Below are positions 1 through 64,000 of a DNA stretch of 64,000 nt, one piece after another (the first letter of the stretch is position 1; every line of letters begins with the position of its first letter). A program made the translations under genes and the position numbers. The stretch lies in assembly GCA_013100825.1 (NCBI GenBank), contig CP040001.1, positions 829,661 through 893,660 of the forward strand, given 5' to 3'. This stretch comes from Candidatus Saccharibacteria bacterium oral taxon 488 (GTDB taxonomy: Bacteria; Patescibacteriota; Saccharimonadia; Saccharimonadales; Saccharimonadaceae). Under the pieces are notes generated by a model. It worked only from the letters and a program-made list of their open reading frames with translations. It was not told where the DNA came from and searched no databases.

Positions 1-2
1 CC

Positions 3-113
3 TCCGTCAATGCCGTACCGTGCATCCTCAACGCACTGAAACAGCAAGGGTATTCGTTTGTGACCGTGCAGGGATTACTCGGCACCACGACACCAGGAGC
101 TGGATATCCGTAG
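3..113 (+). CDS. C-terminal end of a probable polysaccharide deacetylase (partial)
   Basis: An open frame enters from the left edge and stops at TAG 111-113, giving 36 residues. The segment reads ..ILNALKQQGYSFVTVQGLLG.., which resembles the last helix and strand of NodB-type polysaccharide deacetylases, where the fold ends in a 'L..L...GY.fvTv..Ll' pattern. The catalytic His/Asp motifs would lie upstream of the window, so the assignment rests on this tail alone. It converges on the DUF167 gene with 37 nt between the stops. Such enzymes act on extracytoplasmic peptidoglycan or glycans; that role is inferred. Confidence 0.45.
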   Translation, partial: SVNAVPCILNALKQQGYSFVTVQGLLGTTTPGAGYP

Positions 114-150
114 AATTATAGCTGGGTGTTACGGGTGCTCGTTACAACGA

Positions 151-381
151 CTATCCTGCCTTATCTATCTCAAACACCTTATATTTCGAAGTCGCACCGC
201 GCAGTAATTTTACCTTTGACGGCGCCACATCAAAATGTTTCGCTAGTAGCTTCGCCGCCGCCATATTCGCTCGCCCCTCAATGGCTGGCGCCTTGGTGTA
301 AATTGTCAGCACACCATCGTCACCAACCACCACTTCTTCGCGGTGACGGGAGTTGGGTTTGAGGTGGACGGAGATTTTCAT
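151..381 (-). CDS. DUF167 (YggU-like) family protein
   Basis: A 76-residue protein beginning MKISVHLKPNSRHREEV and containing the family hallmark APAIEGRANMAAAKLLAKHF, followed by VKLLRGATSKYKVFEI. DUF167 proteins are small conserved alpha/beta proteins of unknown biochemical function, usually 80-100 residues, so this one is complete. I chose the ATG at 381 because an AGGA sequence lies 8 nt upstream; an in-frame ATG at 390 would overlap that ribosome-binding site. Family assignment is secure, function unknown. Confidence 0.85.
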   Translation of the reverse strand: MKISVHLKPNSRHREEVVVGDDGVLTIYTKAPAIEGRANMAAAKLLAKHFDVAPSKVKLLRGATSKYKVFEIDKAG

Positions 382-546
382 GGTTAACATCCTACCGGCT
401 TTATCATATTACCTTTCCTTAGCCCTATTATACCCCCTTAAAACAAACTTTGCGTATTGTATTACCCCATGATAGGCAACGCAAAGTTGCTCGCCAAGAC
501 ACTAAGATTACGCTATGCTGTTAGAAAATAAACGAAAGGACGCCAA

Positions 547-1065
547 ATGATTTTTGCCAAAAAGCTTAAACAATTACGTCAACAAACTGGTTGGTCACAA
601 GAGCAACTAGCCGATCGACTCAACGTTACGCGACAAGCAGTTGCTAAATGGGAACGAGGTGCTGGCTTTCCAGACATAGACAACGTGCAAGCGCTAGCAA
701 AATTATTTAACACTAGTGTGGATGAGCTACTCGACTACACACGAGCAGGATTAGCTTCGGCCATACGCGAACCACTTGATCTTGACGCCTACCCGACAGA
801 TACGAAAGGATTTTCAGCATCCGACCTGGCAGTTGCAGACAAATTTGCCGACGCCGATCAAATTGAATCACTAAATCGCCACAGACGACTAACGTGGTGG
901 CAACAAATCATCGACTTTTTCGTAGGAGCTGGAACGCTTGATGTCGCTTTTTCCGGCGAAGCCATTGGACAACTTAAAGGCGATAGACGCTATTATCTGG
1001 TTGAAAAGTCCGGTCGCTCATGGATCGTCGAAGTTACAAAACATACGTTGAACGTCGTGAGTTAA
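547..1065 (+). CDS. XRE-family helix-turn-helix transcriptional regulator
   Basis: A 172-residue protein with an N-terminal HTH_XRE domain (about residues 5-60: LKQLRQQTGWSQEQLADRLN, then TRQAVAKWERGAGFPDIDNV and LAKLFNTSVDELL). The C-terminal 100 residues form an unassigned domain ending in a beta-rich stretch (YYLVEKSGRSWIVEV). The ATG has a good ribosome-binding site (AAAGGA, 6 nt upstream). The likely role is a repressor; its target is unknown. It converges on hsdR, and a small overlapping frame continues past its stop (see the 1020-1142 entry). Confidence 0.8.
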   Translation: MIFAKKLKQLRQQTGWSQEQLADRLNVTRQAVAKWERGAGFPDIDNVQALAKLFNTSVDELLDYTRAGLASAIREPLDLDAYPTDTKGFSASDLAVADKFADADQIESLNRHRRLTWWQQIIDFFVGAGTLDVAFSGEAIGQLKGDRRYYLVEKSGRSWIVEVTKHTLNVVS

Positions 1066-1142
1066 CCAAACCGTTCCCGCGTCAACAGCTGTCTGTTGGT
1101 GATTTTATCTATCGACGAAGCGGGTTTATTGTAAAACCATAA
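1020..1142 (+). CDS. Possible small basic ORF overlapping the XRE gene end
   Basis: A 40-codon frame (ATG at 1020, TAA at 1140-1142) begins inside the last 46 nt of the XRE gene in another frame and fills the gap up to hsdR. The product is basic and aromatic: MDRRSYKTYVERRELTKPFP, then RQQLSVGDFIYRRSGFIVKP. No ribosome-binding site is visible, so it may instead be a C-terminal segment of the XRE protein reached by frameshift. I do not recognise it; it may not be a gene. Confidence 0.2.
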   Translation: MDRRSYKTYVERRELTKPFPRQQLSVGDFIYRRSGFIVKP

Positions 1143-1143
1143 A

Positions 1144-4100
1144 TTAATCGAGCAAGCTCGCTCCGCCGCCAGCGTCATACGTCGCGCGCTTATGACTCCA
1201 CTCGTTACCATAGCGCTTGGCCTGCTCCAATACCATGTCAGTTGCCAACGCCTGCTGGTCTGGCGGGTAGCCATATTTTGCCAAAGTCTTTTTGACGTTA
1301 ACTTTCAGTTTTGCCTGAACATTCCTGCGCTCCGCCCAGTCAATCGTGGCATCTCGACGAACTTGTTCCAACAATACTTTTGCGATATCGCGCAGTTGTG
1401 CGTCACCCAGTACTTCACGAGCACTGCCATTTTCAACCAGCGCATCATAAAAGATAATCTCATCTTCACTTAGACCATCGACCGCTCCATTCTCAACAGT
1501 CTGGCGCACTTGCTGTCCGATATTGATTAGTTCTTCAATTACCTGCGCTGCCTCAATCGTCCCGTTTCTATAGCGCGTCAAGGCTTGATTAAGCAAGTCA
1601 GAGAACTTGGTGTCCTTGGCATAGTTTCGCGAAAATCGTAACTTGATTTCATCAGCAAGCAGTTTTTGCAGGGCTTCCACTGACAAATTCTTGCGCTCCA
1701 TGTTACGAATTTCTGCCAAAAACTCATCGCTTAAAATCGACAATTCCGGCTTTTCCAGGCCTGCCGCCTCAAACACATCGACTACACCAACTGGCGCAAT
1801 TGCTTTATCGACAATTTGTTTCAGCGCACTACGATACTCAGCATCAGTCACCACCACCGAACTCGATACTTTCTCCAGCCGAGATTTCACTGCCTGAAAC
1901 AGCGCCACTTCTTCGCGAATTTCTAGCGCTTCGGGCCTGGGCATGGCCAGCGCGAATGCTTTACTCAGTTCTAAAACATGCTGCTTCAACCGTTTCTCGC
2001 CGTCTTCCAACCCCAAAATATATTCCTCAGCATCCAAGATAATTTGCAGCTGTTGGTCGGTTGGTGCAGTAAAATATCGCTGGTAGTCAAAGTTGCCAAA
2101 CAGATCGCGTACCACTTCGTAACGCATCTGCATCTGTGCCACTGCCTCAGTAATATCAAGCTGCGGTGCGCCTTGACCACCGCTTTGCGTATAGTCAGAA
2201 ATAGCATCGCGCAGCGCCCCTGCCACACCCAGATAGTCAACCACCAAACCACCGGTTTTTCCAGGAAACACTCGATTTACCCTGGCAATCGCTTGCATCA
2301 AATTATGGCCTTTAAGCGGCTTATCCAGATACATAGTGTGCATGTTTGGCACATCAAACCCCGTCAGCCACATGTCGCACACAATCACCAATTCAAGCGG
2401 GTCATTTGGATCTTTGATGCGCTTTTCGATCGCTTTTACTCGCTGTTTGTTACGAATGTGCGGCTGCAAGTAGTCGGGGTCACTAGCACTACCAGTAATA
2501 ATCACCTTTATCACACCGCGTGCGTCATCGTCACTGTGCCAATCCGGCCGATACGCCACAATTTTTTCATACAAATCAGCCGCAATACCGCGACTCATCG
2601 TCACGATCATACCTTTACCACTCAGGACACTTTGCCGAGCCTCAAAGTGCTCAATGACGTCCAAAGCGATAGTATTCAGCCGCTCGCTATTACCGACGAT
2701 GGCTTCTTTTTGCGCATACTCAGCCTTCAGCGCATCCTGACGACTCAATTCTTCACCCTCCAGCAAATCATCAACTTCCTTATCCAGCCACTGCCGCGTC
2801 GCCTCGTCCATATTCAAATCAACCAGCCGACTCTCATAATAAATCGGCACCGTTGCGCCATCTTTCACCGCCTGCTCGACATCATAAATGTCGATATAAT
2901 CGCCAAACACTGCTGGCGTTGACTTATCATCCGTTTCAATCGGCGTACCCGTAAAGCCAATGTAGCTCGCACCCGGCAGAGCGTCGCGCATATACTTAGC
3001 ATAGCCATACACCAGCTGAGCATCACTGGCTCGAACATGCGCCTTCAAACCATACTGACTACGATGTGCCTCATCTGCCATCACGATGACATTGCGTCGA
3101 TCAGTCAGGACTGGCAGACTGTCCTCCTCATCCTCAGGCGAAAACTTTTGGATTGTCGTAAAGATAATTCCACCCGCTTGGCGCTGCAGTAGCTTCCTGA
3201 GTTCACTGCGCGAATCAGCTTGTTTCGGATCTTCCCCTAATAATTCGCGACAGGCGCTAAACGTACCGAATAATTGACCATCAAGATCATTACGATCCGT
3301 CACCACCACGATGGTTGGGTTATGCAAATCGCGCGACTTCATCAGCTTGCCAGTATAAAACACCATGCTCAAGCTCTTACCCGACCCTTGCGTATGCCAA
3401 ACCACACCAGCCCGCTGATCGCCACGTTTACTACTAGCTGTCAGCGTTCGATCAAGCGCCTTATTCACCACCCAATATTGATGATAAGCAGCAACTTTCT
3501 TGATCAACTTATCGCCATCACCTCGCTCAAATACGATAAAATTCTGTACTACATCCAGCAAGCGTTCAGGCGTACACGCACCGCGCAGCAACACTTCCAG
3601 CATCGGCACATTGCCAACTTCTTTCTCGCCATTAATCGTTTTCCACGGCATCATTCGCTCCAGCGGACTGGTTATCGTCCCCATCTCCGCCTCTAGTCCA
3701 TCGCTCGTTACACATAATTCATTAAAGCGGAACAGATCACTAATCTCGCGCTTGTACGTCTGGATCTGCTGATACGCCGCTACCAAATCCGCCTTCGTGT
3801 CAGCCGCATTTTTTAGTTCGATTACCACCAGTGGCAAGCCGTTCACAAACAGCACGATATCCGGCCGGCGATTATAGTCGCCCTGCAAAACCGTCAGCTG
3901 ATTGACCGCCACAAAATCATTGTTTTTTGGCGAGGTAAAATCAACCACCCGCACGATATCATGTTTCACTTCGCCACTTGGCATGCGATATTGCACCGGC
4001 ACGCCTGCTACCAGCAATTGATGAAAATCGTGATTATTCTCGATCAAGCTTGGTTTACTAATCTGCGTCAAACGCCGCATCGCTTCATTCAAGGCCGGTT

Positions 4101-4278
4101 CTGGAATGTGCGGATTGAGCCGCGCCAAAGCACTTCGCAGCCGCTCCAGCAACACCACCTGCCGCAGCTCACGCTCAGCCGCAGCACCATCCGGACCAAT
4201 ATCTGGCCCGTGTAAAATCTGCCAACCTAGATTGGCCAGGATATCAAGCGCGTATTGTTCGATTTGGGATTCGGTCAT
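1144..4278 (-). CDS. hsdR: Type I restriction enzyme, endonuclease/translocase subunit HsdR
   Basis: A 1044-residue protein of normal HsdR length. The N-terminal nuclease domain shows the PD-(D/E)XK pattern (RPDIVLF with D140; VVIELKNA with E154 and K156). The superfamily 2 motor follows: Walker A TQGSGKS near K301, the DEAH box in VIVMADEAHRSQYG, motif III GFTGTPIE, and later helicase motifs ending in IARVNRVF. A helical C-terminal domain contacts the methylase. The complex cleaves DNA at a distance after ATP-driven translocation when the recognition site is unmethylated. It is the last gene of the hsd operon, 11 nt after the DUF6119 frame. Confidence 0.95.
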   Translation of the reverse strand: MTESQIEQYALDILANLGWQILHGPDIGPDGAAAERELRQVVLLERLRSALARLNPHIPEPALNEAMRRLTQISKPSLIENNHDFHQLLVAGVPVQYRMPSGEVKHDIVRVVDFTSPKNNDFVAVNQLTVLQGDYNRRPDIVLFVNGLPLVVIELKNAADTKADLVAAYQQIQTYKREISDLFRFNELCVTSDGLEAEMGTITSPLERMMPWKTINGEKEVGNVPMLEVLLRGACTPERLLDVVQNFIVFERGDGDKLIKKVAAYHQYWVVNKALDRTLTASSKRGDQRAGVVWHTQGSGKSLSMVFYTGKLMKSRDLHNPTIVVVTDRNDLDGQLFGTFSACRELLGEDPKQADSRSELRKLLQRQAGGIIFTTIQKFSPEDEEDSLPVLTDRRNVIVMADEAHRSQYGLKAHVRASDAQLVYGYAKYMRDALPGASYIGFTGTPIETDDKSTPAVFGDYIDIYDVEQAVKDGATVPIYYESRLVDLNMDEATRQWLDKEVDDLLEGEELSRQDALKAEYAQKEAIVGNSERLNTIALDVIEHFEARQSVLSGKGMIVTMSRGIAADLYEKIVAYRPDWHSDDDARGVIKVIITGSASDPDYLQPHIRNKQRVKAIEKRIKDPNDPLELVIVCDMWLTGFDVPNMHTMYLDKPLKGHNLMQAIARVNRVFPGKTGGLVVDYLGVAGALRDAISDYTQSGGQGAPQLDITEAVAQMQMRYEVVRDLFGNFDYQRYFTAPTDQQLQIILDAEEYILGLEDGEKRLKQHVLELSKAFALAMPRPEALEIREEVALFQAVKSRLEKVSSSVVVTDAEYRSALKQIVDKAIAPVGVVDVFEAAGLEKPELSILSDEFLAEIRNMERKNLSVEALQKLLADEIKLRFSRNYAKDTKFSDLLNQALTRYRNGTIEAAQVIEELINIGQQVRQTVENGAVDGLSEDEIIFYDALVENGSAREVLGDAQLRDIAKVLLEQVRRDATIDWAERRNVQAKLKVNVKKTLAKYGYPPDQQALATDMVLEQAKRYGNEWSHKRATYDAGGGASLLD

Positions 4279-4288
4279 ATTCCTATTC

Positions 4289-5889
4289 CTATCCTTTACT
4301 TTTCTGGATTTTTATCAACCTTACTTTGCCAATGCCGTAAAGCTCGAGACTCCTCTTAACATTTTTAAGGGCAACTTTACTGAAAAAAGGTATATTTAAC
4401 TTGTTAGACGACTCACTGATAACACTAAATATTACCTCATATTTCCGTGCATCCGGCTTCTGTTCTACTGGATCAAATTGTTCCGAAGCCGGCAATATAT
4501 TATTTACTGATTTTCTGAAATTCTCATCACTAAGCATAAGTTGCGCAGATACGAGCCCTTGATTAAATAAATGACTTAAGACAGACGATCCACCGTAATT
4601 TTTTACATGGTATAAACGAGAATTATTGTAATCAAATAGATCACAAAACTCTATCTTACTATGTCCACCTCCATACGGTATATTTTTTGCATCCATAAGC
4701 GTCAACCCATTAATACGTGCTACTCTTTCGTTGTACGAATTTTCAGAAGAATCCTCTATTGCAAAGGGCGGCAAAACTTCCTCTTCCTCCACTATTGATA
4801 GATATTCTTGATTAATAAGTTTTGCAAAGTCTGTTTCAACACAATACCATTTTGAATTATTAAGAATATATATTCCACCATACTCATCCTTTACCTCAGC
4901 ATAAATACAAGACCAAGCTGCCCATCTCTTAAACTCCTGGTTATTACTGTCATTGAGTGCAACAATTTTCTGCTTTTTTAGAGTATCAAGGTTAACTTCT
5001 TTGCCACGGTTATCCAAACTGTTAAGTAGATTATCTAGACCTAAATCATCATCAAAAGAATTCACATCTCCAATAAATAAAAATCCTTTGACATCACTCC
5101 AATCAATAATTTCAGGAACCGCTAACCATACAGCACCATGCTCTTCAGAGTTTAACTTACTAATTAAAATATCGTTAAAGAGTTGATTTTTACAGGGTCT
5201 TTTACTTCAGCGACTTGATCAATCCAATCAAAATTATCTTTATAGACATTAAGCTTTGAAGCAAGAAAATAATCACGAAGTTTATCGTTAAGGTTAAATA
5301 TATTAACTTTAGCTGATACATGAAGAGAGTCTTTACCCGTTATCGTTGACCCGTGGTCTTGATTCAAGCATTTTCCAGTAACTGCGCGTACTAAATCCTG
5401 CTCTATATCAATTCCAAAATCTGCTGCTTCACTAGCAACAATAACCTGCTCTCGAGCCTGTTTTGGGAATAACCCCACACTACTCTTGTCAATACTGCGA
5501 ATCGAGTCGGCTTTTATTAAGTTTAATGTGGTCATTAAACCAAATCTCTCTTCATAACAACCAGGTTTTAATAACTGCCAACCACCCAACCCAAAAGCTA
5601 CTGCAAACTTACGAGATTGTATATCATCAATTTTCACATTCATGATCAACGCCGCGCTAACATATGCCGTATAAAGATCAGAATTCAGATTATCAGCAAT
5701 ACCTTTGCCAAAAAAGTTATAAAGCCAACTAGGCGGCTTAGGTCTGGAGTTGCTATAGTAAAGCGTAGCATTGTCATCGATAGATATATTTTTAATTGAC
5801 GACGGATCGTCAAAGATGTCTGCTATATCTTCAATTCCGTCCTTTATAAGATATACTGATAGTTTATTCGTTTTTAGTTCGGCTGCCAT
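4289..5889 (-). pseudogene. DUF6119 (TIGR04141, sporadically distributed) protein, frameshifted
   Basis: Two adjacent minus-strand frames, 241 codons (5889-5164) and a C-terminal frame (to 4289), form one gene. The first starts MAAELKTNKLSVYLIKDGIE, typical of TIGR04141/DUF6119 proteins, which are found sporadically beside defence genes. Adding one base to the A-run (T5 at 5187-5191 on the plus strand) joins the frames as ..VKDPVKNQLFNDILISKL.., giving a continuous 533-residue protein, normal for the family. The second frame has no stop up to that point. It overlaps hsdS by 16 nt and sits between hsdS and hsdR. It is either a real single-base deletion, a slippage site or a sequencing error. 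Family assignment is moderately sure; function is unknown. Confidence 0.7.
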
Positions 5890-6989
5890 ATTTCAATCTC
5901 TCCAGAAATTAATTTTGGTAAAAGCAAATCACGAATGTTAGATAAATAATCTATTTGCTTCTTGTTTTTATGTATCATATCAAATAATGGTCGCACTCTC
6001 TGCTCGAAATCATTAAACTCGCAATCTGATAAATCAGCAATCTCCAAAAGCTCTATGTGCTTTGGATAAATATGCGGCTGGCCAGAGCCAGTTTGCATAT
6101 CGTATATTTCTTTTTGCTTATTCTTGAGGAACAAATAATAGGTATAAACATATTTGGTAATTGTTGAGTCAATGTACGAAGAGTCTGCCGACCAAACTGG
6201 TTCACCCCAGACAGATACAAAACCAGCATTTGCTCCGGATGCACTTATCGTGATAACTGGCGCGGTCGTATTTGCTTCATTGTGAAATCCGGCTGGCTTC
6301 AGTCCACCGCTAATAACCGGCGTGTCACCACAAATCATATCTCTAGCTTGCAAACTTCTACCTCTTTTTGGATGAAACTTTTTCCCTAAAGGTATGGTCC
6401 GTATATTACCATTACTCTGCTTAGTTTTATCAACAAAATAATGACGAAAGAGAGCTTGACCGAGCTGCTCGAGGGTTTCGTTCATGCGGCGATTGAGCTC
6501 GATTTTTTCATCAAGACTGCCGAGGATATTGGCAATTTTCTTTTGGGTTTCTAAATTTGGTATACTGACACTGACAACATCAAAAGTGCTACGAGTTATC
6601 GTATTAAATACACCACCGTGTGACTGCCTTCTTAGATCATTAACAGATTTTTTCAATAGATAATAAAGAAAATTTTGATCAACCCCTGCTTTTGCCCTAA
6701 TTCCATAGCAAGATTGATTAAAAGCCATTGGTCGCCTCAGTTGAGCCAATTCGCCCACAGTACCGCGTGCAGATATGATTATATCTCCTTTGTTTAGCAG
6801 TTTCGTACTAGAGCTCTCCAGCCCAAGACTAGTGATTGCTTTTTCGGTTTGATCCACCCAGCGTCTGTCACCCCCAAAATCAACCACGGACAGCCACGGT
6901 ATGTCACCACTCCAAAACTCGGGTTTGTTTGTCTTCGGGGTGCCGCCACCTATGAGCTCGATGATATCACTTAAAACAGCTGTTCTCAT
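5874..6989 (-). CDS. hsdS: Type I restriction-modification specificity subunit HsdS
   Basis: A 371-residue protein with two target-recognition domains separated by conserved helical spacers. TRD1 begins LSDIIELIGGGTPKTNKPEF and contains IPWLSVVDF and GDIIISARGTVGEL. The central spacer reads ETQKKIANILGSLDEKIELN and the C-terminal spacer reads IDYLSNIRDLLLPKLISGEI. HsdS recognises a bipartite DNA site and docks HsdM and HsdR. Its ATG overlaps the stop of the upstream GHKL gene by one base (TAATG), indicating translational coupling. Residue runs are intact, so it should be functional; the target sequence cannot be read from sequence. Confidence 0.93.
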   Translation of the reverse strand: MRTAVLSDIIELIGGGTPKTNKPEFWSGDIPWLSVVDFGGDRRWVDQTEKAITSLGLESSSTKLLNKGDIIISARGTVGELAQLRRPMAFNQSCYGIRAKAGVDQNFLYYLLKKSVNDLRRQSHGGVFNTITRSTFDVVSVSIPNLETQKKIANILGSLDEKIELNRRMNETLEQLGQALFRHYFVDKTKQSNGNIRTIPLGKKFHPKRGRSLQARDMICGDTPVISGGLKPAGFHNEANTTAPVITISASGANAGFVSVWGEPVWSADSSYIDSTITKYVYTYYLFLKNKQKEIYDMQTGSGQPHIYPKHIELLEIADLSDCEFNDFEQRVRPLFDMIHKNKKQIDYLSNIRDLLLPKLISGEIEIWQPN

Positions 6990-8986
6990 TATCCTTCTAA
7001 CCCCAATTTCTCAAAGAATATTCGGTGACGCACAACTGCATCATTTAGCAGTTTTTCCCACGTTACGAATTCAATTCTGAGATTAATATTGTCCTGTATT
7101 AAGAACCACCCTTTATTGTCTGGCATTGATTTTAAGTTTTTCTCTTCAATCAACCATTTTTCAACCTTATTATCAACATCCGCTACTATATAACCATAGA
7201 AGGGTGTTGTGGGTGAGATATGAATCCTACTTCCTTTTGGTGTCTTATAGTCGCCATTTCTCATGCTGTTAACATAACGAATTATTTGTTGTATAGGGTC
7301 TTCTTTAGAAGACGCATCTACAAAGTCATTTCTACCAGGTCGTTTAAATTCAAAGATACTTACTGGATTAGAAGCCTCCGAGCCGTCTCTATACGCAACA
7401 TTATAATGAAATGCTGCGATATCTGGACGGTCCTTATTTTCATTAAATATGTTTTTATCCGAACTGAGATACTGAGTAAGATTTAACCCTTCGTCTATAA
7501 TCCACAAATTATGGCCATCATATATCGTATCATTTGAATCTGATTTTGTAGGAAATATTATATCATGAACTGCCTTTTCCGTATCGTATTCTCCCAAATC
7601 ATTCCATTCCAAAGTCTTTTTAAATAATTCCAGGATAGATTTACGAAACGCTATATATTGTGCTAAATCACTATAGCTTGCGTCTTTTACTTCTCTAATC
7701 AGCTTTTTAGCATTCGACTGTGCTTCTATATAATTCCTGTTTCTACTAGTCAACTGAGAGATGTTTCTCTTTATCTCTAAGTCACGTTCATACTTTGCCT
7801 TATGTAGAATTAACTCTATGTCATCCTGGGTAGGATTTGCCTTTATTGCTTCAAAATCTATGTCGTCAATATATGGCTTGTACCAAATGTTACTTTGGGT
7901 ATATTTCTCAAACTTCTCTCTTTTTACTTTTGACCTTAGACTAACCACACCTTCAAATTCCTTTTTTGCGATTTCTGCAATAGCCTTTTCAATATCCTCT
8001 CCCGATACTGGATATAGTGGGTCATGCTTTTCACCAAAGTTAAAACTGTCACGTTCTACCGTAACATTATCCTCCAGATATTCTCCTTGAACGTAGAATC
8101 TTATTATGTAGTTACGAGATCTCTTCTCTCCATCAACCAGTACGTCTTCGGTAAAGTCAGAGTAGAAATCTGGAATATACACATCCAAGCTCTTCTCGGT
8201 AACTGCTTGGTTTCGTGCAGTTAGAACAATCTTGCTCTTTTGGTTTCGAGGCTTAAGGATTTTAAACATTTTATATCTTAGTTCTATACCGTTAACAATA
8301 AAAGTATCACTTTTCTTGAGCTGAATTAGAGAATCATCTCTTGTGCCAATTTGCTCATTTAGGATTATTGGGATATCTAGCGCATCATCTTCAAATACAA
8401 TCTGCGGGCATGTATATGATGGGTCGGAAAAATAACTAAGGATCTGTTCCAGAATGCGATGTGAGATAATTTCTGGATCTTTGTCAAGTTTTACGCCCTT
8501 AATGTTTAAAAGTCGAAGTATCGTACCAGTCTCTGACGCGCTAGGTGAATTACTAACCTTATCATTAACTATAACGTCATATTGCTTACCAAAATCGAAT
8601 GAACGATGTTTGTATTTGTTATCTTCAATAAACGTGCTTTCTATGTGTACGTCGTTAAAATGCCGCAGATAAAAAAATCGACCAAAACCCTTTCCTCCTA
8701 TCGACCTTTTAAATTGGCTATATATGGTGTCGAAAGAATCGCGATTTTCTTTATTAAAACCGATACCATTATCGGAGACTTCCACAGAAGTTACATCTGC
8801 CAACTTATCACCGTCCGTTGATACAAATGGCGGATTCCTAATAATCCGAATACGGATTTCCCCATCATTTCGGCCTGACTTATCTATAGCATCAATAGCA
8901 TTAGTTATTGCCTCTGTAATAGGAGTATACGGGGTGGACTTAGCCCTAATATTATTAATAACTCCTTGGATAAATACTTTACTCAT
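6989..8986 (-). CDS. GHKL-family ATPase with C-terminal PD-(D/E)XK-like domain
   Basis: A 665-residue protein. The N-terminus has the Bergerat ATP-binding fold shared by Hsp90, MutL, gyrase and histidine kinases: motif N1 ITEAITNAIDAID (E25, N29, D32), motif N2 VSDNGIGF (D72, G74, G76), and the lid SIGGKGFGRFFYL (97-107). The middle is a transducer-like and coiled segment. Near the C-terminus RPDIAAF (D522) and SIFEFKRPGRND (E546, K548) fit a PD-(D/E)XK nuclease core. It is embedded between rhuM and hsdS, overlapping hsdS by one base. The combination suggests an ATP-gated nuclease or a MORC/MutL-like DNA clamp in defence; this is inference. A ribosome-binding site (GGGAG) lies before ATG 8986. 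Confidence 0.7.
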   Translation of the reverse strand: MSKVFIQGVINNIRAKSTPYTPITEAITNAIDAIDKSGRNDGEIRIRIIRNPPFVSTDGDKLADVTSVEVSDNGIGFNKENRDSFDTIYSQFKRSIGGKGFGRFFYLRHFNDVHIESTFIEDNKYKHRSFDFGKQYDVIVNDKVSNSPSASETGTILRLLNIKGVKLDKDPEIISHRILEQILSYFSDPSYTCPQIVFEDDALDIPIILNEQIGTRDDSLIQLKKSDTFIVNGIELRYKMFKILKPRNQKSKIVLTARNQAVTEKSLDVYIPDFYSDFTEDVLVDGEKRSRNYIIRFYVQGEYLEDNVTVERDSFNFGEKHDPLYPVSGEDIEKAIAEIAKKEFEGVVSLRSKVKREKFEKYTQSNIWYKPYIDDIDFEAIKANPTQDDIELILHKAKYERDLEIKRNISQLTSRNRNYIEAQSNAKKLIREVKDASYSDLAQYIAFRKSILELFKKTLEWNDLGEYDTEKAVHDIIFPTKSDSNDTIYDGHNLWIIDEGLNLTQYLSSDKNIFNENKDRPDIAAFHYNVAYRDGSEASNPVSIFEFKRPGRNDFVDASSKEDPIQQIIRYVNSMRNGDYKTPKGSRIHISPTTPFYGYIVADVDNKVEKWLIEEKNLKSMPDNKGWFLIQDNINLRIEFVTWEKLLNDAVVRHRIFFEKLGLEG

Positions 8987-9022
8987 TATAAATGCTCCCA
9001 GCCCTATTTTTTACTATCTCAT

Positions 9023-10036
9023 TCATCTCTTCCCCTCAACCCTCTTCTGCACAGCCCTCAACTCCTCAAGATATTGCTGCTCTATACTACTCAGCTCTTG
9101 ATTACGCATACGTTCTTTGTATGATTCATACTCTTTGGCAACTTTGGTGAGCATGGTTTTGTGTGATATTTTGCCCGGGTTATCAAGGACGCCCTTACCG
9201 TAGGTAGCCGCAAATTTGTCAACTTCACGTACCCAATCAGCCATGCGCATTGGTTCATGATTGATAGCCTTGAGCTCAGCAAGGTCAAAAAAGGCGCTAA
9301 CGAGACGGTTGAGCATGCTAAGTTCGTCGGCCGTCAAATAGTTTTTGGCAATTTGCGCTTCGCTTTTGGTCGGTTGCTGACCACGAAACGTCGTGAGTCC
9401 TAAGAATGGCTTGTCAGAATCAACCCTGGAGTAAATAACCTCGGCGGCAGTCAACATATTAACAGCGTAGTGCAATTTATTCTGAACTATCTGGAAAAAT
9501 TCTATTTGCTCTTTGGAACTCGGATTGTAATCTTGACTGGTGGTGAATAAGTCTAGCACTTGCCGATACAATATTTTTTCGCTACTACGAATATCTCGAA
9601 TGCGCTCAAGCAATTCTTTCCAATAACTTCCGCCACTATTTTCCTTGAGACGCTTGTCATCCATGACAAAGCCTTTGGTGATATATTCACGCAGTCTTTC
9701 GGTGGCCCAGATACGAAAATTCGTGGCAGTATTTGACTTCACACGATAACCAAGCGCTATTACCATATCTAGGTTATAGTGCTTCGTGGTATATTTCTTA
9801 CCATCCGTAGCAGTTAGTAAGAAATCCTTACATACTGAAGCCTCATCTAGCTCGCCCTCATCAAAAATATTCTTAATATGCATGGTAATATTTGGTCGCG
9901 AGGTATCAAATAGATTGGCTAGCTGAGCTTGAGTAAGCCATATTGTTTTACCTTGGAACCTTACATTAATCTGCGGCCTGCCATCATCGCCAACATACAC
10001 CACCATCTCGCTGTTCGGGTTGTTACCATTCATCAT
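9023..10036 (-). CDS. rhuM: RhuM-family protein
   Basis: A 337-residue protein beginning [19 protein letters not shown]. It matches the RhuM ('virulence protein') family: a wHTH-like start ([20 protein letters not shown]), the signature [20 protein letters not shown], then [20 protein letters not shown]. The C-terminal region (from about residue 190) resembles the Fic/Doc-associated domain commonly joined to RhuM ([29 protein letters not shown]). RhuM genes often lie inside type I restriction operons, as here, where the ATG overlaps the hsdM stop. Function is unproven; a DNA-binding regulator or toxin-like accessory role is possible. Confidence 0.85.
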
Positions 10037-11520
10037 TTGGTTTCTTTCTCTATTTTGGCAAGATTTTCTTTTATTTTTACCTCTAGCTCACGGCTCTTCG
10101 CAAACTGCCCTTCAAGCTCAGCCGTCAACCTAGCAAATTTCTCGACAAACAGTTCATCGTCTTCCTCGGCCTCTTCGACACCAACGTAACGACCGGGTGT
10201 CAGCACGTAATCATGCTGCTTGATTTCCCCTAGTGCAGCAACTTTGCAAAAACCTGGCTGGTCAGTGTAATCCGCGCTGGCGGTTTTATAATCATGATAT
10301 GTCTTCGCTACCCTGGCGATATCTTCCGCAGTCAGTTCGCGGTTACGACGGGTGACCATTTTGCCCAAATTACGCCCATCAATGAACAGCACTTTGCCGT
10401 GACGATTGGCACGATCACGCGACACAAACCACAGACAGCATGGTATAGCCACATTAAAAAACAACTGGCTCGGCAGCGTGACGATAGCGTCAACCATATC
10501 ATTAAGAACCAGCTGTTTGCGGATGTCACCTTCACCGCCAGTTTGACTGCTCATACTCCCGTTTGCCAGCACAAAGCCTGCAGTACCGCGCGGGCTCAAA
10601 TGGTGAATCATATGTTGAATCCACGCAAAGTTAGCGTTACCCTTTGGTGGCAGACCATACTTCCAGCGCGGGTCAGCCTGCAAGTGCTCTTGACCCCAAT
10701 CGCTGATGTTAAATGGCGGATTGGCCAAGATATAATCAGCTTTCAGGTCGAGAAGCTGGTCATCCACCAGGGTGTCGCCGCGTTTGATATTCGCGTCAAT
10801 TCCCCGAATTGCCATATTCATTTTAGCGAGTCGCCAAGTCGTTTCGTTCAGTTCCTGGCCATACACCGCGATATCGCTAACGCGGCCTGCGTGCTCCTCG
10901 ACAAACTTCTCACTCCAGACGAACATACCGCCGCTACCGCAACACGGGTCATACACACGCCCGCTGTATGGCTCAAGCATTTCTACCAGCAGCTTAACGA
11001 TGGAGCGCGGCGTGTAGAATTCACCGCCATGCTTACCCTCACTATCAGCAAACATACCCATAAAGTATTCGTAGACTTGACCAAGCAAATCTTTGGAACT
11101 GGCAGTATCAAATTTGATATTTGTAAATAAATCGATGAGTTCACCCAAGCGACGCTTATCTAGAGCTTCGCGGGCATAATTTTTCGGCAAAACACCCTTC
11201 AAACTTGGATTGTCGCGTTCAATTGCCTCCATGGCGCTGTCAACTAGTACGCCAATTTCTGGCTGCTTGGCACTCGCCACCAGGTGCTCCCAACGAGCCT
11301 CCTTGGGAATCCAAAAAACATTCTCCGCCAAATACCAATCCCGGTCCTCAGGATCATAATTCTCATCAATCGCTGCCTGATATCGCACCGAAAACGCATC
11401 TGAAACATATTTTAGAAAAATCAGCCCCAACACGACATATTTATAATCCGACGAGCTGATGTTGCCCCGTAATTTATCCGCCGCAGCCCATAGCTGCCTT
11501 TCAAGATCCCTCATATTCAT
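10033..11520 (-). CDS. hsdM: Type I restriction-modification methyltransferase subunit HsdM
   Basis: A 495-residue N6-adenine methyltransferase. An HsdM N-terminal helical domain (residues 5-135) precedes the catalytic domain with motif [12 protein letters not shown] (SAM binding, residues 190-200), [13 protein letters not shown] just before it, and motif IV ANPPF (266-270). It modifies adenines in the HsdS-defined site and is needed for restriction. It is the first gene of the hsd operon; the -10 box TATAAT lies 7 nt before ATG 11520, so the mRNA is probably leaderless. The order hsdM-rhuM-GHKL-hsdS-DUF6119-hsdR is unusual only in its inserted genes. Confidence 0.95.
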
Positions 11521-11527
11521 ACGTGTA

Positions 11528-11533
11528 ATTATA
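11528..11533 (-). promoter_or_regulatory. Extended -10 box of the hsd operon promoter
   Basis: On the minus strand the sequence reads TGATATAAT, an extended -10 element, with 7 nt to the hsdM ATG. Transcription would begin at or next to the start codon. No clear -35 is visible. Confidence 0.6.
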
Positions 11534-11550
11534 TCAGATTCGGGGGTCGT

Positions 11551-12204
11551 TTACTGTGAATGTATCAGGCCCTTGTAGCTAGTTTTCGTGACAATAATAT
11601 GATCATTAAGCGTAATGCCAAGTAGTTTCCCCGCTTCCGCCAGCCTGTTCGTGACATCTTTATCAGCCTGGCTAGCCTCCAAGCTCCCGCTCGGATGATT
11701 ATGCACCACGATGATCGAGGCCGCGCGGTCGGTGATGGCGTCAGCGAAGACCTCGCGCGGATGCACCAGGCTGGCAGTCAGCGTGCCAATAGTCACCACC
11801 CGCTTAGCGATCAAACGATTCGCACCATCCAGCGTCAGACAGACGAAATATTCCTGCTTTTTATCGCGAATATCGGCCAGCAGCTCAACGGCTTTTTCCG
11901 GGCTGTCAATAATTGGCTGATCGCTATCCAGCAGATACCGCCGCGCCAGTTCCAAGCTCGCCAGAACCACCGGGATTTTCGCCTCGCCCAAACCGACCAC
12001 GCCACGCAGATCATCATACGAAACATCACCGCCTTTTTGACGCACAATTTTCAGCACCTCGCGCGCAATTTTACCGACATCGGCCCGAGCATTACCGCTG
12101 CCGATAATCGCCATCAACAGCTCCAAATCACTCAGTCGCGCCGTACCGTAACGCGCCAACTTTTCACGCGGCCGGTCCAGCGGATGACGGTCAGAGATCC
12201 TCAT
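11551..12204 (-). CDS. radC: RadC/JAB-domain protein (UPF0758)
   Basis: A 217-residue protein of typical RadC length. The N-terminal helical HhH-like part (DRPREKLARYGTARLSDLEL) is followed by a JAMM/MPN domain with HPREVFADAITDRAASIIVV and the metal-binding signature HNHPSGSLEASQAD (HxHPSG-x5-SxxD). Despite its name, a DNA-repair role is not established; RadC genes are frequent in defence and mobile regions. It has its own promoter (TATACT, 6 nt before the ATG) and lies between the hsd operon and a DUF262 gene. The family is certain; the function is open. Confidence 0.9.
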   Translation of the reverse strand: MRISDRHPLDRPREKLARYGTARLSDLELLMAIIGSGNARADVGKIAREVLKIVRQKGGDVSYDDLRGVVGLGEAKIPVVLASLELARRYLLDSDQPIIDSPEKAVELLADIRDKKQEYFVCLTLDGANRLIAKRVVTIGTLTASLVHPREVFADAITDRAASIIVVHNHPSGSLEASQADKDVTNRLAEAGKLLGITLNDHIIVTKTSYKGLIHSQ

Positions 12205-12210
12205 ATAGAC

Positions 12211-12216
12211 AGTATA
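12211..12216 (-). promoter_or_regulatory. Extended -10 box of radC (leaderless)
   Basis: Minus strand TGCTATACT with 6 nt to the ATG at 12204. No room for a ribosome-binding site. Confidence 0.6.
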
Positions 12217-12260
12217 GCAAGCACCCTAACTAAACTAAAGTTGCCAAGCCGCACGCATAC

Positions 12261-14366
12261 CTACTGTTCAATCGGCTTTGTTAATTCAACATTCATAGAG
12301 ATTTTATCAACATTAAACATCTCCGCTAGTTCGCGCATGAGCCGTATTTTTTGATTCGTATTTGTTGCTACGTCAACCACAAGCCCTGTGTCGTGAATCT
12401 TTACGGAATTAAAAAATCTTTTAGAATCATTACTGATCCAATTTTTCGTCTTTTCGCTGTTCATAATCTGATCAGTAAAATCAGAGTTCTCGTCGTACAG
12501 ATACTCGCAATAGACGCCAAGAATTTGCGACCAGCTCGTTACCGGATACGAATCGTCACCGATATAGAATATTTTTACCACTGCTCCTGTAAAATCAATA
12601 TCGTCGAAGATATTAACTTTTGTGTCGAGTACCGGCGGTTCAAATGTACTTGTTGGTAACGGCCAAATACTAATTATTCTATCAATCCACCACTGCTGAC
12701 GTTCCAGTATAGTCTTCTCATTCCAGGTACTATATTTAGCAACAGTCCTATTAATCTTAAGCGGGCTATCGGCAAACCCATTCGGCATATTACATTTCTC
12801 CTGGAAACTCTTATTTGAGTATTCGGAGTTATAACCGGTTAGCGTTAAATTTGCTAGTCCATGCAAATAAATGCCATGAATCTCATCGGCACGTTCGCCG
12901 AGCTCACTCCGCCAAGCTTTGGTTATAGTCTGCGGCATAATGTGCTCAATCGTTAAATGTAGCTCTTTGTTGTAAATCTGCCTTAGCAACGACACGTCTT
13001 TAGACTCATCGTCAACCGCAGTTAACAGATACATGACATTGGAAGAGCGCTGATTGTAGGTGAAGTTCGCCTTTATTGCCATCTCTATTTCATTATTTCG
13101 GGGCAATCGGATCCGCCCGTTTTTCGAAAGTACGGTGTATTTCAGTACTTCGAGATATGCAGCATTGTCCTGTTCAACAATTGACAATATGCTTCTGTGC
13201 AATCCGGCAAAATAGCTGTCTAAGCCTGTTGCCGATAAGTTAACGACTATACGTCGTGAAAAGTAGACACGTAGCACATCAAATACCTCGGTAATTTCAT
13301 CATCTGACAAATATCCAGCTTGCCAATATTTCATGACTGATACGGCATACGGGAAGAACGCTTCAATCCTCAGATAACGCATTGTAAATGCCACCGAACT
13401 AAGTTTTGTAAATTCATTATTTTCGTCTATGCCAAACTTTAGAAAGCGATAATATTTTAGTATTCTCAAAATCTCGCCGTAAAATTCGTCAAGCGATTCG
13501 TATGACTGGTCATTAGAAATACTTTTAGTGAATACTCTTTTGAATTCCGGATATACTTTATCGGTATTCACGACCGATTGGTTCTTGGCAATCAAATAGA
13601 CGCGGAAGAAGTCGGTAATATCATCACGCTGCGGATCGGTTAGGTATGTTTCAATATACTGCCAATAGTTAGTCAAAACATAATCTTGTTTTTCGGAGGT
13701 GCGCAACATTAACGAGAAGTTTCGGATTTTGTCGCCATCTGTCAATGGCTTGCCGGTCGAATTGATGCTCTCAAAGACTTTTTGCGGATTATCATCGTCT
13801 TTGTCTAGAATAATCGTGACAATCTCGAAGTCATCAAGCGTATCAATATATTGTTCTAAATGATCACGATTTCTAAAGTAGTCGTAGAATTGGAGGTAGG
13901 ATTTATACAAATTACTTTTCTTCTCATATTCTGTCAATTCCGCCTGGCTAAATATTTTCTCAAATATTTTATTGTCAGTAGTTACCGCCCGCAGTTTGAT
14001 ACGGTTTTCCTCTGATCCATATTGTTTTGCATATCTATTGTATAAATACTCGTCCTTGATTTGCTCGGCTACCAGTCTAAGCTTTTCAGGTGACTCTAAC
14101 GCTAAATGGTAAATTGCAGTGATCATCAGCAAAACTGTCGTTGCACGCTGCTGACCGTCGATAATGATACTTCGGTCGCCGTCGTTGATATACACGATAC
14201 TGCCGAAATAATGCTTTTTATCTCCACGCTTCACCTCTTCAAGGTCGTCTAAAAACATTTGGACATTATCGGCTGTCCAAGAATAAGGGCGTTGAAAATT
14301 AGGTATCTCAAAGAATTTGTTTGGCGTATATAAGAATAATTTAATGTTAGTTTGCAGCGCTTTCAT
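12261..14366 (-). CDS. DUF262/DUF1524 protein (GmrSD-like, candidate type IV restriction)
   Basis: A 701-residue protein. The N-terminal DUF262 domain (ParB/sulfiredoxin-like) has FEIPNFQRPYSWT (residues 19-31) and the signature IIIDGQQRATTVLLM (67-81). The DUF1524 HNH-type nuclease lies around residue 475 (LHLTIEHIMPQTITKAW), followed by HGLANLTLTGYNSEYSNK. A C-terminal segment of about 110 residues carries an extra alpha/beta domain. GmrSD-like proteins use NTP hydrolysis to restrict glucosylated or otherwise modified phage DNA, so this would complement the neighbouring type I system. It is complete, with a leaderless promoter. Confidence 0.85.
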   Translation of the reverse strand: MKALQTNIKLFLYTPNKFFEIPNFQRPYSWTADNVQMFLDDLEEVKRGDKKHYFGSIVYINDGDRSIIIDGQQRATTVLLMITAIYHLALESPEKLRLVAEQIKDEYLYNRYAKQYGSEENRIKLRAVTTDNKIFEKIFSQAELTEYEKKSNLYKSYLQFYDYFRNRDHLEQYIDTLDDFEIVTIILDKDDDNPQKVFESINSTGKPLTDGDKIRNFSLMLRTSEKQDYVLTNYWQYIETYLTDPQRDDITDFFRVYLIAKNQSVVNTDKVYPEFKRVFTKSISNDQSYESLDEFYGEILRILKYYRFLKFGIDENNEFTKLSSVAFTMRYLRIEAFFPYAVSVMKYWQAGYLSDDEITEVFDVLRVYFSRRIVVNLSATGLDSYFAGLHRSILSIVEQDNAAYLEVLKYTVLSKNGRIRLPRNNEIEMAIKANFTYNQRSSNVMYLLTAVDDESKDVSLLRQIYNKELHLTIEHIMPQTITKAWRSELGERADEIHGIYLHGLANLTLTGYNSEYSNKSFQEKCNMPNGFADSPLKINRTVAKYSTWNEKTILERQQWWIDRIISIWPLPTSTFEPPVLDTKVNIFDDIDFTGAVVKIFYIGDDSYPVTSWSQILGVYCEYLYDENSDFTDQIMNSEKTKNWISNDSKRFFNSVKIHDTGLVVDVATNTNQKIRLMRELAEMFNVDKISMNVELTKPIEQ

Positions 14367-14373
14367 ATATCTA

Positions 14374-14379
14374 ATTATA
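14374..14379 (-). promoter_or_regulatory. -10 box of the DUF262 gene (leaderless)
   Basis: Minus strand TATAAT with 7 nt to ATG 14366. Confidence 0.55.
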
Positions 14380-14414
14380 CTACTTCATTGCTGCTTCTTT
14401 AGGCTATGTGTTTA

Positions 14415-16826
14415 CTAAACTTTCACTGACTGTCGGCCGCGCACCACGCACATCGCCACTACAAACATGCCAACCAGCCGCGATACTAATGAGCTGTCGT
14501 CTGCACTTGATTGAGTTGTTGTCGTGAATTCTTCCTCCGGATTGAGCTGGCTGTCGTCCGGCCATAGGCCAGGAGATGGGCGGCTTTTTACGACCAAAAC
14601 ATTGTCACTCACGGCACTCATTTCGCTATTATAACCGTAACTGGCAACCGCCAAATCATTCTGTTCGTCCACTTCAGATTCTACCGCCTCAGACACTTCA
14701 GTAGCAGCAAGTTCTGCTTGCGCTTCAGACAAATCGACGACTGATTCTATGCCGCTAGTATCCATAGTTATAGTTTCAACTTCAGCATCCAGGCGCAACA
14801 AATCGCTTTTTTCCGATGCTTTCATAACTATATTGTCACGCTCCTCGCGAGGCATGATGCGCTCCTCTAAAATTTCCACTACTGGCTCATCCAGCTCGAC
14901 ATCAGGTATTAGCTCAATAGCCGGCGAGGTAGGAATAACTATCTGCTCTACTGGCTCATAATCATTGGTGACTTCAGGAACTGATACCGCCTTAGAATTG
15001 TCCAATTGCCCCGCGGAATCCATATCAACACTAATCTCGTCGTCCACAGAGGGTTTCAAATCATCGACTTCTTCACGCACCGTAGTTGCCTCCATTGATA
15101 GCGCAATCGTCACCATTTCAGCCGAAGATACGTTCAACTCTACTGATGACGGCGCTTGTTGTTCGACAAAAAACACCATATCCTCCTCAGCCCAAGCTTC
15201 GTTGTCCTCGCCATATTCAACGATATCTTGAGCTGATAATGACACAATCACCGGCTGATCAGGCTGCTCTTTGGCTGGAATTGATTCGGCCGCATTAACT
15301 ATCTTTTCAGTAGATGTCTCGTTTGTTTCGTATTCCGCCGACACATTAACGGCGTCCTCTTGCTCCTGATATGGCGACACATTAGATGCGGTTGGAATTA
15401 CATGCTTGGGCTGTTCGACATCAACGCCATCGGTCGATTCGACAAAATTATTATAATCCGGCGCCGCATCTATACTAATCTCGCTAGGTTGAGCGTCTGT
15501 TGATGCTTTCGTGCCAGAATTATCAATTAGATCTGTAGCCGCAGGTTCATCCGCCTTTACTGCGTCAAACTGCGCCGCCAACTGTTGCTGCTCGGAAACT
15601 GGCGTAGCACTTTCATCATTTTCTGCTGCTCGGCTCGGCTCAGAATTGGCCGATTCTGACCCTGTTATAACAAAAACTTTTTCTTTTTGGCGTTCAATTG
15701 ATGGTGTTTTTACACTTGATGGCGCAGTAGTTTCATCGCCATCATATGTATTTTCCACAACACTATCGACGGGTTTACCTTCGCCAGACAAGAAGTTAGC
15801 AGTTTCATTTTTTGGCAAAGTATTATTCTCGTTAGCGGTTTGAGTATCCTTGCTTACCGCTGGCGATGACGGCACAGTTTTCGTTTGCGTTTGGGTTGGT
15901 ATGTCTGAAGATTCGAATGCTGGCTGCTGGTTTTCTTTGTCTACTGCGTCAGAGATAATAGCAGAAGTCTGCTGTTTTATTTCTATCGACGGACGATTTT
16001 CCTCTGTTGGTTCGGTAAAATACTCCTCGCCAGATGTATCGCTGAGCACTTCACTAGCACTTTCTGACAGAACTTTCCCGACATCTGTAGTATCGTCAGC
16101 AGCAATTTCTGGGGCTGTTTTTAACTCAAAGAATGGCGTTTCTGTTGCTTCAGTATCCACATCCTCGCCCGAAGCTTCAACCGCCTGGTTAGTCGAAGTT
16201 TCATCTTCTCGTTCCTGCGGTATGATTTTCTCGGTTGGCTCATTTGTCTTAGTTGTTAAATCTATGGGTTTTGCCTCTGCTACTACTGGCTTAGGCGCTT
16301 TTTTGGTAATAGATTCTTGATAATTGATAGGTTCTGAATATCCCGCCATCACCAATTCCCCACGTCCATTTTCATCCAGACTATCGAAGTCATCTGGAGC
16401 TAACAATCTTTCCAGATAGCTTTGTTTTGGCGTCATTTCCATTAAATTAGGAACCGCCTCTTCACCTGCAGAACTCATATCAGCAGCTATGTTCTCCTGT
16501 TTTTCTGACTCCTGCTTCATGGCTAATGCCTGAGGTTTTACACACTGGCTAAGATATGGGCAGCCAACACATGTCACGCATGCCGTTTGACCAATTGACG
16601 CAGATACTTCCTCAGTAGAAGGTAGTTCTTCTTCACCACTAGCCACCGCCACCAAATCAAGGTTTGTCGTTTCGTCCGTATCAGCATTCACCTCCTCGCC
16701 AATATCATCAACACCAGACGAAAAATCCTCACCACCAGCACCATCTCGCAACGACGAAAATACGTCAAAACCATCACCGTCAATTCCTGTCGGTGATACT
16801 TCTGCTGTACTCGTCGCCCCAATCAT
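14415..16826 (-). CDS. Large acidic disordered protein with a CX2CX2CX5C cluster
   Basis: An 803-residue protein I cannot place in a family. It is extremely rich in Glu, Asp, Ser, Thr and Ala and looks intrinsically disordered. The only compact motif is near the N-terminus: TACVTCVGCPYLSQC (C83, C86, C89, C95), which resembles a ferredoxin-type iron-sulfur or zinc site. The extreme C-terminus has a short hydrophobic stretch (LVGMFVVAMCVV) followed by basic residues, a possible membrane tail. Its ATG overlaps the stop of the FNR-like gene (ATGA), making it the last gene of the nrd operon. An electron-carrier or anchoring role is a guess from context. Confidence 0.6.
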   Translation of the reverse strand: MIGATSTAEVSPTGIDGDGFDVFSSLRDGAGGEDFSSGVDDIGEEVNADTDETTNLDLVAVASGEEELPSTEEVSASIGQTACVTCVGCPYLSQCVKPQALAMKQESEKQENIAADMSSAGEEAVPNLMEMTPKQSYLERLLAPDDFDSLDENGRGELVMAGYSEPINYQESITKKAPKPVVAEAKPIDLTTKTNEPTEKIIPQEREDETSTNQAVEASGEDVDTEATETPFFELKTAPEIAADDTTDVGKVLSESASEVLSDTSGEEYFTEPTEENRPSIEIKQQTSAIISDAVDKENQQPAFESSDIPTQTQTKTVPSSPAVSKDTQTANENNTLPKNETANFLSGEGKPVDSVVENTYDGDETTAPSSVKTPSIERQKEKVFVITGSESANSEPSRAAENDESATPVSEQQQLAAQFDAVKADEPAATDLIDNSGTKASTDAQPSEISIDAAPDYNNFVESTDGVDVEQPKHVIPTASNVSPYQEQEDAVNVSAEYETNETSTEKIVNAAESIPAKEQPDQPVIVSLSAQDIVEYGEDNEAWAEEDMVFFVEQQAPSSVELNVSSAEMVTIALSMEATTVREEVDDLKPSVDDEISVDMDSAGQLDNSKAVSVPEVTNDYEPVEQIVIPTSPAIELIPDVELDEPVVEILEERIMPREERDNIVMKASEKSDLLRLDAEVETITMDTSGIESVVDLSEAQAELAATEVSEAVESEVDEQNDLAVASYGYNSEMSAVSDNVLVVKSRPSPGLWPDDSQLNPEEEFTTTTQSSADDSSLVSRLVGMFVVAMCVVRGRQSVKV

Positions 16827-17485
16827 TGCTCAAAAAATGTCTCCGTTGAAATATGTGATTCATCGACGCCAGCGGCGGTTAGCTTTTGCCAAACATCGCG
16901 TACAAATGGCAAGCTGCCACAAACCAGAAAGTGCGCCTCACTCGGCACTTCGCTCACAATCTTCGCCACCTCAAACCGCCCATTGTGCCAGCCGTCTGTT
17001 TCCTCAACCTGCTGGCGGGTACTAAACTTTTTGACCGTAATATTCGACGCTGCTAGCTCCTCCGAGAAAACCATATATTCCGGCGATTTTTGACTCAAAT
17101 AGAGAAAAGTCGACTGCTTGGCGTCCGCCAAAATACTCCAAATTGGACTCAGCCCGCACCCCGCCGCGATGCCAACCAATGGCCGCTTGGTCTGCGGATT
17201 AAAATCGCCGTACGCCCGGCTAATCTGCAGCGTGTCGCCAACTTGACGCGAACACAAATAGCTGGAGAATTCACCGCCCACATTTTTCACGGTAATCGAC
17301 ATCAATTTCTCATCTGGACGCGAAGAAATACTATAGGCCTTGCCTTCGCGCACCTGGCTGCCCTCAATGAACACTGTGATATATTGCCCCGCCATAAAGT
17401 CAAACGGCCGCGCAAAATACAGCGTCGTCACCTCGGGGTTTTCCTGGCGCACCCGCACAATTTCAACGGTTAGTGAATCACGCAT
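16823..17485 (-). CDS. FNR-like FAD/NAD(P)-binding oxidoreductase
   Basis: A 220-residue protein with a ferredoxin-reductase fold. The FAD domain shows PFDFMAGQYITVFI and the flavin-binding KAYSISSRP (consensus RxYS), plus VGGEFSSYL. The NAD(P) domain has PLVGIAAGCGLSPIWSIL and ends with FLVCGSLPFVRDVWQKL and the terminal aromatic TFFEQ. There is no iron-sulfur domain of its own. It overlaps nrdG by 16 nt and the acidic Cys-cluster gene by 4 nt. Since NrdG needs a one-electron donor, this enzyme may be a dedicated reductase for it; that is inference from context. Confidence 0.85.
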   Translation of the reverse strand: MRDSLTVEIVRVRQENPEVTTLYFARPFDFMAGQYITVFIEGSQVREGKAYSISSRPDEKLMSITVKNVGGEFSSYLCSRQVGDTLQISRAYGDFNPQTKRPLVGIAAGCGLSPIWSILADAKQSTFLYLSQKSPEYMVFSEELAASNITVKKFSTRQQVEETDGWHNGRFEVAKIVSEVPSEAHFLVCGSLPFVRDVWQKLTAAGVDESHISTETFFEQ

Positions 17486-18213
17486 TCTTCGACATACCTT
17501 TCCATTATGTTTTGGGCGGCCCTGAATTCCTCATCAGTAAACGTGTGATAGTTGGCAAACTTCGGACTAATGGTGGTGCCGGTGCGAAAATGCTGCAAGG
17601 CAAAGCGCTTGGCGCCTTTGACTAGCTCGCCAATCTTTTCAAAATCCGCTACCTCCAGCTGCTCGCGAACGATCGTCGTCCGAAATTCATGGCCAATTCC
17701 CGAATCAATCATCAGCCGCACATTGTCTTTGATCGCCGCTAGATCAATCGGCCGCGCCGCAATCTCCACGTATTTTTCCAGCGGCCCCTTGACATCCATA
17801 GCGATGAAGTCAATCGTCCCCTCCTCGATCATGCCACGCACCATGTCAGGGTGCGTACCGTTGGTATCCAGCTTGACATCAAAGCCGAGGCTCTTGATCA
17901 TCCGGCACAGTACCGGCAAATCCTCGTTAACCGTCGGCTCGCCGCCAGAAATCACCACGCCGTCTAGCCGGCCAATACGCGATTTTAAGAATATCATCGC
18001 CTCTTCAACTGGGATGCTCGGCGCCAAACGTTCGGGCAGCACCAGCTCCGGATTATGGCAATAACCGCAGCGCATATTACAGCCCGAGAGAAACAGCGCT
18101 GCCGCCACGTGCCCTGGATAGTCCACTAGCGACAGCTTCTGAATCCCGCCAATCGCCACCTTAAGCTGGGACAGCGACGGCGCTAGCTCGCTGGTGTTCG
18201 GCGGCATCGTCAT
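17470..18213 (-). CDS. nrdG: Anaerobic ribonucleotide reductase activating enzyme NrdG (radical SAM)
   Basis: A 247-residue radical SAM protein. The [4Fe-4S] motif is CNMRCGYCHN (CX3CX2C); GVVISGGEPT is the SAM-binding GGE motif. The opening GIQKLSLVDYPGHVAAALF is typical of NrdG/pyruvate-formate-lyase-activase-like proteins. It generates the glycyl radical on NrdD. I kept ATG 18213 because AGGGAG lies just upstream, although this overlaps nrdD by 53 nt; a GTG at 18159, one base after the nrdD stop, is an alternative. The overlap supports coupled translation with nrdD. Confidence 0.93.
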   Translation of the reverse strand: MTMPPNTSELAPSLSQLKVAIGGIQKLSLVDYPGHVAAALFLSGCNMRCGYCHNPELVLPERLAPSIPVEEAMIFLKSRIGRLDGVVISGGEPTVNEDLPVLCRMIKSLGFDVKLDTNGTHPDMVRGMIEEGTIDFIAMDVKGPLEKYVEIAARPIDLAAIKDNVRLMIDSGIGHEFRTTIVREQLEVADFEKIGELVKGAKRFALQHFRTGTTISPKFANYHTFTDEEFRAAQNIMERYVEECVIH

Positions 18214-20296
18214 AATGCTCCCTCATGTCAAATTCAGCTTGCTTACCGTTATTCCACTGGGAAACTGGGCGCAAGAAACCAACCACCCGCGAGTAGACCT
18301 CAGTACTTTCGCCGCAATTCGGACAAGCCGGATGTTCGCCGACGATATAGCCGTGGTTAGCACAGATTGAGAAACTTGGCGTAAAGGTAAAGTACGGCAA
18401 TCTATAATTTTCGCAAATCGTTTTAACCAGTTTCTTCAGCGTCTGTGGATCATCCATACGCTCGCCCAGGAAGAAGTGAATCACCGTGCCGCCCGTGTAT
18501 TTAGTCTGCAAATTATCCTGCAAATCCATCAGCTCAAACAAATCATCAGTGTAATTGACCGGCAAATGGCTGGAATTGGTATAGAACGGATGCTTAACCG
18601 CAGCGCCGAGACCATTGGCAAAGTGCGCTCGGTCAGGGAAGCTGGCCTTATCAATCTGTGCCAAGCGGTAGGTCGTGCCCTCGGCTGGCGTCGCCTCCAG
18701 GTTGTAATTATTGCCCGTTTCTTTCTGGTACTCCACCAAGCGGTCGCGCATGAAGTCAAGCGTTTTCTCGGCAAACGCCTTACCCTTTTCAGTGCCAATA
18801 TCAACACCCAGCAAATTCAACGCCGCTTCATTTGTACCGATTAAACCGATGGTTGAGAAGTGATTTTTCCAATACTCATTGAAGCGCTTTTTAATATCGC
18901 GCAGGTAAAACTTGGTGTACGGGTACAGGCTGATATCCGAATCGGTCAGCTGCTCCAGCACCTTGCGCTTGGTCTCCAGACTGTCGCGCGCCATATCCAT
19001 CAGCTCGCCCAAGCCCTTGAAAAATTCTTTCTCGTTCTTTGATTTCAGTGCCAAGCGTGGCAGGTTAATCGTCACTACGCCGATCGAGCCAGTCATCGGA
19101 TTACTGCCAAACAAGCCGCCGCCGCGATACTCCAGCTGGCGATTGTCAATCCGCAAGCGACAGCACATCGAGCGCGCATCTTCTGGATCCATGTCGGAAT
19201 TGATGAAGTTCGAGAAGTACGGAATGCCATATTTGGCGCTGGCTTCCCAAAGATTTTCAATGACCGGATTATCCCAGTTGAAATCCTTGGTAATGTTGAC
19301 TGTCGGAATCGGGAAGGTAAAGACTCGGCCGTTGGCATCGCCCTCAGACAACACCCCGAGTAGCGCCTTATTAAGCATGTTCATCTCTTCTTGATAATCG
19401 CCGTAGTTAGTATCCTGCATCTCACCGCCGATAATCACCGGGTTGCCAGCCATGTGCTTCGGGCATTCCAAATCAAGCGTAATGTTGGTAAACGGCGTCT
19501 GGAAGCCAACCCGCGTTGGCACATTGACATTGAAGACGAATTCTTGCAGCGCTTGCTTAACCTCGTCATAGCTCAGCTTATCAGCGCGAATGAACGGCGC
19601 CAAGAGGGTGTCAAAGTCAGAGAACGCCTGAGCGCCAGCTGCCTCGCCTTGCAGAGTGTAAAAGAAATTGACCACCTGCCCAAGAGCTGAACGAAAATGC
19701 TTAGCCGGCTTGGAAGCAACTTTATTTTTAACGCCAGTGAAACCTTGGCGCAGTAAATCCATCAGATCCCAACCGACGCAGTAGACGCTCAGTAGATTCA
19801 GATCGTGAATATGCAAATCACCCTCTTTGTGCGCCCGGCCGATTTTCGGCGAATAGATTTTATCCAGCCAGTAGGTCTTGGTAATTTCCGCCGAAACGTA
19901 GTTATTCAGGCCCTGCAAACTATAGCCCATATTGGAATTTTCTTTGACTTTCCAGTCCAAGTTATTGACGTATTTATCGATCAAATCGACGTGCGCGTTG
20001 GATGTAATTTCACGCAGCTTTTTGTGCTGGTCGCGGTAGATAATGTAGGCTTTGGCAGTTTTCTTAAACTTGGAATCAATCAAAATATCCTCGACGACAT
20101 CCTGGATATCCTCGACACCCGGCAGACGTTTTTGGTTGCGGGTTTCTAGTACCGCCAGCACCTTGTCAGTCAATTTAACGGCCTGTTTGGCATCAAATTC
20201 GCCAGTCTCCAGGCCCGCCTTCTCGATGGCTTTCTCAATTTTTTTACGGTCAAATTTGACTGTGCGACCGTCGCGTTTTTTGATTGATTTATACAT
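18161..20296 (-). CDS. nrdD: Anaerobic ribonucleoside-triphosphate reductase NrdD
   Basis: A 711-residue class III reductase that makes dNTPs from NTPs without oxygen. An N-terminal ATP-cone (KKRDGRTVKFDRKKIEKAIE, about residues 4-95) would give allosteric control. The core has CVGWDLMDLLRQGF and the RSMCCRLRIDNRQ active-site cysteines. A C-terminal zinc site uses C645, C658 and C661, followed by the glycyl-radical loop SRVVGFLRP with G673. It leads the operon nrdD-nrdG-FNR-acidic protein. The ribosome-binding site is AAGGAGGGG. An upstream promoter carries paired NrdR-like boxes. No aerobic reductase is seen in the window. Confidence 0.96.
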   Translation of the reverse strand: MYKSIKKRDGRTVKFDRKKIEKAIEKAGLETGEFDAKQAVKLTDKVLAVLETRNQKRLPGVEDIQDVVEDILIDSKFKKTAKAYIIYRDQHKKLREITSNAHVDLIDKYVNNLDWKVKENSNMGYSLQGLNNYVSAEITKTYWLDKIYSPKIGRAHKEGDLHIHDLNLLSVYCVGWDLMDLLRQGFTGVKNKVASKPAKHFRSALGQVVNFFYTLQGEAAGAQAFSDFDTLLAPFIRADKLSYDEVKQALQEFVFNVNVPTRVGFQTPFTNITLDLECPKHMAGNPVIIGGEMQDTNYGDYQEEMNMLNKALLGVLSEGDANGRVFTFPIPTVNITKDFNWDNPVIENLWEASAKYGIPYFSNFINSDMDPEDARSMCCRLRIDNRQLEYRGGGLFGSNPMTGSIGVVTINLPRLALKSKNEKEFFKGLGELMDMARDSLETKRKVLEQLTDSDISLYPYTKFYLRDIKKRFNEYWKNHFSTIGLIGTNEAALNLLGVDIGTEKGKAFAEKTLDFMRDRLVEYQKETGNNYNLEATPAEGTTYRLAQIDKASFPDRAHFANGLGAAVKHPFYTNSSHLPVNYTDDLFELMDLQDNLQTKYTGGTVIHFFLGERMDDPQTLKKLVKTICENYRLPYFTFTPSFSICANHGYIVGEHPACPNCGESTEVYSRVVGFLRPVSQWNNGKQAEFDMREHYDDAAEHQRASAVAVPA

Positions 20297-20312
20297 ACCC
20301 CTCCTTATTCTG

Positions 20313-20356
20313 GCAACAACAAACCAGCCCCAACCTCCCCGAGGGGCTCGTGTTGC
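20313..20356 (-). other. Stem-loop in the nrdD 5' untranslated region
   Basis: On the minus strand GCAACA (20356-20351) can pair with TGTTGC (20318-20313), and inside it AGCCCC (20348-20343) with GGGGCT (20331-20326). It lies between the promoter and the AAGGAGGGG ribosome-binding site and has no T-run after it, so it is not an ordinary terminator. It may affect mRNA stability or translation. Confidence 0.45.
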
Positions 20357-20380
20357 AAAAAACGTTATTTATTTTCTAAA

Positions 20381-20394
20381 ACACCATATCTAGT
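20381..20394. promoter_or_regulatory. NrdR-like box 1 (ACACCATATCTAGT)
   Basis: Matches the known NrdR box ACACWATATMTWGT at 13 of 14 positions. It lies just downstream of the nrdD -10 box. A second box starts 32 bp away, three helical turns, the usual geometry for NrdR tandem sites. Confidence 0.7.
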
Positions 20395-20405
20395 GCTTAA
20401 TATAG

Positions 20406-20435
20406 AATATACACGCGATATATAGCGTTTGTCAA
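20406..20435 (-). promoter_or_regulatory. nrdD operon promoter
   Basis: Minus strand: -35 TTGACA at 20435-20430, 18-bp spacer, -10 TATATT at 20411-20406. NrdR-like box 2 lies in the spacer and box 1 just downstream of the -10, so a repressor there would block RNA polymerase. Confidence 0.7.
20413..20426. promoter_or_regulatory. NrdR-like box 2 (ACGCGATATATAGC)
   Basis: Matches the NrdR box consensus at 11 of 14 positions and starts 32 bp from box 1. NrdR binds as an ATP/dATP-sensing repressor to such pairs in front of ribonucleotide reductase genes; nrdR itself is not in this window. Confidence 0.6.
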
Positions 20436-20454
20436 CGAAAATACATTGTATTAT

Positions 20455-20994
20455 TTACATATGAGAGGCGGAAGTATTTGTTCCCTCTGGTAACGCCAAA
20501 ATGTCGCGGTAAATCATATCAACAATTTCTGCCTGAGCCAACTTCTCGCCAATTCGCTGCTCGCCTGGCACGTCCAAAACGTCCTGATCTTTCCACCACT
20601 GGCGCATCTCCGATTCGCCAAATTCATGAGCGTTTGGCTTAGTGGCGTGGCGGCGCACCGTTTCCTCAAATGATATGTCAAAATAATAAATCAATTTTTC
20701 GCCCTGAAAATCATTCAGCAGCCGATGCAGCATCGCGCCGTATTTTTTACGACTCAAAATACCTTCCAAAATCACCGTATAACCAACGTTATTGCCGTAC
20801 ATGCACAGATCATAAATCAGCTGAATCGCCGGGTTGCTTTCACTGTCTTTCACGCGAAGCATTTCTCGCCGCACCATATCCTGCGACACCAGCATCGTGC
20901 CGTAGCCTAGCTGACACTGGAGCAGGCGCGCCGTGCTGGTTTTACCGCAACCAGAATTACCACGAAGAATTATCAGCGGATGAGAGTTCGTCAT
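20455..20994 (-). CDS. P-loop kinase-like AAA_33 family protein
   Basis: A 179-residue protein beginning MTNSHPLIILRGNSGCGKTS, with Walker A GNSGCGKTS near residue 13. A second acidic segment is YTVILEGILSRKKYG, and a lid-like helix carries HATKPNAHEFGESEMRQWW. This fits the kinase/phosphotransferase branch (AAA_33, zeta-toxin or chloramphenicol-phosphotransferase-like). The substrate is unknown. The ATG has a TTGGAG ribosome-binding site and a TATAAT about 28 nt upstream. The stop lies about 20 bp beyond the nrdD -35 box. Confidence 0.7.
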   Translation of the reverse strand: MTNSHPLIILRGNSGCGKTSTARLLQCQLGYGTMLVSQDMVRREMLRVKDSESNPAIQLIYDLCMYGNNVGYTVILEGILSRKKYGAMLHRLLNDFQGEKLIYYFDISFEETVRRHATKPNAHEFGESEMRQWWKDQDVLDVPGEQRIGEKLAQAEIVDMIYRDILALPEGTNTSASHM

Positions 20995-21036
20995 GTACGC
21001 TCCAACAAATCATAGATTATAACGACAGTCTCCGTA

Positions 21037-21816
21037 TTACACCCCCGTGTCTCGCCGACAAAATCCGATCACCGCCACGCCGAGTGCCGCCAAACTCACA
21101 CAAATTAAAACTACCAGTTTCCCCAAGTCCAACCCGTCCATCAAAGTACCTGGGATGTTGTAGTAATGAATGAGCGACCAAACGTCGTAATCTTTCCAAC
21201 TTTCGATCAGTTTGGCGGTAATCGACAGGGCGTACATTGCTAGAAAAATTAGACTACCAACGCCGACAGCCAGCCCGCGCCTACCTGTCACTGTCTGAGT
21301 GACAAAGGTGAGACTGCCAAAACTAAGCCCCAAAAACCACAAACTCACACAAGCCCCGACAACGTGCGCGAGATTTGGGTGAAAGTCAAACAGCGGACCG
21401 ATGAACGCAATAGTCATACATAACAGCACGGGAGGAATCACCAACAATCCCGCCATCGCCGCATATTTCTGCAATACAATCGTCACGCGAGTTCGTCGAC
21501 TAGCGAGCAGCAACTCCAATGTCCCCGAATCTTCTTCCCGGCCAATTACCCCAGCACCCAAAATGATCGCCGTAATCACCACCCCGACCATCGCCACCAG
21601 TGGAAATAGCTCAATGCTCAGCCAGCCTTCTGGCGTGGTGCCAATCGCCAAGTCGCCAACCACCGCTTTCATGCCAGCCGGCATCACGCTGACAAACGGG
21701 CTTAATTGATCGCTAAATTTATTGAACAGCGCCGAAAACAACACCGCCACAACACTAATACCAATACCCAAAAACAGCGGCAACTTATAATTTTGCCGCA
21801 CCGTCTGCCACATCAT
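21037..21816 (-). CDS. ABC-2 type transporter permease
   Basis: A 259-residue integral membrane protein with about six hydrophobic segments (for example PLFLGIGISVVAVLFSALF, then MVGVVITAIILGAGVI and LAVGVGSLIFLAMYAL). The conserved cytoplasmic stretch REEDSGTLELLLASRRTRV is characteristic of ABC-2 permeases of the drug/lipid exporter kind. Its start overlaps the stop of the ATPase gene by 4 nt, so the two form one exporter. The substrate is unknown; antimicrobial-peptide or drug efflux is common for such pairs. Confidence 0.85.
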   Translation of the reverse strand: MMWQTVRQNYKLPLFLGIGISVVAVLFSALFNKFSDQLSPFVSVMPAGMKAVVGDLAIGTTPEGWLSIELFPLVAMVGVVITAIILGAGVIGREEDSGTLELLLASRRTRVTIVLQKYAAMAGLLVIPPVLLCMTIAFIGPLFDFHPNLAHVVGACVSLWFLGLSFGSLTFVTQTVTGRRGLAVGVGSLIFLAMYALSITAKLIESWKDYDVWSLIHYYNIPGTLMDGLDLGKLVVLICVSLAALGVAVIGFCRRDTGV

Positions 21817-22718
21817 CGCTTTGCCTCCTCGCCTTCATAATACCGCATGAATAATTCTTCTAGTTCTAGCTCTGATTCTCGCAATAGTTTTGGTTTGTAT
21901 TCGGCTATGAACGAGACAAACTCCGTCGCGTCGCCCTTGACGGTAAATTCGTATTCGTCGCCACGGTGCTGAACGTCGGTGATGGACGGTAGTTTTCTGG
22001 CTGCCGCTAGGGACGGTTTTTTGGCAAAGGTCACAATGTAGCGGTGTGTTGACAGGTGCTTCATGGTCGCGATGTGTTCAATGGCTATCAATTTTCCATC
22101 ACGAATAAAACCGGCACGGTGGCAAATTTTTTGCACTTCAGCCAGATCGTGACTACTGACAAATACTGTGGCGCCTTGCCCAGAAACTTCGCGCACCAAC
22201 TCGTAAAACACCTGCTTCATCAGCGGATCCAGCCCGCTGGTCGGCTCATCCAAAATCAATAGTTTCGGGCGGTGTATAAAAGCTTGAATCAGGCCAATTT
22301 TCTGACGATTACCCTTGGAAAGCTGGCGAATCGGCCGATCCAGCACCGCCTCAAAACACTCAGCCAATTCATCAACATAGTGCCAATCAACCTTCCGACC
22401 CGTCCGCGCCAAAAACTTCAGCAATTTCCGACCAGTCATAGTTTCATACAGGGCGATATCGCCCGCCAGATACCCAACCTGATCATGAAGCGCCGCTCGT
22501 TCCTTAGAATTCCGGCCGCCCAGCAATTCTACCCAGCCGTCCGTCGGCCTCAAGAAATCCATCACCGACCGAATCGTTGTACTTTTACCCGCACCATTCG
22601 GTCCAAGAAAACCAAACACCTCGCCTTCATGCAGCTCCAGCGACACATTGTTGACTGCCAGCTTATGCCCAAAGCGCTTGGTCAGCCCGTGTAACATCAG
22701 CGGTGAAGTATCACTCAT
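21813..22718 (-). CDS. ABC transporter ATP-binding protein
   Basis: A 301-residue ATPase. Walker A FLGPNGAGKSTTIRS, signature LSKGNRQKIGLIQAF, Walker B LLILDEPTSGLDP, and the switch histidine in FVSSHDLAEVQ are all present. The C-terminal extension (about 215-301) is typical of the DrrA/CcmA-like branch that partners with ABC-2 permeases. The ribosome-binding site is AAGGAG before ATG 22718. It is cotranscribed with the permease and lies beside an OmpR-type two-component system, an arrangement often seen for sensor-controlled exporters. Confidence 0.92.
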   Translation of the reverse strand: MSDTSPLMLHGLTKRFGHKLAVNNVSLELHEGEVFGFLGPNGAGKSTTIRSVMDFLRPTDGWVELLGGRNSKERAALHDQVGYLAGDIALYETMTGRKLLKFLARTGRKVDWHYVDELAECFEAVLDRPIRQLSKGNRQKIGLIQAFIHRPKLLILDEPTSGLDPLMKQVFYELVREVSGQGATVFVSSHDLAEVQKICHRAGFIRDGKLIAIEHIATMKHLSTHRYIVTFAKKPSLAAARKLPSITDVQHRGDEYEFTVKGDATEFVSFIAEYKPKLLRESELELEELFMRYYEGEEAKR

Positions 22719-22835
22719 AGCGACTCCTTATGGTCATCATTTGCTATAGTTTCAGTATATCGCATGGTAGGCTTTTACGCCACCAGATCAAAACGTAACT
22801 TTCTTTAATTGCAAGTAGTATCAGCCAGCCAACCC

Positions 22836-23804
22836 TCAGAAATGCAAGCTGAAGGTAGAGCCCTGACCCGCTTCGCTTTTAACGCTCAATTGATAACCGT
22901 TTTTGTCAGCCACCGCCTTAGCGATAGCTAGCCCGAGTCCATAGCCCGAACCATGCCCACGCGTACGCGCTTCATCACTACGATAAAATCTGTCGAAAAT
23001 TTTCGCCTGGTCTTGTTTGGCGATGCCAATGCCTTGGTCGACAACTGAGAGAGTTTGGCCGTCCAGCCGAATGACTACTGTACCACCTAGTGGCGAATAT
23101 TTGATGGCATTATCGATCAGCGTACCCAAAATTTGCGTCACCGCCGCGACTGCGACCGTGTGCGTTACTGACGGCACTTGCATATCTAGCACTACTTGTT
23201 TTTTGTCAGCCACCGGCTGATAGCGATCAACCGTGTCGCGGACAAGTTTCGCCATATCGACCGCCTGTTTTTCAATCTGCTGATTATCGACCTGGGTAAG
23301 TTGCAACAAATTGTCCGTCAGCTCACGCAATTTTTCAACCTCGTCAATATTGCGCTGATATACCGCTCTCGCCTTTTTCTCATCCAGCGTTTTTTTGCGT
23401 AGCGCCACTTCGTTGGTGGTCATTAGCGCCGTCAGTGGCGTCCGCAGCTCGTGACTAGCATCCGACACAAATTGCACCTGGGCCCGCATTGCTCGCTCAA
23501 TCGGCGTCAAGGTTCGCCGCGCCAACAGCAAACTCAACCAATACCCAATCAACAACATCACGCCGTTCAGCACTATCAATGACATAACGACCGACCCACG
23601 GGTTTCGCGGTTGCGCTGCTCCAGGCGGCGACTAAACTGACGTTCGACGAGCTCTGGTGGCTGCTGAGCATGTTCGCTCGGCGGCAATGGACGATTTAAT
23701 TGCACAGAAGTGATGGCATAAATAATCACACTAAAGGCTAGCGACAGCGTCATAATCACCGCCAAGTAGCTCAGCGCTAGACGCCTAACGCGCTGCTGTT
23801 TCAT
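22836..23804 (-). CDS. Membrane sensor histidine kinase
   Basis: A 322-residue kinase with TM1 (about residues 9-33), a short extracytoplasmic loop of about 40 residues rich in Pro, Glu and Arg, and TM2 (71-95). The dimerisation box is FVSDASHELRTPLTAL with phosphorylated H118. The ATPase has LGTLIDNAIKYSP (N box), DQGIGIAKQDQAKIFDRFYR (G1/F) and GYGLGLAIAKAV (G2). There is no HAMP or PAS domain of normal length. The small loop suggests intramembrane or envelope-stress sensing. The start overlaps the response-regulator stop by 4 nt. Confidence 0.93.
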   Translation of the reverse strand: MKQQRVRRLALSYLAVIMTLSLAFSVIIYAITSVQLNRPLPPSEHAQQPPELVERQFSRRLEQRNRETRGSVVMSLIVLNGVMLLIGYWLSLLLARRTLTPIERAMRAQVQFVSDASHELRTPLTALMTTNEVALRKKTLDEKKARAVYQRNIDEVEKLRELTDNLLQLTQVDNQQIEKQAVDMAKLVRDTVDRYQPVADKKQVVLDMQVPSVTHTVAVAAVTQILGTLIDNAIKYSPLGGTVVIRLDGQTLSVVDQGIGIAKQDQAKIFDRFYRSDEARTRGHGSGYGLGLAIAKAVADKNGYQLSVKSEAGQGSTFSLHF

Positions 23805-24475
23805 GACTTATCCTCCAGTTTATAGCCAAAGCCTGGGACGGTGTGAATCAATTTTGAGCTAAACGGTTTGTCGATTTTCCGGCGCAAAAACATGATGAAC
23901 AGTTCAACATTGTTCGGCAACACATCAGCATCAAAATCCCACACGTGCGAGATGATTTGCTCTTTGGACAAAACCTTGCCAGCGTTGCGCATCAGATATT
24001 CCAAGACGCCGTACTCTTTGGCGGTCAAGTTAATTTCCTGATTCGCCCGCATTACTTTTTTCAGACTCGGATCAAGCGTCAAATCACCAACCCGCAAGAC
24101 TTCTTCCAACTTCTCGTTCGGACGACGCAGCAATGCCCGCAGACGCGCCAACAACACCTCAAAGCTAAACGGCTTCGCCAAATAATCATCAGCGCCCATA
24201 TCCAAGCCTTCGACAATATCCCGCTCGGCATCACGCGCTGTCAACATCAAAATCGGCGTCTGATTACCGTCTTTGCGTAGCGCCCGACAGACCTCATAGC
24301 CATTCATTTCCGGCAGCATCACGTCAAGAATAATCACGTCGTACTCGTCCGCCGTCGCCGTCCGATAACCCTCGTCGCCATCATGCGCCACATCAACCGC
24401 ATAGGCTTCATCTTCCAAGCCTTCTTTCAGCGACTGGGCAATCGCCGTGTCATCTTCTACTAGTAAAATTCTCAT
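23801..24475 (-). CDS. OmpR/PhoB-family response regulator
   Basis: A 224-residue regulator. The receiver domain has acidic pocket EDD (7-9), phosphoacceptor D51 in VIILDVMLPEMNGYE, MLTARDAERD and the AKPF lysine. The C-terminal winged helix ends HVWDFDADVLPNNVELFIMF, LIHTVPGFGYKLE. Members of this family bind direct repeats with an 11-bp period. Three promoters in this window carry such repeats (27603-27619, 30991-31007, 33226-33242), so this protein is a candidate regulator for them; that link is inferred. Confidence 0.95.
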   Translation of the reverse strand: MRILLVEDDTAIAQSLKEGLEDEAYAVDVAHDGDEGYRTATADEYDVIILDVMLPEMNGYEVCRALRKDGNQTPILMLTARDAERDIVEGLDMGADDYLAKPFSFEVLLARLRALLRRPNEKLEEVLRVGDLTLDPSLKKVMRANQEINLTAKEYGVLEYLMRNAGKVLSKEQIISHVWDFDADVLPNNVELFIMFLRRKIDKPFSSKLIHTVPGFGYKLEDKS

Positions 24476-24550
24476 TAGCTAACTATCCTCTTTTTCAACT
24501 TTAGCACAGGCATCTGAAAAATTGCTTAAAGCTCACCACTCAAAAGTCGC

Positions 24551-25008
24551 TTAGTCGCCGCAACGAATGACAATTCTAGTACCATCTCCCGCTACAATCC
24601 TACACTTGCCACCGACAGGATACGTGAACTTCGGGTCAGTGGGGCCAAAATCGCATGATTGAGAACGGTGATATCAGAAAAGCCACCAAAGATCTTCGGA
24701 TTATCTTTAATAATTTGCCAGTCAATTTTACCAAGCAACTGATTTGAATTGAATCCGCCAATCGCCGCCAAAACACACTTCACGTTTTCGTCCATAAATG
24801 CTTCGTGTAAATCTTCAACCTTTTCGTCGTCCGTCGGGCAGCCTCGCTGATCCCGAGAAAAAGCATTTTTACTAAACGTAACCCTTAGTCCAAGCGATTC
24901 TAGTGCTGCTTTAGCTCGCTCCAAAACCCCTTTATCAATATCGCTCGCTGAACGTGCCGGTGCAACTACCCTCACTTCATCGCCTGGCTTTAATTTATCT
25001 GGTATCAT
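24551..25008 (-). pseudogene. S66 (LD-carboxypeptidase/MccF-like) gene with internal out-of-frame deletion
   Basis: The N-terminal 120 or so codons match S66 peptidases: MIPDKLKPGDEVRVVAPARS, LGLRVTFSKNAFSRD, DENVKCVLAAIGGFNSNQLL, and IFGGFSDITVLNHAI. The frame then runs into stop 24592. In another frame immediately after, GPTDPKFTYPVGGKCRIVAG to stop 24551 matches the C-terminal end of the same family. So roughly the middle half, including the catalytic Ser and Glu/His region, has been deleted out of frame near 24645-24660. A full-length member would be 300-350 residues. MccF-type members cleave microcin-C-like antibiotics; LD-carboxypeptidases trim murein peptides. The remnant cannot be active. 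Confidence 0.75.
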
Positions 25009-25036
25009 ATATTTTCTTTCCTAAAATTAATCAATC

Positions 25037-25056
25037 AAAAAACCTCCCGCAGGAGG
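25037..25056 (-). terminator. Attenuator terminator before the S66 remnant
   Basis: Minus strand: CCTCC, TGCG loop, GGAGG, then six T. It stands between the leader peptide and the S66 start codon and shares its 5' arm with a competing antiterminator stem. Confidence 0.7.
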
Positions 25057-25084
25057 CATAAAACAGCAATAAAACACCTCCTGC
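25049..25084 (-). promoter_or_regulatory. Antiterminator stem competing with the S66 attenuator
   Basis: Minus strand GCAGGAGG (25084-25077) pairs perfectly with CCTCCTGC (25056-25049). This 8-bp stem uses the same CCTCC that the terminator needs, so the two hairpins are mutually exclusive. The first arm begins directly after the leader-peptide stop codon. Confidence 0.65.
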
Positions 25085-25126
25085 TTACACGTGGAGATGA
25101 TGATGGATTGAGAGTAAATTCATCAT
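25085..25126 (-). CDS. His-rich leader peptide (MMNLLSIHHHLHV)
   Basis: A 13-codon frame, ATG ATG AAT ... CAT CAT CAT CTC CAC GTG TAA, ending one base before the antiterminator arm. Four of the last six sense codons are His. A -10-like TATGAT (25143-25138) lies 11 nt upstream of the ATG, so the transcript would have almost no leader before it. The layout (short peptide with tandem identical codons, antiterminator, terminator) is that of ribosome-mediated attenuation as in his/trp operons. A ribosome finishing the peptide would cover the antiterminator; one stalled at the His codons would leave it free. Confidence 0.55.
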   Translation of the reverse strand: MMNLLSIHHHLHV

Positions 25127-25157
25127 AGTTTCAGCATATCATAGCCTTACTGAAAGA

Positions 25158-25532
25158 TTAAAGCGATAAGCAAATTTCCACTGCTAGCACGCCATAATGT
25201 TTTTGGTCGGCAGCGGAATAATATTTGTTGTATTCGGCAGCGGCAGCTTCGGCACTGGTGGCATGCGGAATAACACGGTGGTAACCCTCGGCCTGCACCA
25301 TTTCTAAAAAGGAATTGTAGTGGCGGATGGCGATAATCTCCACGCGTGCTTGATCTGGTTTGCCGTCGTGTAGTATTCCTTCGGCATCGCGAACATCGCG
25401 ACGCAGGTGAATCTTATCGCCGACTCGGTACTCGGCAAATTTTCCGCGATTCAATCGACCTTCAACCGTCTTCCGCCCGGCGATAATATCGTCAAGTAAT
25501 TTTGATTCTCGTCCTGAGTGCCAGATTTTCAT
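25158..25532 (-). CDS. ASCH-domain protein
   Basis: A 124-residue protein starting MKIWHSGRESKLLDDIIAGR. The ASCH signature is TVEGRLNRGKFAEYRVGDKI, with VEIIAIRHYNSFLEMVQAEG later and VLAVEICLSL at the end. ASCH domains are PUA-like folds thought to bind RNA or modified nucleosides; one member is an N4-acetylcytidine amidohydrolase. The TAGGA ribosome-binding site precedes ATG 25532. It is single-copy and monocistronic, upstream of the leader peptide. Family is sure, function inferred. Confidence 0.85.
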   Translation of the reverse strand: MKIWHSGRESKLLDDIIAGRKTVEGRLNRGKFAEYRVGDKIHLRRDVRDAEGILHDGKPDQARVEIIAIRHYNSFLEMVQAEGYHRVIPHATSAEAAAAEYNKYYSAADQKHYGVLAVEICLSL

Positions 25533-25676
25533 AATTCCTACAGTGTTGTATCTTTTTTATAGTTTTTCTTAACTTCTTGCCAACAGCGATGCCATAGAAT
25601 TATAGCACAGCCTATAAAAGTGTTTCTACTAGTCATGCCTACCAAACTACAATAAAATCTTTAGATTAGGCAAATC

Positions 25677-25810
25677 TTAAACAGCCATCGCCTGCGCTTC
25701 CGGCCAAATTCTCTGCACTAGTCGTTTGCCGCGCGTGGTTAGCCGCACCCAAGCATCGCCATAAGCTTGGTCAATCGCCATCAATCCTTGGACATCACGA
25801 ATCTACCAAC
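25677..25810 (-). pseudogene. 3' fragment of a duplicated small winged-helix gene
   Basis: Reads (minus) GLMAIDQAYGDAWVRLTTRG, KRLVQRIWPEAQAMAV, stop. It is nearly identical to the C-terminus of the intact gene at 27282-27554 (GLMAIDQVYGDAWVRLTARG...). About 105 nt align with roughly 17 differences. Homology decays with a frameshift near 25795-25810 and no start remains. Together with the intact copy it flanks the TetR/oxidoreductase cassette in direct orientation. Confidence 0.8.
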
Positions 25811-25823
25811 AGCCACCCTTCTA

Positions 25824-25852
25824 TTGACACGATGGTCATAATTCGATACGAT
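25824..25852 (+). promoter_or_regulatory. Promoter of the tetR-like cassette
   Basis: -35 TTGACA (25824-25829), 17-bp spacer, -10 TACGAT (25847-25852). The palindromic operator begins inside the -10 box. Confidence 0.7.
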
Positions 25853-25886
25853 ATGAATGAATACAAAAAGTTATTCATTCATATCG
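25849..25886. promoter_or_regulatory. Perfect 15-bp inverted repeat, probable TetR operator
   Basis: Arm CGATATGAATGAATA (25849-25863), 8-nt centre, arm TATTCATTCATATCG (25872-25886). It overlaps the -10 and the transcription start, and ends 25 nt before the regulator's start codon. This position is that of an autorepression operator. Confidence 0.75.
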
Positions 25887-25910
25887 TTAACATGAAGGAG
25901 GTTGCCAGCG

Positions 25911-26477
25911 TTGGATAAAAAACAAGCATTAAAAATAGCTGCCTATGATGTCTTCTCAAAAAAGGGATATAAAGAGACCGGTATCTCAGAAATTGCTAAA
26001 CGTGCTGGGGTAGCAGTCGGTTCTTTTTACAACTACTACGACGGCAAAGAAACTATCTTTCTGGATGTGTACATTGAAGAAAACAACCGCATTCGCCAAG
26101 CGATGATGGACGACATTGATTGGCAGCAGGATTTGGTTGAACTTGTGAGACAGATTTTTGAACAGTCACGAAGCCTCGTTTCGTCCAATAAAATTCTAGC
26201 GGAATGGCATAATCCAGCCGTCTCTCGTACACTACGTGGTTATTATTCTTCGGATAAGGGTAAGGCTACGAATACCTTCCATCAATTTTTGGTCGAAACC
26301 TTTACCGGTCGCATGGTAGCAGAAGGATATTCAGAGGAAAAAATTCAGGATATTTTACAGGTTTATAATCTGTTTTACTACATGGATATGCATATCACTG
26401 AAGGCGATTTTCCAGGTATTAGTGGGACGCTGGAAATACTTGCCACTAACTTTGTTAAAGGTATCTTTACATCATGA
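25911..26477 (+). CDS. TetR/AcrR-family transcriptional regulator
   Basis: A 188-residue protein, MDKKQALKIAAYDVFSKKGY, with the TetR HTH (GYKETGISEIAKRAGVAVGS, then FYNYYDGKETIFLDVY). The C-terminal ligand domain is not assignable. I place the start at TTG 25911 because AAGGAGG (25895-25901) lies 9 nt upstream; a TTG at 25902 directly abuts it. It very likely represses itself and the downstream oxidoreductase through the operator at 25849-25886. Codon use is more AT-rich than the flanking genes, fitting acquisition. Confidence 0.88.
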   Translation: MDKKQALKIAAYDVFSKKGYKETGISEIAKRAGVAVGSFYNYYDGKETIFLDVYIEENNRIRQAMMDDIDWQQDLVELVRQIFEQSRSLVSSNKILAEWHNPAVSRTLRGYYSSDKGKATNTFHQFLVETFTGRMVAEGYSEEKIQDILQVYNLFYYMDMHITEGDFPGISGTLEILATNFVKGIFTS

Positions 26478-27247
26478 AAAGGAGTAAAAAAATGGTAATC
26501 ATCGTTATATCTATTCTTGCGGCTACAGGCCTTATCGCTTGGGGTGTTATCGCCTACTTAGGGAGGAGTCAAACGTTATTGGTCAAATCTATCGAAAACC
26601 CTAGCGGAGACCTTCATGTCATTCGCCTAGCAAAGCCTGATAATATGACATGGAAGGCAGGCTCTTATGCCAAGATCACGCTACCCAGTACGGCATCTGA
26701 TGGTGAAAAGAATGATCATAAGGGCGAACAGACAAGTCGTTGGCTGAGTATCGCCTCTAGTCCTGAGGATAATGAAATTATTATCCTAACCCACAATAGC
26801 GGTAGTCCTTATAAAAAAGCTTTGACGAGCCTACCAGCAGGTAGTCAGGTCAAGATGAGTTGGCTGGAATCTTCTTTGTCAGTTACAGACGGCAACGAGC
26901 CGCTGGTTTGCTTCGCCTCTGATGTCGGTATCTCAGCAATGCGACCAATTGTCAGGCAGTGGGCCGGTAAACGTCCTATCATGCTCTATCACCTAGACAA
27001 GGGGGTAAAGGTCTTTGACAAGGAACTCTCAGAGCTAGCAAACAAAACAGCTAATATGACTTATGAGACCAGTGCTAACCTCTCTCAAAGCCAGGAACGC
27101 TTCAAGCAGGCGATTGATAGACATGGCAACAAGGCTCAATATCTCGTGGCAGGACAGCCCGACGATGTGAAAACGATGAAGAAACTCCTTAGAGACAACG
27201 CGATGTATGATAACGTCAAATCAAGTACTTTTCGGGGGTTGAAGTAG
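26474..27247 (+). CDS. Membrane-anchored FNR-like oxidoreductase
   Basis: A 257-residue protein. An N-terminal anchor (MVIIVISILAATGLIAWGVI, residues 7-29) precedes a ferredoxin-reductase-like module with MTWKAGSYAKITLP, the flavin-binding RWLSIASSP, LPAGSQVKMSW and the nucleotide-binding VCFASDVGISAMRPIVRQW. The end, YLVAGQPDDVKTMKKLL, matches the C-terminal strand-helix of the fold. It overlaps tetR by 4 nt. Such TetR-reductase pairs may respond to redox-active or xenobiotic compounds; the partner protein is unknown. Confidence 0.75.
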   Translation: MKRSKKMVIIVISILAATGLIAWGVIAYLGRSQTLLVKSIENPSGDLHVIRLAKPDNMTWKAGSYAKITLPSTASDGEKNDHKGEQTSRWLSIASSPEDNEIIILTHNSGSPYKKALTSLPAGSQVKMSWLESSLSVTDGNEPLVCFASDVGISAMRPIVRQWAGKRPIMLYHLDKGVKVFDKELSELANKTANMTYETSANLSQSQERFKQAIDRHGNKAQYLVAGQPDDVKTMKKLLRDNAMYDNVKSSTFRGLK

Positions 27248-27281
27248 TCAATATGACTGCATGGTTGCTGATAGGTAATAC

Positions 27282-27554
27282 TTAGGCAGCCATCACCTGC
27301 GCTTCTGGCCAAATGCGCTGCACCAATCGTTTGCCGCGAGCCGTTAGCCGCACCCAGGCGTCGCCATAGACCTGGTCGATTGCCATCAACCCCTTACGCC
27401 GCAAATCCGCCAGCACATGCATCGCCGTTCGGCGTGGCATGCCCATGTGTGCCGCCAACACAGCCGCCTCATCACCGCCGTCTTCGTAGACTTGCTGCAA
27501 CACCAGCGCCTCGTTGGTGGTTAAGGTTACTTCTTGTGATTGTCTCGTCTTCAT
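27282..27554 (-). CDS. Small winged-helix (MarR/ArsR-like) DNA-binding protein
   Basis: A 90-residue protein, MKTRQSQEVTLTTNEALVLQ, with a winged-helix core (EAAVLAAHMGMPRRTAMHVL, then ADLRRKGLMAIDQVYGDAWV) and basic tail. The start ATG at 27554 is preceded by AAAGG with 6 nt spacing. A WalR-like repeat lies in its promoter. A decayed copy of its 3' end lies 1.5 kb away at 25677-25810. Role: probable transcriptional regulator; target unknown. Confidence 0.75.
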   Translation of the reverse strand: MKTRQSQEVTLTTNEALVLQQVYEDGGDEAAVLAAHMGMPRRTAMHVLADLRRKGLMAIDQVYGDAWVRLTARGKRLVQRIWPEAQVMAA

Positions 27555-27585
27555 ACTCATCCTTTCTTATGGTTATCGTGAGTAT

Positions 27586-27619
27586 ATGATAGCCAGACGG
27601 TCTGTAATTTCGCTGTAAA
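27586..27619 (-). promoter_or_regulatory. WalR-like box and -10 of the winged-helix gene
   Basis: Plus strand TGTAAT-N5-TGTAAA (27603-27608, 27614-27619), matching TGTWAH-N5-TGTWAH. Read on the minus strand it ends TTACAG, then 10 nt, then -10 TATCAT (27591-27586). Confidence 0.7.
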
Positions 27620-27731
27620 AGGTTGCGGCGCGGATATTGCTCAATAGCTAGTTTCACCCGCGCGCCGAGGCCAAGAACTTGCTATCACCCAGGTAGCGCC
27701 CGCGGTCACCTTCCAGATTACCGTACGAAAA

Positions 27732-27759
27732 AGCAGCGCCCGAGGAAGTAGGCGCTGCT
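27732..27759 (-). terminator. Terminator after the small membrane-protein gene
   Basis: AGCAGCGCC / GGCGCTGCT, a 9-bp stem with a 10-nt loop, followed on the minus strand by five T. It ends the 30966-27831 operon. Confidence 0.7.
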
Positions 27760-27830
27760 TTATGACTATTCGCCGCCAGCTAATTGGTCTGCGGCGTGGT
27801 GTTAGTGGTTGGCGGCTGTGGTGAGTCGGT

Positions 27831-28223
27831 TTAACCCGACGGCGTGGTTTGGTTATTTTGCGCGGTGCCGTTATTATTCTTGGTCGCTGGCGTTTGGGAG
27901 CCTTGACCAGTCTGGTTCTGGCTACCGCCTGGTGCGCCGCCCGTTTGTCCACCCGGCCCGCCCTGCTGGCTATTTTGACTTCGACTCATGCCCGGCGGAC
28001 CGCCCGCTTGATTATTCATGCCGTTTTGCGAGCCACCGACCTGCATACCGACGACGAAGCTCAGCGCGCAGACCACCACACCGCCAATCGTCAGCCCAGC
28101 AATTGCCCCGGCACCTAAACCGTTCTTGCCAGAGTTCGTGCCGTTTGGACGCGGCGCAGGCGGCTGATCATAGACCGCTTCTGGTGTGGTGAGTTGTGCT
28201 TGCTTGGTTTGTGAAATTGCCAT
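27831..28223 (-). CDS. Small single-pass membrane protein with Gly/Gln/Asn-rich tail
   Basis: A 130-residue protein, MAISQTKQAQLTTPEAVYDQ, with a short cytoplasmic segment, one membrane helix (GAGAIAGLTIGGVVVCALSF) and an 80-residue low-complexity outer tail rich in Gly, Gln, Asn, Ser and Pro. The start at 28223 has the ribosome-binding site AAAGGAG. It follows the GT2-GT39 gene by 19 nt in the same operon. The tail composition resembles the Gly-rich insert of that enzyme, which suggests a partner or substrate. Not a recognised family. Confidence 0.65.
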   Translation of the reverse strand: MAISQTKQAQLTTPEAVYDQPPAPRPNGTNSGKNGLGAGAIAGLTIGGVVVCALSFVVGMQVGGSQNGMNNQAGGPPGMSRSQNSQQGGPGGQTGGAPGGSQNQTGQGSQTPATKNNNGTAQNNQTTPSG

Positions 28224-28242
28224 AATTTCTCCTTTCGTTACG

Positions 28243-30966
28243 TTACTCTCTCGATAATTCATACAATGTTACATCGCTGCCTCCATAATTAACGACGGTG
28301 CCAGTCTGTTTGACCCATGTCGTGATTTCATTGTTACCGCCGCCTGGCCCGCCGCCACCACGGCCATGTGAGCTGATGGCGTAATACCTAACTTTGCCGG
28401 CCTTCACTAGTTGCTTAAATTGCTCCAGCGTCAGTGGTGTATCGCTACCATTAAATCCACCGACCGCCATCACTGACTGGCCACTCGTCAGCTGAATTGC
28501 CGCTGATTCGTTGGCGCTGGCTACTGCTACCAGCCAGGTTGCTCCATGTTGATGCTCTACGAGATACTGCACCAACTGGCTGTCGGCTTGCGATCTTTCA
28601 TTATTACTCCCTCGCATCGCTGTGGAATTCGGCCCAGCCGTTGGGATACTACCAGTGTGCGCGACATTGACCGTTGCTAATGTATACACCATCGGGGCGA
28701 GCGTGCAGGCGGCTATGGCAGTGATAATCGCCAAGTTTTGCAGCCACTGCCGCGGCACATAAAGATTTACCAGTAGTCCAATCATCCCCGCAAGACCCAG
28801 CAACCCAACCGTCCATATCAGCCACGTCATCGTGCCAGCGTAACCGAGGATAATCACCGCTATCACTGCCGTCACACCAACCAGCACCGGCAGTAGCCAC
28901 GCATACGGTTTACGTCTGGTATACGCGCCCCACAGAAACGGCAGGCTGATACCGACGAGTGCCGCCACCGCTGACGCCATCACCACCACGTAGTACGGAT
29001 GAATCACACCACTAGTCATGCTGAAAATCACGATGTGAATTAACAGCCACAGCATCCAGAAAATTACTGCCGCTCGCCCACGATTGGTTCGGGGTGTTTT
29101 TCGCAAAATCCATAACATCAGCCCACCACCCGCCAGCGCCAAGACCAGCAACCAAGCAATATTTGGCCCAAAATCATTGTTAAAGATCCTGAAAATTCCC
29201 GTTTGCCCACCAAAGCCCGTACCACCCGGACCATGCCCGCCACCAGGGCCGCCGCCCATTCCGCCCGGCATCATACCGGCGCCATCTGCCATAGTCTGCG
29301 TGGTACTACCAGCAGTTTGAAGTGTTGTAGTACCACCTATTCCACCACTTGGTGGCGCACCACCACCCGGGCCACCACCTCCACCACGCCCACCAAGCAG
29401 TCGACCAAAGCCGTTATAGCCAAAAATCAAACTCCAGATATTGTTATCATTGGTACTACCCACCCACGGCCGACTACCAGCTGGCGTCAACCACACCAGC
29501 ACGCTCCACCACAACGTTGACATCGTGGTGATCACACCCGCAAACATCACATGCAAAAATCGCGTCACAATCGGTGGCTTGGCAAACACCAAATAGACCG
29601 CCGCCATCGCTGGTAATACCATCAGCCCTTGGAGCATCTTGGCGTTAAACGCCAGCCCCGTGAATAGCCCCGCTAGACCTAGCCACAACAGCGGTCGTTT
29701 CCCTTCCAGCGAGCGTAAAAACGCGTAGCCACTGGCGGTCAGCATCAATGTCAAAATCGCATCGGGGTTATTGAAGCCAAACATCAACGCCGCCACTGGT
29801 GTTAGCATCAGTGTCACTCCAGCAATCACAGCACTGGTGAAACCGAACTGCCGTTTCACCGCACCGTACACCAGCCACACCGAACCAACTCCCGCCAACA
29901 CACTTGGCAGCAACATTGAGAAACTCGAAAAACCAAACAACCGAGCGCTTAGTCCCATCAGCATCGTCGCCAGTGGTGGCTTATCAACCGACACATAATT
30001 GGCCGCATCCAAACTACCAAACAGCCACGCCGTCCAATCCCGGCTGGCCGCCTGCACCGCCGCTGCATAGTAACTATTCGCCATGCCATTATGGAGCGCG
30101 CCAAACAAATACAGCGCACCAGTCAGCGCCAACAGCACCGGTAGTGTCCACTTCTCCAACCATGATCGTTTGTCCAGTTCCCTGTTGACGCGGTACAGTC
30201 CTTTCAGATCATCGACAGCCGTTTTCACAATTTTCACGCGGCTATCCGTATCTTCAATCCAGGTGACTGGTTGCTCGTGAATCGGCACACCGGCTCGCTC
30301 GGTTTTGATCAGCAATTCGGTGTCAAAAAACCATTCATTGTCTTTGATTTTCGGCAAGAATTTTGCAGCGACATCCCGGCGGATCGCCTTGAAACCACAC
30401 TGCGCATCGCTAAACTTAGTACCTGACGTCCATTTGATAATATTGTTATAGCACCGCGAGATGAACTCCCGCTTCAGCCCACGCATCGTTTTGGCGCCCC
30501 GAGCCAGTCGCGAGCCAATCGCCACGCCAGCCTCGCCCGCCACCAACGGCTGAATCATCGGTAGAAAATCATCTAGACTAGTCGACAGATCAACATCCAT
30601 ATAGGTCAAAATGTCAGCCGGGCTATTCTGCCAGACCTGTTTGAGCGCTCGCCCGCGACCACGCTCCGCTAGGCTCACTACCCGCACTGACTGGTGTTTT
30701 TCCGCCAAACATTTGGCAATTTCCAGCGTCTTGTCCTGACTGCCATTGTCAGCGATGGTGATTTGGTAGCGATACGGCAAGCGTTTCGCCATATACTCAT
30801 CAAGCGTCGTGATACTTTGCTGGAGGATTTTTTCCTCATTAAGCACCGGCACGACAACATCAATGAATGGACGGGCAATCGCCCGAAACGCCGGCTGGCT
30901 CTCAGTAGCGGCGAGGTGTCGCGACCGAGCCAGCGGTTGGGGTATGGTTGCTGCTTTCATAGTCAT
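28243..30966 (-). CDS. GT2-GT39 fusion: polyprenyl-phosphate sugar synthase plus ArnT/PMT-like transferase
   Basis: A 907-residue protein. Residues 30-270 are a GT2 dolichol-phosphate-mannose-synthase-like domain (FIDVVVPVLNEEKILQQSIT; DXD in ILTYMDVDLST; FFDTELLIKTERAGV). From about 275 on it is a multipass GT-C protein of the PMT_2/ArnT type (SVDKPPLATMLMGLSARLFG, conserved DKPP motif), with a long Gly-rich periplasmic loop around residues 510-595 and a soluble C-terminal domain. The fusion would make a lipid-linked sugar and transfer it outside the membrane to protein or glycan. The promoter carries a WalR-like box and a leaderless start. Confidence 0.88.
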   Translation of the reverse strand: MTMKAATIPQPLARSRHLAATESQPAFRAIARPFIDVVVPVLNEEKILQQSITTLDEYMAKRLPYRYQITIADNGSQDKTLEIAKCLAEKHQSVRVVSLAERGRGRALKQVWQNSPADILTYMDVDLSTSLDDFLPMIQPLVAGEAGVAIGSRLARGAKTMRGLKREFISRCYNNIIKWTSGTKFSDAQCGFKAIRRDVAAKFLPKIKDNEWFFDTELLIKTERAGVPIHEQPVTWIEDTDSRVKIVKTAVDDLKGLYRVNRELDKRSWLEKWTLPVLLALTGALYLFGALHNGMANSYYAAAVQAASRDWTAWLFGSLDAANYVSVDKPPLATMLMGLSARLFGFSSFSMLLPSVLAGVGSVWLVYGAVKRQFGFTSAVIAGVTLMLTPVAALMFGFNNPDAILTLMLTASGYAFLRSLEGKRPLLWLGLAGLFTGLAFNAKMLQGLMVLPAMAAVYLVFAKPPIVTRFLHVMFAGVITTMSTLWWSVLVWLTPAGSRPWVGSTNDNNIWSLIFGYNGFGRLLGGRGGGGGPGGGAPPSGGIGGTTTLQTAGSTTQTMADGAGMMPGGMGGGPGGGHGPGGTGFGGQTGIFRIFNNDFGPNIAWLLVLALAGGGLMLWILRKTPRTNRGRAAVIFWMLWLLIHIVIFSMTSGVIHPYYVVVMASAVAALVGISLPFLWGAYTRRKPYAWLLPVLVGVTAVIAVIILGYAGTMTWLIWTVGLLGLAGMIGLLVNLYVPRQWLQNLAIITAIAACTLAPMVYTLATVNVAHTGSIPTAGPNSTAMRGSNNERSQADSQLVQYLVEHQHGATWLVAVASANESAAIQLTSGQSVMAVGGFNGSDTPLTLEQFKQLVKAGKVRYYAISSHGRGGGGPGGGNNEITTWVKQTGTVVNYGGSDVTLYELSRE

Positions 30967-30973
30967 GCCAGCA

Positions 30974-31007
30974 ACTATAGATGAGGGGTCTGTAATTTTG
31001 CTTTAAA
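30974..31007 (-). promoter_or_regulatory. WalR-like box and -10 of the GT2-GT39 operon
   Basis: Plus strand TGTAAT-N5-TTTAAA (30991-30996, 31002-31007; one mismatch in the second half). Minus strand TTACAG, 10 nt, -10 TATAGT (30979-30974), then 7 nt to ATG 30966, so the mRNA appears leaderless. Confidence 0.65.
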
Positions 31008-31052
31008 CAAACTTTATACTTAATAACACGTTAACGGTTCTCAAAAATACCA

Positions 31053-31071
31053 ACCCTTATAAGATAAGGGT
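31053..31071 (-). terminator. Terminator-like hairpin after the HEPN pair
   Basis: ACCCTTAT / ATAAGGGT, 8-bp stem with a 3-nt loop. On the minus strand a T-rich stretch follows after a few bases (TGGTATTTTTG). Confidence 0.5.
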
Positions 31072-31082
31072 ATAGAAAGTGA

Positions 31083-32066
31083 TCATACCCTATCTTTTCC
31101 CGGTAAGGATACTATCACGGGCATATTGCCATCCATGGAAAGCCCGTATTGGCCAGGTTTAACATAAAGGAGCACTAAAAGCTGTGTGATTATACTAATA
31201 TAAGTATTTTCAATCATTACAAGACTGAACTCATCACTATGCTGACCTATCGCATCATAACTGTCATATGGATTGGAACGAAGTAGTTTATGAGCTACAT
31301 TCCAATGATGACGCATGTACACAATATCAAGCACTTTCACAAAAAGCCCTCTTTTTATGCGTGAATCACTTCCAGCGGCACTGAGCGCTTTAGCAACAAA
31401 ACATATTTGCCGGTTTAAACACCTCTTGTCTGCTTTTGTTTTTGCTTTATATTTTTTACATAAGGATTTCTGTGGTGTTCCTCTAGGACTAAACCGTTCA
31501 GCTATTTTCTTATATTGAGGGTTATTAAGCTCAGATAGACATTCTGTGGCTTTAAAATAATTTAGATAAGCTTCTGAATCAAAACCAAGACTGTCTAATT
31601 CTTTTGCTCTCCTCCAGTAATTTAGCATTGTCTTGAGACCCTTTTTACGACTACTTCCAATGTCCTTTATTATTCGCTCTGCCAACTCTAGACTATATTT
31701 ACTGTACTTCACTGAACTATTCTGATGAATTGAAGGAAAAATATCTACTCCTTCAGCATGAACATACACCCCACTATAACCCCCCTCATAACCCCATTTC
31801 ATATCTAATTCCATACTGAAGTAGCCCAAATTCCTGATATGTCCAACAATACGATTCATAACATTTTCTATATCCCTATCGTCACTAATTGAATGATTCT
31901 GAGGGAGAGGATATGTTTTTTGCGACTCAGCCCTTATGTAGTTATTAGAAAACGCAACATTCCACTTTTCGCCATTTAGGGAAACTGTCGTTGAAAAATT
32001 TATATTACTGGGCTGAGTAGTAATCTTTACCCATATATATGTTTCACTAGATATCGGCACGTTCAT
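31083..32066 (-). CDS. Unknown protein with a HEPN-like RX6H motif
   Basis: A 327-residue protein I do not recognise. The N-terminal 130 residues look beta-rich (VSLNGEKWNVAFSNNYI; MELDMKWGYEGGYSGVYVHA). The C-terminal half is helical and holds DIVYMRHHWNVAHKLLRSNP, with R252 and H259 in the RX4-6H spacing of HEPN ribonucleases and a neighbouring N256. Its ATG overlaps the stop of the upstream TIGR02391-like gene (ATGA). The pair is AT-richer than its surroundings. A ribonuclease or abortive-infection role is inferred, not shown. Confidence 0.55.
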   Translation of the reverse strand: MNVPISSETYIWVKITTQPSNINFSTTVSLNGEKWNVAFSNNYIRAESQKTYPLPQNHSISDDRDIENVMNRIVGHIRNLGYFSMELDMKWGYEGGYSGVYVHAEGVDIFPSIHQNSSVKYSKYSLELAERIIKDIGSSRKKGLKTMLNYWRRAKELDSLGFDSEAYLNYFKATECLSELNNPQYKKIAERFSPRGTPQKSLCKKYKAKTKADKRCLNRQICFVAKALSAAGSDSRIKRGLFVKVLDIVYMRHHWNVAHKLLRSNPYDSYDAIGQHSDEFSLVMIENTYISIITQLLVLLYVKPGQYGLSMDGNMPVIVSLPGKDRV

Positions 32067-33139
32067 CTCCCAGTACTTAGCTCGGGATGTTGTTTTATAA
32101 TGTCACACCCCCGTTTTGCTAGTTTGTATTTAGGAGTGCCTCGACTGCTATATTCATGTGTTAGCAAACCCAGCGACACCATCTCATCAAGGTTAGCTTC
32201 AAGCTCTCCAGAATCTATATCATTAAGCTCTTTGAGTAGTTCGGGGTTACTTACACTACCGAGGGGGTGTATTGTGCTTCCGCCCATATGACGAACGACT
32301 GCCAACTCCCTAAGGTCAGTCATTGACCCAAATAACCTAAGTATAAACATTTGTAGTATATCTAAGGCAATTGTTTGCTGACGATTTAAAGTCGTAATTT
32401 TATTGAAATTTTGCCTTTTTGACTGTTCGTTTTTCTTTCTCACTTCACTATTATCTAATAGACGCATTGCTAAGCTGCTCAACGTGAGATACTCATAGGC
32501 ACGTACTGGATCATTTATATTACCATCTGATGTATGGCTCTTTTCATTACGAAACCGATCAATAGCCATAGTCAAGAATTTGACGGCACTCTGGAAATCA
32601 TTGTCAACATTTTCTGCGGACGCGCCTTTAATATACAAACCACCTTTACCAAATGCTTCAGATCCAGTTTCGTATGTAGTTAGCTCGCGGAGTCTATCAC
32701 GAACAACCTTAAAACTTTTTTCGACAGCTTCTGGATAATGCCCGTCTGTGTACAGTTTAGAGCACTTTTGTTTAACATTTTTATGCAGATTCCCTAAAGC
32801 TTGAGTGCTCGTAGGTTTCTCAGTGTTACTCACCTTTTTACTCTTTAAAAATTCTAGAATACCAATTAAGAGACTGCGGCACTTATTTAAATTTCTAAAA
32901 TAAGCTTCGGTCCTTCGCTTAGCATTAATATCAGGATTAGGGCTAATAACAACTCCATATTCACCACTGAGCAGATGGAACTCCCGAACTTCTTCAGCTT
33001 TTTCACCTAATATATCTCTTAACAAAAGCTTAGTTTGTATGTGCCATAATTTATAATTATCATAGTTTTCAACCCTTTCAAGGTCATCAATCTTATCAAT
33101 CTGAGCTTTCAATAGCCGTATTTGTGCGCTATTTTTCAT
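32063..33139 (-). CDS. TIGR02391 (Ymh-like) HEPN protein
   Basis: A 358-residue protein. Residues about 115-225 match the TIGR02391/Ymh family: NLHKNVKQKCSKLYTDGHYP, EAVEKSFKVVRDRLRELT and RFRNEKSHTSDGNINDPVRA, whose RNEKSH is the HEPN RX4H motif. The C-terminal 90 residues are winged-helix-like (DLRELAVVRHMGGSTIHPLG; YKLAKRGCDIIKQ). I take ATG 33139 because GGTGGAG lies 6 nt before it; a GTG at 33151 sits 4 nt after a TATAAT. It forms a two-gene operon with the 31083-32066 gene and is a candidate defence ribonuclease. Confidence 0.7.
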   Translation of the reverse strand: MKNSAQIRLLKAQIDKIDDLERVENYDNYKLWHIQTKLLLRDILGEKAEEVREFHLLSGEYGVVISPNPDINAKRRTEAYFRNLNKCRSLLIGILEFLKSKKVSNTEKPTSTQALGNLHKNVKQKCSKLYTDGHYPEAVEKSFKVVRDRLRELTTYETGSEAFGKGGLYIKGASAENVDNDFQSAVKFLTMAIDRFRNEKSHTSDGNINDPVRAYEYLTLSSLAMRLLDNSEVRKKNEQSKRQNFNKITTLNRQQTIALDILQMFILRLFGSMTDLRELAVVRHMGGSTIHPLGSVSNPELLKELNDIDSGELEANLDEMVSLGLLTHEYSSRGTPKYKLAKRGCDIIKQHPELSTGR

Positions 33140-33225
33140 ACATATCTCCACCTAGATTATACATCAATCAGAAAAGCGATAACTTAGCATGAATTACACT
33201 TTAAAATAGTCGAAGGTCTTAGTTC

Positions 33226-33259
33226 TTTACAGCCTTTTTACAGCCCCATCCACTATACT
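33226..33259 (+). promoter_or_regulatory. WalR-like box and -10 of the broken gtrA gene
   Basis: TTTACA-N5-TTTACA (33226-33231, 33237-33242), i.e. a perfect TGTAAA-N5-TGTAAA on the minus strand, ending TTACAG, then 10 nt to -10 TATACT (33254-33259) and 6 nt to ATG 33266. Confidence 0.7.
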
Positions 33260-33265
33260 CACCAC

Positions 33266-33717
33266 ATGACTATTCGCAAGCAACTCATCACCTTTGCCGC
33301 CATCGACGCTCTTAATACCGCAATTGACATCGCAATATACACTCTGTTGATATGGCTCACCGCACCGCTACTATTGGCCGTCATCATTTCAACCACTGCA
33401 GGAATGATTTGCAGCTATTTTCTAAATAGACGCTTCACCTTCAAAACCGACCGCCAGCCAATTGTTCAGTTTATCGGCATCACCCTCACTGGCCTGTGGG
33501 TTTTGCAACCAGTCGTCATATGGCTGCTCGTCCAACTGCTCGGGATAACCAGCACTTTGGTTTGAGCGTGGCAAAATTAGCCGCCACTAGCGTCAGCCCA
33601 GCGTGGAATTTCGTGTGGTACCGAATTGTATTTCAAGGAACAAAGAAAAAACACCTCCGTAGAAGTGCCTTTTCATGGCTCCGGGGGCGGGGTTCGAACC
33701 CGCGGCCTATTGGTTAA
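33266..33717 (+). pseudogene. GtrA-family membrane protein, frameshifted
   Basis: The first frame encodes 99 residues of a GtrA protein (NTAIDIAIYTLLIWLTAPLL, CSYFLNRRFTFKT, ITLTGLWVLQPVVIWLLVQL) and stops at 33563-33565. The minus-one frame continues with SVAKLAATSVSPAWNFVWYR, IVF, the usual last helix of the family. One added T in the TTT run near 33561 would restore about 150 residues. The restored frame then runs antisense into tRNA-Asn, so the original stop also seems lost. GtrA proteins are four-helix membrane proteins in surface polysaccharide synthesis. It may be a pseudogene or a sequencing error. Confidence 0.7.
33646..33669 (-). terminator. Terminator of tRNA-Asn
   Basis: Minus strand CACTTC-TACG-GAGGTG followed by six T, a stem with a UNCG-type tetraloop, starting 7 nt after the encoded CCA. 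Confidence 0.8.
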
Positions 33718-33750
33718 CAGCCAACCGCTCTACCGCTGAGCTACCCCGGA
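33676..33750 (-). tRNA. tRNA-Asn (GTT)
   Basis: A complete cloverleaf: acceptor TCCGGGG / CCCCGGA, D-arm GCTCAGCGGTAGAGC, anticodon arm GTTGG-CTGTTAA-CCAAT giving anticodon GTT, T-arm GCGGG-TTCGAAC-CCCGC, discriminator G and an encoded CCA. It is the only tRNA in the window and is followed by its own terminator. Confidence 0.95.
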
Positions 33751-33791
33751 ATACCTGTCGTATTATAGCGAGTTTTATGGCGGTTGTAAAG

Positions 33792-34124
33792 TTACCGGCG
33801 GACGATTGCCAGGGCTTTTTTCAAGATTGCTGCCTCCAGGCGTGATTTCTCATCATCCACCGCTTCCCGCTGCTTAATCTCCTTCACCAAGTTTTGCCAC
33901 CACGCCTCTTTTTCCGACAGGCACAGCGCCAGTGACCGCACCTCACCATCACGCTTATCGAGCATGCCGGCTGCCACCAAATTATCGACATGCTTGGCCA
34001 CCGTTGAGACCGACTTATACCCCAGCGCCCGCATAATTTCCCGTAGCGTCGGGCTATAGCCATTGCCCTTGATAAATCCATCGATGAAATCCAGCAGTAT
34101 TTTTTGCTTTTTCGTTGGTTGCAT
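33792..34124 (-). CDS. LexA-type DNA-binding domain protein without protease domain
   Basis: A 110-residue protein. Residues 1-65 are a LexA winged helix (TKKQKILLDFIDGFIKGNGY, SPTLREIMRALGYKSVSTVA, KHVDNLVAAGMLDKRDGEVR). The remaining 45 residues form a charged helix; the S24 autoprotease domain with its Ser/Lys dyad is absent and no remnant lies downstream, so it is not a recent truncation. It cannot be inactivated by RecA-stimulated self-cleavage. It has a leaderless start and is divergent from the glycan locus, which it might regulate. Confidence 0.85.
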   Translation of the reverse strand: MQPTKKQKILLDFIDGFIKGNGYSPTLREIMRALGYKSVSTVAKHVDNLVAAGMLDKRDGEVRSLALCLSEKEAWWQNLVKEIKQREAVDDEKSRLEAAILKKALAIVRR

Positions 34125-34130
34125 GCTTTT

Positions 34131-34136
34131 AGTATA
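34131..34136 (-). promoter_or_regulatory. -10 box of the LexA-like gene (leaderless)
   Basis: Minus strand TATACT, 6 nt before ATG 34124. It is divergent from the -10 at 34158-34163. Confidence 0.6.
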
Positions 34137-34157
34137 ACCCGCCCGAGTTATTTGCGC

Positions 34158-34163
34158 TATACT
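34158..34163 (+). promoter_or_regulatory. -10 box of the O-antigen-ligase-like gene (leaderless)
   Basis: TATACT with 6 nt to GTG 34170. This supports GTG as the start rather than an upstream ATG. Confidence 0.6.
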
Positions 34164-34169
34164 AAAGAG

Positions 34170-35666
34170 GTGAAGCGAGTATCATCGACGATATATGTGT
34201 GGCTACTGGCCATTGTGCTGTTTGGCGGCGCACTGTCCTTGCAGCCGAGCATCAGCCTGGCAATGCTCGATTTTCCATCATTCCGCATTGGACTATATCA
34301 AGTGGCGGTGATCGGCGTGGTTGGCTGCGGTCTTGGCATAATGGTGCGCCAGCGACTGTGGCCTCGGGGGCGATGGTGGTGGCTGAGTATTGGTATGCTG
34401 GCTGTCACCAGTATCGTTGGGCTGTTATTATCCTATGTCCGAGCGCGTACCGCATTATATACGGCATCGCTTTTATTGCTGCTGGTGGCCGCGGTATGTG
34501 CTGCTCTGATGTACCGGTCACTATCGGCGGGCAATCGGCGGCGCCTCATGACAATTGGCTTGTGGAGCGGCATCGTGTTTGGTGTGTTAGCGGTGCTGCA
34601 GCTCATCTTTGCTCACGTTGAGCCAACGGCGTTTGGTACGCTCTGCTCGGGCTGTCATGCTGGCGTGTTTGGCTTTGTCAGGATCAATCTGTTTGCCGCT
34701 GAGCCGCAATTTTTAGCAAGCAGCTTACTGCCAGCCCTGTTCGTTGGACTGTGCTGGCGAGAGCGACGGCGGCCGGCTGACTGGAGCGTTTTTGGTAGCA
34801 GCGTGGCAATCAGCCTGACGTTTTCGCGCGGCGCGTTTATCGCGATAATTGGTGCGGGTATCGTGTATGGTATCGTCCGCTGGTGGCAGCGGTGTAGAAG
34901 CGGGTCTCGTTCTATTGACACCGTGGAGCCTATTCGTCGTGATACGTGGCGTCAACTCGGCATCATCACGGCCGGGTTTGTGGTTGGATGCACTCTACTG
35001 CTGGTATCAGCGGTGGTTCGCTATCACAACACGCCGCACATTGCCTATAATACTGCAGTGAGCATGCTTGACCAGCTGTCGCTCGGCCGCATTAAATTAC
35101 CGCAAAAAAATACTACCACTATGCCAGACAACCCACCCGCCACGCAAGCACCACCAACCAACGAGACCACGGCACCGCAATCATCACCGTCACCGCCCAC
35201 CACCCAGCCAAACCCGCTCGCACCATCAGCCAATTTCCAGCCATCGGGTTTCGTCGCCGCTTCGGCTAATGACCGACTCGACGCCGCTCGACTGGCGCTC
35301 CGAGCCTGGGCGTCAAGGCCGCGCACCATACTCTTTGGGACTGGCCTTGGCAATCTCGGCAGTTTTATCCAACATCAGCTGCATCAACCGGTGTCGACCG
35401 ATCATACAGTGTATATTTTCTACGTGTTGCTGCTGAGTAATATCGGCGTTGTCGGTATACTACCACTACTAGCGCTGCTCGTCGTCACGCTATGGCGCAG
35501 CGGCCAATGGCTACTAAAGCCGTGGGGGCGATTTGCCTTACTGTTAACGACGGCTATCGCTATCCACTTTTGGTTTTTTGGCAGCTTGATCAACTCGGTA
35601 CATTGCCTTGCATGGATTGGTATTTTCTTGTATAATCACCCCAAAGGTCATGAAGAAGAACTCTGA
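34170..35666 (+). CDS. O-antigen ligase/polymerase-like membrane protein
   Basis: A 498-residue protein with about ten membrane helices. The large extracytoplasmic part includes AHVEPTAFGTLCSGCHAGVF, then a Pro/Thr-rich linker and FGTGLGNLGSFI, the pattern seen in Wzy/WaaL-type ligases just before the last helices (HQLHQPVSTDHTVYIFYVLL). These enzymes polymerise or transfer lipid-linked glycans on the outer face of the membrane. It leads a plus-strand operon with the WbaP-like gene, which starts inside its last codons (35650). Membrane topology is clear; the exact class (Wzy or WaaL) is not. Confidence 0.7.
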   Translation: MKRVSSTIYVWLLAIVLFGGALSLQPSISLAMLDFPSFRIGLYQVAVIGVVGCGLGIMVRQRLWPRGRWWWLSIGMLAVTSIVGLLLSYVRARTALYTASLLLLLVAAVCAALMYRSLSAGNRRRLMTIGLWSGIVFGVLAVLQLIFAHVEPTAFGTLCSGCHAGVFGFVRINLFAAEPQFLASSLLPALFVGLCWRERRRPADWSVFGSSVAISLTFSRGAFIAIIGAGIVYGIVRWWQRCRSGSRSIDTVEPIRRDTWRQLGIITAGFVVGCTLLLVSAVVRYHNTPHIAYNTAVSMLDQLSLGRIKLPQKNTTTMPDNPPATQAPPTNETTAPQSSPSPPTTQPNPLAPSANFQPSGFVAASANDRLDAARLALRAWASRPRTILFGTGLGNLGSFIQHQLHQPVSTDHTVYIFYVLLLSNIGVVGILPLLALLVVTLWRSGQWLLKPWGRFALLLTTAIAIHFWFFGSLINSVHCLAWIGIFLYNHPKGHEEEL

Positions 35667-37074
35667 TTTTTACTTCAAATTGGTGTTGATCGGGCTGGAC
35701 GTACTGGCGCTAGTTGGTGCGTTCACGGCGGCATACATCATGCGCGTATCACTCGACACGCGACCCTTCCATGTGCAAATCGGGGCACTGGAGTTTATCA
35801 CGTCGATTGTGCTAATGCTGCCGCTGTGGGTTGTCTTGTTCTCATTTTTTGGGCTATACGACCGTGAGCACTACATTCATCCGCTGCGCGAGTTTTGGCG
35901 GCTGGGCATGGCGGCAGTTTGCGGCATTATGATGATGATTTCCTTTAGCTTCTTTAGCAACACACCGCTATTTCCGGCCAAGATGGTGGTGATTTATGCG
36001 CTGATCATCAGCTTTATTATCTTGCTCATTCTGCGTAGCGCTGCCAATATCGTCAGGCTACATCTGCTGCGCAAAAACATTGGCATCAAGCGCGTGGCGC
36101 TGGTTGGCAATGCCGAATCGACGCGGACGCTAGCTGAATTTATCAGTGCCCACCCCTCAACCGGCTTTCACCTCAGTGCTATTGTATCCAAAGATGAGCT
36201 CATTCCGCCACGACTCAAGGGTTTGCGGCGCTCGACACTGGCATCGGCGCTGACTCGCGATAAAATTGACGCCATTATCCAGACCGACACCACCCGCAGC
36301 GAAGCGCACTATAACTTGGCCGAGCAGCACTATCTCGATTTTTATCAAGCACCGGCCCTCGATGGCCTGATGACGGCGCGCCATACGGTCGAGATTATCA
36401 ATTCCGTGCCGCTGGCATACATTCACCCAACGCCGCTAGCTACCGGCTACGGACGCGTGGTCAAACGACTGATGGATCTCATCGGTGCGACCATCGGCAT
36501 TATTATCACCTCGCCAATTATGCTACTGGTGGCCATCGCCGTTAAGCTCGGCGACCCGCGCGGCCCCGTACTGATGCATGGGCAGCAGCGGCGACGTTTG
36601 ACCCAGTTTAATCGCCCGTTCAAAGTGTATAAGTTTCGCTCGCACTACGCCAAGTTTGACGGCAAGACTGACGAGGAAGTGTTCACCATGATCGGCAAGC
36701 CAGAGCTGATCGACGAGTATCGCCAGAACGGTGATAGGCTCAACCACGACTTTCGCGTCACGCCGGTTGGTCGTTTCATTCGCCGGTTTAGCCTCGACGA
36801 GCTGCCGCAGTTATTTAATGTTATCAAGGGCGATATTAGCCTCGTTGGGCCGCGGGCGCTGGTGCCGCACGAGCTGAGTAACTACGAGAAAAAGCACACG
36901 CTGCTGACGGTCAAATCTGGCCTGACTGGCCTGGCCGTTGTGTCGGGGCGACGTAGTATCGGCTTTGAAGAGCGGCGGCGGCTGGATCTCTATTATGTGC
37001 AAAACTGGAGTTTGTGGCTGGATATCACCATCCTCCTCAAGACCTGCCTGGTCATCTTTAAGAAGGAGTCGTGA
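35650..37074 (+). CDS. Polyprenyl glycosylphosphotransferase (WbaP/WcaJ-like)
   Basis: A 474-residue protein starting [20 protein letters not shown], with four N-terminal membrane helices (1-125), a Rossmann-like central part ([19 protein letters not shown]) and the C-terminal catalytic sugar-transferase domain ([58 protein letters not shown]). It transfers a sugar-1-phosphate onto undecaprenyl phosphate, the first step of a lipid-linked glycan. The ATG (35650) overlaps the previous gene by 17 nt and the next gene begins at its stop. The sugar is not predictable. Confidence 0.92.
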
Positions 37075-38216
37075 TGCGCGCCCAGCCGACCATCGCGATC
37101 GTTCACGACTGGTTGTATGGTGGTGGCGCCGAGCAGGTTGTCTTGGCGCTACATCAGCTCTATCCTGACGCCCCGATTTATACCTCGTACTGCTCGAGAA
37201 CGTGGCGAGAGAAGCTTGATAACAAGGTAGTGACCGGGTATTTGCAGCGTTGGCCATTTGCCCAGCTCAGGCGACTACTGCCAGTGCTCAGGCAGCGGTG
37301 GTTTGCGCGGCTGGATCTCGGGCAATTTGATATTATTATTTCCAGCTCTGGTAATGGTGAGGCCAAGTTTATCCAAACCCGCCCCGATCAACGACATATC
37401 TGCTATTGTCATACGCCGACGCATTTTTATTGGCGGCACTACCAAGAATACCTGCGTCGGCCGAGCTTTCGACCGCGGTGGCTGGCGCGACTGGGCCTGC
37501 GGCTACTGGTCCGACCTCTCAGGCGGCGTGATTATCAGGCGGCGCAGCACGTTGATGTCTTTTTGGCCAATTCCACCGCCATTCAGGCTGATATCAAGCA
37601 GTTTTATGACCGAGACAGCATCGTCGTCTTTCCACCGGTGCAGACAACCAGGTTTATGGCGCTCGCAAAAACCAGGCCGCGCTCCGTGACGCTACCTAAC
37701 CGACCGCGCTGCCTGGTATGGGGGCGCCTGGTGCCGATGAAGCGGCTGGACTTGGTGATTCAGGCCTGCCAGCAGCTTGGTTGGCCGCTCGACATCATGG
37801 GCGATGGGCCTGATCGCGAGCGGCTGGAGAAGTTGGCGGGTGAATCGACGCGCTTTCTTGGCTACGTCAGTGACGAGGCCCGGGCTGCCGCCATTCAACA
37901 AGCCGACTTATTTATCTTTACCGCCCACGAAGATTTTGGCGTCGCACCAGTTGAGGCCTTGGCCGCTGGACTGCCGGTGGTGGCCTACCAAGCTGGTGGC
38001 GCGCTGGATTATATCAGCCCCGGCAAGAACGGCTGGTTTTTTGCTGAGCAAACCGTTGAGAGCTTGGTGGCAACGCTCCAGACACTGCCCGACCAGCGAG
38101 TCTCGCCGCGGGCCATCGCCGCCTCCGCCAAACCATTTGCCGAGCATGCCTTTACACTCGCTATAAAGAAAATTGTGACTAACGAAAGGAGAGGTACTCA
38201 TGCGCATCGCCATTGA
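37071..38216 (+). CDS. GT4-family glycosyltransferase
   Basis: A 381-residue GT-B enzyme starting [20 protein letters not shown]. The donor-binding half has RCLVWGRLVPMKRLDLVIQA and the nucleotide-sugar motif FIFTAHEDFGVAPVEALAAG (EX7E-like), GLPVVAYQAGGALDYI. The start (GTG-ATG) overlaps the WbaP-like stop. It probably adds the second sugar of the repeat unit; retaining mechanism is expected from the family. Donor unknown. Confidence 0.92.
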   Translation: MMRAQPTIAIVHDWLYGGGAEQVVLALHQLYPDAPIYTSYCSRTWREKLDNKVVTGYLQRWPFAQLRRLLPVLRQRWFARLDLGQFDIIISSSGNGEAKFIQTRPDQRHICYCHTPTHFYWRHYQEYLRRPSFRPRWLARLGLRLLVRPLRRRDYQAAQHVDVFLANSTAIQADIKQFYDRDSIVVFPPVQTTRFMALAKTRPRSVTLPNRPRCLVWGRLVPMKRLDLVIQACQQLGWPLDIMGDGPDRERLEKLAGESTRFLGYVSDEARAAAIQQADLFIFTAHEDFGVAPVEALAAGLPVVAYQAGGALDYISPGKNGWFFAEQTVESLVATLQTLPDQRVSPRAIAASAKPFAEHAFTLAIKKIVTNERRGTHAHRH

Positions 38217-39306
38217 TGCTCGGACATTGCGGACAAGCACCGGCCGTTACGTCGAACGGCTGATTCACTATCTACAAAAAATTGACAACAGAAATGACTA
38301 TATTATCTTACTCAAGCCAAAGGACATGGACAGCTGGCAGGCCGATAACTCGCGCTTTCAGAAAGTCGCCTGTCCATTTGCTGAATTTTCGTTTGCCGAG
38401 CAACGAGGTTTTAAGAAACAGCTGGAGGAGCTACGCCCAGATCTCGTGCATTTTGCAATGGTTCAGCAGCCCGTGTGCTATCACGCCAGCCCAGTCGTCA
38501 CCACCATGCAAGACCTCACCACCGTTCGGTTCAACAACCCCGACAAGAACCCGGTAGTCTTTTGGGTGAAGCAGCAAATTTATAAATGGGTCAACAAAAA
38601 AGTTGCTCGAAAATCAGCTCATATCATCACTATTTCTGAGTTTGTGAAGCGCGACTTGGTGGATTTTACCGGAGTCAGTCCAGACAAGATTACCGTGACA
38701 CTCGAGTCCGCCGACGAGCTACCAAAGGGCAATGATCCGGTCAAAGAGCTGGTTGGAAAAAAGTTCATCATGTATATCGGCCGACCGACACCGCATAAAA
38801 ATTTGCGGCGGCTGATTGATGCATTTGTACTACTACAGCAGAAGCATCCTGAGTTGATACTGGCGTTGGCTGGCAAAAAAGACGGTAACTACGCTCGCCA
38901 CGAGGCATATGTTACTGAACGCGGCATGACAAATGTCATCTTCACTGGTTTTGTGTCGGACGAGCAACTGCGCTGGATGTACGAGCATACGGCTGTGTAT
39001 TGCTTCCCGTCGCTGAGCGAGGGCTTTGGCCTGCCGGGTCTCGAAGCCATGCTGCACGGCGCACCGGTCGCCTCGAGCACCGCCACTTGCCTACCAGAAA
39101 CGCATGGCGAGGCGGCTCACTACTTTGATCCGCATAGCGTCGAGGACATAGCGCGGGCAATTGATGAGCTTTTGACTGACGAGAAACGACGCCGTGACCT
39201 CATCAAGAAGGGTAAACAGCACGTCAAAACTTTCTCGTGGCAGCGGATGGCCGAGCAGACGTTGGCGGTGTATGAGCAGTACGGCCGCCAAGACACTAGT
39301 TCATAG
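38200..39306 (+). CDS. GT4-family glycosyltransferase
   Basis: A 368-residue GT-B enzyme, MRIAIDARTLRTSTGRYVER. It has the mannosyltransferase-like HIITISEFVKRDLVDFTGVS, KFIMYIGRPTPHKNLRRLID and the donor motif YCFPSLSEGFGLPGLEAMLH. A ribosome-binding site (AAAGGAGAGG) precedes ATG 38200, which lies 17 nt inside the previous gene. It is the last gene of the 34170-39306 operon, followed by a long terminator hairpin. A GDP-mannose donor is plausible given the adjacent ManC-like gene. Confidence 0.92.
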   Translation: MRIAIDARTLRTSTGRYVERLIHYLQKIDNRNDYIILLKPKDMDSWQADNSRFQKVACPFAEFSFAEQRGFKKQLEELRPDLVHFAMVQQPVCYHASPVVTTMQDLTTVRFNNPDKNPVVFWVKQQIYKWVNKKVARKSAHIITISEFVKRDLVDFTGVSPDKITVTLESADELPKGNDPVKELVGKKFIMYIGRPTPHKNLRRLIDAFVLLQQKHPELILALAGKKDGNYARHEAYVTERGMTNVIFTGFVSDEQLRWMYEHTAVYCFPSLSEGFGLPGLEAMLHGAPVASSTATCLPETHGEAAHYFDPHSVEDIARAIDELLTDEKRRRDLIKKGKQHVKTFSWQRMAEQTLAVYEQYGRQDTSS

Positions 39307-39317
39307 GTCATAATCCC

Positions 39318-39389
39318 AGCCCATCCACATTAGGCACGTACGCCTGTAGTCATAACCGTTTAGGCTGCGTGGACTTCTGGGCTATTTTT
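39318..39389 (+). terminator. Long terminator hairpin between convergent genes
   Basis: AGCCCATCCAC (39318-39328) pairs with GTGGA and TGGGCT (39369-39373, 39378-39383), followed by ATTTTT. It ends the GT operon and overlaps the last codons of the minus-strand ManC-like gene. Confidence 0.65.
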
Positions 39390-40425
39390 GCAATTTCTTC
39401 GCGATGTCACCACACTTAGCAGCCACATCTCGCCGCGCCACCAACACACCGTCTGGTGTGTTGACCACCACTACATTATCAAGGCCGATCACCGCCACCG
39501 GCTTATCCGGCTGCTCGTTGCGAATATAGGTACTAGCGACGTCAATGGTATGAATGTTGTCACCGTATGCGTAATTACCCGACTCATCCTTGGCGACCGC
39601 GTCGTGTAGATCCTTGAAATTACCGATGTCCATCCAGTCAAAGCTGGCCGATACCATGGCTAGTTTATGAGCCTTCTCGATCAGGGCGATATCGATCACT
39701 TGATTATCTAGCGCCAGGTATGTGTGATTATAGGCCTCGCTACCAAAGTCAGCAATTGACGCCAGCGTCTGATAGTTCGACCACAAATCTGGAGCGCTCT
39801 GCTGCATTTCACGCATAAACACCTCGACTGAGCCAACGAAGTAGCCGCAATTCCACAGATAATTTCCCGACTCAACATACCGCTTCGCCGTCTCGTAATC
39901 AGGCTTCTCTTTGAACGACTCGACATTATAGACGCCCGCTTGAACATCAATCACCCCATCGCGCTGAATATAACCAAAGCCAGTTGACGGGAAGGTCGGC
40001 TCAATGCCAATAAGCGTAATACAACCACGCTCGCGAGAAATGCGCGCTGCTGTAGCAAACGAGTGGGCAAACCCCTGGACGTCACGTACATTATGATCGG
40101 AATGAATAAAGGCAATCGGCTCAGTCCGGTCATGGTGGCGATTGATATAATCCAGAGCCAACACGATACAGTGCGCCGTCCCCCGCCGTCCCGGCTCGAT
40201 CAAAAAGGCCTCGTCCGGTAGCTCCGGCAGCTGCGCCCGCAGCGCCTCAGCGTGGCTCGCCTCGGTCACCACGTAGATAGTATCGCCAAGCTTTCTGGCC
40301 CGGTCATAGGCTTGTTGGACCATGGTGCGCTCTGATGTGAGAGCTAATAGTTGTTTGGGTTGAGTGGAGGTTGAGAGTGGCCAGAGGCGCGTGCCTGAGC
40401 CACCGGCGATAATGACGATAATCAT
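39382..40425 (-). CDS. manC: Mannose-1-phosphate guanylyltransferase-like protein
   Basis: A 347-residue nucleotidyltransferase, [20 protein letters not shown] (pyrophosphorylase signature GGSGTRLWP) followed by QPKQLLAL, and with later GTAHCIVLALDYINR, SFKEKPDYETAKRYVESGNY and SFDWMDIGNF. It has the length of a stand-alone enzyme without the isomerase domain. It would make GDP-mannose for surface glycans. I chose ATG 40425 since a TATAAT lies 7 nt before it; the ATG at 40434 falls in the -10 box. It is divergent from rmlB. Confidence 0.88.
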   Translation of the reverse strand: MIIVIIAGGSGTRLWPLSTSTQPKQLLALTSERTMVQQAYDRARKLGDTIYVVTEASHAEALRAQLPELPDEAFLIEPGRRGTAHCIVLALDYINRHHDRTEPIAFIHSDHNVRDVQGFAHSFATAARISRERGCITLIGIEPTFPSTGFGYIQRDGVIDVQAGVYNVESFKEKPDYETAKRYVESGNYLWNCGYFVGSVEVFMREMQQSAPDLWSNYQTLASIADFGSEAYNHTYLALDNQVIDIALIEKAHKLAMVSASFDWMDIGNFKDLHDAVAKDESGNYAYGDNIHTIDVASTYIRNEQPDKPVAVIGLDNVVVVNTPDGVLVARRDVAAKCGDIAKKLQK

Positions 40426-40427
40426 AA

Positions 40428-41483
<1,056 letters not shown>

Positions 41484-41486
41484 AGA

Positions 41487-42032
41487 ATGGTTGCTACAAA
41501 AGATATATATTCTCAGCGCGAAATGAACTTTTGCCGACGATGCGGCACAGCACTGAATCAAACATCTGGCGGGTTTTGGGTCTGCGATAATCAGCATAGT
41601 ATTTTTAACAATCCCCTGCCAACTGCTGGGGTATTCTTTTTGACATCTGACAGACAACATGTCGTATTGTCCCGGCGAGCTATTAATCCCGGTAAGGGTA
41701 TGGTTGATTGTATCGGTGGTTTCCTAGAAGCGGGTGAAAGCATTGAGGATGCTACACATCGTGAAATCACCGAAGAAACAGGGCTAACGAAAGAATGGTA
41801 TAGCCCGCTCACCTACTTCTGCTCAGTACCTGCGACCTATCATTTCCAGGGTGAAGACCTACCAGTCCTCACCAGTCTATTCTGGGCAATCCTGCATACC
41901 GATGCACAACCGAAACCAGGCGATGACGTTGCTGAAATAGTCACGTTACCGCTTGACGGAATTAACCCCGAGATCGTGTTCAATGATGATATTAGAAAAG
42001 GTTTTAAAAAGTTCTTGGAGGAGGAAGTATGA
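41487..42032 (+). CDS. NUDIX hydrolase with N-terminal zinc ribbon
   Basis: A 181-residue protein. A zinc ribbon (NFCRRCGTALNQTSGGFWVC) precedes a NUDIX domain with the box GGFLEAGESIEDATHREITE, ETG (GX5EX7REUXEEXGU satisfied). The layout is NudC-like. It sits between rmlB and rmlC, overlapping rmlC by 4 nt, so it may clean up or control nucleotide-sugar or NADH pools; substrate unknown. The start may be ATG 41487 or ATG 41523. Confidence 0.85.
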   Translation: MVATKDIYSQREMNFCRRCGTALNQTSGGFWVCDNQHSIFNNPLPTAGVFFLTSDRQHVVLSRRAINPGKGMVDCIGGFLEAGESIEDATHREITEETGLTKEWYSPLTYFCSVPATYHFQGEDLPVLTSLFWAILHTDAQPKPGDDVAEIVTLPLDGINPEIVFNDDIRKGFKKFLEEEV

Positions 42033-42598
42033 ACTTTGACCCATCAAATTATAACGAACTCACCGTCACTGAGTCACCAATCCCAGGATTATTTGTAATC
42101 ACAATGCCTGTCCACGGTGATAATCGCGGCTGGTTCAAAGAAAACTACCAAAAGGAAAAAATGGAAGCACTGGGACTGCCGTCATTTGACATTGTGCAAA
42201 ACAACATCAGCTTTAACGATAAAGCCGGTGCTACCCGCGGCCTCCACGCCGAGCCGTGGAACAAATTTATCTCCACCGCCAATGGACGCGTCTTTGGTGC
42301 TTGGTGTGATCTACGTCAAGGCGACAGCTTTGGTCAGGTCTTTACCCACGAAATCAACCCAGGCACGGCTATCTTCGTACCGAATGGCGTCGCGAATGGC
42401 TTTCAGACATTAGACGACAACGTTGCTTATACTTATCTTGTTGACGCTCACTGGTCACCAGATGCTAAATATACCTTTGTGAATCTGTTCGACCCGGAGC
42501 TTGGTATTGATTGGCCGATCAACAAGGACCAGGCAATTATTTCTGAAAAGGATGCTGCTCATCCGCTACTTGCAAACGTAATCCCAATGGAGGTTTAA
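42029..42598 (+). CDS. rmlC: dTDP-4-dehydrorhamnose 3,5-epimerase RmlC
   Basis: A 189-residue cupin. Family marks are IPGLFVITMPVHGDNRGWFK (active-site loop), FDIVQNNISFNDKAGATRGL, H (base), then DLRQGDSFGQVFTHEINPGT and VPNGVANGFQTLDDNVAYTY. It catalyses step three of dTDP-rhamnose synthesis. The ATG overlaps the NUDIX stop and lies 8 nt after GGAGGA. Confidence 0.94.
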   Translation: MNFDPSNYNELTVTESPIPGLFVITMPVHGDNRGWFKENYQKEKMEALGLPSFDIVQNNISFNDKAGATRGLHAEPWNKFISTANGRVFGAWCDLRQGDSFGQVFTHEINPGTAIFVPNGVANGFQTLDDNVAYTYLVDAHWSPDAKYTFVNLFDPELGIDWPINKDQAIISEKDAAHPLLANVIPMEV

Positions 42599-42599
42599 C

Positions 42600-43466
42600 A
42601 TGGATAACAGTCATATTTTTATCGTCGGCGCCAATGGTCAGCTTGGTACTGCACTACGACAACGATACCCAGGCAGCCGATCTGCTGATGTAGGCGAACT
42701 TGATATTGCAGACCGCAATTCAGTTGAATCGTTTGACTGGTCAGGTATTTCGATCATTATGAATGCTGCCGCTTTCACCAATGTTGATGGTGCCGAGGCT
42801 TCAGAAGGACGCGTTGCCGCCTGGAAAGTAAACGCATCAGCAGTCGCAAACCTTGCCCGAGTCTGCCGCCAGCACGACATGACTCTCGTGCATATTTCCA
42901 GCGATTACGTCTTTGACGGCACGAAAGAACCCCACGCTGAAAATGAGCCGTTTAGCCCACTCAATGTCTACGGCGAGAGTAAGGCTGCTGGTGATCTCGT
43001 TGTTGAACAGCTAGAAAAATTCTATCTCCTCCGCACCACCTGGGTTATCGGCGAAGGTAAAAACTTCGTTCGTACCATGTTGGGACTCGCCGAGAAGAAC
43101 ATCTCGCCGACGGTGGTTAGCGATCAAATTGGCCGCCTGACATTCACGAGCGAACTCGTTCGGATTATTGATCATCTGTTAACTACACGGGCACCCTTCG
43201 GCACATACAACGCCACAAACGATGGCCCGCTTGCTTCTTGGGCAGACATCACCCGCCGTATCTTTAACCTAGCTGGACGTGACGACCTCACCGTTACTGA
43301 CACGACAACCGCTGAGTACTTTGCTGGCAAAGAAGGCATTGCTCCTCGACCGCTCGGTAGCGATATGAGTCTCGACAAACTACACGCAACCGGTTTCATT
43401 AGCCACGACTGGACCGAAGACCTTCGTCAGTATATCAACAACGAGCAGCAGTCAGCCCACGCCTAG
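42600..43466 (+). CDS. rmlD: dTDP-4-dehydrorhamnose reductase RmlD
   Basis: A 288-residue reductase, MDNSHIFIVGANGQLGTALR (NAD(P)-binding GxxGQLG), with NAAAFTNVDGAEASEGRVAA, HISSDYVFDG and the catalytic YGESKAAGD (YxxxK). It completes dTDP-L-rhamnose. It begins one base after rmlC and converges on the DUF218 gene, the stops overlapping by 4 nt. Confidence 0.95.
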   Translation: MDNSHIFIVGANGQLGTALRQRYPGSRSADVGELDIADRNSVESFDWSGISIIMNAAAFTNVDGAEASEGRVAAWKVNASAVANLARVCRQHDMTLVHISSDYVFDGTKEPHAENEPFSPLNVYGESKAAGDLVVEQLEKFYLLRTTWVIGEGKNFVRTMLGLAEKNISPTVVSDQIGRLTFTSELVRIIDHLLTTRAPFGTYNATNDGPLASWADITRRIFNLAGRDDLTVTDTTTAEYFAGKEGIAPRPLGSDMSLDKLHATGFISHDWTEDLRQYINNEQQSAHA

Positions 43467-44701
43467 CGGGCTGCTGCCTCCTCTTGAATCTCTTTTGCTA
43501 ATTTAGCCAGATTTTTTCTTGGTATATCTTCGTTACCAAAATAGCCACCACCAATAACGTGTTCAAGTTTTTCGAGGTGATCTTGATAGTCTGAACCTTG
43601 GACATTACGAAGCCACTCCCTGCCTTTTCTAAATGATGCAAGCTCACGATTACACGAATCGTGGAGAGTTTCCTTATCCGGCAGCGCCGCATCACTTTCA
43701 ACAAATACGAGTGGAACATTCGGAGGAAATATCTTGTCAGCAATCCACATTGTGCGCGGCAAGTGATCTTGACCAGCAACGATCACGAGCGGAGTTTCCT
43801 CACTAAACTCAAAGCCATAAACACCATTCTCAATAGCAGTCGCAACATTGAGGAGGTTAGTATTCGTATCAACCGAATCGGGTTCCTCTATCACGCGATC
43901 CGCTGGTACGCCATGTTCTAGGGCTGACTCTTTCATAAGTACCGACTCACCAGTTCGTGGATAACTTTTGTACTCTTTAAGAAATGCTTTTGCTACCTCG
44001 TAGTTATTATCGGCATCGACCCCACGCTTGGCCATAATATTATGAAACGCTTGGTGCGCTAGTTTGGATTTTACCTGCATCTGTTTGGCAACTTCATTAA
44101 AAATACCAAGATCCTTGTCTGCCAACAGCCGAAGCATCTGCTCCTCTGATATATGAGTAACGTCCTCGACATTCACGCCAGCGGCCTCAGCCAGAACTGG
44201 CAATGCAAACATCATATCAATATAGCGGTTGTGCATCCAAGCGGTAGGAATGACTTTTACATCTTCATTGCCTAGCTTACATGCCTCATGAAACAACTCG
44301 CTTGAGGTGGCAACATTCGACCGAGCGGATGCCGTGTCCGTAGTGTTTCGCTCTGGAAACGCTGGGTCATGATTTGGATCAACTACAATTTCACGACCAA
44401 CACAAATGACTGCGCCCGCTGTTTTGAGCGCCTCTTTCACCGCCGCATTATTCCTGTCAACACTGGTAATATTATTATAACCAAAACTGTCTGGCACAAA
44501 TGGTACGTAAGTAATGTCGCGTTTGCCGCCCAACGCCTCGGTAACTTCGCACATTAGCTGATGATGAAAGGCATAATCCTCATATTGCCGATCAGACTCT
44601 TGTACTGCTGTATTAGGTACCGAGGTCTGTTCCGGAGAGCCGGTGGCCTGTCCCTCAGACAGAACAGTGTTACCGTGATGAAATGTGTCTCTTTCCGGCA
44701 T
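43463..44701 (-). CDS. DUF218-like protein with large N-terminal extension
   Basis: A 412-residue protein, MPERDTFHHGNTVLSEGQAT. The C-terminal half has DUF218/ElyC-like features: YPRTGESVLMKESALEHGVP, ADRVIEEPDSVDTNTNLLNV, then LVIVAGQDHLPRTMWIADKI. DUF218 proteins are envelope-associated and poorly understood. Unlike most, this has no membrane anchor and carries about 200 extra N-terminal residues with an acidic, helical character. I used ATG 44701 because AAAGGA lies 9 nt upstream. It sits between rmlD and rmlA on the opposite strand. Confidence 0.6.
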   Translation of the reverse strand: MPERDTFHHGNTVLSEGQATGSPEQTSVPNTAVQESDRQYEDYAFHHQLMCEVTEALGGKRDITYVPFVPDSFGYNNITSVDRNNAAVKEALKTAGAVICVGREIVVDPNHDPAFPERNTTDTASARSNVATSSELFHEACKLGNEDVKVIPTAWMHNRYIDMMFALPVLAEAAGVNVEDVTHISEEQMLRLLADKDLGIFNEVAKQMQVKSKLAHQAFHNIMAKRGVDADNNYEVAKAFLKEYKSYPRTGESVLMKESALEHGVPADRVIEEPDSVDTNTNLLNVATAIENGVYGFEFSEETPLVIVAGQDHLPRTMWIADKIFPPNVPLVFVESDAALPDKETLHDSCNRELASFRKGREWLRNVQGSDYQDHLEKLEHVIGGGYFGNEDIPRKNLAKLAKEIQEEAAAR

Positions 44702-44868
44702 GTAGTAGTTTCCTTTCAGAGATAGAAGCTTCTCGCTGAAGACTATCTCATACAATACGTGTTTTACGATTTAGACTTTAGCAGATTTAGAGGAAAAAGT
44801 CAAGGATGATTCCTTGTATCACTTGGTGAAATATATGTTATAGTGGGTATGTAACACGAAGGAGGTTT

Positions 44869-45717
44869 ATGAAAGGAATTATCTTAGCGGGTGGATCAGG
44901 TACACGATTGTGGCCAATTACCAAGGCAATCAGTAAGCAGCTGATGCCGATCTACGACAAACCGATGGTCTACTACCCCCTCACAACACTGATGCAAGCT
45001 GGGATTCGTGATATTTTGATTATTACCACACCCGAAGAGCAAAGCGGCTTTCAACGACTACTGGGTGATGGTTCACAGTGGGGTATCAACTTACAATACG
45101 CCGTGCAACCAAGCCCAGACGGTCTCGCCCAGGCGTTCATCATTGGTGAGGAGTTTGTCGGTGACGATAAGGTGGCCTTGGTACTTGGTGACAATATTTT
45201 TTACGGCGCGGCACTTGATGATTCGTTACGGGCATGTACCGATCCGGAGGGCGGTGTCGTCTTTGCGTATGAGGTGTCTGATCCGGAACGCTATGGCGTC
45301 GTCGAGTTTGACAAAGACAATCAAGCAGTGTCAATTGAAGAAAAACCCGCCCAGCCAAAGTCAAACTTTGCGGTGGTTGGACTTTATTTCTATGACAACG
45401 ATGTGATTGAAATTGCCAAAGGCGTTCAGCCGAGCGATCGTGGCGAGCTAGAGATTACTTCAGTCAACGCTGAATACCTACGCCGTGGCAAATTAAAAGT
45501 GCAAGCACTTGATAACGGTGATGTCTGGCTTGATACAGGAACTATCAGCAGCCTAACCGACGCCGAGGACTTCGTTCGTGTCGTTCAAACCCGTACTGGG
45601 CAAATCGTTGGTAGTCCAGAAAAAACTGCCTTTCAAAATGGTTGGATTACTCGCGAGCAGCTCGAGAAACTTGCCAAACCGCTCAAAAAATCAGGGTATG
45701 GAACATACTTGGTCTAG
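44869..45717 (+). CDS. rmlA: Glucose-1-phosphate thymidylyltransferase RmlA
   Basis: A 282-residue nucleotidyltransferase starting [20 protein letters not shown], followed by the family motif [32 protein letters not shown], and [20 protein letters not shown]. It makes dTDP-glucose, the first step toward rhamnose. It has its own promoter (extended -10 TGTTATAGT) and an AAGGAGG ribosome-binding site 3 nt from the ATG. It lies apart from rmlBCD but completes the pathway. Confidence 0.96.
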
Positions 45718-45798
45718 GATGTTCTACCCTATTTTTGGTAACTCACTACTGTAAAATTGATTTATCGTATACTAAGCAGCCATACTATTTACGGCTGC

Positions 45799-46242
45799 TT
45801 AGTCTATAAACAAGTCTGGAACAGTGCCGCTACTTTTCTTCGATATTTTTCTCTTGGTAAAAATAACTAATCGAAACACTAGAAAGTTCCAAACCGCAAA
45901 AATTGCCGTTATGACAACCTTTGCCCACTGAATCTCTAATATATGGAAGTTAACGAGCGCATCAACTGCCGCCGAAGTAGCGAACAGGTTAAATACGCTC
46001 AGCAGCACATAGAGGATAATTTGTGTTTTTAGCGAGAAACGGTCATGTTCGTTGTGGCGAAAAACCTGTTTACGATTCATGGGGAAATTAAAGAAAAATC
46101 CAGACAAAAAACCAATACCACTTGCTAAAAACACCGGCAAGTGAGCGCCGTGATAAAGAATGTACGTCACCAACGTATCAATCAGTAACGTTACACCGCC
46201 AACAACACCAAACAAAAATATCTGGAAACTAATATTTTTCAT
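45799..46242 (-). CDS. GtrA-family membrane protein
   Basis: A 147-residue protein, MKNISFQIFLFGVVGGVTLL, with four membrane helices and the GtrA hallmarks LIDTLVTYILYH, FNFPMNRKQVFRHN and AKVVITAIFAVWNFLVFRLV. GtrA proteins are thought to flip or present polyprenyl-linked sugars for surface glycosylation. It is divergent from the GT2 gene 46305-47261, a classic gtrA/gtrB-like pairing. Start chosen at ATG 46242; an ATG at 46260 lies in the -10-like TATGAT. Confidence 0.85.
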   Translation of the reverse strand: MKNISFQIFLFGVVGGVTLLIDTLVTYILYHGAHLPVFLASGIGFLSGFFFNFPMNRKQVFRHNEHDRFSLKTQIILYVLLSVFNLFATSAAVDALVNFHILEIQWAKVVITAIFAVWNFLVFRLVIFTKRKISKKSSGTVPDLFID

Positions 46243-46291
46243 ACTGCCTTTATTAATCATAGCACACTCAACAACGATACATGTTTTATAG

Positions 46292-46297
46292 TATAAT
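46292..46297 (+). promoter_or_regulatory. -10 box of the GT2 gene (leaderless)
   Basis: TATAAT, 7 nt before ATG 46305; the longer upstream frame (ATG 46281) starts before the box. Confidence 0.6.
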
Positions 46298-46304
46298 GAA
46301 AGGT

Positions 46305-47261
46305 ATGTATAGAAAATTAGAGACCGCAGTTGTTATACCTTGTTATAACGAAGAAAAAATGATCACTCAAACGATCAAGAAATTACCAAAGTACATTGAT
46401 CATGTTATAGCCGTTAATGATGCCAGCACTGATGACACCATTGGCGTTCTAAATAAATTAAAAAAGCAAAATGATCGACTGATTGTCGTTGACAACAAAA
46501 CAAATCAAGGTGTCGGCGGCGCTCTCATCTCAGGATATAATTACGCTATCGAGCAGACCAAAGCGACCGCTATAGGCATCGTGGCAGGAGATGACCAATT
46601 CGATTCCTCATATTTGCAAGCGATGCTAGACGATTTTATCGATCAATCGGCAGATTACGTGAAAGCTAGCCGCTTCTTCCACCGAGAAGCCTTTAAGACT
46701 ATGCCAAAATACCGCCAATTCGGCAATATTTTCATATCATTGCTGACAAAATTCTCAACTGGATATTATTCCATCACAGACATCACTAATGGCTGCGGTT
46801 GGCTACGCCGCGACATAATTGAAAAGGTCGATTTCTCCATAGTTGAAAAGCGCTACGACTATGAAACCAGCATGCTGACCGCCTTATCCATAGTCAATGC
46901 TAAAGTTATTGACCACGCCGTACCAGCTCATTACGGTGATGAGAAATCAACTATTAAACTAATCCCAACCGCTTGGCGTAACCTCAAGGCTGTATGGAAG
47001 GGTTTTTGGCGACGAATTTACTACAAGTACGTTCTGTACGGTTTCCATCCAGTAGCACTGTTTTTGTTTACTGGCATGTTCTTTTTGATCATCTCATTGC
47101 TGATTGCAGGTTTCTTGTTGTATGTTAAATTATTCGCTCATCAATCACCGACCGCTGGCAGCGTTATGCTAGCTGTACTACCATTCATCTTAAGCGTACA
47201 GCTAGTTTTAACGGCGCTCACCATTGATGTCTCTAATGAGAACAACAATTTTAAGAAATAA
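46305..47261 (+). CDS. GT2 glycosyltransferase with C-terminal membrane helices
   Basis: A 318-residue protein, MYRKLETAVVIPCYNEEKMI, with VNDASTDDTIGVLNKLKKQN, GVGGALISGYNYAI and GIVAGDDQFDSS (DXD-like). Two C-terminal membrane helices (VALFLFTGMFFLIISLLIAG; FILSVQLVLTALTIDV) fit the DPM1/GtrB-like class that makes polyprenyl-phosphate sugars. Divergent from a GtrA gene. The expected product is an undecaprenyl-phosphate hexose. Confidence 0.9.
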   Translation: MYRKLETAVVIPCYNEEKMITQTIKKLPKYIDHVIAVNDASTDDTIGVLNKLKKQNDRLIVVDNKTNQGVGGALISGYNYAIEQTKATAIGIVAGDDQFDSSYLQAMLDDFIDQSADYVKASRFFHREAFKTMPKYRQFGNIFISLLTKFSTGYYSITDITNGCGWLRRDIIEKVDFSIVEKRYDYETSMLTALSIVNAKVIDHAVPAHYGDEKSTIKLIPTAWRNLKAVWKGFWRRIYYKYVLYGFHPVALFLFTGMFFLIISLLIAGFLLYVKLFAHQSPTAGSVMLAVLPFILSVQLVLTALTIDVSNENNNFKK

Positions 47262-47262
47262 A

Positions 47263-47913
47263 CTACAGCTTGATATTGTTTACATCGCCGATACCATCAA
47301 CGAGATGGTTTGGATGCATGGCTGATAAAAATTCCTCGTTACGAATACCGCTCATAAGGGCGATGCTGGTTGCACCGAGCTGCTGAGCCGCCGCGATGTC
47401 TGCTTCGGTGTCGCCAATGATAACGACTTCACTTGGCTTGTCCACTGTTTGTCTGACGATATCCGCCTTTTTCAGCAGCGTTCCCTCTTTTGTGTCACTA
47501 TGACCCGACAAAATCTTTTCAAACAAATGCCGAATTCCCAAATGTTCAATCTGCCAATCAAGGGCAGCTGCATTTCTTCTCAAGCTTAATAGATACAACT
47601 TGTTACCGTTTGCCCGTAACTGCTCTAGCATGCGCAAACTATCCTTAAAGAGTTCATCCGCACCCAATTCTTCTTGCGACTCGATCCGGTCAATAAACAG
47701 CTTGAGATATGCATCTTTTTCATTAATGCTCAGGCCGCTCAGTGGTAGTAGCTTGTCCCAAGACACGTTAGCGCGCTTCATTTTCCAATATTCTTCTTTG
47801 TTAAGCGGAGTCCCGCCCAGCGCCTTAACACATTTTTCATAAACCCGATAGTGTCGCGGGGCAATATCAACCAACGTACCGTCAAAGTCAACAAAGGTAT
47901 TTTTATTATTCAT
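47263..47913 (-). CDS. HAD-superfamily phosphatase
   Basis: A 216-residue protein, MNNKNTFVDFDGTLVDIAPR, with HAD motif I DFDGTLVD, motif II LLSLRRN, motif III lysine region and motif IV VVIIGDTEADIAAAQQLGA. ATG 47913 is preceded by GGAGG and overlaps the epimerase stop by 8 nt, so it is the last gene of the minus-strand block 51973-47263. In sugar pathways HAD enzymes often dephosphorylate an intermediate; substrate unknown. Confidence 0.88.
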   Translation of the reverse strand: MNNKNTFVDFDGTLVDIAPRHYRVYEKCVKALGGTPLNKEEYWKMKRANVSWDKLLPLSGLSINEKDAYLKLFIDRIESQEELGADELFKDSLRMLEQLRANGNKLYLLSLRRNAAALDWQIEHLGIRHLFEKILSGHSDTKEGTLLKKADIVRQTVDKPSEVVIIGDTEADIAAAQQLGATSIALMSGIRNEEFLSAMHPNHLVDGIGDVNNIKL

Positions 47914-48790
47914 ACAATTCCTCCATCTCTTTAAGTTTATCTGGGAAAAATACTTCGGGATGATAATCGAGCAACTTCTCCGCTCGAGATATATCAATGA
48001 CTATATCAGTACCACCGTCTTCAGATAAAACAGTGATGCGGCTTGTTGACTGCGTACTATCAACAATCGCCTGAGCCGTCTCCCGAATAGAAATACCCCG
48101 ACCCGTACCAATATTAACAACTCCAGCACCGTTCGCATTCACCGCACAGATAATGCTGCGGGCAACATCATCAGTATGTACATAATCACGCAGTACATTT
48201 GCGCCACGAATCGTCAAATCATCACCAGCTTTCGCTGCTCGAATAAAGTTTGGTATCGCTCGGGCGATAGGATCATACCCACCATACATCACCGAAAACC
48301 GCAAAATGGTTAACTCTTTATTCATTTTTTTTGCGTACGACTGAGCGATGAGCTCGCTAGCCATTTTAGTAGAGCCGTAGTACGAGCCGCCGGCGACGAC
48401 ATTATCCTCTGTGATTGGGCCGTGGATTTTTGATTGATCATATACCTCTGCTGTGCTACCGATAATAATCTTCTCAGATTTCTCACCAAAATAAGTTAAT
48501 AGATTAATTGTTGCATCTATATTGCCCAGTCTTGCATTCTCAAGTGTGTCATCAGCAGCTGTTTTTGGTACAAATGCCGCCAAATGGACAATGGCATCAA
48601 ATGCCTCATCGCTCACCTGCTTGACCGCTGACTCTACACTTTTTTGATCTGCTAAATCACACTGGATCCAGCGCTCAGTGAGCTTGGCTGGTTGAGACCG
48701 GCCCAAACAAACAATCCCCCAATCAGCCGGCGCCATTTCTAAGAAACGTCTACCAACGAAGCCCGAGGCTCCCGTAACAAGAAGTTTCAT
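47906..48790 (-). CDS. NAD-dependent epimerase/dehydratase
   Basis: A 294-residue SDR protein, MKLLVTGASGFVGRRFLEMA, with IVHLAAFVPKTAADD, GSTAEVYDQSKIHGPITEDN and YYGSTKMASE (YxxxK). It likely modifies an NDP-sugar in the same block as the aminotransferase and Gfo/Idh enzyme. Its ATG overlaps the ATP-grasp stop by one base. Exact reaction not predictable. Confidence 0.9.
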   Translation of the reverse strand: MKLLVTGASGFVGRRFLEMAPADWGIVCLGRSQPAKLTERWIQCDLADQKSVESAVKQVSDEAFDAIVHLAAFVPKTAADDTLENARLGNIDATINLLTYFGEKSEKIIIGSTAEVYDQSKIHGPITEDNVVAGGSYYGSTKMASELIAQSYAKKMNKELTILRFSVMYGGYDPIARAIPNFIRAAKAGDDLTIRGANVLRDYVHTDDVARSIICAVNANGAGVVNIGTGRGISIRETAQAIVDSTQSTSRITVLSEDGGTDIVIDISRAEKLLDYHPEVFFPDKLKEMEELYE

Positions 48791-49872
48791 TACAACTCCT
48801 GAAGAATACGGTCGCGCTCGGCAACACCCTCTTCAACTGTTTTCATATCTGACAAAACCGGCTTAAAGTCCATACCGCGTATCCATACTAGATCATCAGG
48901 TAGCGGGTTAGTGTTCTTGTCTAGCTTTGGTACATCTTCGCCATACCCAAGCTTCACAAACATTTCTGGCATATTTAGGCCCGCTTGAGTAAAGAATTCG
49001 TGTGTTGTAAAGAAGCGACCGATGTTAATCTCTGTTGGGTTTGGTATACCATTTTTGTCATACGCCATATCAACGCCAAACAAACCATCTGGTTTATCAT
49101 CAACTGCCAACACTGCTCGACGTGCAATATCATCCAGTTCGTCACTTGAATACGTAACGCCCGTACCAGTGGCGCCGGTCACGCCAGACGGTGAAATCTT
49201 TGCCAATTCCCAATATAGCCGCTTACGGCCCTGCGCCACGACCAATTCGCCATCTTTCCAGAGAGACATCCACGTAACCGTTTCTGGCTCAAGTAACTCA
49301 GACACAGTAAAGTTACCATCCCATGAGCCATTTTTTTCTTGAAAATCAAGCCAGTTTTTAGCGCTCTTAACATCGTGAACCGGAAGCGACCCACGCCCAC
49401 CAGCGCCCGATATAGCCCGAATCCACATCGAGCCGCCCATCTCCTCGAGGAGCGCAGCCAAGTCAGTATCTCGGCCTTCTATCAGCTTAGTCTTTGGCAC
49501 CTTAATGCCAGCCTTTTCCCAGAGCTTAAATGACTCAAACTTATCTTGCAAAATTTTCACCGTTTCCTTAGCCGGGAAAAATGTCTTGGCATTGATCTTT
49601 TCTCGATTTTCACTCAAGAAACCGACCTCGACATCATTCTGTGCGTGGACAAATTCAATCTTTTCTTTTTCGATAACGTAGTTCAAGAAATCAGTATATT
49701 TTGGGTCGCTCGCAAGTGGCGCCAGGTACCTGGCATCAACTTCAGCACGCTGCAAATAATACTTATCTGCATCTGTGCCAACAATATAATATTCTTCATC
49801 AGCCGCCCTTAGCGAACGAATAAAGTTTGCTGATGGCGAGCCGCCAGCTCCTGTGACTAAAATTCGTTTCAT
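48790..49872 (-). CDS. ATP-grasp ligase (CarB-like)
   Basis: A 360-residue protein with a Rossmann-like preATP-grasp domain (MKRILVTGAGGSPSANFIRS) and an ATP-grasp fold (DKFESFKLWEKAGIKVPKTK; MWIRAISGAGGRGSLPVHD; TEINIGRFFTTHEFF carrying metal-binding Glu/Asn). ATP-grasp enzymes couple a carboxylate to an amine or thiol. Placed between the dehydrogenase and epimerase of a sugar block, it may add an amino acid or acyl group to an aminosugar; this is inference. It is 13 nt from the Gfo/Idh stop (TAA/ATG spacing about 21 nt). Confidence 0.85.
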   Translation of the reverse strand: MKRILVTGAGGSPSANFIRSLRAADEEYYIVGTDADKYYLQRAEVDARYLAPLASDPKYTDFLNYVIEKEKIEFVHAQNDVEVGFLSENREKINAKTFFPAKETVKILQDKFESFKLWEKAGIKVPKTKLIEGRDTDLAALLEEMGGSMWIRAISGAGGRGSLPVHDVKSAKNWLDFQEKNGSWDGNFTVSELLEPETVTWMSLWKDGELVVAQGRKRLYWELAKISPSGVTGATGTGVTYSSDELDDIARRAVLAVDDKPDGLFGVDMAYDKNGIPNPTEINIGRFFTTHEFFTQAGLNMPEMFVKLGYGEDVPKLDKNTNPLPDDLVWIRGMDFKPVLSDMKTVEEGVAERDRILQEL

Positions 49873-49893
49873 AATACTTAACTCCTTTCCTTA

Positions 49894-50886
49894 CTATTTT
49901 TCAAATGGTGCAATAGCCTCTAGCGACACCCTTAGCGCCTCACGAGCATCACTTGGATCAACTATCGCGGCGGTACGGCCCATTGCCTTCGCCAGAAAAG
50001 CTTTTAGCTCAGCGGCGAGCGGCTCTTCAAAATCAACCTTAATAATTCGCTTTTCTGGATCGCCAACCTGCAACACAAACTCTGTGAAACCTTCTTTTTC
50101 GATCTTTTTCATATTGTGTTTGTAGTAGACAAGTTCCTGAGTAATATAATTTGCCTCCAGATAACCGAGCGATCCGGTCAAAGCAATTTTGCGAATCTTC
50201 ACTGGTGTGAGCCAATTGGCCTGAATAAACCCAGAAGCCCGACCGTAATCCATTAGTATCTCCGCCGAATCAATCTTTCTACTGTGGCGAGTGCGTGAGC
50301 CGTGACTAGAAATAGATTTTGGTTTTTGGCCCAAAAGGTAGTTCGCTATATCAACATCGTGTACTGCTAAGTCAATGATGACATCAGTTTTTGGCTCCAC
50401 CGCTGGAAATCCACCAACGCGTTTACATACCACCGAGGTGATCTCGCCAATGGCATCGTCGTCAACCATCTGTTTCAACTTCTTGATGACTGGATTAAAT
50501 CGCTCAATGTGACCAACCGTAAAGGTAACGTTATTCTTCTTAGCACAAGCAATCAACTTGTCAGCCTCTTCCACCGACGAGGCAATCGGCTTCTCAAGCA
50601 TACAGTGAATACCTCGCGACATAACTTCCGTAGCCACCTCAAGATGAAATGGTGTTGGCACCACCACAGAAACCGCATCAGGTCGCGCCTCTTCAAGCAT
50701 CTCTTTGTAGTCAGTAAAGAATTTCGCCTTATAATCCTCAGCGAGAGATTTTGCCTCAGGATTTACGTCGGCAATTGCTACTAGCTCTGACTCTGGAAGC
50801 ATGAAATAGTTACGAACGTGGTTTCTGCCCATGTTACCAGTACCAATGACGGCGACCCTCAATTTCCCCTCTTGTTTATTGGCCAT
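49894..50886 (-). CDS. Gfo/Idh/MocA-family sugar dehydrogenase
   Basis: A 330-residue oxidoreductase, MANKQEGKLRVAVIGTGNMG, with the cofactor loop GTGNMGRNH, VVVPTPFHLEVATEVMSRGI, the catalytic HCMLEKPIASSVEEA (EKP) and VIDLAVHDVDIANYLL. The likely substrate is an NDP-hexosaminuronate or other NDP-sugar (WbpB-like) given the neighbouring DegT aminotransferase. ATG 50886 has AAGGAG 7 nt upstream and overlaps the aminotransferase stop by 11 nt. Confidence 0.9.
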   Translation of the reverse strand: MANKQEGKLRVAVIGTGNMGRNHVRNYFMLPESELVAIADVNPEAKSLAEDYKAKFFTDYKEMLEEARPDAVSVVVPTPFHLEVATEVMSRGIHCMLEKPIASSVEEADKLIACAKKNNVTFTVGHIERFNPVIKKLKQMVDDDAIGEITSVVCKRVGGFPAVEPKTDVIIDLAVHDVDIANYLLGQKPKSISSHGSRTRHSRKIDSAEILMDYGRASGFIQANWLTPVKIRKIALTGSLGYLEANYITQELVYYKHNMKKIEKEGFTEFVLQVGDPEKRIIKVDFEEPLAAELKAFLAKAMGRTAAIVDPSDAREALRVSLEAIAPFEK

Positions 50887-51973
50887 TGATAGACTCCTTG
50901 ATCGCCGCAACGATTACCTCAATATCTTCATCTGTAACCTTTGGATGAACCGGCAGAGACACAACTCGTGCCGCCAAGTCTTCAGCCACTGGGAAATCAC
51001 CGACCTTATAGCCAAGCTTTGCGATATGTGGATATACGTGCAAAGGCTTTGGATAGTAAATACCAGCCCCAACACCCTTGTCCCTCAAGGTGGCAATAAA
51101 TTGATCTCGTTGTATGTTTTTGTCTAGTAAAATGGTGTATTGATGATATACATGGTTTCGATTGTCGCTAACGGTCGGCGTTTTAATGCCCGCAACGCCT
51201 GCTAAGGCATCATTTAATTTGTGAGCATTTTCTTGACGTTTCTTTGTGAAGTATTCTACCTTCTTCAACTGTTCAATAGCAATAGCACCGTGCAAATCTG
51301 ACATACGATAGTTATATCCCAAATCTGCGTATTCGTATGGCGCAACCATACCGTGTTGCCTAAACGAACGAATCGCTGCTGCAGCCTCATCACTATTTGT
51401 CGTTACGATACCACCTTCGCCACACATAATATTCTTGGTGGCATACAGAGAGAAACAACCGAAATCACCCAACGCGCCAGCTTTTACTCCTTGATATTCT
51501 GCACCAATGGCCTGGCACGCATCCTCAACAATTTTTAAGTCGTACTTTTTGGCAATTTCCTGTAGCTTGGCCCAATTACATGGCTGACCATACAAGTCAA
51601 CTGGCACGATGGCTTTTGTTTTTTCAGTAATAGCAGCTTCTATCTTAGAAACATCGATATTGAACGTTTCTTCATCAATATCTACAAGGACTGGTCGAGC
51701 ACCCAACATTACTATCGGGTTAATAGTAGCAATAAAGCTATACGGCGTAGTAATGACCTCATCGCCTTCTCTCACACCAGTAGCATACAAGGCACAGTGA
51801 ATAGCTGCCGTACCACTGTTTACTGCTAACGCATGTTTTACCCCGCAATACTCCGCCCAGTTCTTTTCTAGCTCGGCAACCTTTGGCCCCTGAGCCAACA
51901 TGCCTGATTCTATAACTTCATTTACCGCCCGACGCTCTTCCTCTTCGATAACTGGCGCTGCTATACTTATCAT
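50876..51973 (-). CDS. DegT/DnrJ/EryC1/StrS PLP-dependent sugar aminotransferase
   Basis: A 365-residue enzyme, MISIAAPVIEEEERRAVNEV, with HALAVNSGTAAIHCALYATG, VPVDLYGQPCNW, EDACQAIGAEYQG and the PLP lysine in SLYATKNIMCGEGG. It converts a keto-sugar nucleotide to an amino sugar (WbpE-like). It is the first gene of the five-gene block 51973-47263 and has a TATACT promoter about 35 nt upstream and a GAGGAG ribosome-binding site. Confidence 0.94.
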   Translation of the reverse strand: MISIAAPVIEEEERRAVNEVIESGMLAQGPKVAELEKNWAEYCGVKHALAVNSGTAAIHCALYATGVREGDEVITTPYSFIATINPIVMLGARPVLVDIDEETFNIDVSKIEAAITEKTKAIVPVDLYGQPCNWAKLQEIAKKYDLKIVEDACQAIGAEYQGVKAGALGDFGCFSLYATKNIMCGEGGIVTTNSDEAAAAIRSFRQHGMVAPYEYADLGYNYRMSDLHGAIAIEQLKKVEYFTKKRQENAHKLNDALAGVAGIKTPTVSDNRNHVYHQYTILLDKNIQRDQFIATLRDKGVGAGIYYPKPLHVYPHIAKLGYKVGDFPVAEDLAARVVSLPVHPKVTDEDIEVIVAAIKESINGQ

Positions 51974-52095
51974 GTATATAATCTCCTCTCTTACTCCTAT
52001 TCTATATTTAATAGTATAGCATACTACTCGTTTTTTATTTTTTGTTTCTGAGAGATGTGCTTCATGAAGTAGCATTATGCTTCCTGTTTTTATTG

Positions 52096-52101
52096 TATAC
52101 T
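52096..52101 (+). promoter_or_regulatory. -10 box of the large membrane protein gene (leaderless)
   Basis: TATACT, 6 nt before ATG 52108. Confidence 0.6.
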
Positions 52102-52107
52102 AATACC

Positions 52108-54114
52108 ATGCAATCACTACGATCTATACTCACAAGGCTTAAAAACGACTCGTGTAAAAAATGGCTGTTTCCATCGGCGATTATCATTTGTTTGCTTTTT
52201 GCAACTGGCTTAAAAATTTCCGGGTCTTCGTTTGGCCCGTACTACGATCTATTTCTTCAAGGGAAACCGTCGTCAAATCTCATAGCTGGTGAGACCCGAC
52301 ATATTCGTAGCGATGAGTGGCTGGTTGTTACGCAGTTTACAATTGCACAAAAAGCAGCCGGTTATCCGCTCATCAACAAGAACTTCGGTGATTCTGGAAA
52401 AAATATGAGCCTCGTCTCCGACGCGCCCTATAAAGAGTGGTCGACTATATTCCGCCCTCAGAATCTCGCTTTTTTCATTATACCATTTGAGTTTGCCCTT
52501 GCCTTTAAATGGTGGTTTTTGCTCGCATCATTATTGCTGAGCATATATTTTCTAGCCTTAAAATTCCTTCCCGGCAAATACTCGCTCGCGAGCCTGCTGT
52601 CTATCGTCGGTTCATTTACTCCTTTTATATTCTGGTGGTATCAAACAATCACCATCATGAGCATCGTCTGGGGAATTGTCATACTGCTTACAGCCATGCG
52701 CTTGATAGAACATAGGCCTCTTTCATTTCTCGCTAACTATAAGCGTGGCAATATCATATCGCAGCTCATACTGTCTGGTTCGCTCATTTATTCACTAGTA
52801 GGATTTGCTCTATTGCTATACCCTGCTTTTCAGATTCCCGTCGTAATTACGGTAGGTCTAGTTTTTCTTGGTTATTACATAAACACCTGGAAGAAACTTA
52901 CCAAAAAGACACGCAAGAGACTGTATATCAACACAGTTGTTCTGGCTGGCTCTACCTTAGTGGCCATTGGTATCATCGGCGTATTTTTAATCACTAGGCT
53001 GGATGCGGTGCGAGCCATCTCTGGCACAGACTATCCCGGAGCACGCTTTGTACACTCAGGCACACCGTCACAGGCCGACCTCATTGGATTAGCAGGCTAT
53101 AGTCAGTATCGTCTACAGGATAATTCGTCCATTGGCTCGATTGATCCAAGTAAGGGTAGCATCAATCAGAGCGAACTATCAGCGTCTATCATCATACCTT
53201 TTGCCTTTATTATTCCTATATTACTTATACTTCTTTATCAATGGCGCAAAAAAAGAATGGTAGATTGGGTGGGTGTAGCAATCGTTACTACCTGTCTAGT
53301 CTTCGCTGCACATCTATTCTTGCCGGGGTTTTCCACAATAGCAAAGCCCTTTATGCTGCATCTTGTGCCAATAACGAGGCTTCAGCTTGGCTTGGGCTTT
53401 GTGGGTACTCTTTCGTTACTTTATGTTATCGCCAACAGTAAACAGCTTGTGTCAAAATACCGTCCATGGGTATATCTCTATTCAGGTCTCATGATTATTG
53501 TGTATATTCTAACGATAGTATTTATTATAAAATTTAATCGTAATTTTGCCGGAGACTTACGTATATTAGGTATAGCCGCGATCAGCTTTTCTGGTGGCCT
53601 AGCTCTTGTTTTTATTGGCAAAGAAAAGCTTGGCTTACTGCTGCTATCAGCTCTCTGCATTATGTCAACCATAACCATCCAACCCCTCTACAAAGGCCTC
53701 GGCAGTGGCTATAATAGTAATATAATTACCAACAAAATAGCTTCGCTGTCATCACCTGATGACGCATGGGGACTATCTGGCACGGTTGTTTTGGAGAATT
53801 TTCCACAAATGGCCAATCGCAAATCAATTACCGGGGTTCACACGTATCCTGATAAAGATTTTTGGTCGAAAGTATCCAAGGACAAAACTATTTACAATAG
53901 ATATGCTCACGTACTGCTGTCTGACACAATCACGGACGACTTAAAGCTAACGCAGCCAGATGTGTTCATTGCGCGCTTGAGTTGCAACAACCATCTCGGT
54001 AGAACTATTACTCACGTTCTCGCAACGACTCCCCTCCAACTTCCCTGCTACAAATTAATTGATCAAACCACGGTGGGTGGTGGTACTATCATGTTTTATA
54101 AAAGAACCCCGTAA
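52108..54114 (+). CDS. Large multipass membrane protein, GT-C/YfhO-like
   Basis: A 668-residue protein with about twelve membrane helices. After helix 1 comes an outer loop with ETRHIRSDEWLVVTQFTIAQ, in which the RSDEW motif is reminiscent of YfhO/GT-C-type membrane transferases whose first outer loop carries catalytic acids. The last 150 residues are soluble and extracytoplasmic. I chose ATG 52108 from the -10 spacing. A lipid-linked-sugar glycosyltransferase is the best guess; firm family membership cannot be claimed by eye. Confidence 0.6.
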   Translation: MQSLRSILTRLKNDSCKKWLFPSAIIICLLFATGLKISGSSFGPYYDLFLQGKPSSNLIAGETRHIRSDEWLVVTQFTIAQKAAGYPLINKNFGDSGKNMSLVSDAPYKEWSTIFRPQNLAFFIIPFEFALAFKWWFLLASLLLSIYFLALKFLPGKYSLASLLSIVGSFTPFIFWWYQTITIMSIVWGIVILLTAMRLIEHRPLSFLANYKRGNIISQLILSGSLIYSLVGFALLLYPAFQIPVVITVGLVFLGYYINTWKKLTKKTRKRLYINTVVLAGSTLVAIGIIGVFLITRLDAVRAISGTDYPGARFVHSGTPSQADLIGLAGYSQYRLQDNSSIGSIDPSKGSINQSELSASIIIPFAFIIPILLILLYQWRKKRMVDWVGVAIVTTCLVFAAHLFLPGFSTIAKPFMLHLVPITRLQLGLGFVGTLSLLYVIANSKQLVSKYRPWVYLYSGLMIIVYILTIVFIIKFNRNFAGDLRILGIAAISFSGGLALVFIGKEKLGLLLLSALCIMSTITIQPLYKGLGSGYNSNIITNKIASLSSPDDAWGLSGTVVLENFPQMANRKSITGVHTYPDKDFWSKVSKDKTIYNRYAHVLLSDTITDDLKLTQPDVFIARLSCNNHLGRTITHVLATTPLQLPCYKLIDQTTVGGGTIMFYKRTP

Positions 54115-54175
54115 AGTCTTTACTATATCATTAGTACTTGCTATGATTAACCATAAAGGGAATAATCTACTAATT

Positions 54176-54763
54176 ATGAGAATACAGAAAAAACGAAACC
54201 ATAAAAAAATAGTCTTGGTATTGGTTGTGTTGTTTTTGCTATTAACCGGGTACGCTTTAATGGCCTATGGGTTTAAATTTTGGCCTTTTACGAAAAATCA
54301 ATTTACTGAAGCAACAGAGGAACAAAAAACAGCTGGCAACAATATAAAAGAAAAGTCATTAGAAAACACAACCGAGGGAGCAGGAGATAAAAAATCTTCG
54401 CCGCAACCCAAAACACCGCGAGGTAGCGACCCCTCCCCGGCGCCAACTCCGTCGCCAAACGGTGGTAAGTCGACGGTTGGAGTGAGCATAACCGCCGCAA
54501 CAGTCGATAAGTCTACTGCTACCCTTTACGTACGCGGTCTTATCCAAACCATTTCTTCAAACAGCACCTGCACCCTGTCGATGCGTCACAGCAGTGGACG
54601 AACATATTCAAGTAGCGCCGGGTCACAGGCAGGACCGAGCACCTCCAGCTGTAAGGGCTTTAATGTACCCCTTTCTCAACTGACCCCGGGAAAATGGACA
54701 ATAACAATTCACTATGAGGATGCTACCGTTACTGGTAGCGCCGAGGGGGAGGTAACTATATGA
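54176..54763 (+). CDS. Membrane-anchored protein with disordered linker and small outer domain
   Basis: A 195-residue protein, MRIQKKRNHKKIVLVLVVLF, with a basic start, one membrane helix (IVLVLVVLFLLLTGYALMA), a 65-residue Lys/Glu/Pro/Ser-rich linker, and a beta-rich C-terminal domain (VSITAATVDKSTATLYVRGL; CTLSMRHSSGRTYSSS; PGKWTITIHYEDATVTGSAE) with two cysteines that could form a disulfide. Its stop overlaps the next gene's ATG by 4 nt. Not recognised; a surface adaptor for the downstream secreted protein is possible. ATG 54143 is an alternative start. Confidence 0.65.
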   Translation: MRIQKKRNHKKIVLVLVVLFLLLTGYALMAYGFKFWPFTKNQFTEATEEQKTAGNNIKEKSLENTTEGAGDKKSSPQPKTPRGSDPSPAPTPSPNGGKSTVGVSITAATVDKSTATLYVRGLIQTISSNSTCTLSMRHSSGRTYSSSAGSQAGPSTSSCKGFNVPLSQLTPGKWTITIHYEDATVTGSAEGEVTI

Positions 54764-56457
54764 AAAAGTTTCTACTCAGCGTAGGACTGTCGATATCAAT
54801 CTGCCTGGGAGTATTGTTTACTTCATTACCAGTGTCGGCTACCTTGAATGATTTTGATCCAGGCAACATCATGGATGATACAGTTGCCACCAATTATGGA
54901 TCTATGAATGCGCAGCAAATTCAAGCTTTTCTCAACAGCAAAGTTCCCCAATGCGACACTAACGGATCTCAACCGGCAAGAGAGTTCGGAAGGCCCGACA
55001 TTAGCCGTGCTCAGTATGCTTCTTTGCGCGGCTGGCATGGTCCACCGTATACCTGTCTACGTGATTACCGATCGGGAGATAGAAGAAGTGCTGCTCAATT
55101 AATTTTTGATGCCGCCCAAAAATATCACGTCAACCCTCAACTTCTTATAGTTCTTCTACAAAAGGAGCAGGCGTTAGTGACTGATGTTTGGCCAACGCGC
55201 GGTCAATTTAGAAGTGCAACCGGCTACGGCTGTCCAGACACGGCCGCCTGTGATAGTAAATATTTTGGCTTAGAAAACCAACTAGAGTGGGCCGCAAAAC
55301 ACTTCCATTACATCATTACTCGTAATCCGAATTGGTATTCCCCATATACGACCGGCGTTAATTTTGTCCGCTGGAGTCCAAATGCAGCCTGCGGTGGATC
55401 GCATGTAAATATTCAAAACTGGACAACTGCCGCACTCTATAGCTATACACCATATCAACCAAACGCCGCAGCTTTAGCTGCCGGCTATGGCACGGGGAAC
55501 GGTTGTAGTGCCTACGGAAATCGTAATTTCTACAATTATTTTACTGATTGGTTTGGCGGTACTCGTTCAAGCAGCTCCTTCGCCTGTCGAGACGGTCAAA
55601 ATCTACCCGGCGTTGCAACCGGTGCTCGAATTGCACCAACCAGAATAAATGGTAACCGAGATACATTAACGATCACCGTACCAAATAACACTGGCAGTAA
55701 ATGCGCGGAGATGCACACGTGGGCAGATGCTCACCTACAAACATGGTCACAACATGTCGCCACAAATTCATACACATTCAATCAACAATACAGTAAAGTT
55801 ATCTCGCAAAAAGTAAATCACAGGAATACAGTATTAACGAAAGTCGACTATAATGGTACGGCAAGTGGACGAGTTGAGTTTCATACCTGGACTCAAGACG
55901 GGTTGCGCTGGCTAGCACATACCGCAACAACCGCCGGACCGATAGACCCACGATTATCAGAGGTTATTACCGCTGACACTAACGGCGACGGGGTGGATGA
56001 ATACTATTTAATTAACTACGAGCAGACCAACACCGGAATGATTGAGGTGCACGGCTGGAGTAATAACGGTACAAGTTGGTTCCGACATACCGCGACAAGT
56101 CATCCCGCCGCCAGCATGAATACAGGTCGAGTCATCGCTGCCGATCTTGATGGCGACAAGAAGGACGAGTTTATCTACGTTAAATACAGCAACACTTCGA
56201 GCGGACGAGTTGAGTTTCATGTTTGGGATTCATCATTAAAGAACTGGGTACGTCATACCGCCAGCAATTACCCGCAAGCCGGCTATGTGGTAGCTACAAA
56301 TGATATAGTGGCAGCTGATCTGTTTGGTAGAGGTAGAGACACGATCTATTACATTAAATACCGAGACACCCCTCATAATAAAATTGAGGTTCATGGGTGG
56401 GGCGATAATCAGCAATCGTGGGACAGCCACATATCGACCTCATCGGGTACATACTAA
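54760..56457 (+). CDS. Secreted lysozyme-like/glucosaminidase-like protein with FG-GAP-type repeats
   Basis: A 565-residue protein with a signal peptide (MKKFLLSVGLSISICLGVLF, cleavage after SLPVSA). Residues 30-270 form a muramidase/glucosaminidase-like domain with NPQLLIVLLQKEQALVTDVW (candidate catalytic Glu), LENQLEWAAKHFHYI and NFYNYFTDWFG. The C-terminal 300 residues hold repeated modules with Ca-binding-like loops, ADTNGDGVDEYYLI and AADLDGDKKDEFIYVKY, and recurring GRVEFHTW/IEVHGW strands, like VCBS/FG-GAP propeller blades. It could remodel the host or own cell wall and bind glycans. The enzymatic class is an inference. Confidence 0.7.
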   Translation: MKKFLLSVGLSISICLGVLFTSLPVSATLNDFDPGNIMDDTVATNYGSMNAQQIQAFLNSKVPQCDTNGSQPAREFGRPDISRAQYASLRGWHGPPYTCLRDYRSGDRRSAAQLIFDAAQKYHVNPQLLIVLLQKEQALVTDVWPTRGQFRSATGYGCPDTAACDSKYFGLENQLEWAAKHFHYIITRNPNWYSPYTTGVNFVRWSPNAACGGSHVNIQNWTTAALYSYTPYQPNAAALAAGYGTGNGCSAYGNRNFYNYFTDWFGGTRSSSSFACRDGQNLPGVATGARIAPTRINGNRDTLTITVPNNTGSKCAEMHTWADAHLQTWSQHVATNSYTFNQQYSKVISQKVNHRNTVLTKVDYNGTASGRVEFHTWTQDGLRWLAHTATTAGPIDPRLSEVITADTNGDGVDEYYLINYEQTNTGMIEVHGWSNNGTSWFRHTATSHPAASMNTGRVIAADLDGDKKDEFIYVKYSNTSSGRVEFHVWDSSLKNWVRHTASNYPQAGYVVATNDIVAADLFGRGRDTIYYIKYRDTPHNKIEVHGWGDNQQSWDSHISTSSGTY

Positions 56458-56483
56458 GTCTCTCGGGTGTAGGTATTTCAAAT

Positions 56484-56506
56484 ATCCCCGCCAGTAAGGC
56501 GGGGAT
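56484..56506. terminator. Bidirectional hairpin between convergent genes
   Basis: ATCCCCGCC-AGTAA-GGCGGGGAT, a perfect 9-bp stem between the secreted-protein and GT2 genes. There is no T-run on either side, so termination is presumed from position only. Confidence 0.45.
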
Positions 56507-56528
56507 GATGGCTATTGCGGTATGTGTT

Positions 56529-58337
56529 TTATTTGGGTAAGCGATAGCCCGGTCCAAATTGCTCAAAATTATCGTTATAGAACGGGTCACGCTTTAAATA
56601 ATCGCCCCACCTTTTACGCATCTCGTTTTGCGCTTCTTGTAGCTCGGTGCTGTCTCTTTCGCTCGTATTGATGCGCCCAACACTCTTTGATTCATAATGA
56701 AATAGTTCAGCATAAGGAGTGTACAGATTGTAGTAACCCTTTTTACGCAGCTTAAGGTTTAGATCAACATCATTATAGGTAACCCGCAGCTTTGGGTCAA
56801 AGCCGCCAACCTCATCAAACTTCTTCCGACTCACCATACTACACGCAGCGGTTACGGCCGATACATTGCGAATATTAGCCGTGTAAATATAGGTAAATAT
56901 ATCAACCCGCTGATCCTCGCCATAAAATGGATGAAACGCTATATCTCGTTCCGACAGGACAATCCCGGCATGCTGAATGGTCTTATCTTCGAACAATAGC
57001 TTTGGCCCAACCATACCAATTTCCGACCTTTGAGCATGTTCCAACAGTGCCTGTATCCAGTCGTGCGTAATAACTTTGGTGTCATTATTTAAGAATAAAA
57101 GATATTCTCCACGAGAAGCTTTTGCCCCCTGGTTGCAAGCATCTGAAAAATTAAATTTCTTTTTATAATTAACGATGGTTACGCTTTCAAGACCACTGGT
57201 TAGCTTTTTGTAAAAATCTTTAACCTGCTTATCTGTCGACCCCGTATCAACAATGACGATTTCAAAATACGGATACGTTGTGTCTTCAATAATTGATTCG
57301 ACGCAGTTCTTGATATAGGTAAAGTTATCCTTAGTCGGAATAATAATTGACACGAGCGGATTATTCGGTATGACGTACTTCTTGCGCCAAAAACCCAATG
57401 CAATATGAGCGTCAATGGATGCATTTTCTTTTCTCTGCTTGACACTATCACGAATTACCCGCTTTTGATTTACATAGGCATACGGCTTGCTACCGGCATT
57501 CATAGCGGTTGAGGTTTCCGACTTGCGCCAATGATATAGGATCTTCGGAATATGATAAATGTTATCTGTTTGAGCGGCAATCTTCAAGAATAAATCCCAG
57601 TCTTGCGCTCCTTGTGTACCCGGCGTAAAGCCGCCAACCTTTTTCATGGTGCTGGTTTTCATTGTTGCAAAATGAGTGACCATATTGCATGAATTCATAA
57701 AGTCGGGGCTCCAGTCCGGCTTAAAGAACGGCTCTATATGATTGTTCTCCTGATCAATTTTATCTTCATCAGTGTATATAAGCTCCACCTCAGGATACTT
57801 ATTGATCACATTAACAGCCTCAAACAGTGCATTGGGCGCTAATATATCATCGTGATCAAGAAGCGATATGTATTCTCCTTTTGCCATAGCGAGGGCGGTG
57901 TTTGATGACTCGGCTATATGACCATTTTTTTTACGGAAAGTTGCTGTAATGTTGTCATATTTTTTTACATATTCCCTAACAACATGCTTCGTCTGCTCGT
58001 TCGTAGAATTATCATCAGAAATACATAATTCCCAATTATCATAACTCTGGGCCAGCACTGAATCAATACAAATACGAAGGTACTCTGGATTTGTATTGTA
58101 TGTTGGTAGCAAAATGCTAATCAGCGGACGGTAACGAAACTTTTTAGACTGCTCTTTTTGTTCACTAAGTTGCTCGGCCGTCAGTGTGTGCTTGCCAAAC
58201 CACTCAATGTATTCATCGTATCTCTTTTTATTTACAATTTTACGATCGCGATACAGACGAATTTGTTTTCGACCGTATGACGGATGTAATGTTGCGCGGA
58301 CAGCAAATTTTGCGCTATTGATAATCATATTTTTCAT
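56529..58337 (-). CDS. Tandem GT2 glycosyltransferase (rhamnosyltransferase-like)
   Basis: A 602-residue protein with two GT2 domains. The first (residues about 70-300) reads PLISILLPTYNTNPEYLRIC, ISLLDHDDILAPNALFEAVN. The second (335-600) reads PLVSIIIPTKDNFTYIKNCV, YLLFLNNDTKVITHDWIQAL, ending FDEVGGFDPKLRVTYNDVDL. Such double enzymes extend polysaccharides with two alternating transfers; rhamnose is plausible given the rml genes. Located directly after wzt in the operon wzm-wzt-GT. Confidence 0.92.
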   Translation of the reverse strand: MKNMIINSAKFAVRATLHPSYGRKQIRLYRDRKIVNKKRYDEYIEWFGKHTLTAEQLSEQKEQSKKFRYRPLISILLPTYNTNPEYLRICIDSVLAQSYDNWELCISDDNSTNEQTKHVVREYVKKYDNITATFRKKNGHIAESSNTALAMAKGEYISLLDHDDILAPNALFEAVNVINKYPEVELIYTDEDKIDQENNHIEPFFKPDWSPDFMNSCNMVTHFATMKTSTMKKVGGFTPGTQGAQDWDLFLKIAAQTDNIYHIPKILYHWRKSETSTAMNAGSKPYAYVNQKRVIRDSVKQRKENASIDAHIALGFWRKKYVIPNNPLVSIIIPTKDNFTYIKNCVESIIEDTTYPYFEIVIVDTGSTDKQVKDFYKKLTSGLESVTIVNYKKKFNFSDACNQGAKASRGEYLLFLNNDTKVITHDWIQALLEHAQRSEIGMVGPKLLFEDKTIQHAGIVLSERDIAFHPFYGEDQRVDIFTYIYTANIRNVSAVTAACSMVSRKKFDEVGGFDPKLRVTYNDVDLNLKLRKKGYYNLYTPYAELFHYESKSVGRINTSERDSTELQEAQNEMRKRWGDYLKRDPFYNDNFEQFGPGYRLPK

Positions 58338-58347
58338 GTTGCTTTAC

Positions 58348-59508
58348 TCATCTCCCTTCATATAATTTCCATTCTCCCAACAACTTCATCGGCCCATCAC
58401 GAAATTTGTCCTTTCCTTTTATAACAAACGAGAAAGCGCGTGGCAAATGTTTGACAATACCGTCGTCAATCCGACGATGTAGTGATATGTGAATATCATA
58501 TCTTCCAGGATTAAAACAGTCTAGCTGCTGCTTAAAATTAATCTCCCTTCCATTTTTGATAAAGTGCTGCGGCGTATCTCTGCAATTACGATCAGCAAAC
58601 ACAAATCCACCATATACAAAAGAAATATTGACAAACAAGTCCTCAGAGATACCGTCAACAATAACGCCAATATCAAGTGTTTCTTTTTGGGTAAAAGACT
58701 TTTTATCCGGTAAATCAACAATCATCTCCACTGAATCGTCTTGAGATTCCTCCTCCGCCTTGGTGATGGTCTCGATATTTATCTCGGTATATAGGTCAGC
58801 GATCTCTTGAGGAGACCCGATATGCTTAATGCGACCACTCTCTATATACATAGCTCTTGAACAAAATCGCCGCACAGCATTCATGTCATGCGTGACAAAA
58901 ACTACTGTTTGACCACTTCGCTTAACCTTTTCAAAATAATCAAAGCATTTCTGCTGAAATGCCGCGTCACCAACAGCCAGCACCTCATCGAGCATCAGGA
59001 TGTCACCACGGGCTTTAATCGCCACTGAAAACGCCAATCTAACCTGCATTCCTGATGAATAGTTTTTTAGTTTTTCTTCCATAAAATCTGCCAACTCGGA
59101 AAATTCGACAATATCATCGTACATCAATTCCATCTCTTTATGGCTAAATCCTAATAGGGCACCGTTTAGAAATATATTTTCTCGACCGGTCAACTCGGGG
59201 TTAAAACCAACCCCAAGCTCAATAAACGGAACGAGAGATCCGTTTACCTGCACCGAACCCCCTGTTGGCGTATAAATTTGAGCGATTGATTTTAGTAGTG
59301 TACTCTTTCCTGACCCATTTTTACCAACTATACCAAAGAACTCGCCTTTTTTAATCTCAAATGAAATATCTTTTAGGGGAGTAAACTCTCGATACCCTTT
59401 TTTGCCTTTAAGATAATTGATTGTTTTTTGCTTGATACCGTTACTGGCTTCTGTTGGTATTTTGAATGTTTTTGTCAGCGTGTTAACGGCCACCGCAATA
59501 TCGTCCAT
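58348..59508 (-). CDS. wzt: Polysaccharide ABC exporter ATPase Wzt with C-terminal glycan-binding domain
   Basis: A 386-residue protein. The ATPase has GIVGKNGSGKSTLLKSIAQI (Walker A), LKNYSSGMQVRLAFSVAIKA (signature), DILMLDEVLAVGDAAFQQKC (Walker B) and VTHDMNAVRRFC (H-loop). Residues about 250-386 form a beta-sandwich extension typical of Wzt proteins that recognise the glycan end (VEMIVDLPDKKSFTQKETLD; RYDIHISLHRRIDDGIVKHL). The start has GGAGGAG and is 2 nt from the wzm stop. Confidence 0.93.
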   Translation of the reverse strand: MDDIAVAVNTLTKTFKIPTEASNGIKQKTINYLKGKKGYREFTPLKDISFEIKKGEFFGIVGKNGSGKSTLLKSIAQIYTPTGGSVQVNGSLVPFIELGVGFNPELTGRENIFLNGALLGFSHKEMELMYDDIVEFSELADFMEEKLKNYSSGMQVRLAFSVAIKARGDILMLDEVLAVGDAAFQQKCFDYFEKVKRSGQTVVFVTHDMNAVRRFCSRAMYIESGRIKHIGSPQEIADLYTEINIETITKAEEESQDDSVEMIVDLPDKKSFTQKETLDIGVIVDGISEDLFVNISFVYGGFVFADRNCRDTPQHFIKNGREINFKQQLDCFNPGRYDIHISLHRRIDDGIVKHLPRAFSFVIKGKDKFRDGPMKLLGEWKLYEGR

Positions 59509-59510
59509 CG

Positions 59511-60320
59511 TTAAATCTCCTCCGCAAATGTTCTTGAACGCTTCTTAAAATACCATATCGCAAACACACCGACTATCACTATCACGAGAAACGGTATTGA
59601 TAACATCCATATGTTTAGCCGATCCCACATCACCATCGTATCTTTAGTAATGAGGATATATCTACTGTCCTGAATAATCTGCGTAACCGGATTAAGAAAA
59701 AGCAGATCAACCGCAACACTACTCTTTTGTAAAACCATTTGAAGTGGATAGATAACAGGCGTTGCATAAAATGCAGCCTGAGTAATCACCTCCCACAAAT
59801 AACCCGTATCTCGTGATTTAACGTTGAGAGCTGACAAGAAAAAAGCGATACCTAACGCAAATATGTATAGCTCAATGATAAGCGGTAGAATAAGCAGTGA
59901 CATCCAAGACAGCTGTACACCACTAACAAAAATGAATAATAGCACAACAATCATATTAAAAAACAGATTTATCAGAGAGGAGACTGTCCCAGAGATAACA
60001 ACGATGTACTTTGGAAAATTAATTTTTCTAAGCAGATCACCCCGGCTTACTATAGAATTCAGGCCTTGATTAGTTGCTTCTACAAAAAAATTCCACAAGA
60101 TTATACCCAATAATAGATATACCGGAAAATGTTGGATATTTCTTCCAACACCGAGGAACTTATCAAACACTATGTATAATATGGAAAAAAGAAAAAGCGG
60201 CTTGAGGATACTCCACACATATCCGAGCATAGAACCCTGGTAGCGCAACTTAAAATCTGTAACAACCAATTCCCTTAGGAGAATTCTGTTTTTTCTACTA
60301 AAAATTTCCAACCATTTCAT
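59511..60320 (-). CDS. wzm: Polysaccharide ABC exporter permease Wzm
   Basis: A 269-residue ABC-2-type permease, MKWLEIFSRKNRILLRELVV, with the conserved DFKLRYQGSMLGYVWSILKP start, six membrane helices (LLGIILWNFFVEATNQGLNS, then FFNMIVVLLFIFVSGVQL) and YATPVIYPLQMV near the end. With Wzt it exports a lipid-linked polysaccharide. ATG 60320 is preferred; GTG 60332 sits 2 nt after the -10 TATAAT (60340-60335), giving a very short leader. It is divergent from the GT2 gene at 60359. Confidence 0.9.
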   Translation of the reverse strand: MKWLEIFSRKNRILLRELVVTDFKLRYQGSMLGYVWSILKPLFLFSILYIVFDKFLGVGRNIQHFPVYLLLGIILWNFFVEATNQGLNSIVSRGDLLRKINFPKYIVVISGTVSSLINLFFNMIVVLLFIFVSGVQLSWMSLLILPLIIELYIFALGIAFFLSALNVKSRDTGYLWEVITQAAFYATPVIYPLQMVLQKSSVAVDLLFLNPVTQIIQDSRYILITKDTMVMWDRLNIWMLSIPFLVIVIVGVFAIWYFKKRSRTFAEEI

Positions 60321-60358
60321 AATCTGTATCACTTATTATACAATACGAGAGGAGTATT

Positions 60359-61372
60359 ATGAATAGACTTGCGATTATCGTTCTTAATTGGAATGGTTCA
60401 GATGATGCCATAGAGTGTATTAAGTCACTAACGAGCCAGACGCTAAAGCCTGCTATTATCATAGTGGACAACAATTCGAGTGATAATTCTGTTGATATAT
60501 TTGAAAGCTATATCGCATCTCATCAAAAAGAAGATATCACTTTAATTAAAAACCCACGAAATCTAGGGTTTGCCGGCGGTATTAATACTGGCCTGAGGTA
60601 CGCACTTACCCAAAAGTTTGAGTTTGTGGGTGTTCTTAACCCTGATGCAGTTGCTGATACTAATTGGTGTAAATCCCTGTTAAGCGAGCTGTCTGGTCAT
60701 GATGGTTGCGGTATCGTGACTGGGTTGTTAGCCAGACGAGACGGAAAAACTATTGACTCTTCAGGTGATTTTTATACCACCTGGGGCCTGCCTGGTCCAC
60801 GTGGTCGTGATGAACCTATCAAAAATGCACCGGACAAACCTGGCGAGGTTTTTGGCGCAACTGGCGGCGGGGCAATTTACCGCGCAGCAATTTTTAACGA
60901 CATTGACATGTTTGACGAGGACTTCTTCATGTATTACGAAGATGTCGATCTTAGTTTTCGCGCCCAGCTGGCTGGCTGGAAAGTCCGCTTTACACCTGAA
61001 GCCGTTGCCTACCACAAGGTTGGCGCTAGCAGCAAGAAAGTACCAGGTCTCGCCGTTTACAACACCTTCAAAAACCTACCGTTGGTCTTTATTAAAAACG
61101 TTCCAGGAAAGTTATTTTGGTATATTGGTCTGCGCTTTTTCCTGGCATATTGGCTAATTTTCGCTAGCGCTGTCCGCCACGGTAACGGCTGGCCCGCGCT
61201 TAAAGGTGTGCTGGTTTCAATCATTCACAAGCCTGCCGCTTACTACAAACGCGTATCAATTCAGAGAAGCCGCAAGGTTTCCGTCGACTACATCCATGGC
61301 ATTATTCATGATGGACCGTTACCTAATCAAACCGGGCTATTAAAATTTAAGCGGTTTTTCAGAATGAGATAA
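60359..61372 (+). CDS. GT2 glycosyltransferase (rhamnosyltransferase-like)
   Basis: A 337-residue protein, MNRLAIIVLNWNGSDDAIEC, with IIVDNNSSDNSVDIFESYI, NPRNLGFAGGINTGLRYALT, GVLNPDAVAD (DXD-like) and DMFDEDFFMYYEDVDLSFRA. This is the dTDP-rhamnosyltransferase subclass pattern. The ATG has GAGGAG upstream. It probably acts with the wzm-wzt exporter; GtrA follows 20 nt later. Confidence 0.93.
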   Translation: MNRLAIIVLNWNGSDDAIECIKSLTSQTLKPAIIIVDNNSSDNSVDIFESYIASHQKEDITLIKNPRNLGFAGGINTGLRYALTQKFEFVGVLNPDAVADTNWCKSLLSELSGHDGCGIVTGLLARRDGKTIDSSGDFYTTWGLPGPRGRDEPIKNAPDKPGEVFGATGGGAIYRAAIFNDIDMFDEDFFMYYEDVDLSFRAQLAGWKVRFTPEAVAYHKVGASSKKVPGLAVYNTFKNLPLVFIKNVPGKLFWYIGLRFFLAYWLIFASAVRHGNGWPALKGVLVSIIHKPAAYYKRVSIQRSRKVSVDYIHGIIHDGPLPNQTGLLKFKRFFRMR

Positions 61373-61392
61373 TATCATGGCAGTATGCGACC

Positions 61393-61800
61393 ATGTTAAC
61401 CAAACACGCCACCAAGTTCCGCTACCTCCTCATCGGCACCATCAACACCGCCATTGATTTTGGTGTGTTGTTTATGTTGACCTGGTTTATCAGCACGCCG
61501 AAAGAATTAGCCAACATTATCTCGACAACCATCGCCTTTAGTTTCAGCTTTGTCGCCAATCGATCATTCACCTTTCGCTCACGCACCGGCAATGTTCGCC
61601 GTCAGCTACTCCTCTTTGCCCTCGTCACCCTGTTTGGTCTCTGGGTAATTCAGACGATCATTATTGCGCTACTCGCGCCAATTTTCATTAGCTTTAATTT
61701 CAGTCAGCCGACAGCACTATTCGCCAGTAAGCTCATCGCCACGGTCGCCAGCCTCATCTGGAACTACCTGCTCTACACCAATGTTGTCTTCAAAGATTAA
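61393..61800 (+). CDS. GtrA-family membrane protein
   Basis: A 135-residue protein, MLTKHATKFRYLLIGTINTA, with four membrane helices, IDFGVLFMLTWFI, SFVANRSFTFRSRTG and IATVASLIWNYLLYTNVVF. It is intact and similar to the broken copy at 33266, so it serves as a template for that gene's missing end. Converges on jag, overlapping stops by 4 nt. Confidence 0.88.
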   Translation: MLTKHATKFRYLLIGTINTAIDFGVLFMLTWFISTPKELANIISTTIAFSFSFVANRSFTFRSRTGNVRRQLLLFALVTLFGLWVIQTIIIALLAPIFISFNFSQPTALFASKLIATVASLIWNYLLYTNVVFKD

Positions 61801-62258
61801 GAACTCTTCTGCGAGATTACTAAGTGCCGCGCACGGCCTTCGCCCTCAGAGTGGGTCTCAATATCGCTATAGTCACTCGCCACATGGTGCACTACCCAAC
61901 GATCAGCCGAATTTAGTTCAATAATCTTCGTCTCACCCGTCCGCCGCACCTCTTCGATCCAGCCGCGCGCCTTGTCAGCAATCTTTTCGGCATGCTGCTT
62001 CTTATAATCAGCGATATCAACATTCACTCGCACCAGCGCCGCCTGACGGTTACGCAAAATTGCTGACACCACCGTTTGTAGACTCCGCAGTGTCTCAGCA
62101 TTTCGCCCGATCAGCAAGCTATTACGCTCACTCGACGGCACAACAGCCTTGATAACATCGTCTTCAACGCTAACCTCGACATCCAGATTGAGATCAAAGA
62201 ACGCCAGAAAGTCCTCCAGATATTTCTTGACAAATTCAATGGTCGCGATTTGATCCAT
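61797..62258 (-). CDS. khpB: KhpB/Jag-type RNA-binding protein (KH-R3H), no Jag-N domain
   Basis: A 153-residue protein, MDQIATIEFVKKYLEDFLAF. A KH domain (VSVEDDVIKAVVPSSERNSL, LIGRNAETLRSLQTVVSAIL) is followed by R3H (SADRWVVHHVASDYSDIETH, RX3H pattern). The usual N-terminal Jag domain (60-80 residues) is absent. KhpB regulates mRNAs with KhpA in Gram-positive bacteria. It follows yidC by 9 nt with an AAGGAGG ribosome-binding site, the conserved origin-proximal order. Confidence 0.92.
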   Translation of the reverse strand: MDQIATIEFVKKYLEDFLAFFDLNLDVEVSVEDDVIKAVVPSSERNSLLIGRNAETLRSLQTVVSAILRNRQAALVRVNVDIADYKKQHAEKIADKARGWIEEVRRTGETKIIELNSADRWVVHHVASDYSDIETHSEGEGRARHLVISQKSS

Positions 62259-62267
62259 ACATCCTCC

Positions 62268-63218
62268 TTAGTCTTTCGCTTTTATCCGCGTGATGTTCGC
62301 CTCAGTCGCTGTGGCCGCTCGTTGCGAAGCGGCTTTTGATTTTTTTGCTGATGCGGCAGACTTGCTCGTAGATTTTGGCGAACGCTTTTCGCCGGCAATT
62401 TGTTGCATTTCCGTTCCGTCTTGCTTGAGAATAATGGCGTTTTGGATATAAGCAGCGATGTTTGAGGTTGCCATGTAGAGCGCCAGCGCCCCTGGCAAAC
62501 TGATCATAATAAGGAACATAAACACCGGCATAACCTTCATCATTTTGCGCGTGACAATGGCGTTAACCTCAGTTTGGTCAGCGTTCTTACCCTCGCCCGC
62601 CTCCATCAGCACATCACGCAACCGCTTCTTGTTGTCCGAACTTGGCGACATCTGCTTTGATAATAAATATTGCAAAACAGCGGCTACCAAGGCAAGGATG
62701 AGCAACCCAATTGATACACCACTTGATGATAACGCCTGCTTCGTCAGGTCCATCAGCCCCAAGAAATTCTGGTTAAAGTGATCTGGATTGGCGATCAAGT
62801 GCTTGACCGGCCCCCACTGCTCCATTACATCGTATGTGTACTTGGCGAGCTCTGAGCGCTGCAGTACGAATATCTGCACCACACGGTAAATCGCGATCAG
62901 TACTGGCAGCTGGATAAGGAGTACTAGGATAGAGCTCATCGGCTTGATGTTATGCTTTTTATACACATCCATCATCGCCATCGCCCGCATCTGTGGATTA
63001 TTCTTATATTTTTTGTTCAGCTTGGCAAGTTCGGGCTGTATCTTACGCATCGCTTTGGCTTGATGGAGCTGCTTCTTAACCAGCGGCCACAACAGAAAAC
63101 GCACAATTATTGTAAACAGTACAACGCTAACCCCAAAGTCACCGCCTGGAATTAGCGCATAAATTGCCATCAGCAAGTTAAAAATTGGTTGCACAATAAC
63201 CACATCAAACATGTTCAT
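62268..63218 (-). CDS. yidC: Membrane protein insertase YidC/Oxa1 family
   Basis: A 316-residue protein with five membrane helices (ALIPGGDFGVSVVLFTIIVR, FLLWPLVKKQLHQAKAMRKI; VLLIQLPVLIAIYRVVQIFV; PVFMFLIMISLPGALALYMA). The conserved FTIIVRFLLWPL carries the hydrophilic-groove Arg. There is no large P1 domain or lipobox, so it is the short Gram-positive-like type; the C-terminal 60 residues are basic and Lys/Ala/Ser-rich, likely ribosome-binding. Leaderless promoter TATAAT 6 nt before the ATG. Confidence 0.93.
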   Translation of the reverse strand: MNMFDVVIVQPIFNLLMAIYALIPGGDFGVSVVLFTIIVRFLLWPLVKKQLHQAKAMRKIQPELAKLNKKYKNNPQMRAMAMMDVYKKHNIKPMSSILVLLIQLPVLIAIYRVVQIFVLQRSELAKYTYDVMEQWGPVKHLIANPDHFNQNFLGLMDLTKQALSSSGVSIGLLILALVAAVLQYLLSKQMSPSSDNKKRLRDVLMEAGEGKNADQTEVNAIVTRKMMKVMPVFMFLIMISLPGALALYMATSNIAAYIQNAIILKQDGTEMQQIAGEKRSPKSTSKSAASAKKSKAASQRAATATEANITRIKAKD

Positions 63219-63224
63219 GTCCTC

Positions 63225-63230
63225 ATTATA
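63225..63230 (-). promoter_or_regulatory. Extended -10 box of yidC (leaderless)
   Basis: Minus strand TGGTATAAT, 6 nt before ATG 63218. Confidence 0.6.
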
Positions 63231-63242
63231 CCAGAGGTGGCG

Positions 63243-63590
63243 CTATTTATACAGCCCCGCCTGTGAAAAGAGTTGTTTTACTGCCGTCCTTAGGTCGCTA
63301 TGTGGCATCACCAGCACCTCCGGCGAAAACACCATAATAACAACATCAAACCCGCCCCGAATATGTGGCAACTCGAGTCGGATAATTTCGTAAATTCGGC
63401 GACGTACGCGGTTGCGTTTGACGGCGGATTTAAGCACCTTTTTACTAATCACTACCGAAAACCGACCATGGCGACGGCGCGGATTGGCAATATATTTCAT
63501 GGTGAGCTGCGATGAACGAATTGCCCGCCCGCGTGCATAGACATAGCGCAGGCTACCATGGCCATGAAATCGGTTGACGTAACGTAACAT
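63243..63590 (-). CDS. rnpA: Ribonuclease P protein component RnpA
   Basis: A 115-residue basic protein, MLRYVNRFHGHGSLRYVYAR, with VISKKVLKSAVKRNRVRRRI, YEIIR containing the RnpA signature KRNRVRRR, and VVIMVFSPEVLVMPHSDLRT. It binds the catalytic RNA of RNase P to process tRNA 5' ends. Conserved position between rpmH and yidC. TATACT lies 6 nt before the ATG. Confidence 0.95.
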   Translation of the reverse strand: MLRYVNRFHGHGSLRYVYARGRAIRSSQLTMKYIANPRRRHGRFSVVISKKVLKSAVKRNRVRRRIYEIIRLELPHIRGGFDVVIMVFSPEVLVMPHSDLRTAVKQLFSQAGLYK

Positions 63591-63596
63591 AGGTCC

Positions 63597-63602
63597 AGTA
63601 TA
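63597..63602 (-). promoter_or_regulatory. Extended -10 box of rnpA (leaderless)
   Basis: Minus strand TGCTATACT, 6 nt before ATG 63590, directly behind the rpmH terminator. Confidence 0.6.
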
Positions 63603-63604
63603 GC

Positions 63605-63633
63605 AAAATCCCGCCCTGTTAGGCGAGGCGGGA
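63605..63633 (-). terminator. Terminator after rpmH
   Basis: Minus strand CCCGCC ... GGCGGG (63632-63627 with 63615-63610), followed by ATTTT. It separates rpmH from rnpA. Confidence 0.65.
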
Positions 63634-63642
63634 GTTTGCGTT

Positions 63643-63780
63643 CTAGATAGCGATTTTAGCGCGACCCTTGAGGCGACGACGCTTCAGAACAGCGCGGCCA
63701 GCCTTGGTCGAAACACGAGCTCGAAAACCGTGCGTCTTGGCGCGATGTCGCTTGTGTGGTTGAAATGTTCGCTTTGGCAT
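63643..63780 (-). CDS. rpmH: 50S ribosomal protein L34
   Basis: A 45-residue protein, [45 protein letters not shown]. It matches L34 over its full length. It is the first gene of the minus-strand rpmH-rnpA-yidC-khpB group that flanks dnaA in many bacteria. A TACACT -10-like box lies 10 nt before the ATG. No Shine-Dalgarno is visible. Confidence 0.97.
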
Positions 63781-63825
63781 ATCGTCATTTAGTGTAGCCT
63801 TTTTTGACATTTTTTGCAAGCCATG

Positions 63826-64000
63826 GATAAACTTTCCACCGTTTCTGCTGTTTTTTCCACATATTTATCAGAGGTGGTTCATTGCTGTGGAAAAATCACC
63901 TCGAGAGTCCCTGAATTTTATGATGGCGCCTGTGCTTGTGGAAAAGTCTGATTTTTTGCTATAGTAGGGTTATCAACGTAGTTCCGAGGGGGAAGGTATT
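63826..64000. promoter_or_regulatory. Putative oriC / dnaA upstream region with DnaA boxes
   Basis: Three copies of TTTTCCACA (consensus TTATCCACA with one change): 63853-63861 on plus, and 63886-63894 and 63937-63945 as TGTGGAAAA. Weaker sites are GGATAA at 63825 and TTATCAACG near 63971. A promoter for dnaA has -10 TATAGT (63960-63965), with a DnaA box over the -35 position, suggesting autoregulation. A strong ribosome-binding site (GAGGGGGAAGG) at the right edge implies the dnaA start just beyond 64000. No gene lies in 63781-64000. Confidence 0.7.

Follow-up and report, generated by a model that had tools for sequence, protein, structure and literature searches.

Ribosome-mediated attenuation by histidine leader peptides has its textbook form in the his operon attenuator of enteric bacteria (hisL), in which a leader with His codons precedes alternative antiterminator and terminator structures and the polymerase reads through when charged tRNA-His is scarce. 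A second case comes from bacilli, where, according to the excerpts of PMC2965389, a histidine leader peptide lies upstream of hisZ and hisS*; the leader-peptide cases in those excerpts belong to Proteobacteria and Actinobacteria, with the bacilli as the only further example, ermC apart. We take PMC2965389 to be Naville and Gautheret 2010. On the side of the regulated enzyme, the nearest described systems are the MccF/S66 peptidases of microcin C immunity.

The locus described here lies in a stretch of 64,000 nucleotides of contig CP040001.1 from Candidatus Saccharibacteria bacterium oral taxon 488, hereafter the window. Its minus strand carries, flanked by an ASCH-domain gene (25532-25158) and the frame of an S66 peptidase (25008-24592), a short block that is probably a ribosome-mediated transcription attenuator, that is, a histidine-responsive switch before an S66 gene. 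With the enteric attenuator it shares the His-codon leader, the alternative antiterminator and terminator, and the predicted read-through at scarce charged tRNA-His, but its target is a lone S66 hydrolase and not the his operon. With the bacilli leaders it shares a short frame that contains consecutive His codons, placed in bacilli before hisS-family genes, and premature termination; it differs from them in phylum and in target, the excerpts of PMC2965389 naming neither an S66 nor a deacylase gene. As for the MccF/S66 immunity peptidases, the likeness rests on an intact relative of the window gene (locus L085) that falls near MccF-like chains, whereas the histidine attenuation upstream, together with the fact that the window copy is a remnant, sets the present case apart.

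The matches listed from open-licence PMC papers contained, in the extracts they offered, no report of attenuation in Saccharibacteria or Patescibacteria, of leader-peptide or histidyl control of MccF or S66 enzymes in the 20 of 33 MccF matches covered, or of a HisRS leader-peptide attenuator in Saccharibacteria. An earlier, sequence-only reading of this DNA had proposed that a histidine switch on an S66 hydrolase would be new; what is new is the phylum and the S66 target, both unreported in those matches, but not the mechanism, which is known, also before hisS-type genes in bacilli. The findings extend textbook leader-peptide attenuation to Saccharibacteria, tiny host-dependent bacteria, and outline a histidine regulon that takes in hisS, his-biosynthesis genes and several peptidase/deacylase families.

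Leader anatomy and predicted switching

Every element that the sequence-only reading had named, from the -10 box through the leader peptide to the antiterminator and the terminator, is present on the minus strand. From the position of the -10-like hexamer TATGAT (25138-25143, 5/6), seen in the sequence and also compared with relatives, the leader transcript is expected to start about 4-6 nt before the leader ATG; a promoter scan paired no -35 with this hexamer (25143-25138), the -35 being weak, and by eye neither a clear -35 nor a Shine-Dalgarno sequence precedes the ATG. The leader frame, MMNLLSIHHHLHV, comprises 13 codons and a stop (25085-25126), with His at four of the 13, and three consecutive His codons (8-10; 25097-25105) are predicted by codon-by-codon folding to be the sensing stall site. 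The stop codon abuts the antiterminator, as had been proposed: it ends at 25085, and the 5' arm, GCAGGAGGUGU (25074-25084), begins at 25084. The 3' arm, AUGCCUCCUGC (25049-25059), holds the CCTCC that folding and the leader alignment show to be common to the terminator. The perfect 8-bp arms described earlier were found (GCAGGAGG, 25084-25077, here arm A, and CCTCCTGC, 25056-25049, here arm B), but the computed fold extends the pairing to 11 bp (25084-25074 with 25059-25049). The intrinsic terminator (25037-25057), visible in the sequence and detected by a terminator scan, consists of GCCTCC-TGCG-GGAGGT (25057-25042) and six T (25042-25037), and folding together with the scan indicates that it and the antiterminator are mutually exclusive. 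Rfam release 15 gave a sole gathering-score match over the whole window, a tRNA at 33679-33750, and none at the leader.

For folding, which was carried out at equilibrium and not co-transcriptionally, the ribosome was given a downstream edge 15 nt beyond the first base of its A-site codon. A ribosome stalled with its A site on the first His codon left the terminator at a probability of 0.00-0.01 in all three readable S66 leaders (the window, L085 and L111); with the stop codon in the A site, the probability was 0.95-0.99 in all three and 0.99 in the window. Scanned codon by codon, the window terminator is off at codons 1-11 (at most 0.15), with 0.00-0.01 for a stall at codons 8-10, and on at codons 12-14 (0.99), and L085 behaves likewise, switching between codons 11 and 12. 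These probabilities mark HHH at codons 8-10 as the sensing run. With the fourth His, at codon 12, in the A site, the terminator probability is 0.99 in the window, 0.97 in L085 and 0.26 in L111, which reaches 0.93 at codon 13. The proposal that stalling at the four His codons frees the antiterminator can thus be kept for codons 8-10 but not for the fourth, where the prediction is that a waiting ribosome covers the antiterminator arm and favours termination in the window and in L085.

Free S66-leader RNA folds to the antiterminator (terminator probability 0.00-0.01), so that it has no protector hairpin and untranslated transcripts would read through. Protector hairpins, which bring about termination when translation is lacking, are common in leader-peptide attenuators though not universal; in having none, as in their 13 codons and short 5' end, the S66 leaders differ from the enteric his attenuator. 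In the mechanism that we propose, transcription likely begins immediately ahead of the leader's ATG. A ribosome well supplied with charged tRNA-His would arrive at the stop codon and cover arm A, leaving arm B to pair with arm C, and the predicted transcript end is then at 25037. A ribosome short of charged tRNA-His would wait on HHH, leaving arm A free to pair with arm B, and read-through into the S66-peptidase gene is predicted. We infer that the element responds to histidine in the cell.

The leader-attenuator arrangement is real and beyond chance. ATG-started frames of 8-30 codons with at least four His number 11 in the window, against a mean of 4.6 in random windows, and the leader makes up two of the 11, counted from its two ATGs; only this leader among them has a hairpin and T5 within 70 nt downstream, a combination that did not occur once in 60 random windows matched to it in dinucleotide composition. 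When the stretch from the ribosome edge to the terminator was shuffled, a terminator probability of 0.05 or less was obtained in 22 of 500 shuffles for the window, 6 of 500 for L085 and 15 of 500 for L111. Folding energy is not unusual for the 131-nt stretch (z -1.07) and has a z of -2.86 for the 90-nt core.

The S66 gene and the leaders of its relatives

The downstream gene had been assigned to the MccF/LD-carboxypeptidase (S66) type, and the family assignment holds, but the gene is a deletion remnant and not a working copy. Its 138-aa frame (24592-25008, minus strand; Pfam PF02016, E 3.5e-30) is the N-terminal part, of which residues 1-122 match the intact S66 protein of L085 in tblastn; with the same query, an out-of-frame scrap (24566-24652, minus strand) matches residues 298-326 (45% identity, E 8.5e-4), and residues 123-297 are missing, an internal deletion of about 175 codons. 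The fragment's 19 best protein relatives are 85-94% identical over 88-100% of its length, one of them (89%) being named from Candidatus Saccharibacteria oral taxon 488, and three protein clusters of 12-26 members each share the 138-aa length, suggesting that the window gene is likely a standing broken allele. In the window genome, the switch probably no longer controls a useful enzyme. P0170, P0208 and P0214, by contrast, are S66 proteins of full length that carry the names of oral taxon 488 and Nanosynbacter lyticus.

Unlike the window copy, the L085 protein carries both S66 domains (Pfam). Its nearest solved chains are 5usd (Peptidase S66), 4e5s (MccF-like protein BA_5613) and 4h1h (Lmo1638), with E of about 1e-72, followed by MccF (3tyx, 3.8e-37; 3tla, 3.5e-30) and a muramoyltetrapeptide carboxypeptidase (6uuk, 7e-22). 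The Ser of GFSD, the Glu of LEDD and the His of GHTDP align with 3tyx MccF and are presumably the Ser-Glu-His triad of S66 enzymes. In L111, at about 1490-1510, an A run comes after the S66 start codon and the frame meets a stop five codons on, the remainder being open; this is either a genuine frameshift or an error of assembly. An RlmH-like (SPOUT) gene lies convergent to the S66 gene in both loci (within L085:1-703, with Pfam support, and within L111:2658-3360), and beside it in L085 there is an 84-aa piece with a HAHIHLIP motif, HIT-like by eye and without a Pfam match; HIT hydrolases are reported, in the excerpts of PMC7157772, to confer microcin C resistance.

S66 relatives were gathered by a scan of genome contigs and by genome searches, and three leaders could be read, those of the window, L085 and L111. 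L085 (genome G285) and L111 (genome G443), which belong to one genus, are the S66 loci with upstream DNA nearest to the window, at about 75% identity. Both have leaders of 13 codons (MISFINIHHHPHL in L085, MALFASIHHHFHL in L111), directly followed after the stop by an antiterminator that overlaps a terminator, as in the window. IHHH and the His at codon 12 are constant across the three peptides, the change in the codon-12 codon being synonymous, while the N-terminal codons vary. Within the antiterminator, one pair is changed on both sides and one on one side, and all 35 of 35 cells remain paired; compensatory change, which had been put forward as a check, is therefore seen at one pair but does not rise above shuffles, 164 of 500 of which reached the covariation of these only three sequences. 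Over the 302 nt further upstream no pair among the three loci shows any match, and neither L085 nor L111 contains an ASCH gene.

The his/trp-type logic, its histidine specificity and its link with S66 are supported by these two loci, where peptide and stems alike have been retained, and by like peptides before hisS and his-biosynthesis genes in other Saccharibacteria. The proposed look upstream of S66 orthologs found the leader in the two nearest, but it is absent within 300 nt from all eight S66 genes at 47-54% identity; the short frame MMTVHHRG in one of the eight, L084, was judged a chance occurrence. A model of the three S66 leaders (R1), searched with strict filters against 394 genomes, recovers G285 (E 1.4e-22) and G443 (E 1.4e-21) along with four weak matches, among them a leader rich in His upstream of hisS in G435 (E 0.009); the weak matches L130-L132 were rejected by eye as noise. 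As to further S66 genes, the sequence that holds the one in G001 (71%) begins inside the gene, five others in the genus of G001 (28 genomes) are at most 46% identical to the L085 protein, and viral contigs yielded a single S66 match, at 29%.

Histidine leaders before hisS and other histidine genes

The same kind of peptide is found within 260 nt upstream of hisS in 7 of 40 hisS loci of Saccharibacteria (L148, L150, L151, L159, L162, L168 and L169), the other His-containing frames upstream of these 40 being judged chance, and an eighth case is L180; an example of the hisS leader peptide is MLVLAIHHLHLSPERVG. A model built from the eight (R2), run against 392 genomes of Saccharibacteria, had matches in 67 at E<=0.1 and in 52 at E<=1e-3; since six of the eight training genomes belong to the 392, 46 of these 52 had not gone into the model. 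Of the 30 best R2 loci, 21 contain a HisRS gene downstream of the leader and on its strand, and by coordinates two more (G270 and G196) have one; in L204 and L212 a hisG-like gene, in L204 below the Pfam cut-off, is succeeded by hisD. In all, 25 of the 30 lead to hisS or histidine-biosynthesis genes, and these contexts support the reading of the window leader as histidine attenuation, with the His-specific logic first proposed for it; the available stretches of L189, L199, L202, L209 and L215 contain no histidine gene, that of L215 ending 144 nt past the leader ATG. Genes for an AstE/AspA-type deacylase, an M20 ArgE/DapE-type deacylase, an M15 dipeptidase-like protein and a SLOG protein also occur behind R2 leaders, and some of the deacylase- or peptidase-like genes stand between leader and hisS.

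Two-sided changes occur in 20 cells of the R2 helix, a count reached in 0 of 500 shuffles, and affect four of its nine pairs, as 23 of 500 shuffles also did, in an alignment that was fitted to the same structure. A terminator was found in 33 of the 35 leaders tried, S66 leaders included, the two without one being non-S66 leaders, and 29 of the 33 switch (at most 0.22 stalled, at least 0.89 at the stop); among non-S66 leaders with a terminator, 26 of 30 do so, the exceptions being L188, L189, L204 and L215. In 18 of 32 non-S66 leaders (L187-L216, L148 and L150) a hexamer matching TATAAT at 5/6 or better has its end at a distance of exactly 6 nt from the ATG that follows; the distance is 7 nt in five further leaders with a TATAAT-like hexamer. 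Many leader transcripts thus likely start at or next to the ATG, which in the 18 leaders implies a presumably leaderless translation of the peptide.

The window leader is itself matched by R2, with E 4.6e-4 over 70,729 bases; a second match of R2 to the window (62952-63016, E 0.052) falls within a yidC-like gene, in antisense direction, and was discarded as noise. The leaders of L085 and L111 are not found by R2 at E<=10. Both leader types have an IHHxHL-type peptide, often a close -10 box, and overlapping hairpins, but the hisS leaders differ in having a longer peptide, often with a SPERVG-like end, and in that their arm A is located where the leader frame ends, its pairing partner being the loop and 3' arm of the terminator. 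This different wiring, and the failure of R2 at L085 and L111, leave shared descent only as a possibility: the two types work alike, and they may or may not have a common origin.

In L193, L199 and L200, a protein with the motif AFAxxPWxEVxxC and further Cys lies between the His leader and an AstE/AspA-like gene, with no Pfam match in L193 or L199, and directly behind the leader of L202 a 434-aa protein is encoded (L202:172-1473, minus strand) that matches neither Pfam nor NCBIfam. The hisG-, hisD- or hisI-like genes behind the leaders of L204, L205 and L211-L214 suggest that histidine synthesis may persist in part of the Saccharibacteria.

What the switch may serve

The genes that are predicted to respond to histidine shortage point either to a route of histidine acquisition or to an attacker of HisRS. 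Tentatively, we favour the former for the S66 hydrolase, that is, histidine salvage in an amino-acid-dependent organism, a reading that is consistent with the presence of several unrelated hydrolase families behind histidine leaders. Saccharibacteria are generally regarded as obtaining amino acids from their hosts.

It is unlikely, in our view, that the same switch governs immunity instead, with the S66 enzyme acting against a peptide-nucleotide or similar blocker of HisRS and the loss of charged tRNA-His serving as the alarm. The two domains of the intact L085 enzyme and the MccF-like chains among its nearest by sequence would suit this, as would the HisRS of the two genomes that carry both leader and S66 gene: exactly these two, G443 (hisS locus L177) and G285 (L178), have a divergent HisRS, whose genes show by eye no leader in 350 nt upstream, and the other genomes of their genus have the usual type in 11 of 11. 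However, the two genomes amount to one clade, and the divergent type is not special to S66 carriers, since at 65% identity or more it has at least 120 matches, two among those listed being named Candidatus Saccharimonas; over 78% of its length, the L178 HisRS itself shares 93% identity with a protein that bears the name of TM7 oral taxon 349. A simple loss of the hisS leader to S66 finds no support, as the other 11 genomes of the genus are likewise without a hisS leader of the same type, and the His-containing frames at hisS of L139, L142 and L144 are judged to be chance. Against immunity speak also the decay of the S66 gene in the window, the deacylases of other families that share the leader and fit salvage better, and the narrow specificity of MccF, which according to the excerpts of PMC3817062 is effective on aspartyl and glutamyl adenylates only. 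About as unlikely is a full tRNA-charging alarm, in which these episymbiotic bacteria would sense a poisoned HisRS by stalling at the His leader, the MccF-like hydrolase would destroy the poison, and a divergent HisRS would have been swapped in; if true, the alarm's sensor would resemble the leaders that control hisS and histidine supply genes elsewhere in the phylum.

For the window genome alone, a re-use of the switch may be imagined, whereby read-through would feed the response regulator and histidine kinase genes (24475-22836, minus strand), which begin some 116 nt downstream of the end of the dead S66 frame. Their place on the same strand directly after the remnant, and a leader that is intact though its gene is dead, would agree with such a role, which we nonetheless regard as quite improbable, because the S66 deletion may simply be recent (three 138-aa clusters exist). 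The best matches of the window histidine kinase are at 47% among 118 genomes of the order and at 53% among 244 genomes of the class.

Very improbable is an erm-like sensor of slowed translation in general, for instance by ribosome-binding antibiotics, with the His codons as merely convenient stalls; any stall at codons 1-11 is predicted to free the antiterminator, as such a sensor would have it, but it is the His run that is conserved in the peptide and the N-terminal codons that vary, and similar leaders stand before hisS, hisG-, hisD- and hisI-like genes. The suggestion that the block is just the terminator of the ASCH gene, which ends at 25158 on the same strand, plus a chance His-rich frame can be dismissed as exceedingly improbable, because the combination was seen in 0 of 60 random windows and, in L085 and L111, the block follows S66 and not the upstream gene, staying where the upstream flank is unmatched and no ASCH gene is found.

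At the far side of the window, genes for an R3H/KH (jag-like) protein, a YidC-like protein, the RNase P protein and ribosomal protein L34 lie in a row (61797-63819), which suggests that this end of the window is near the replication origin.
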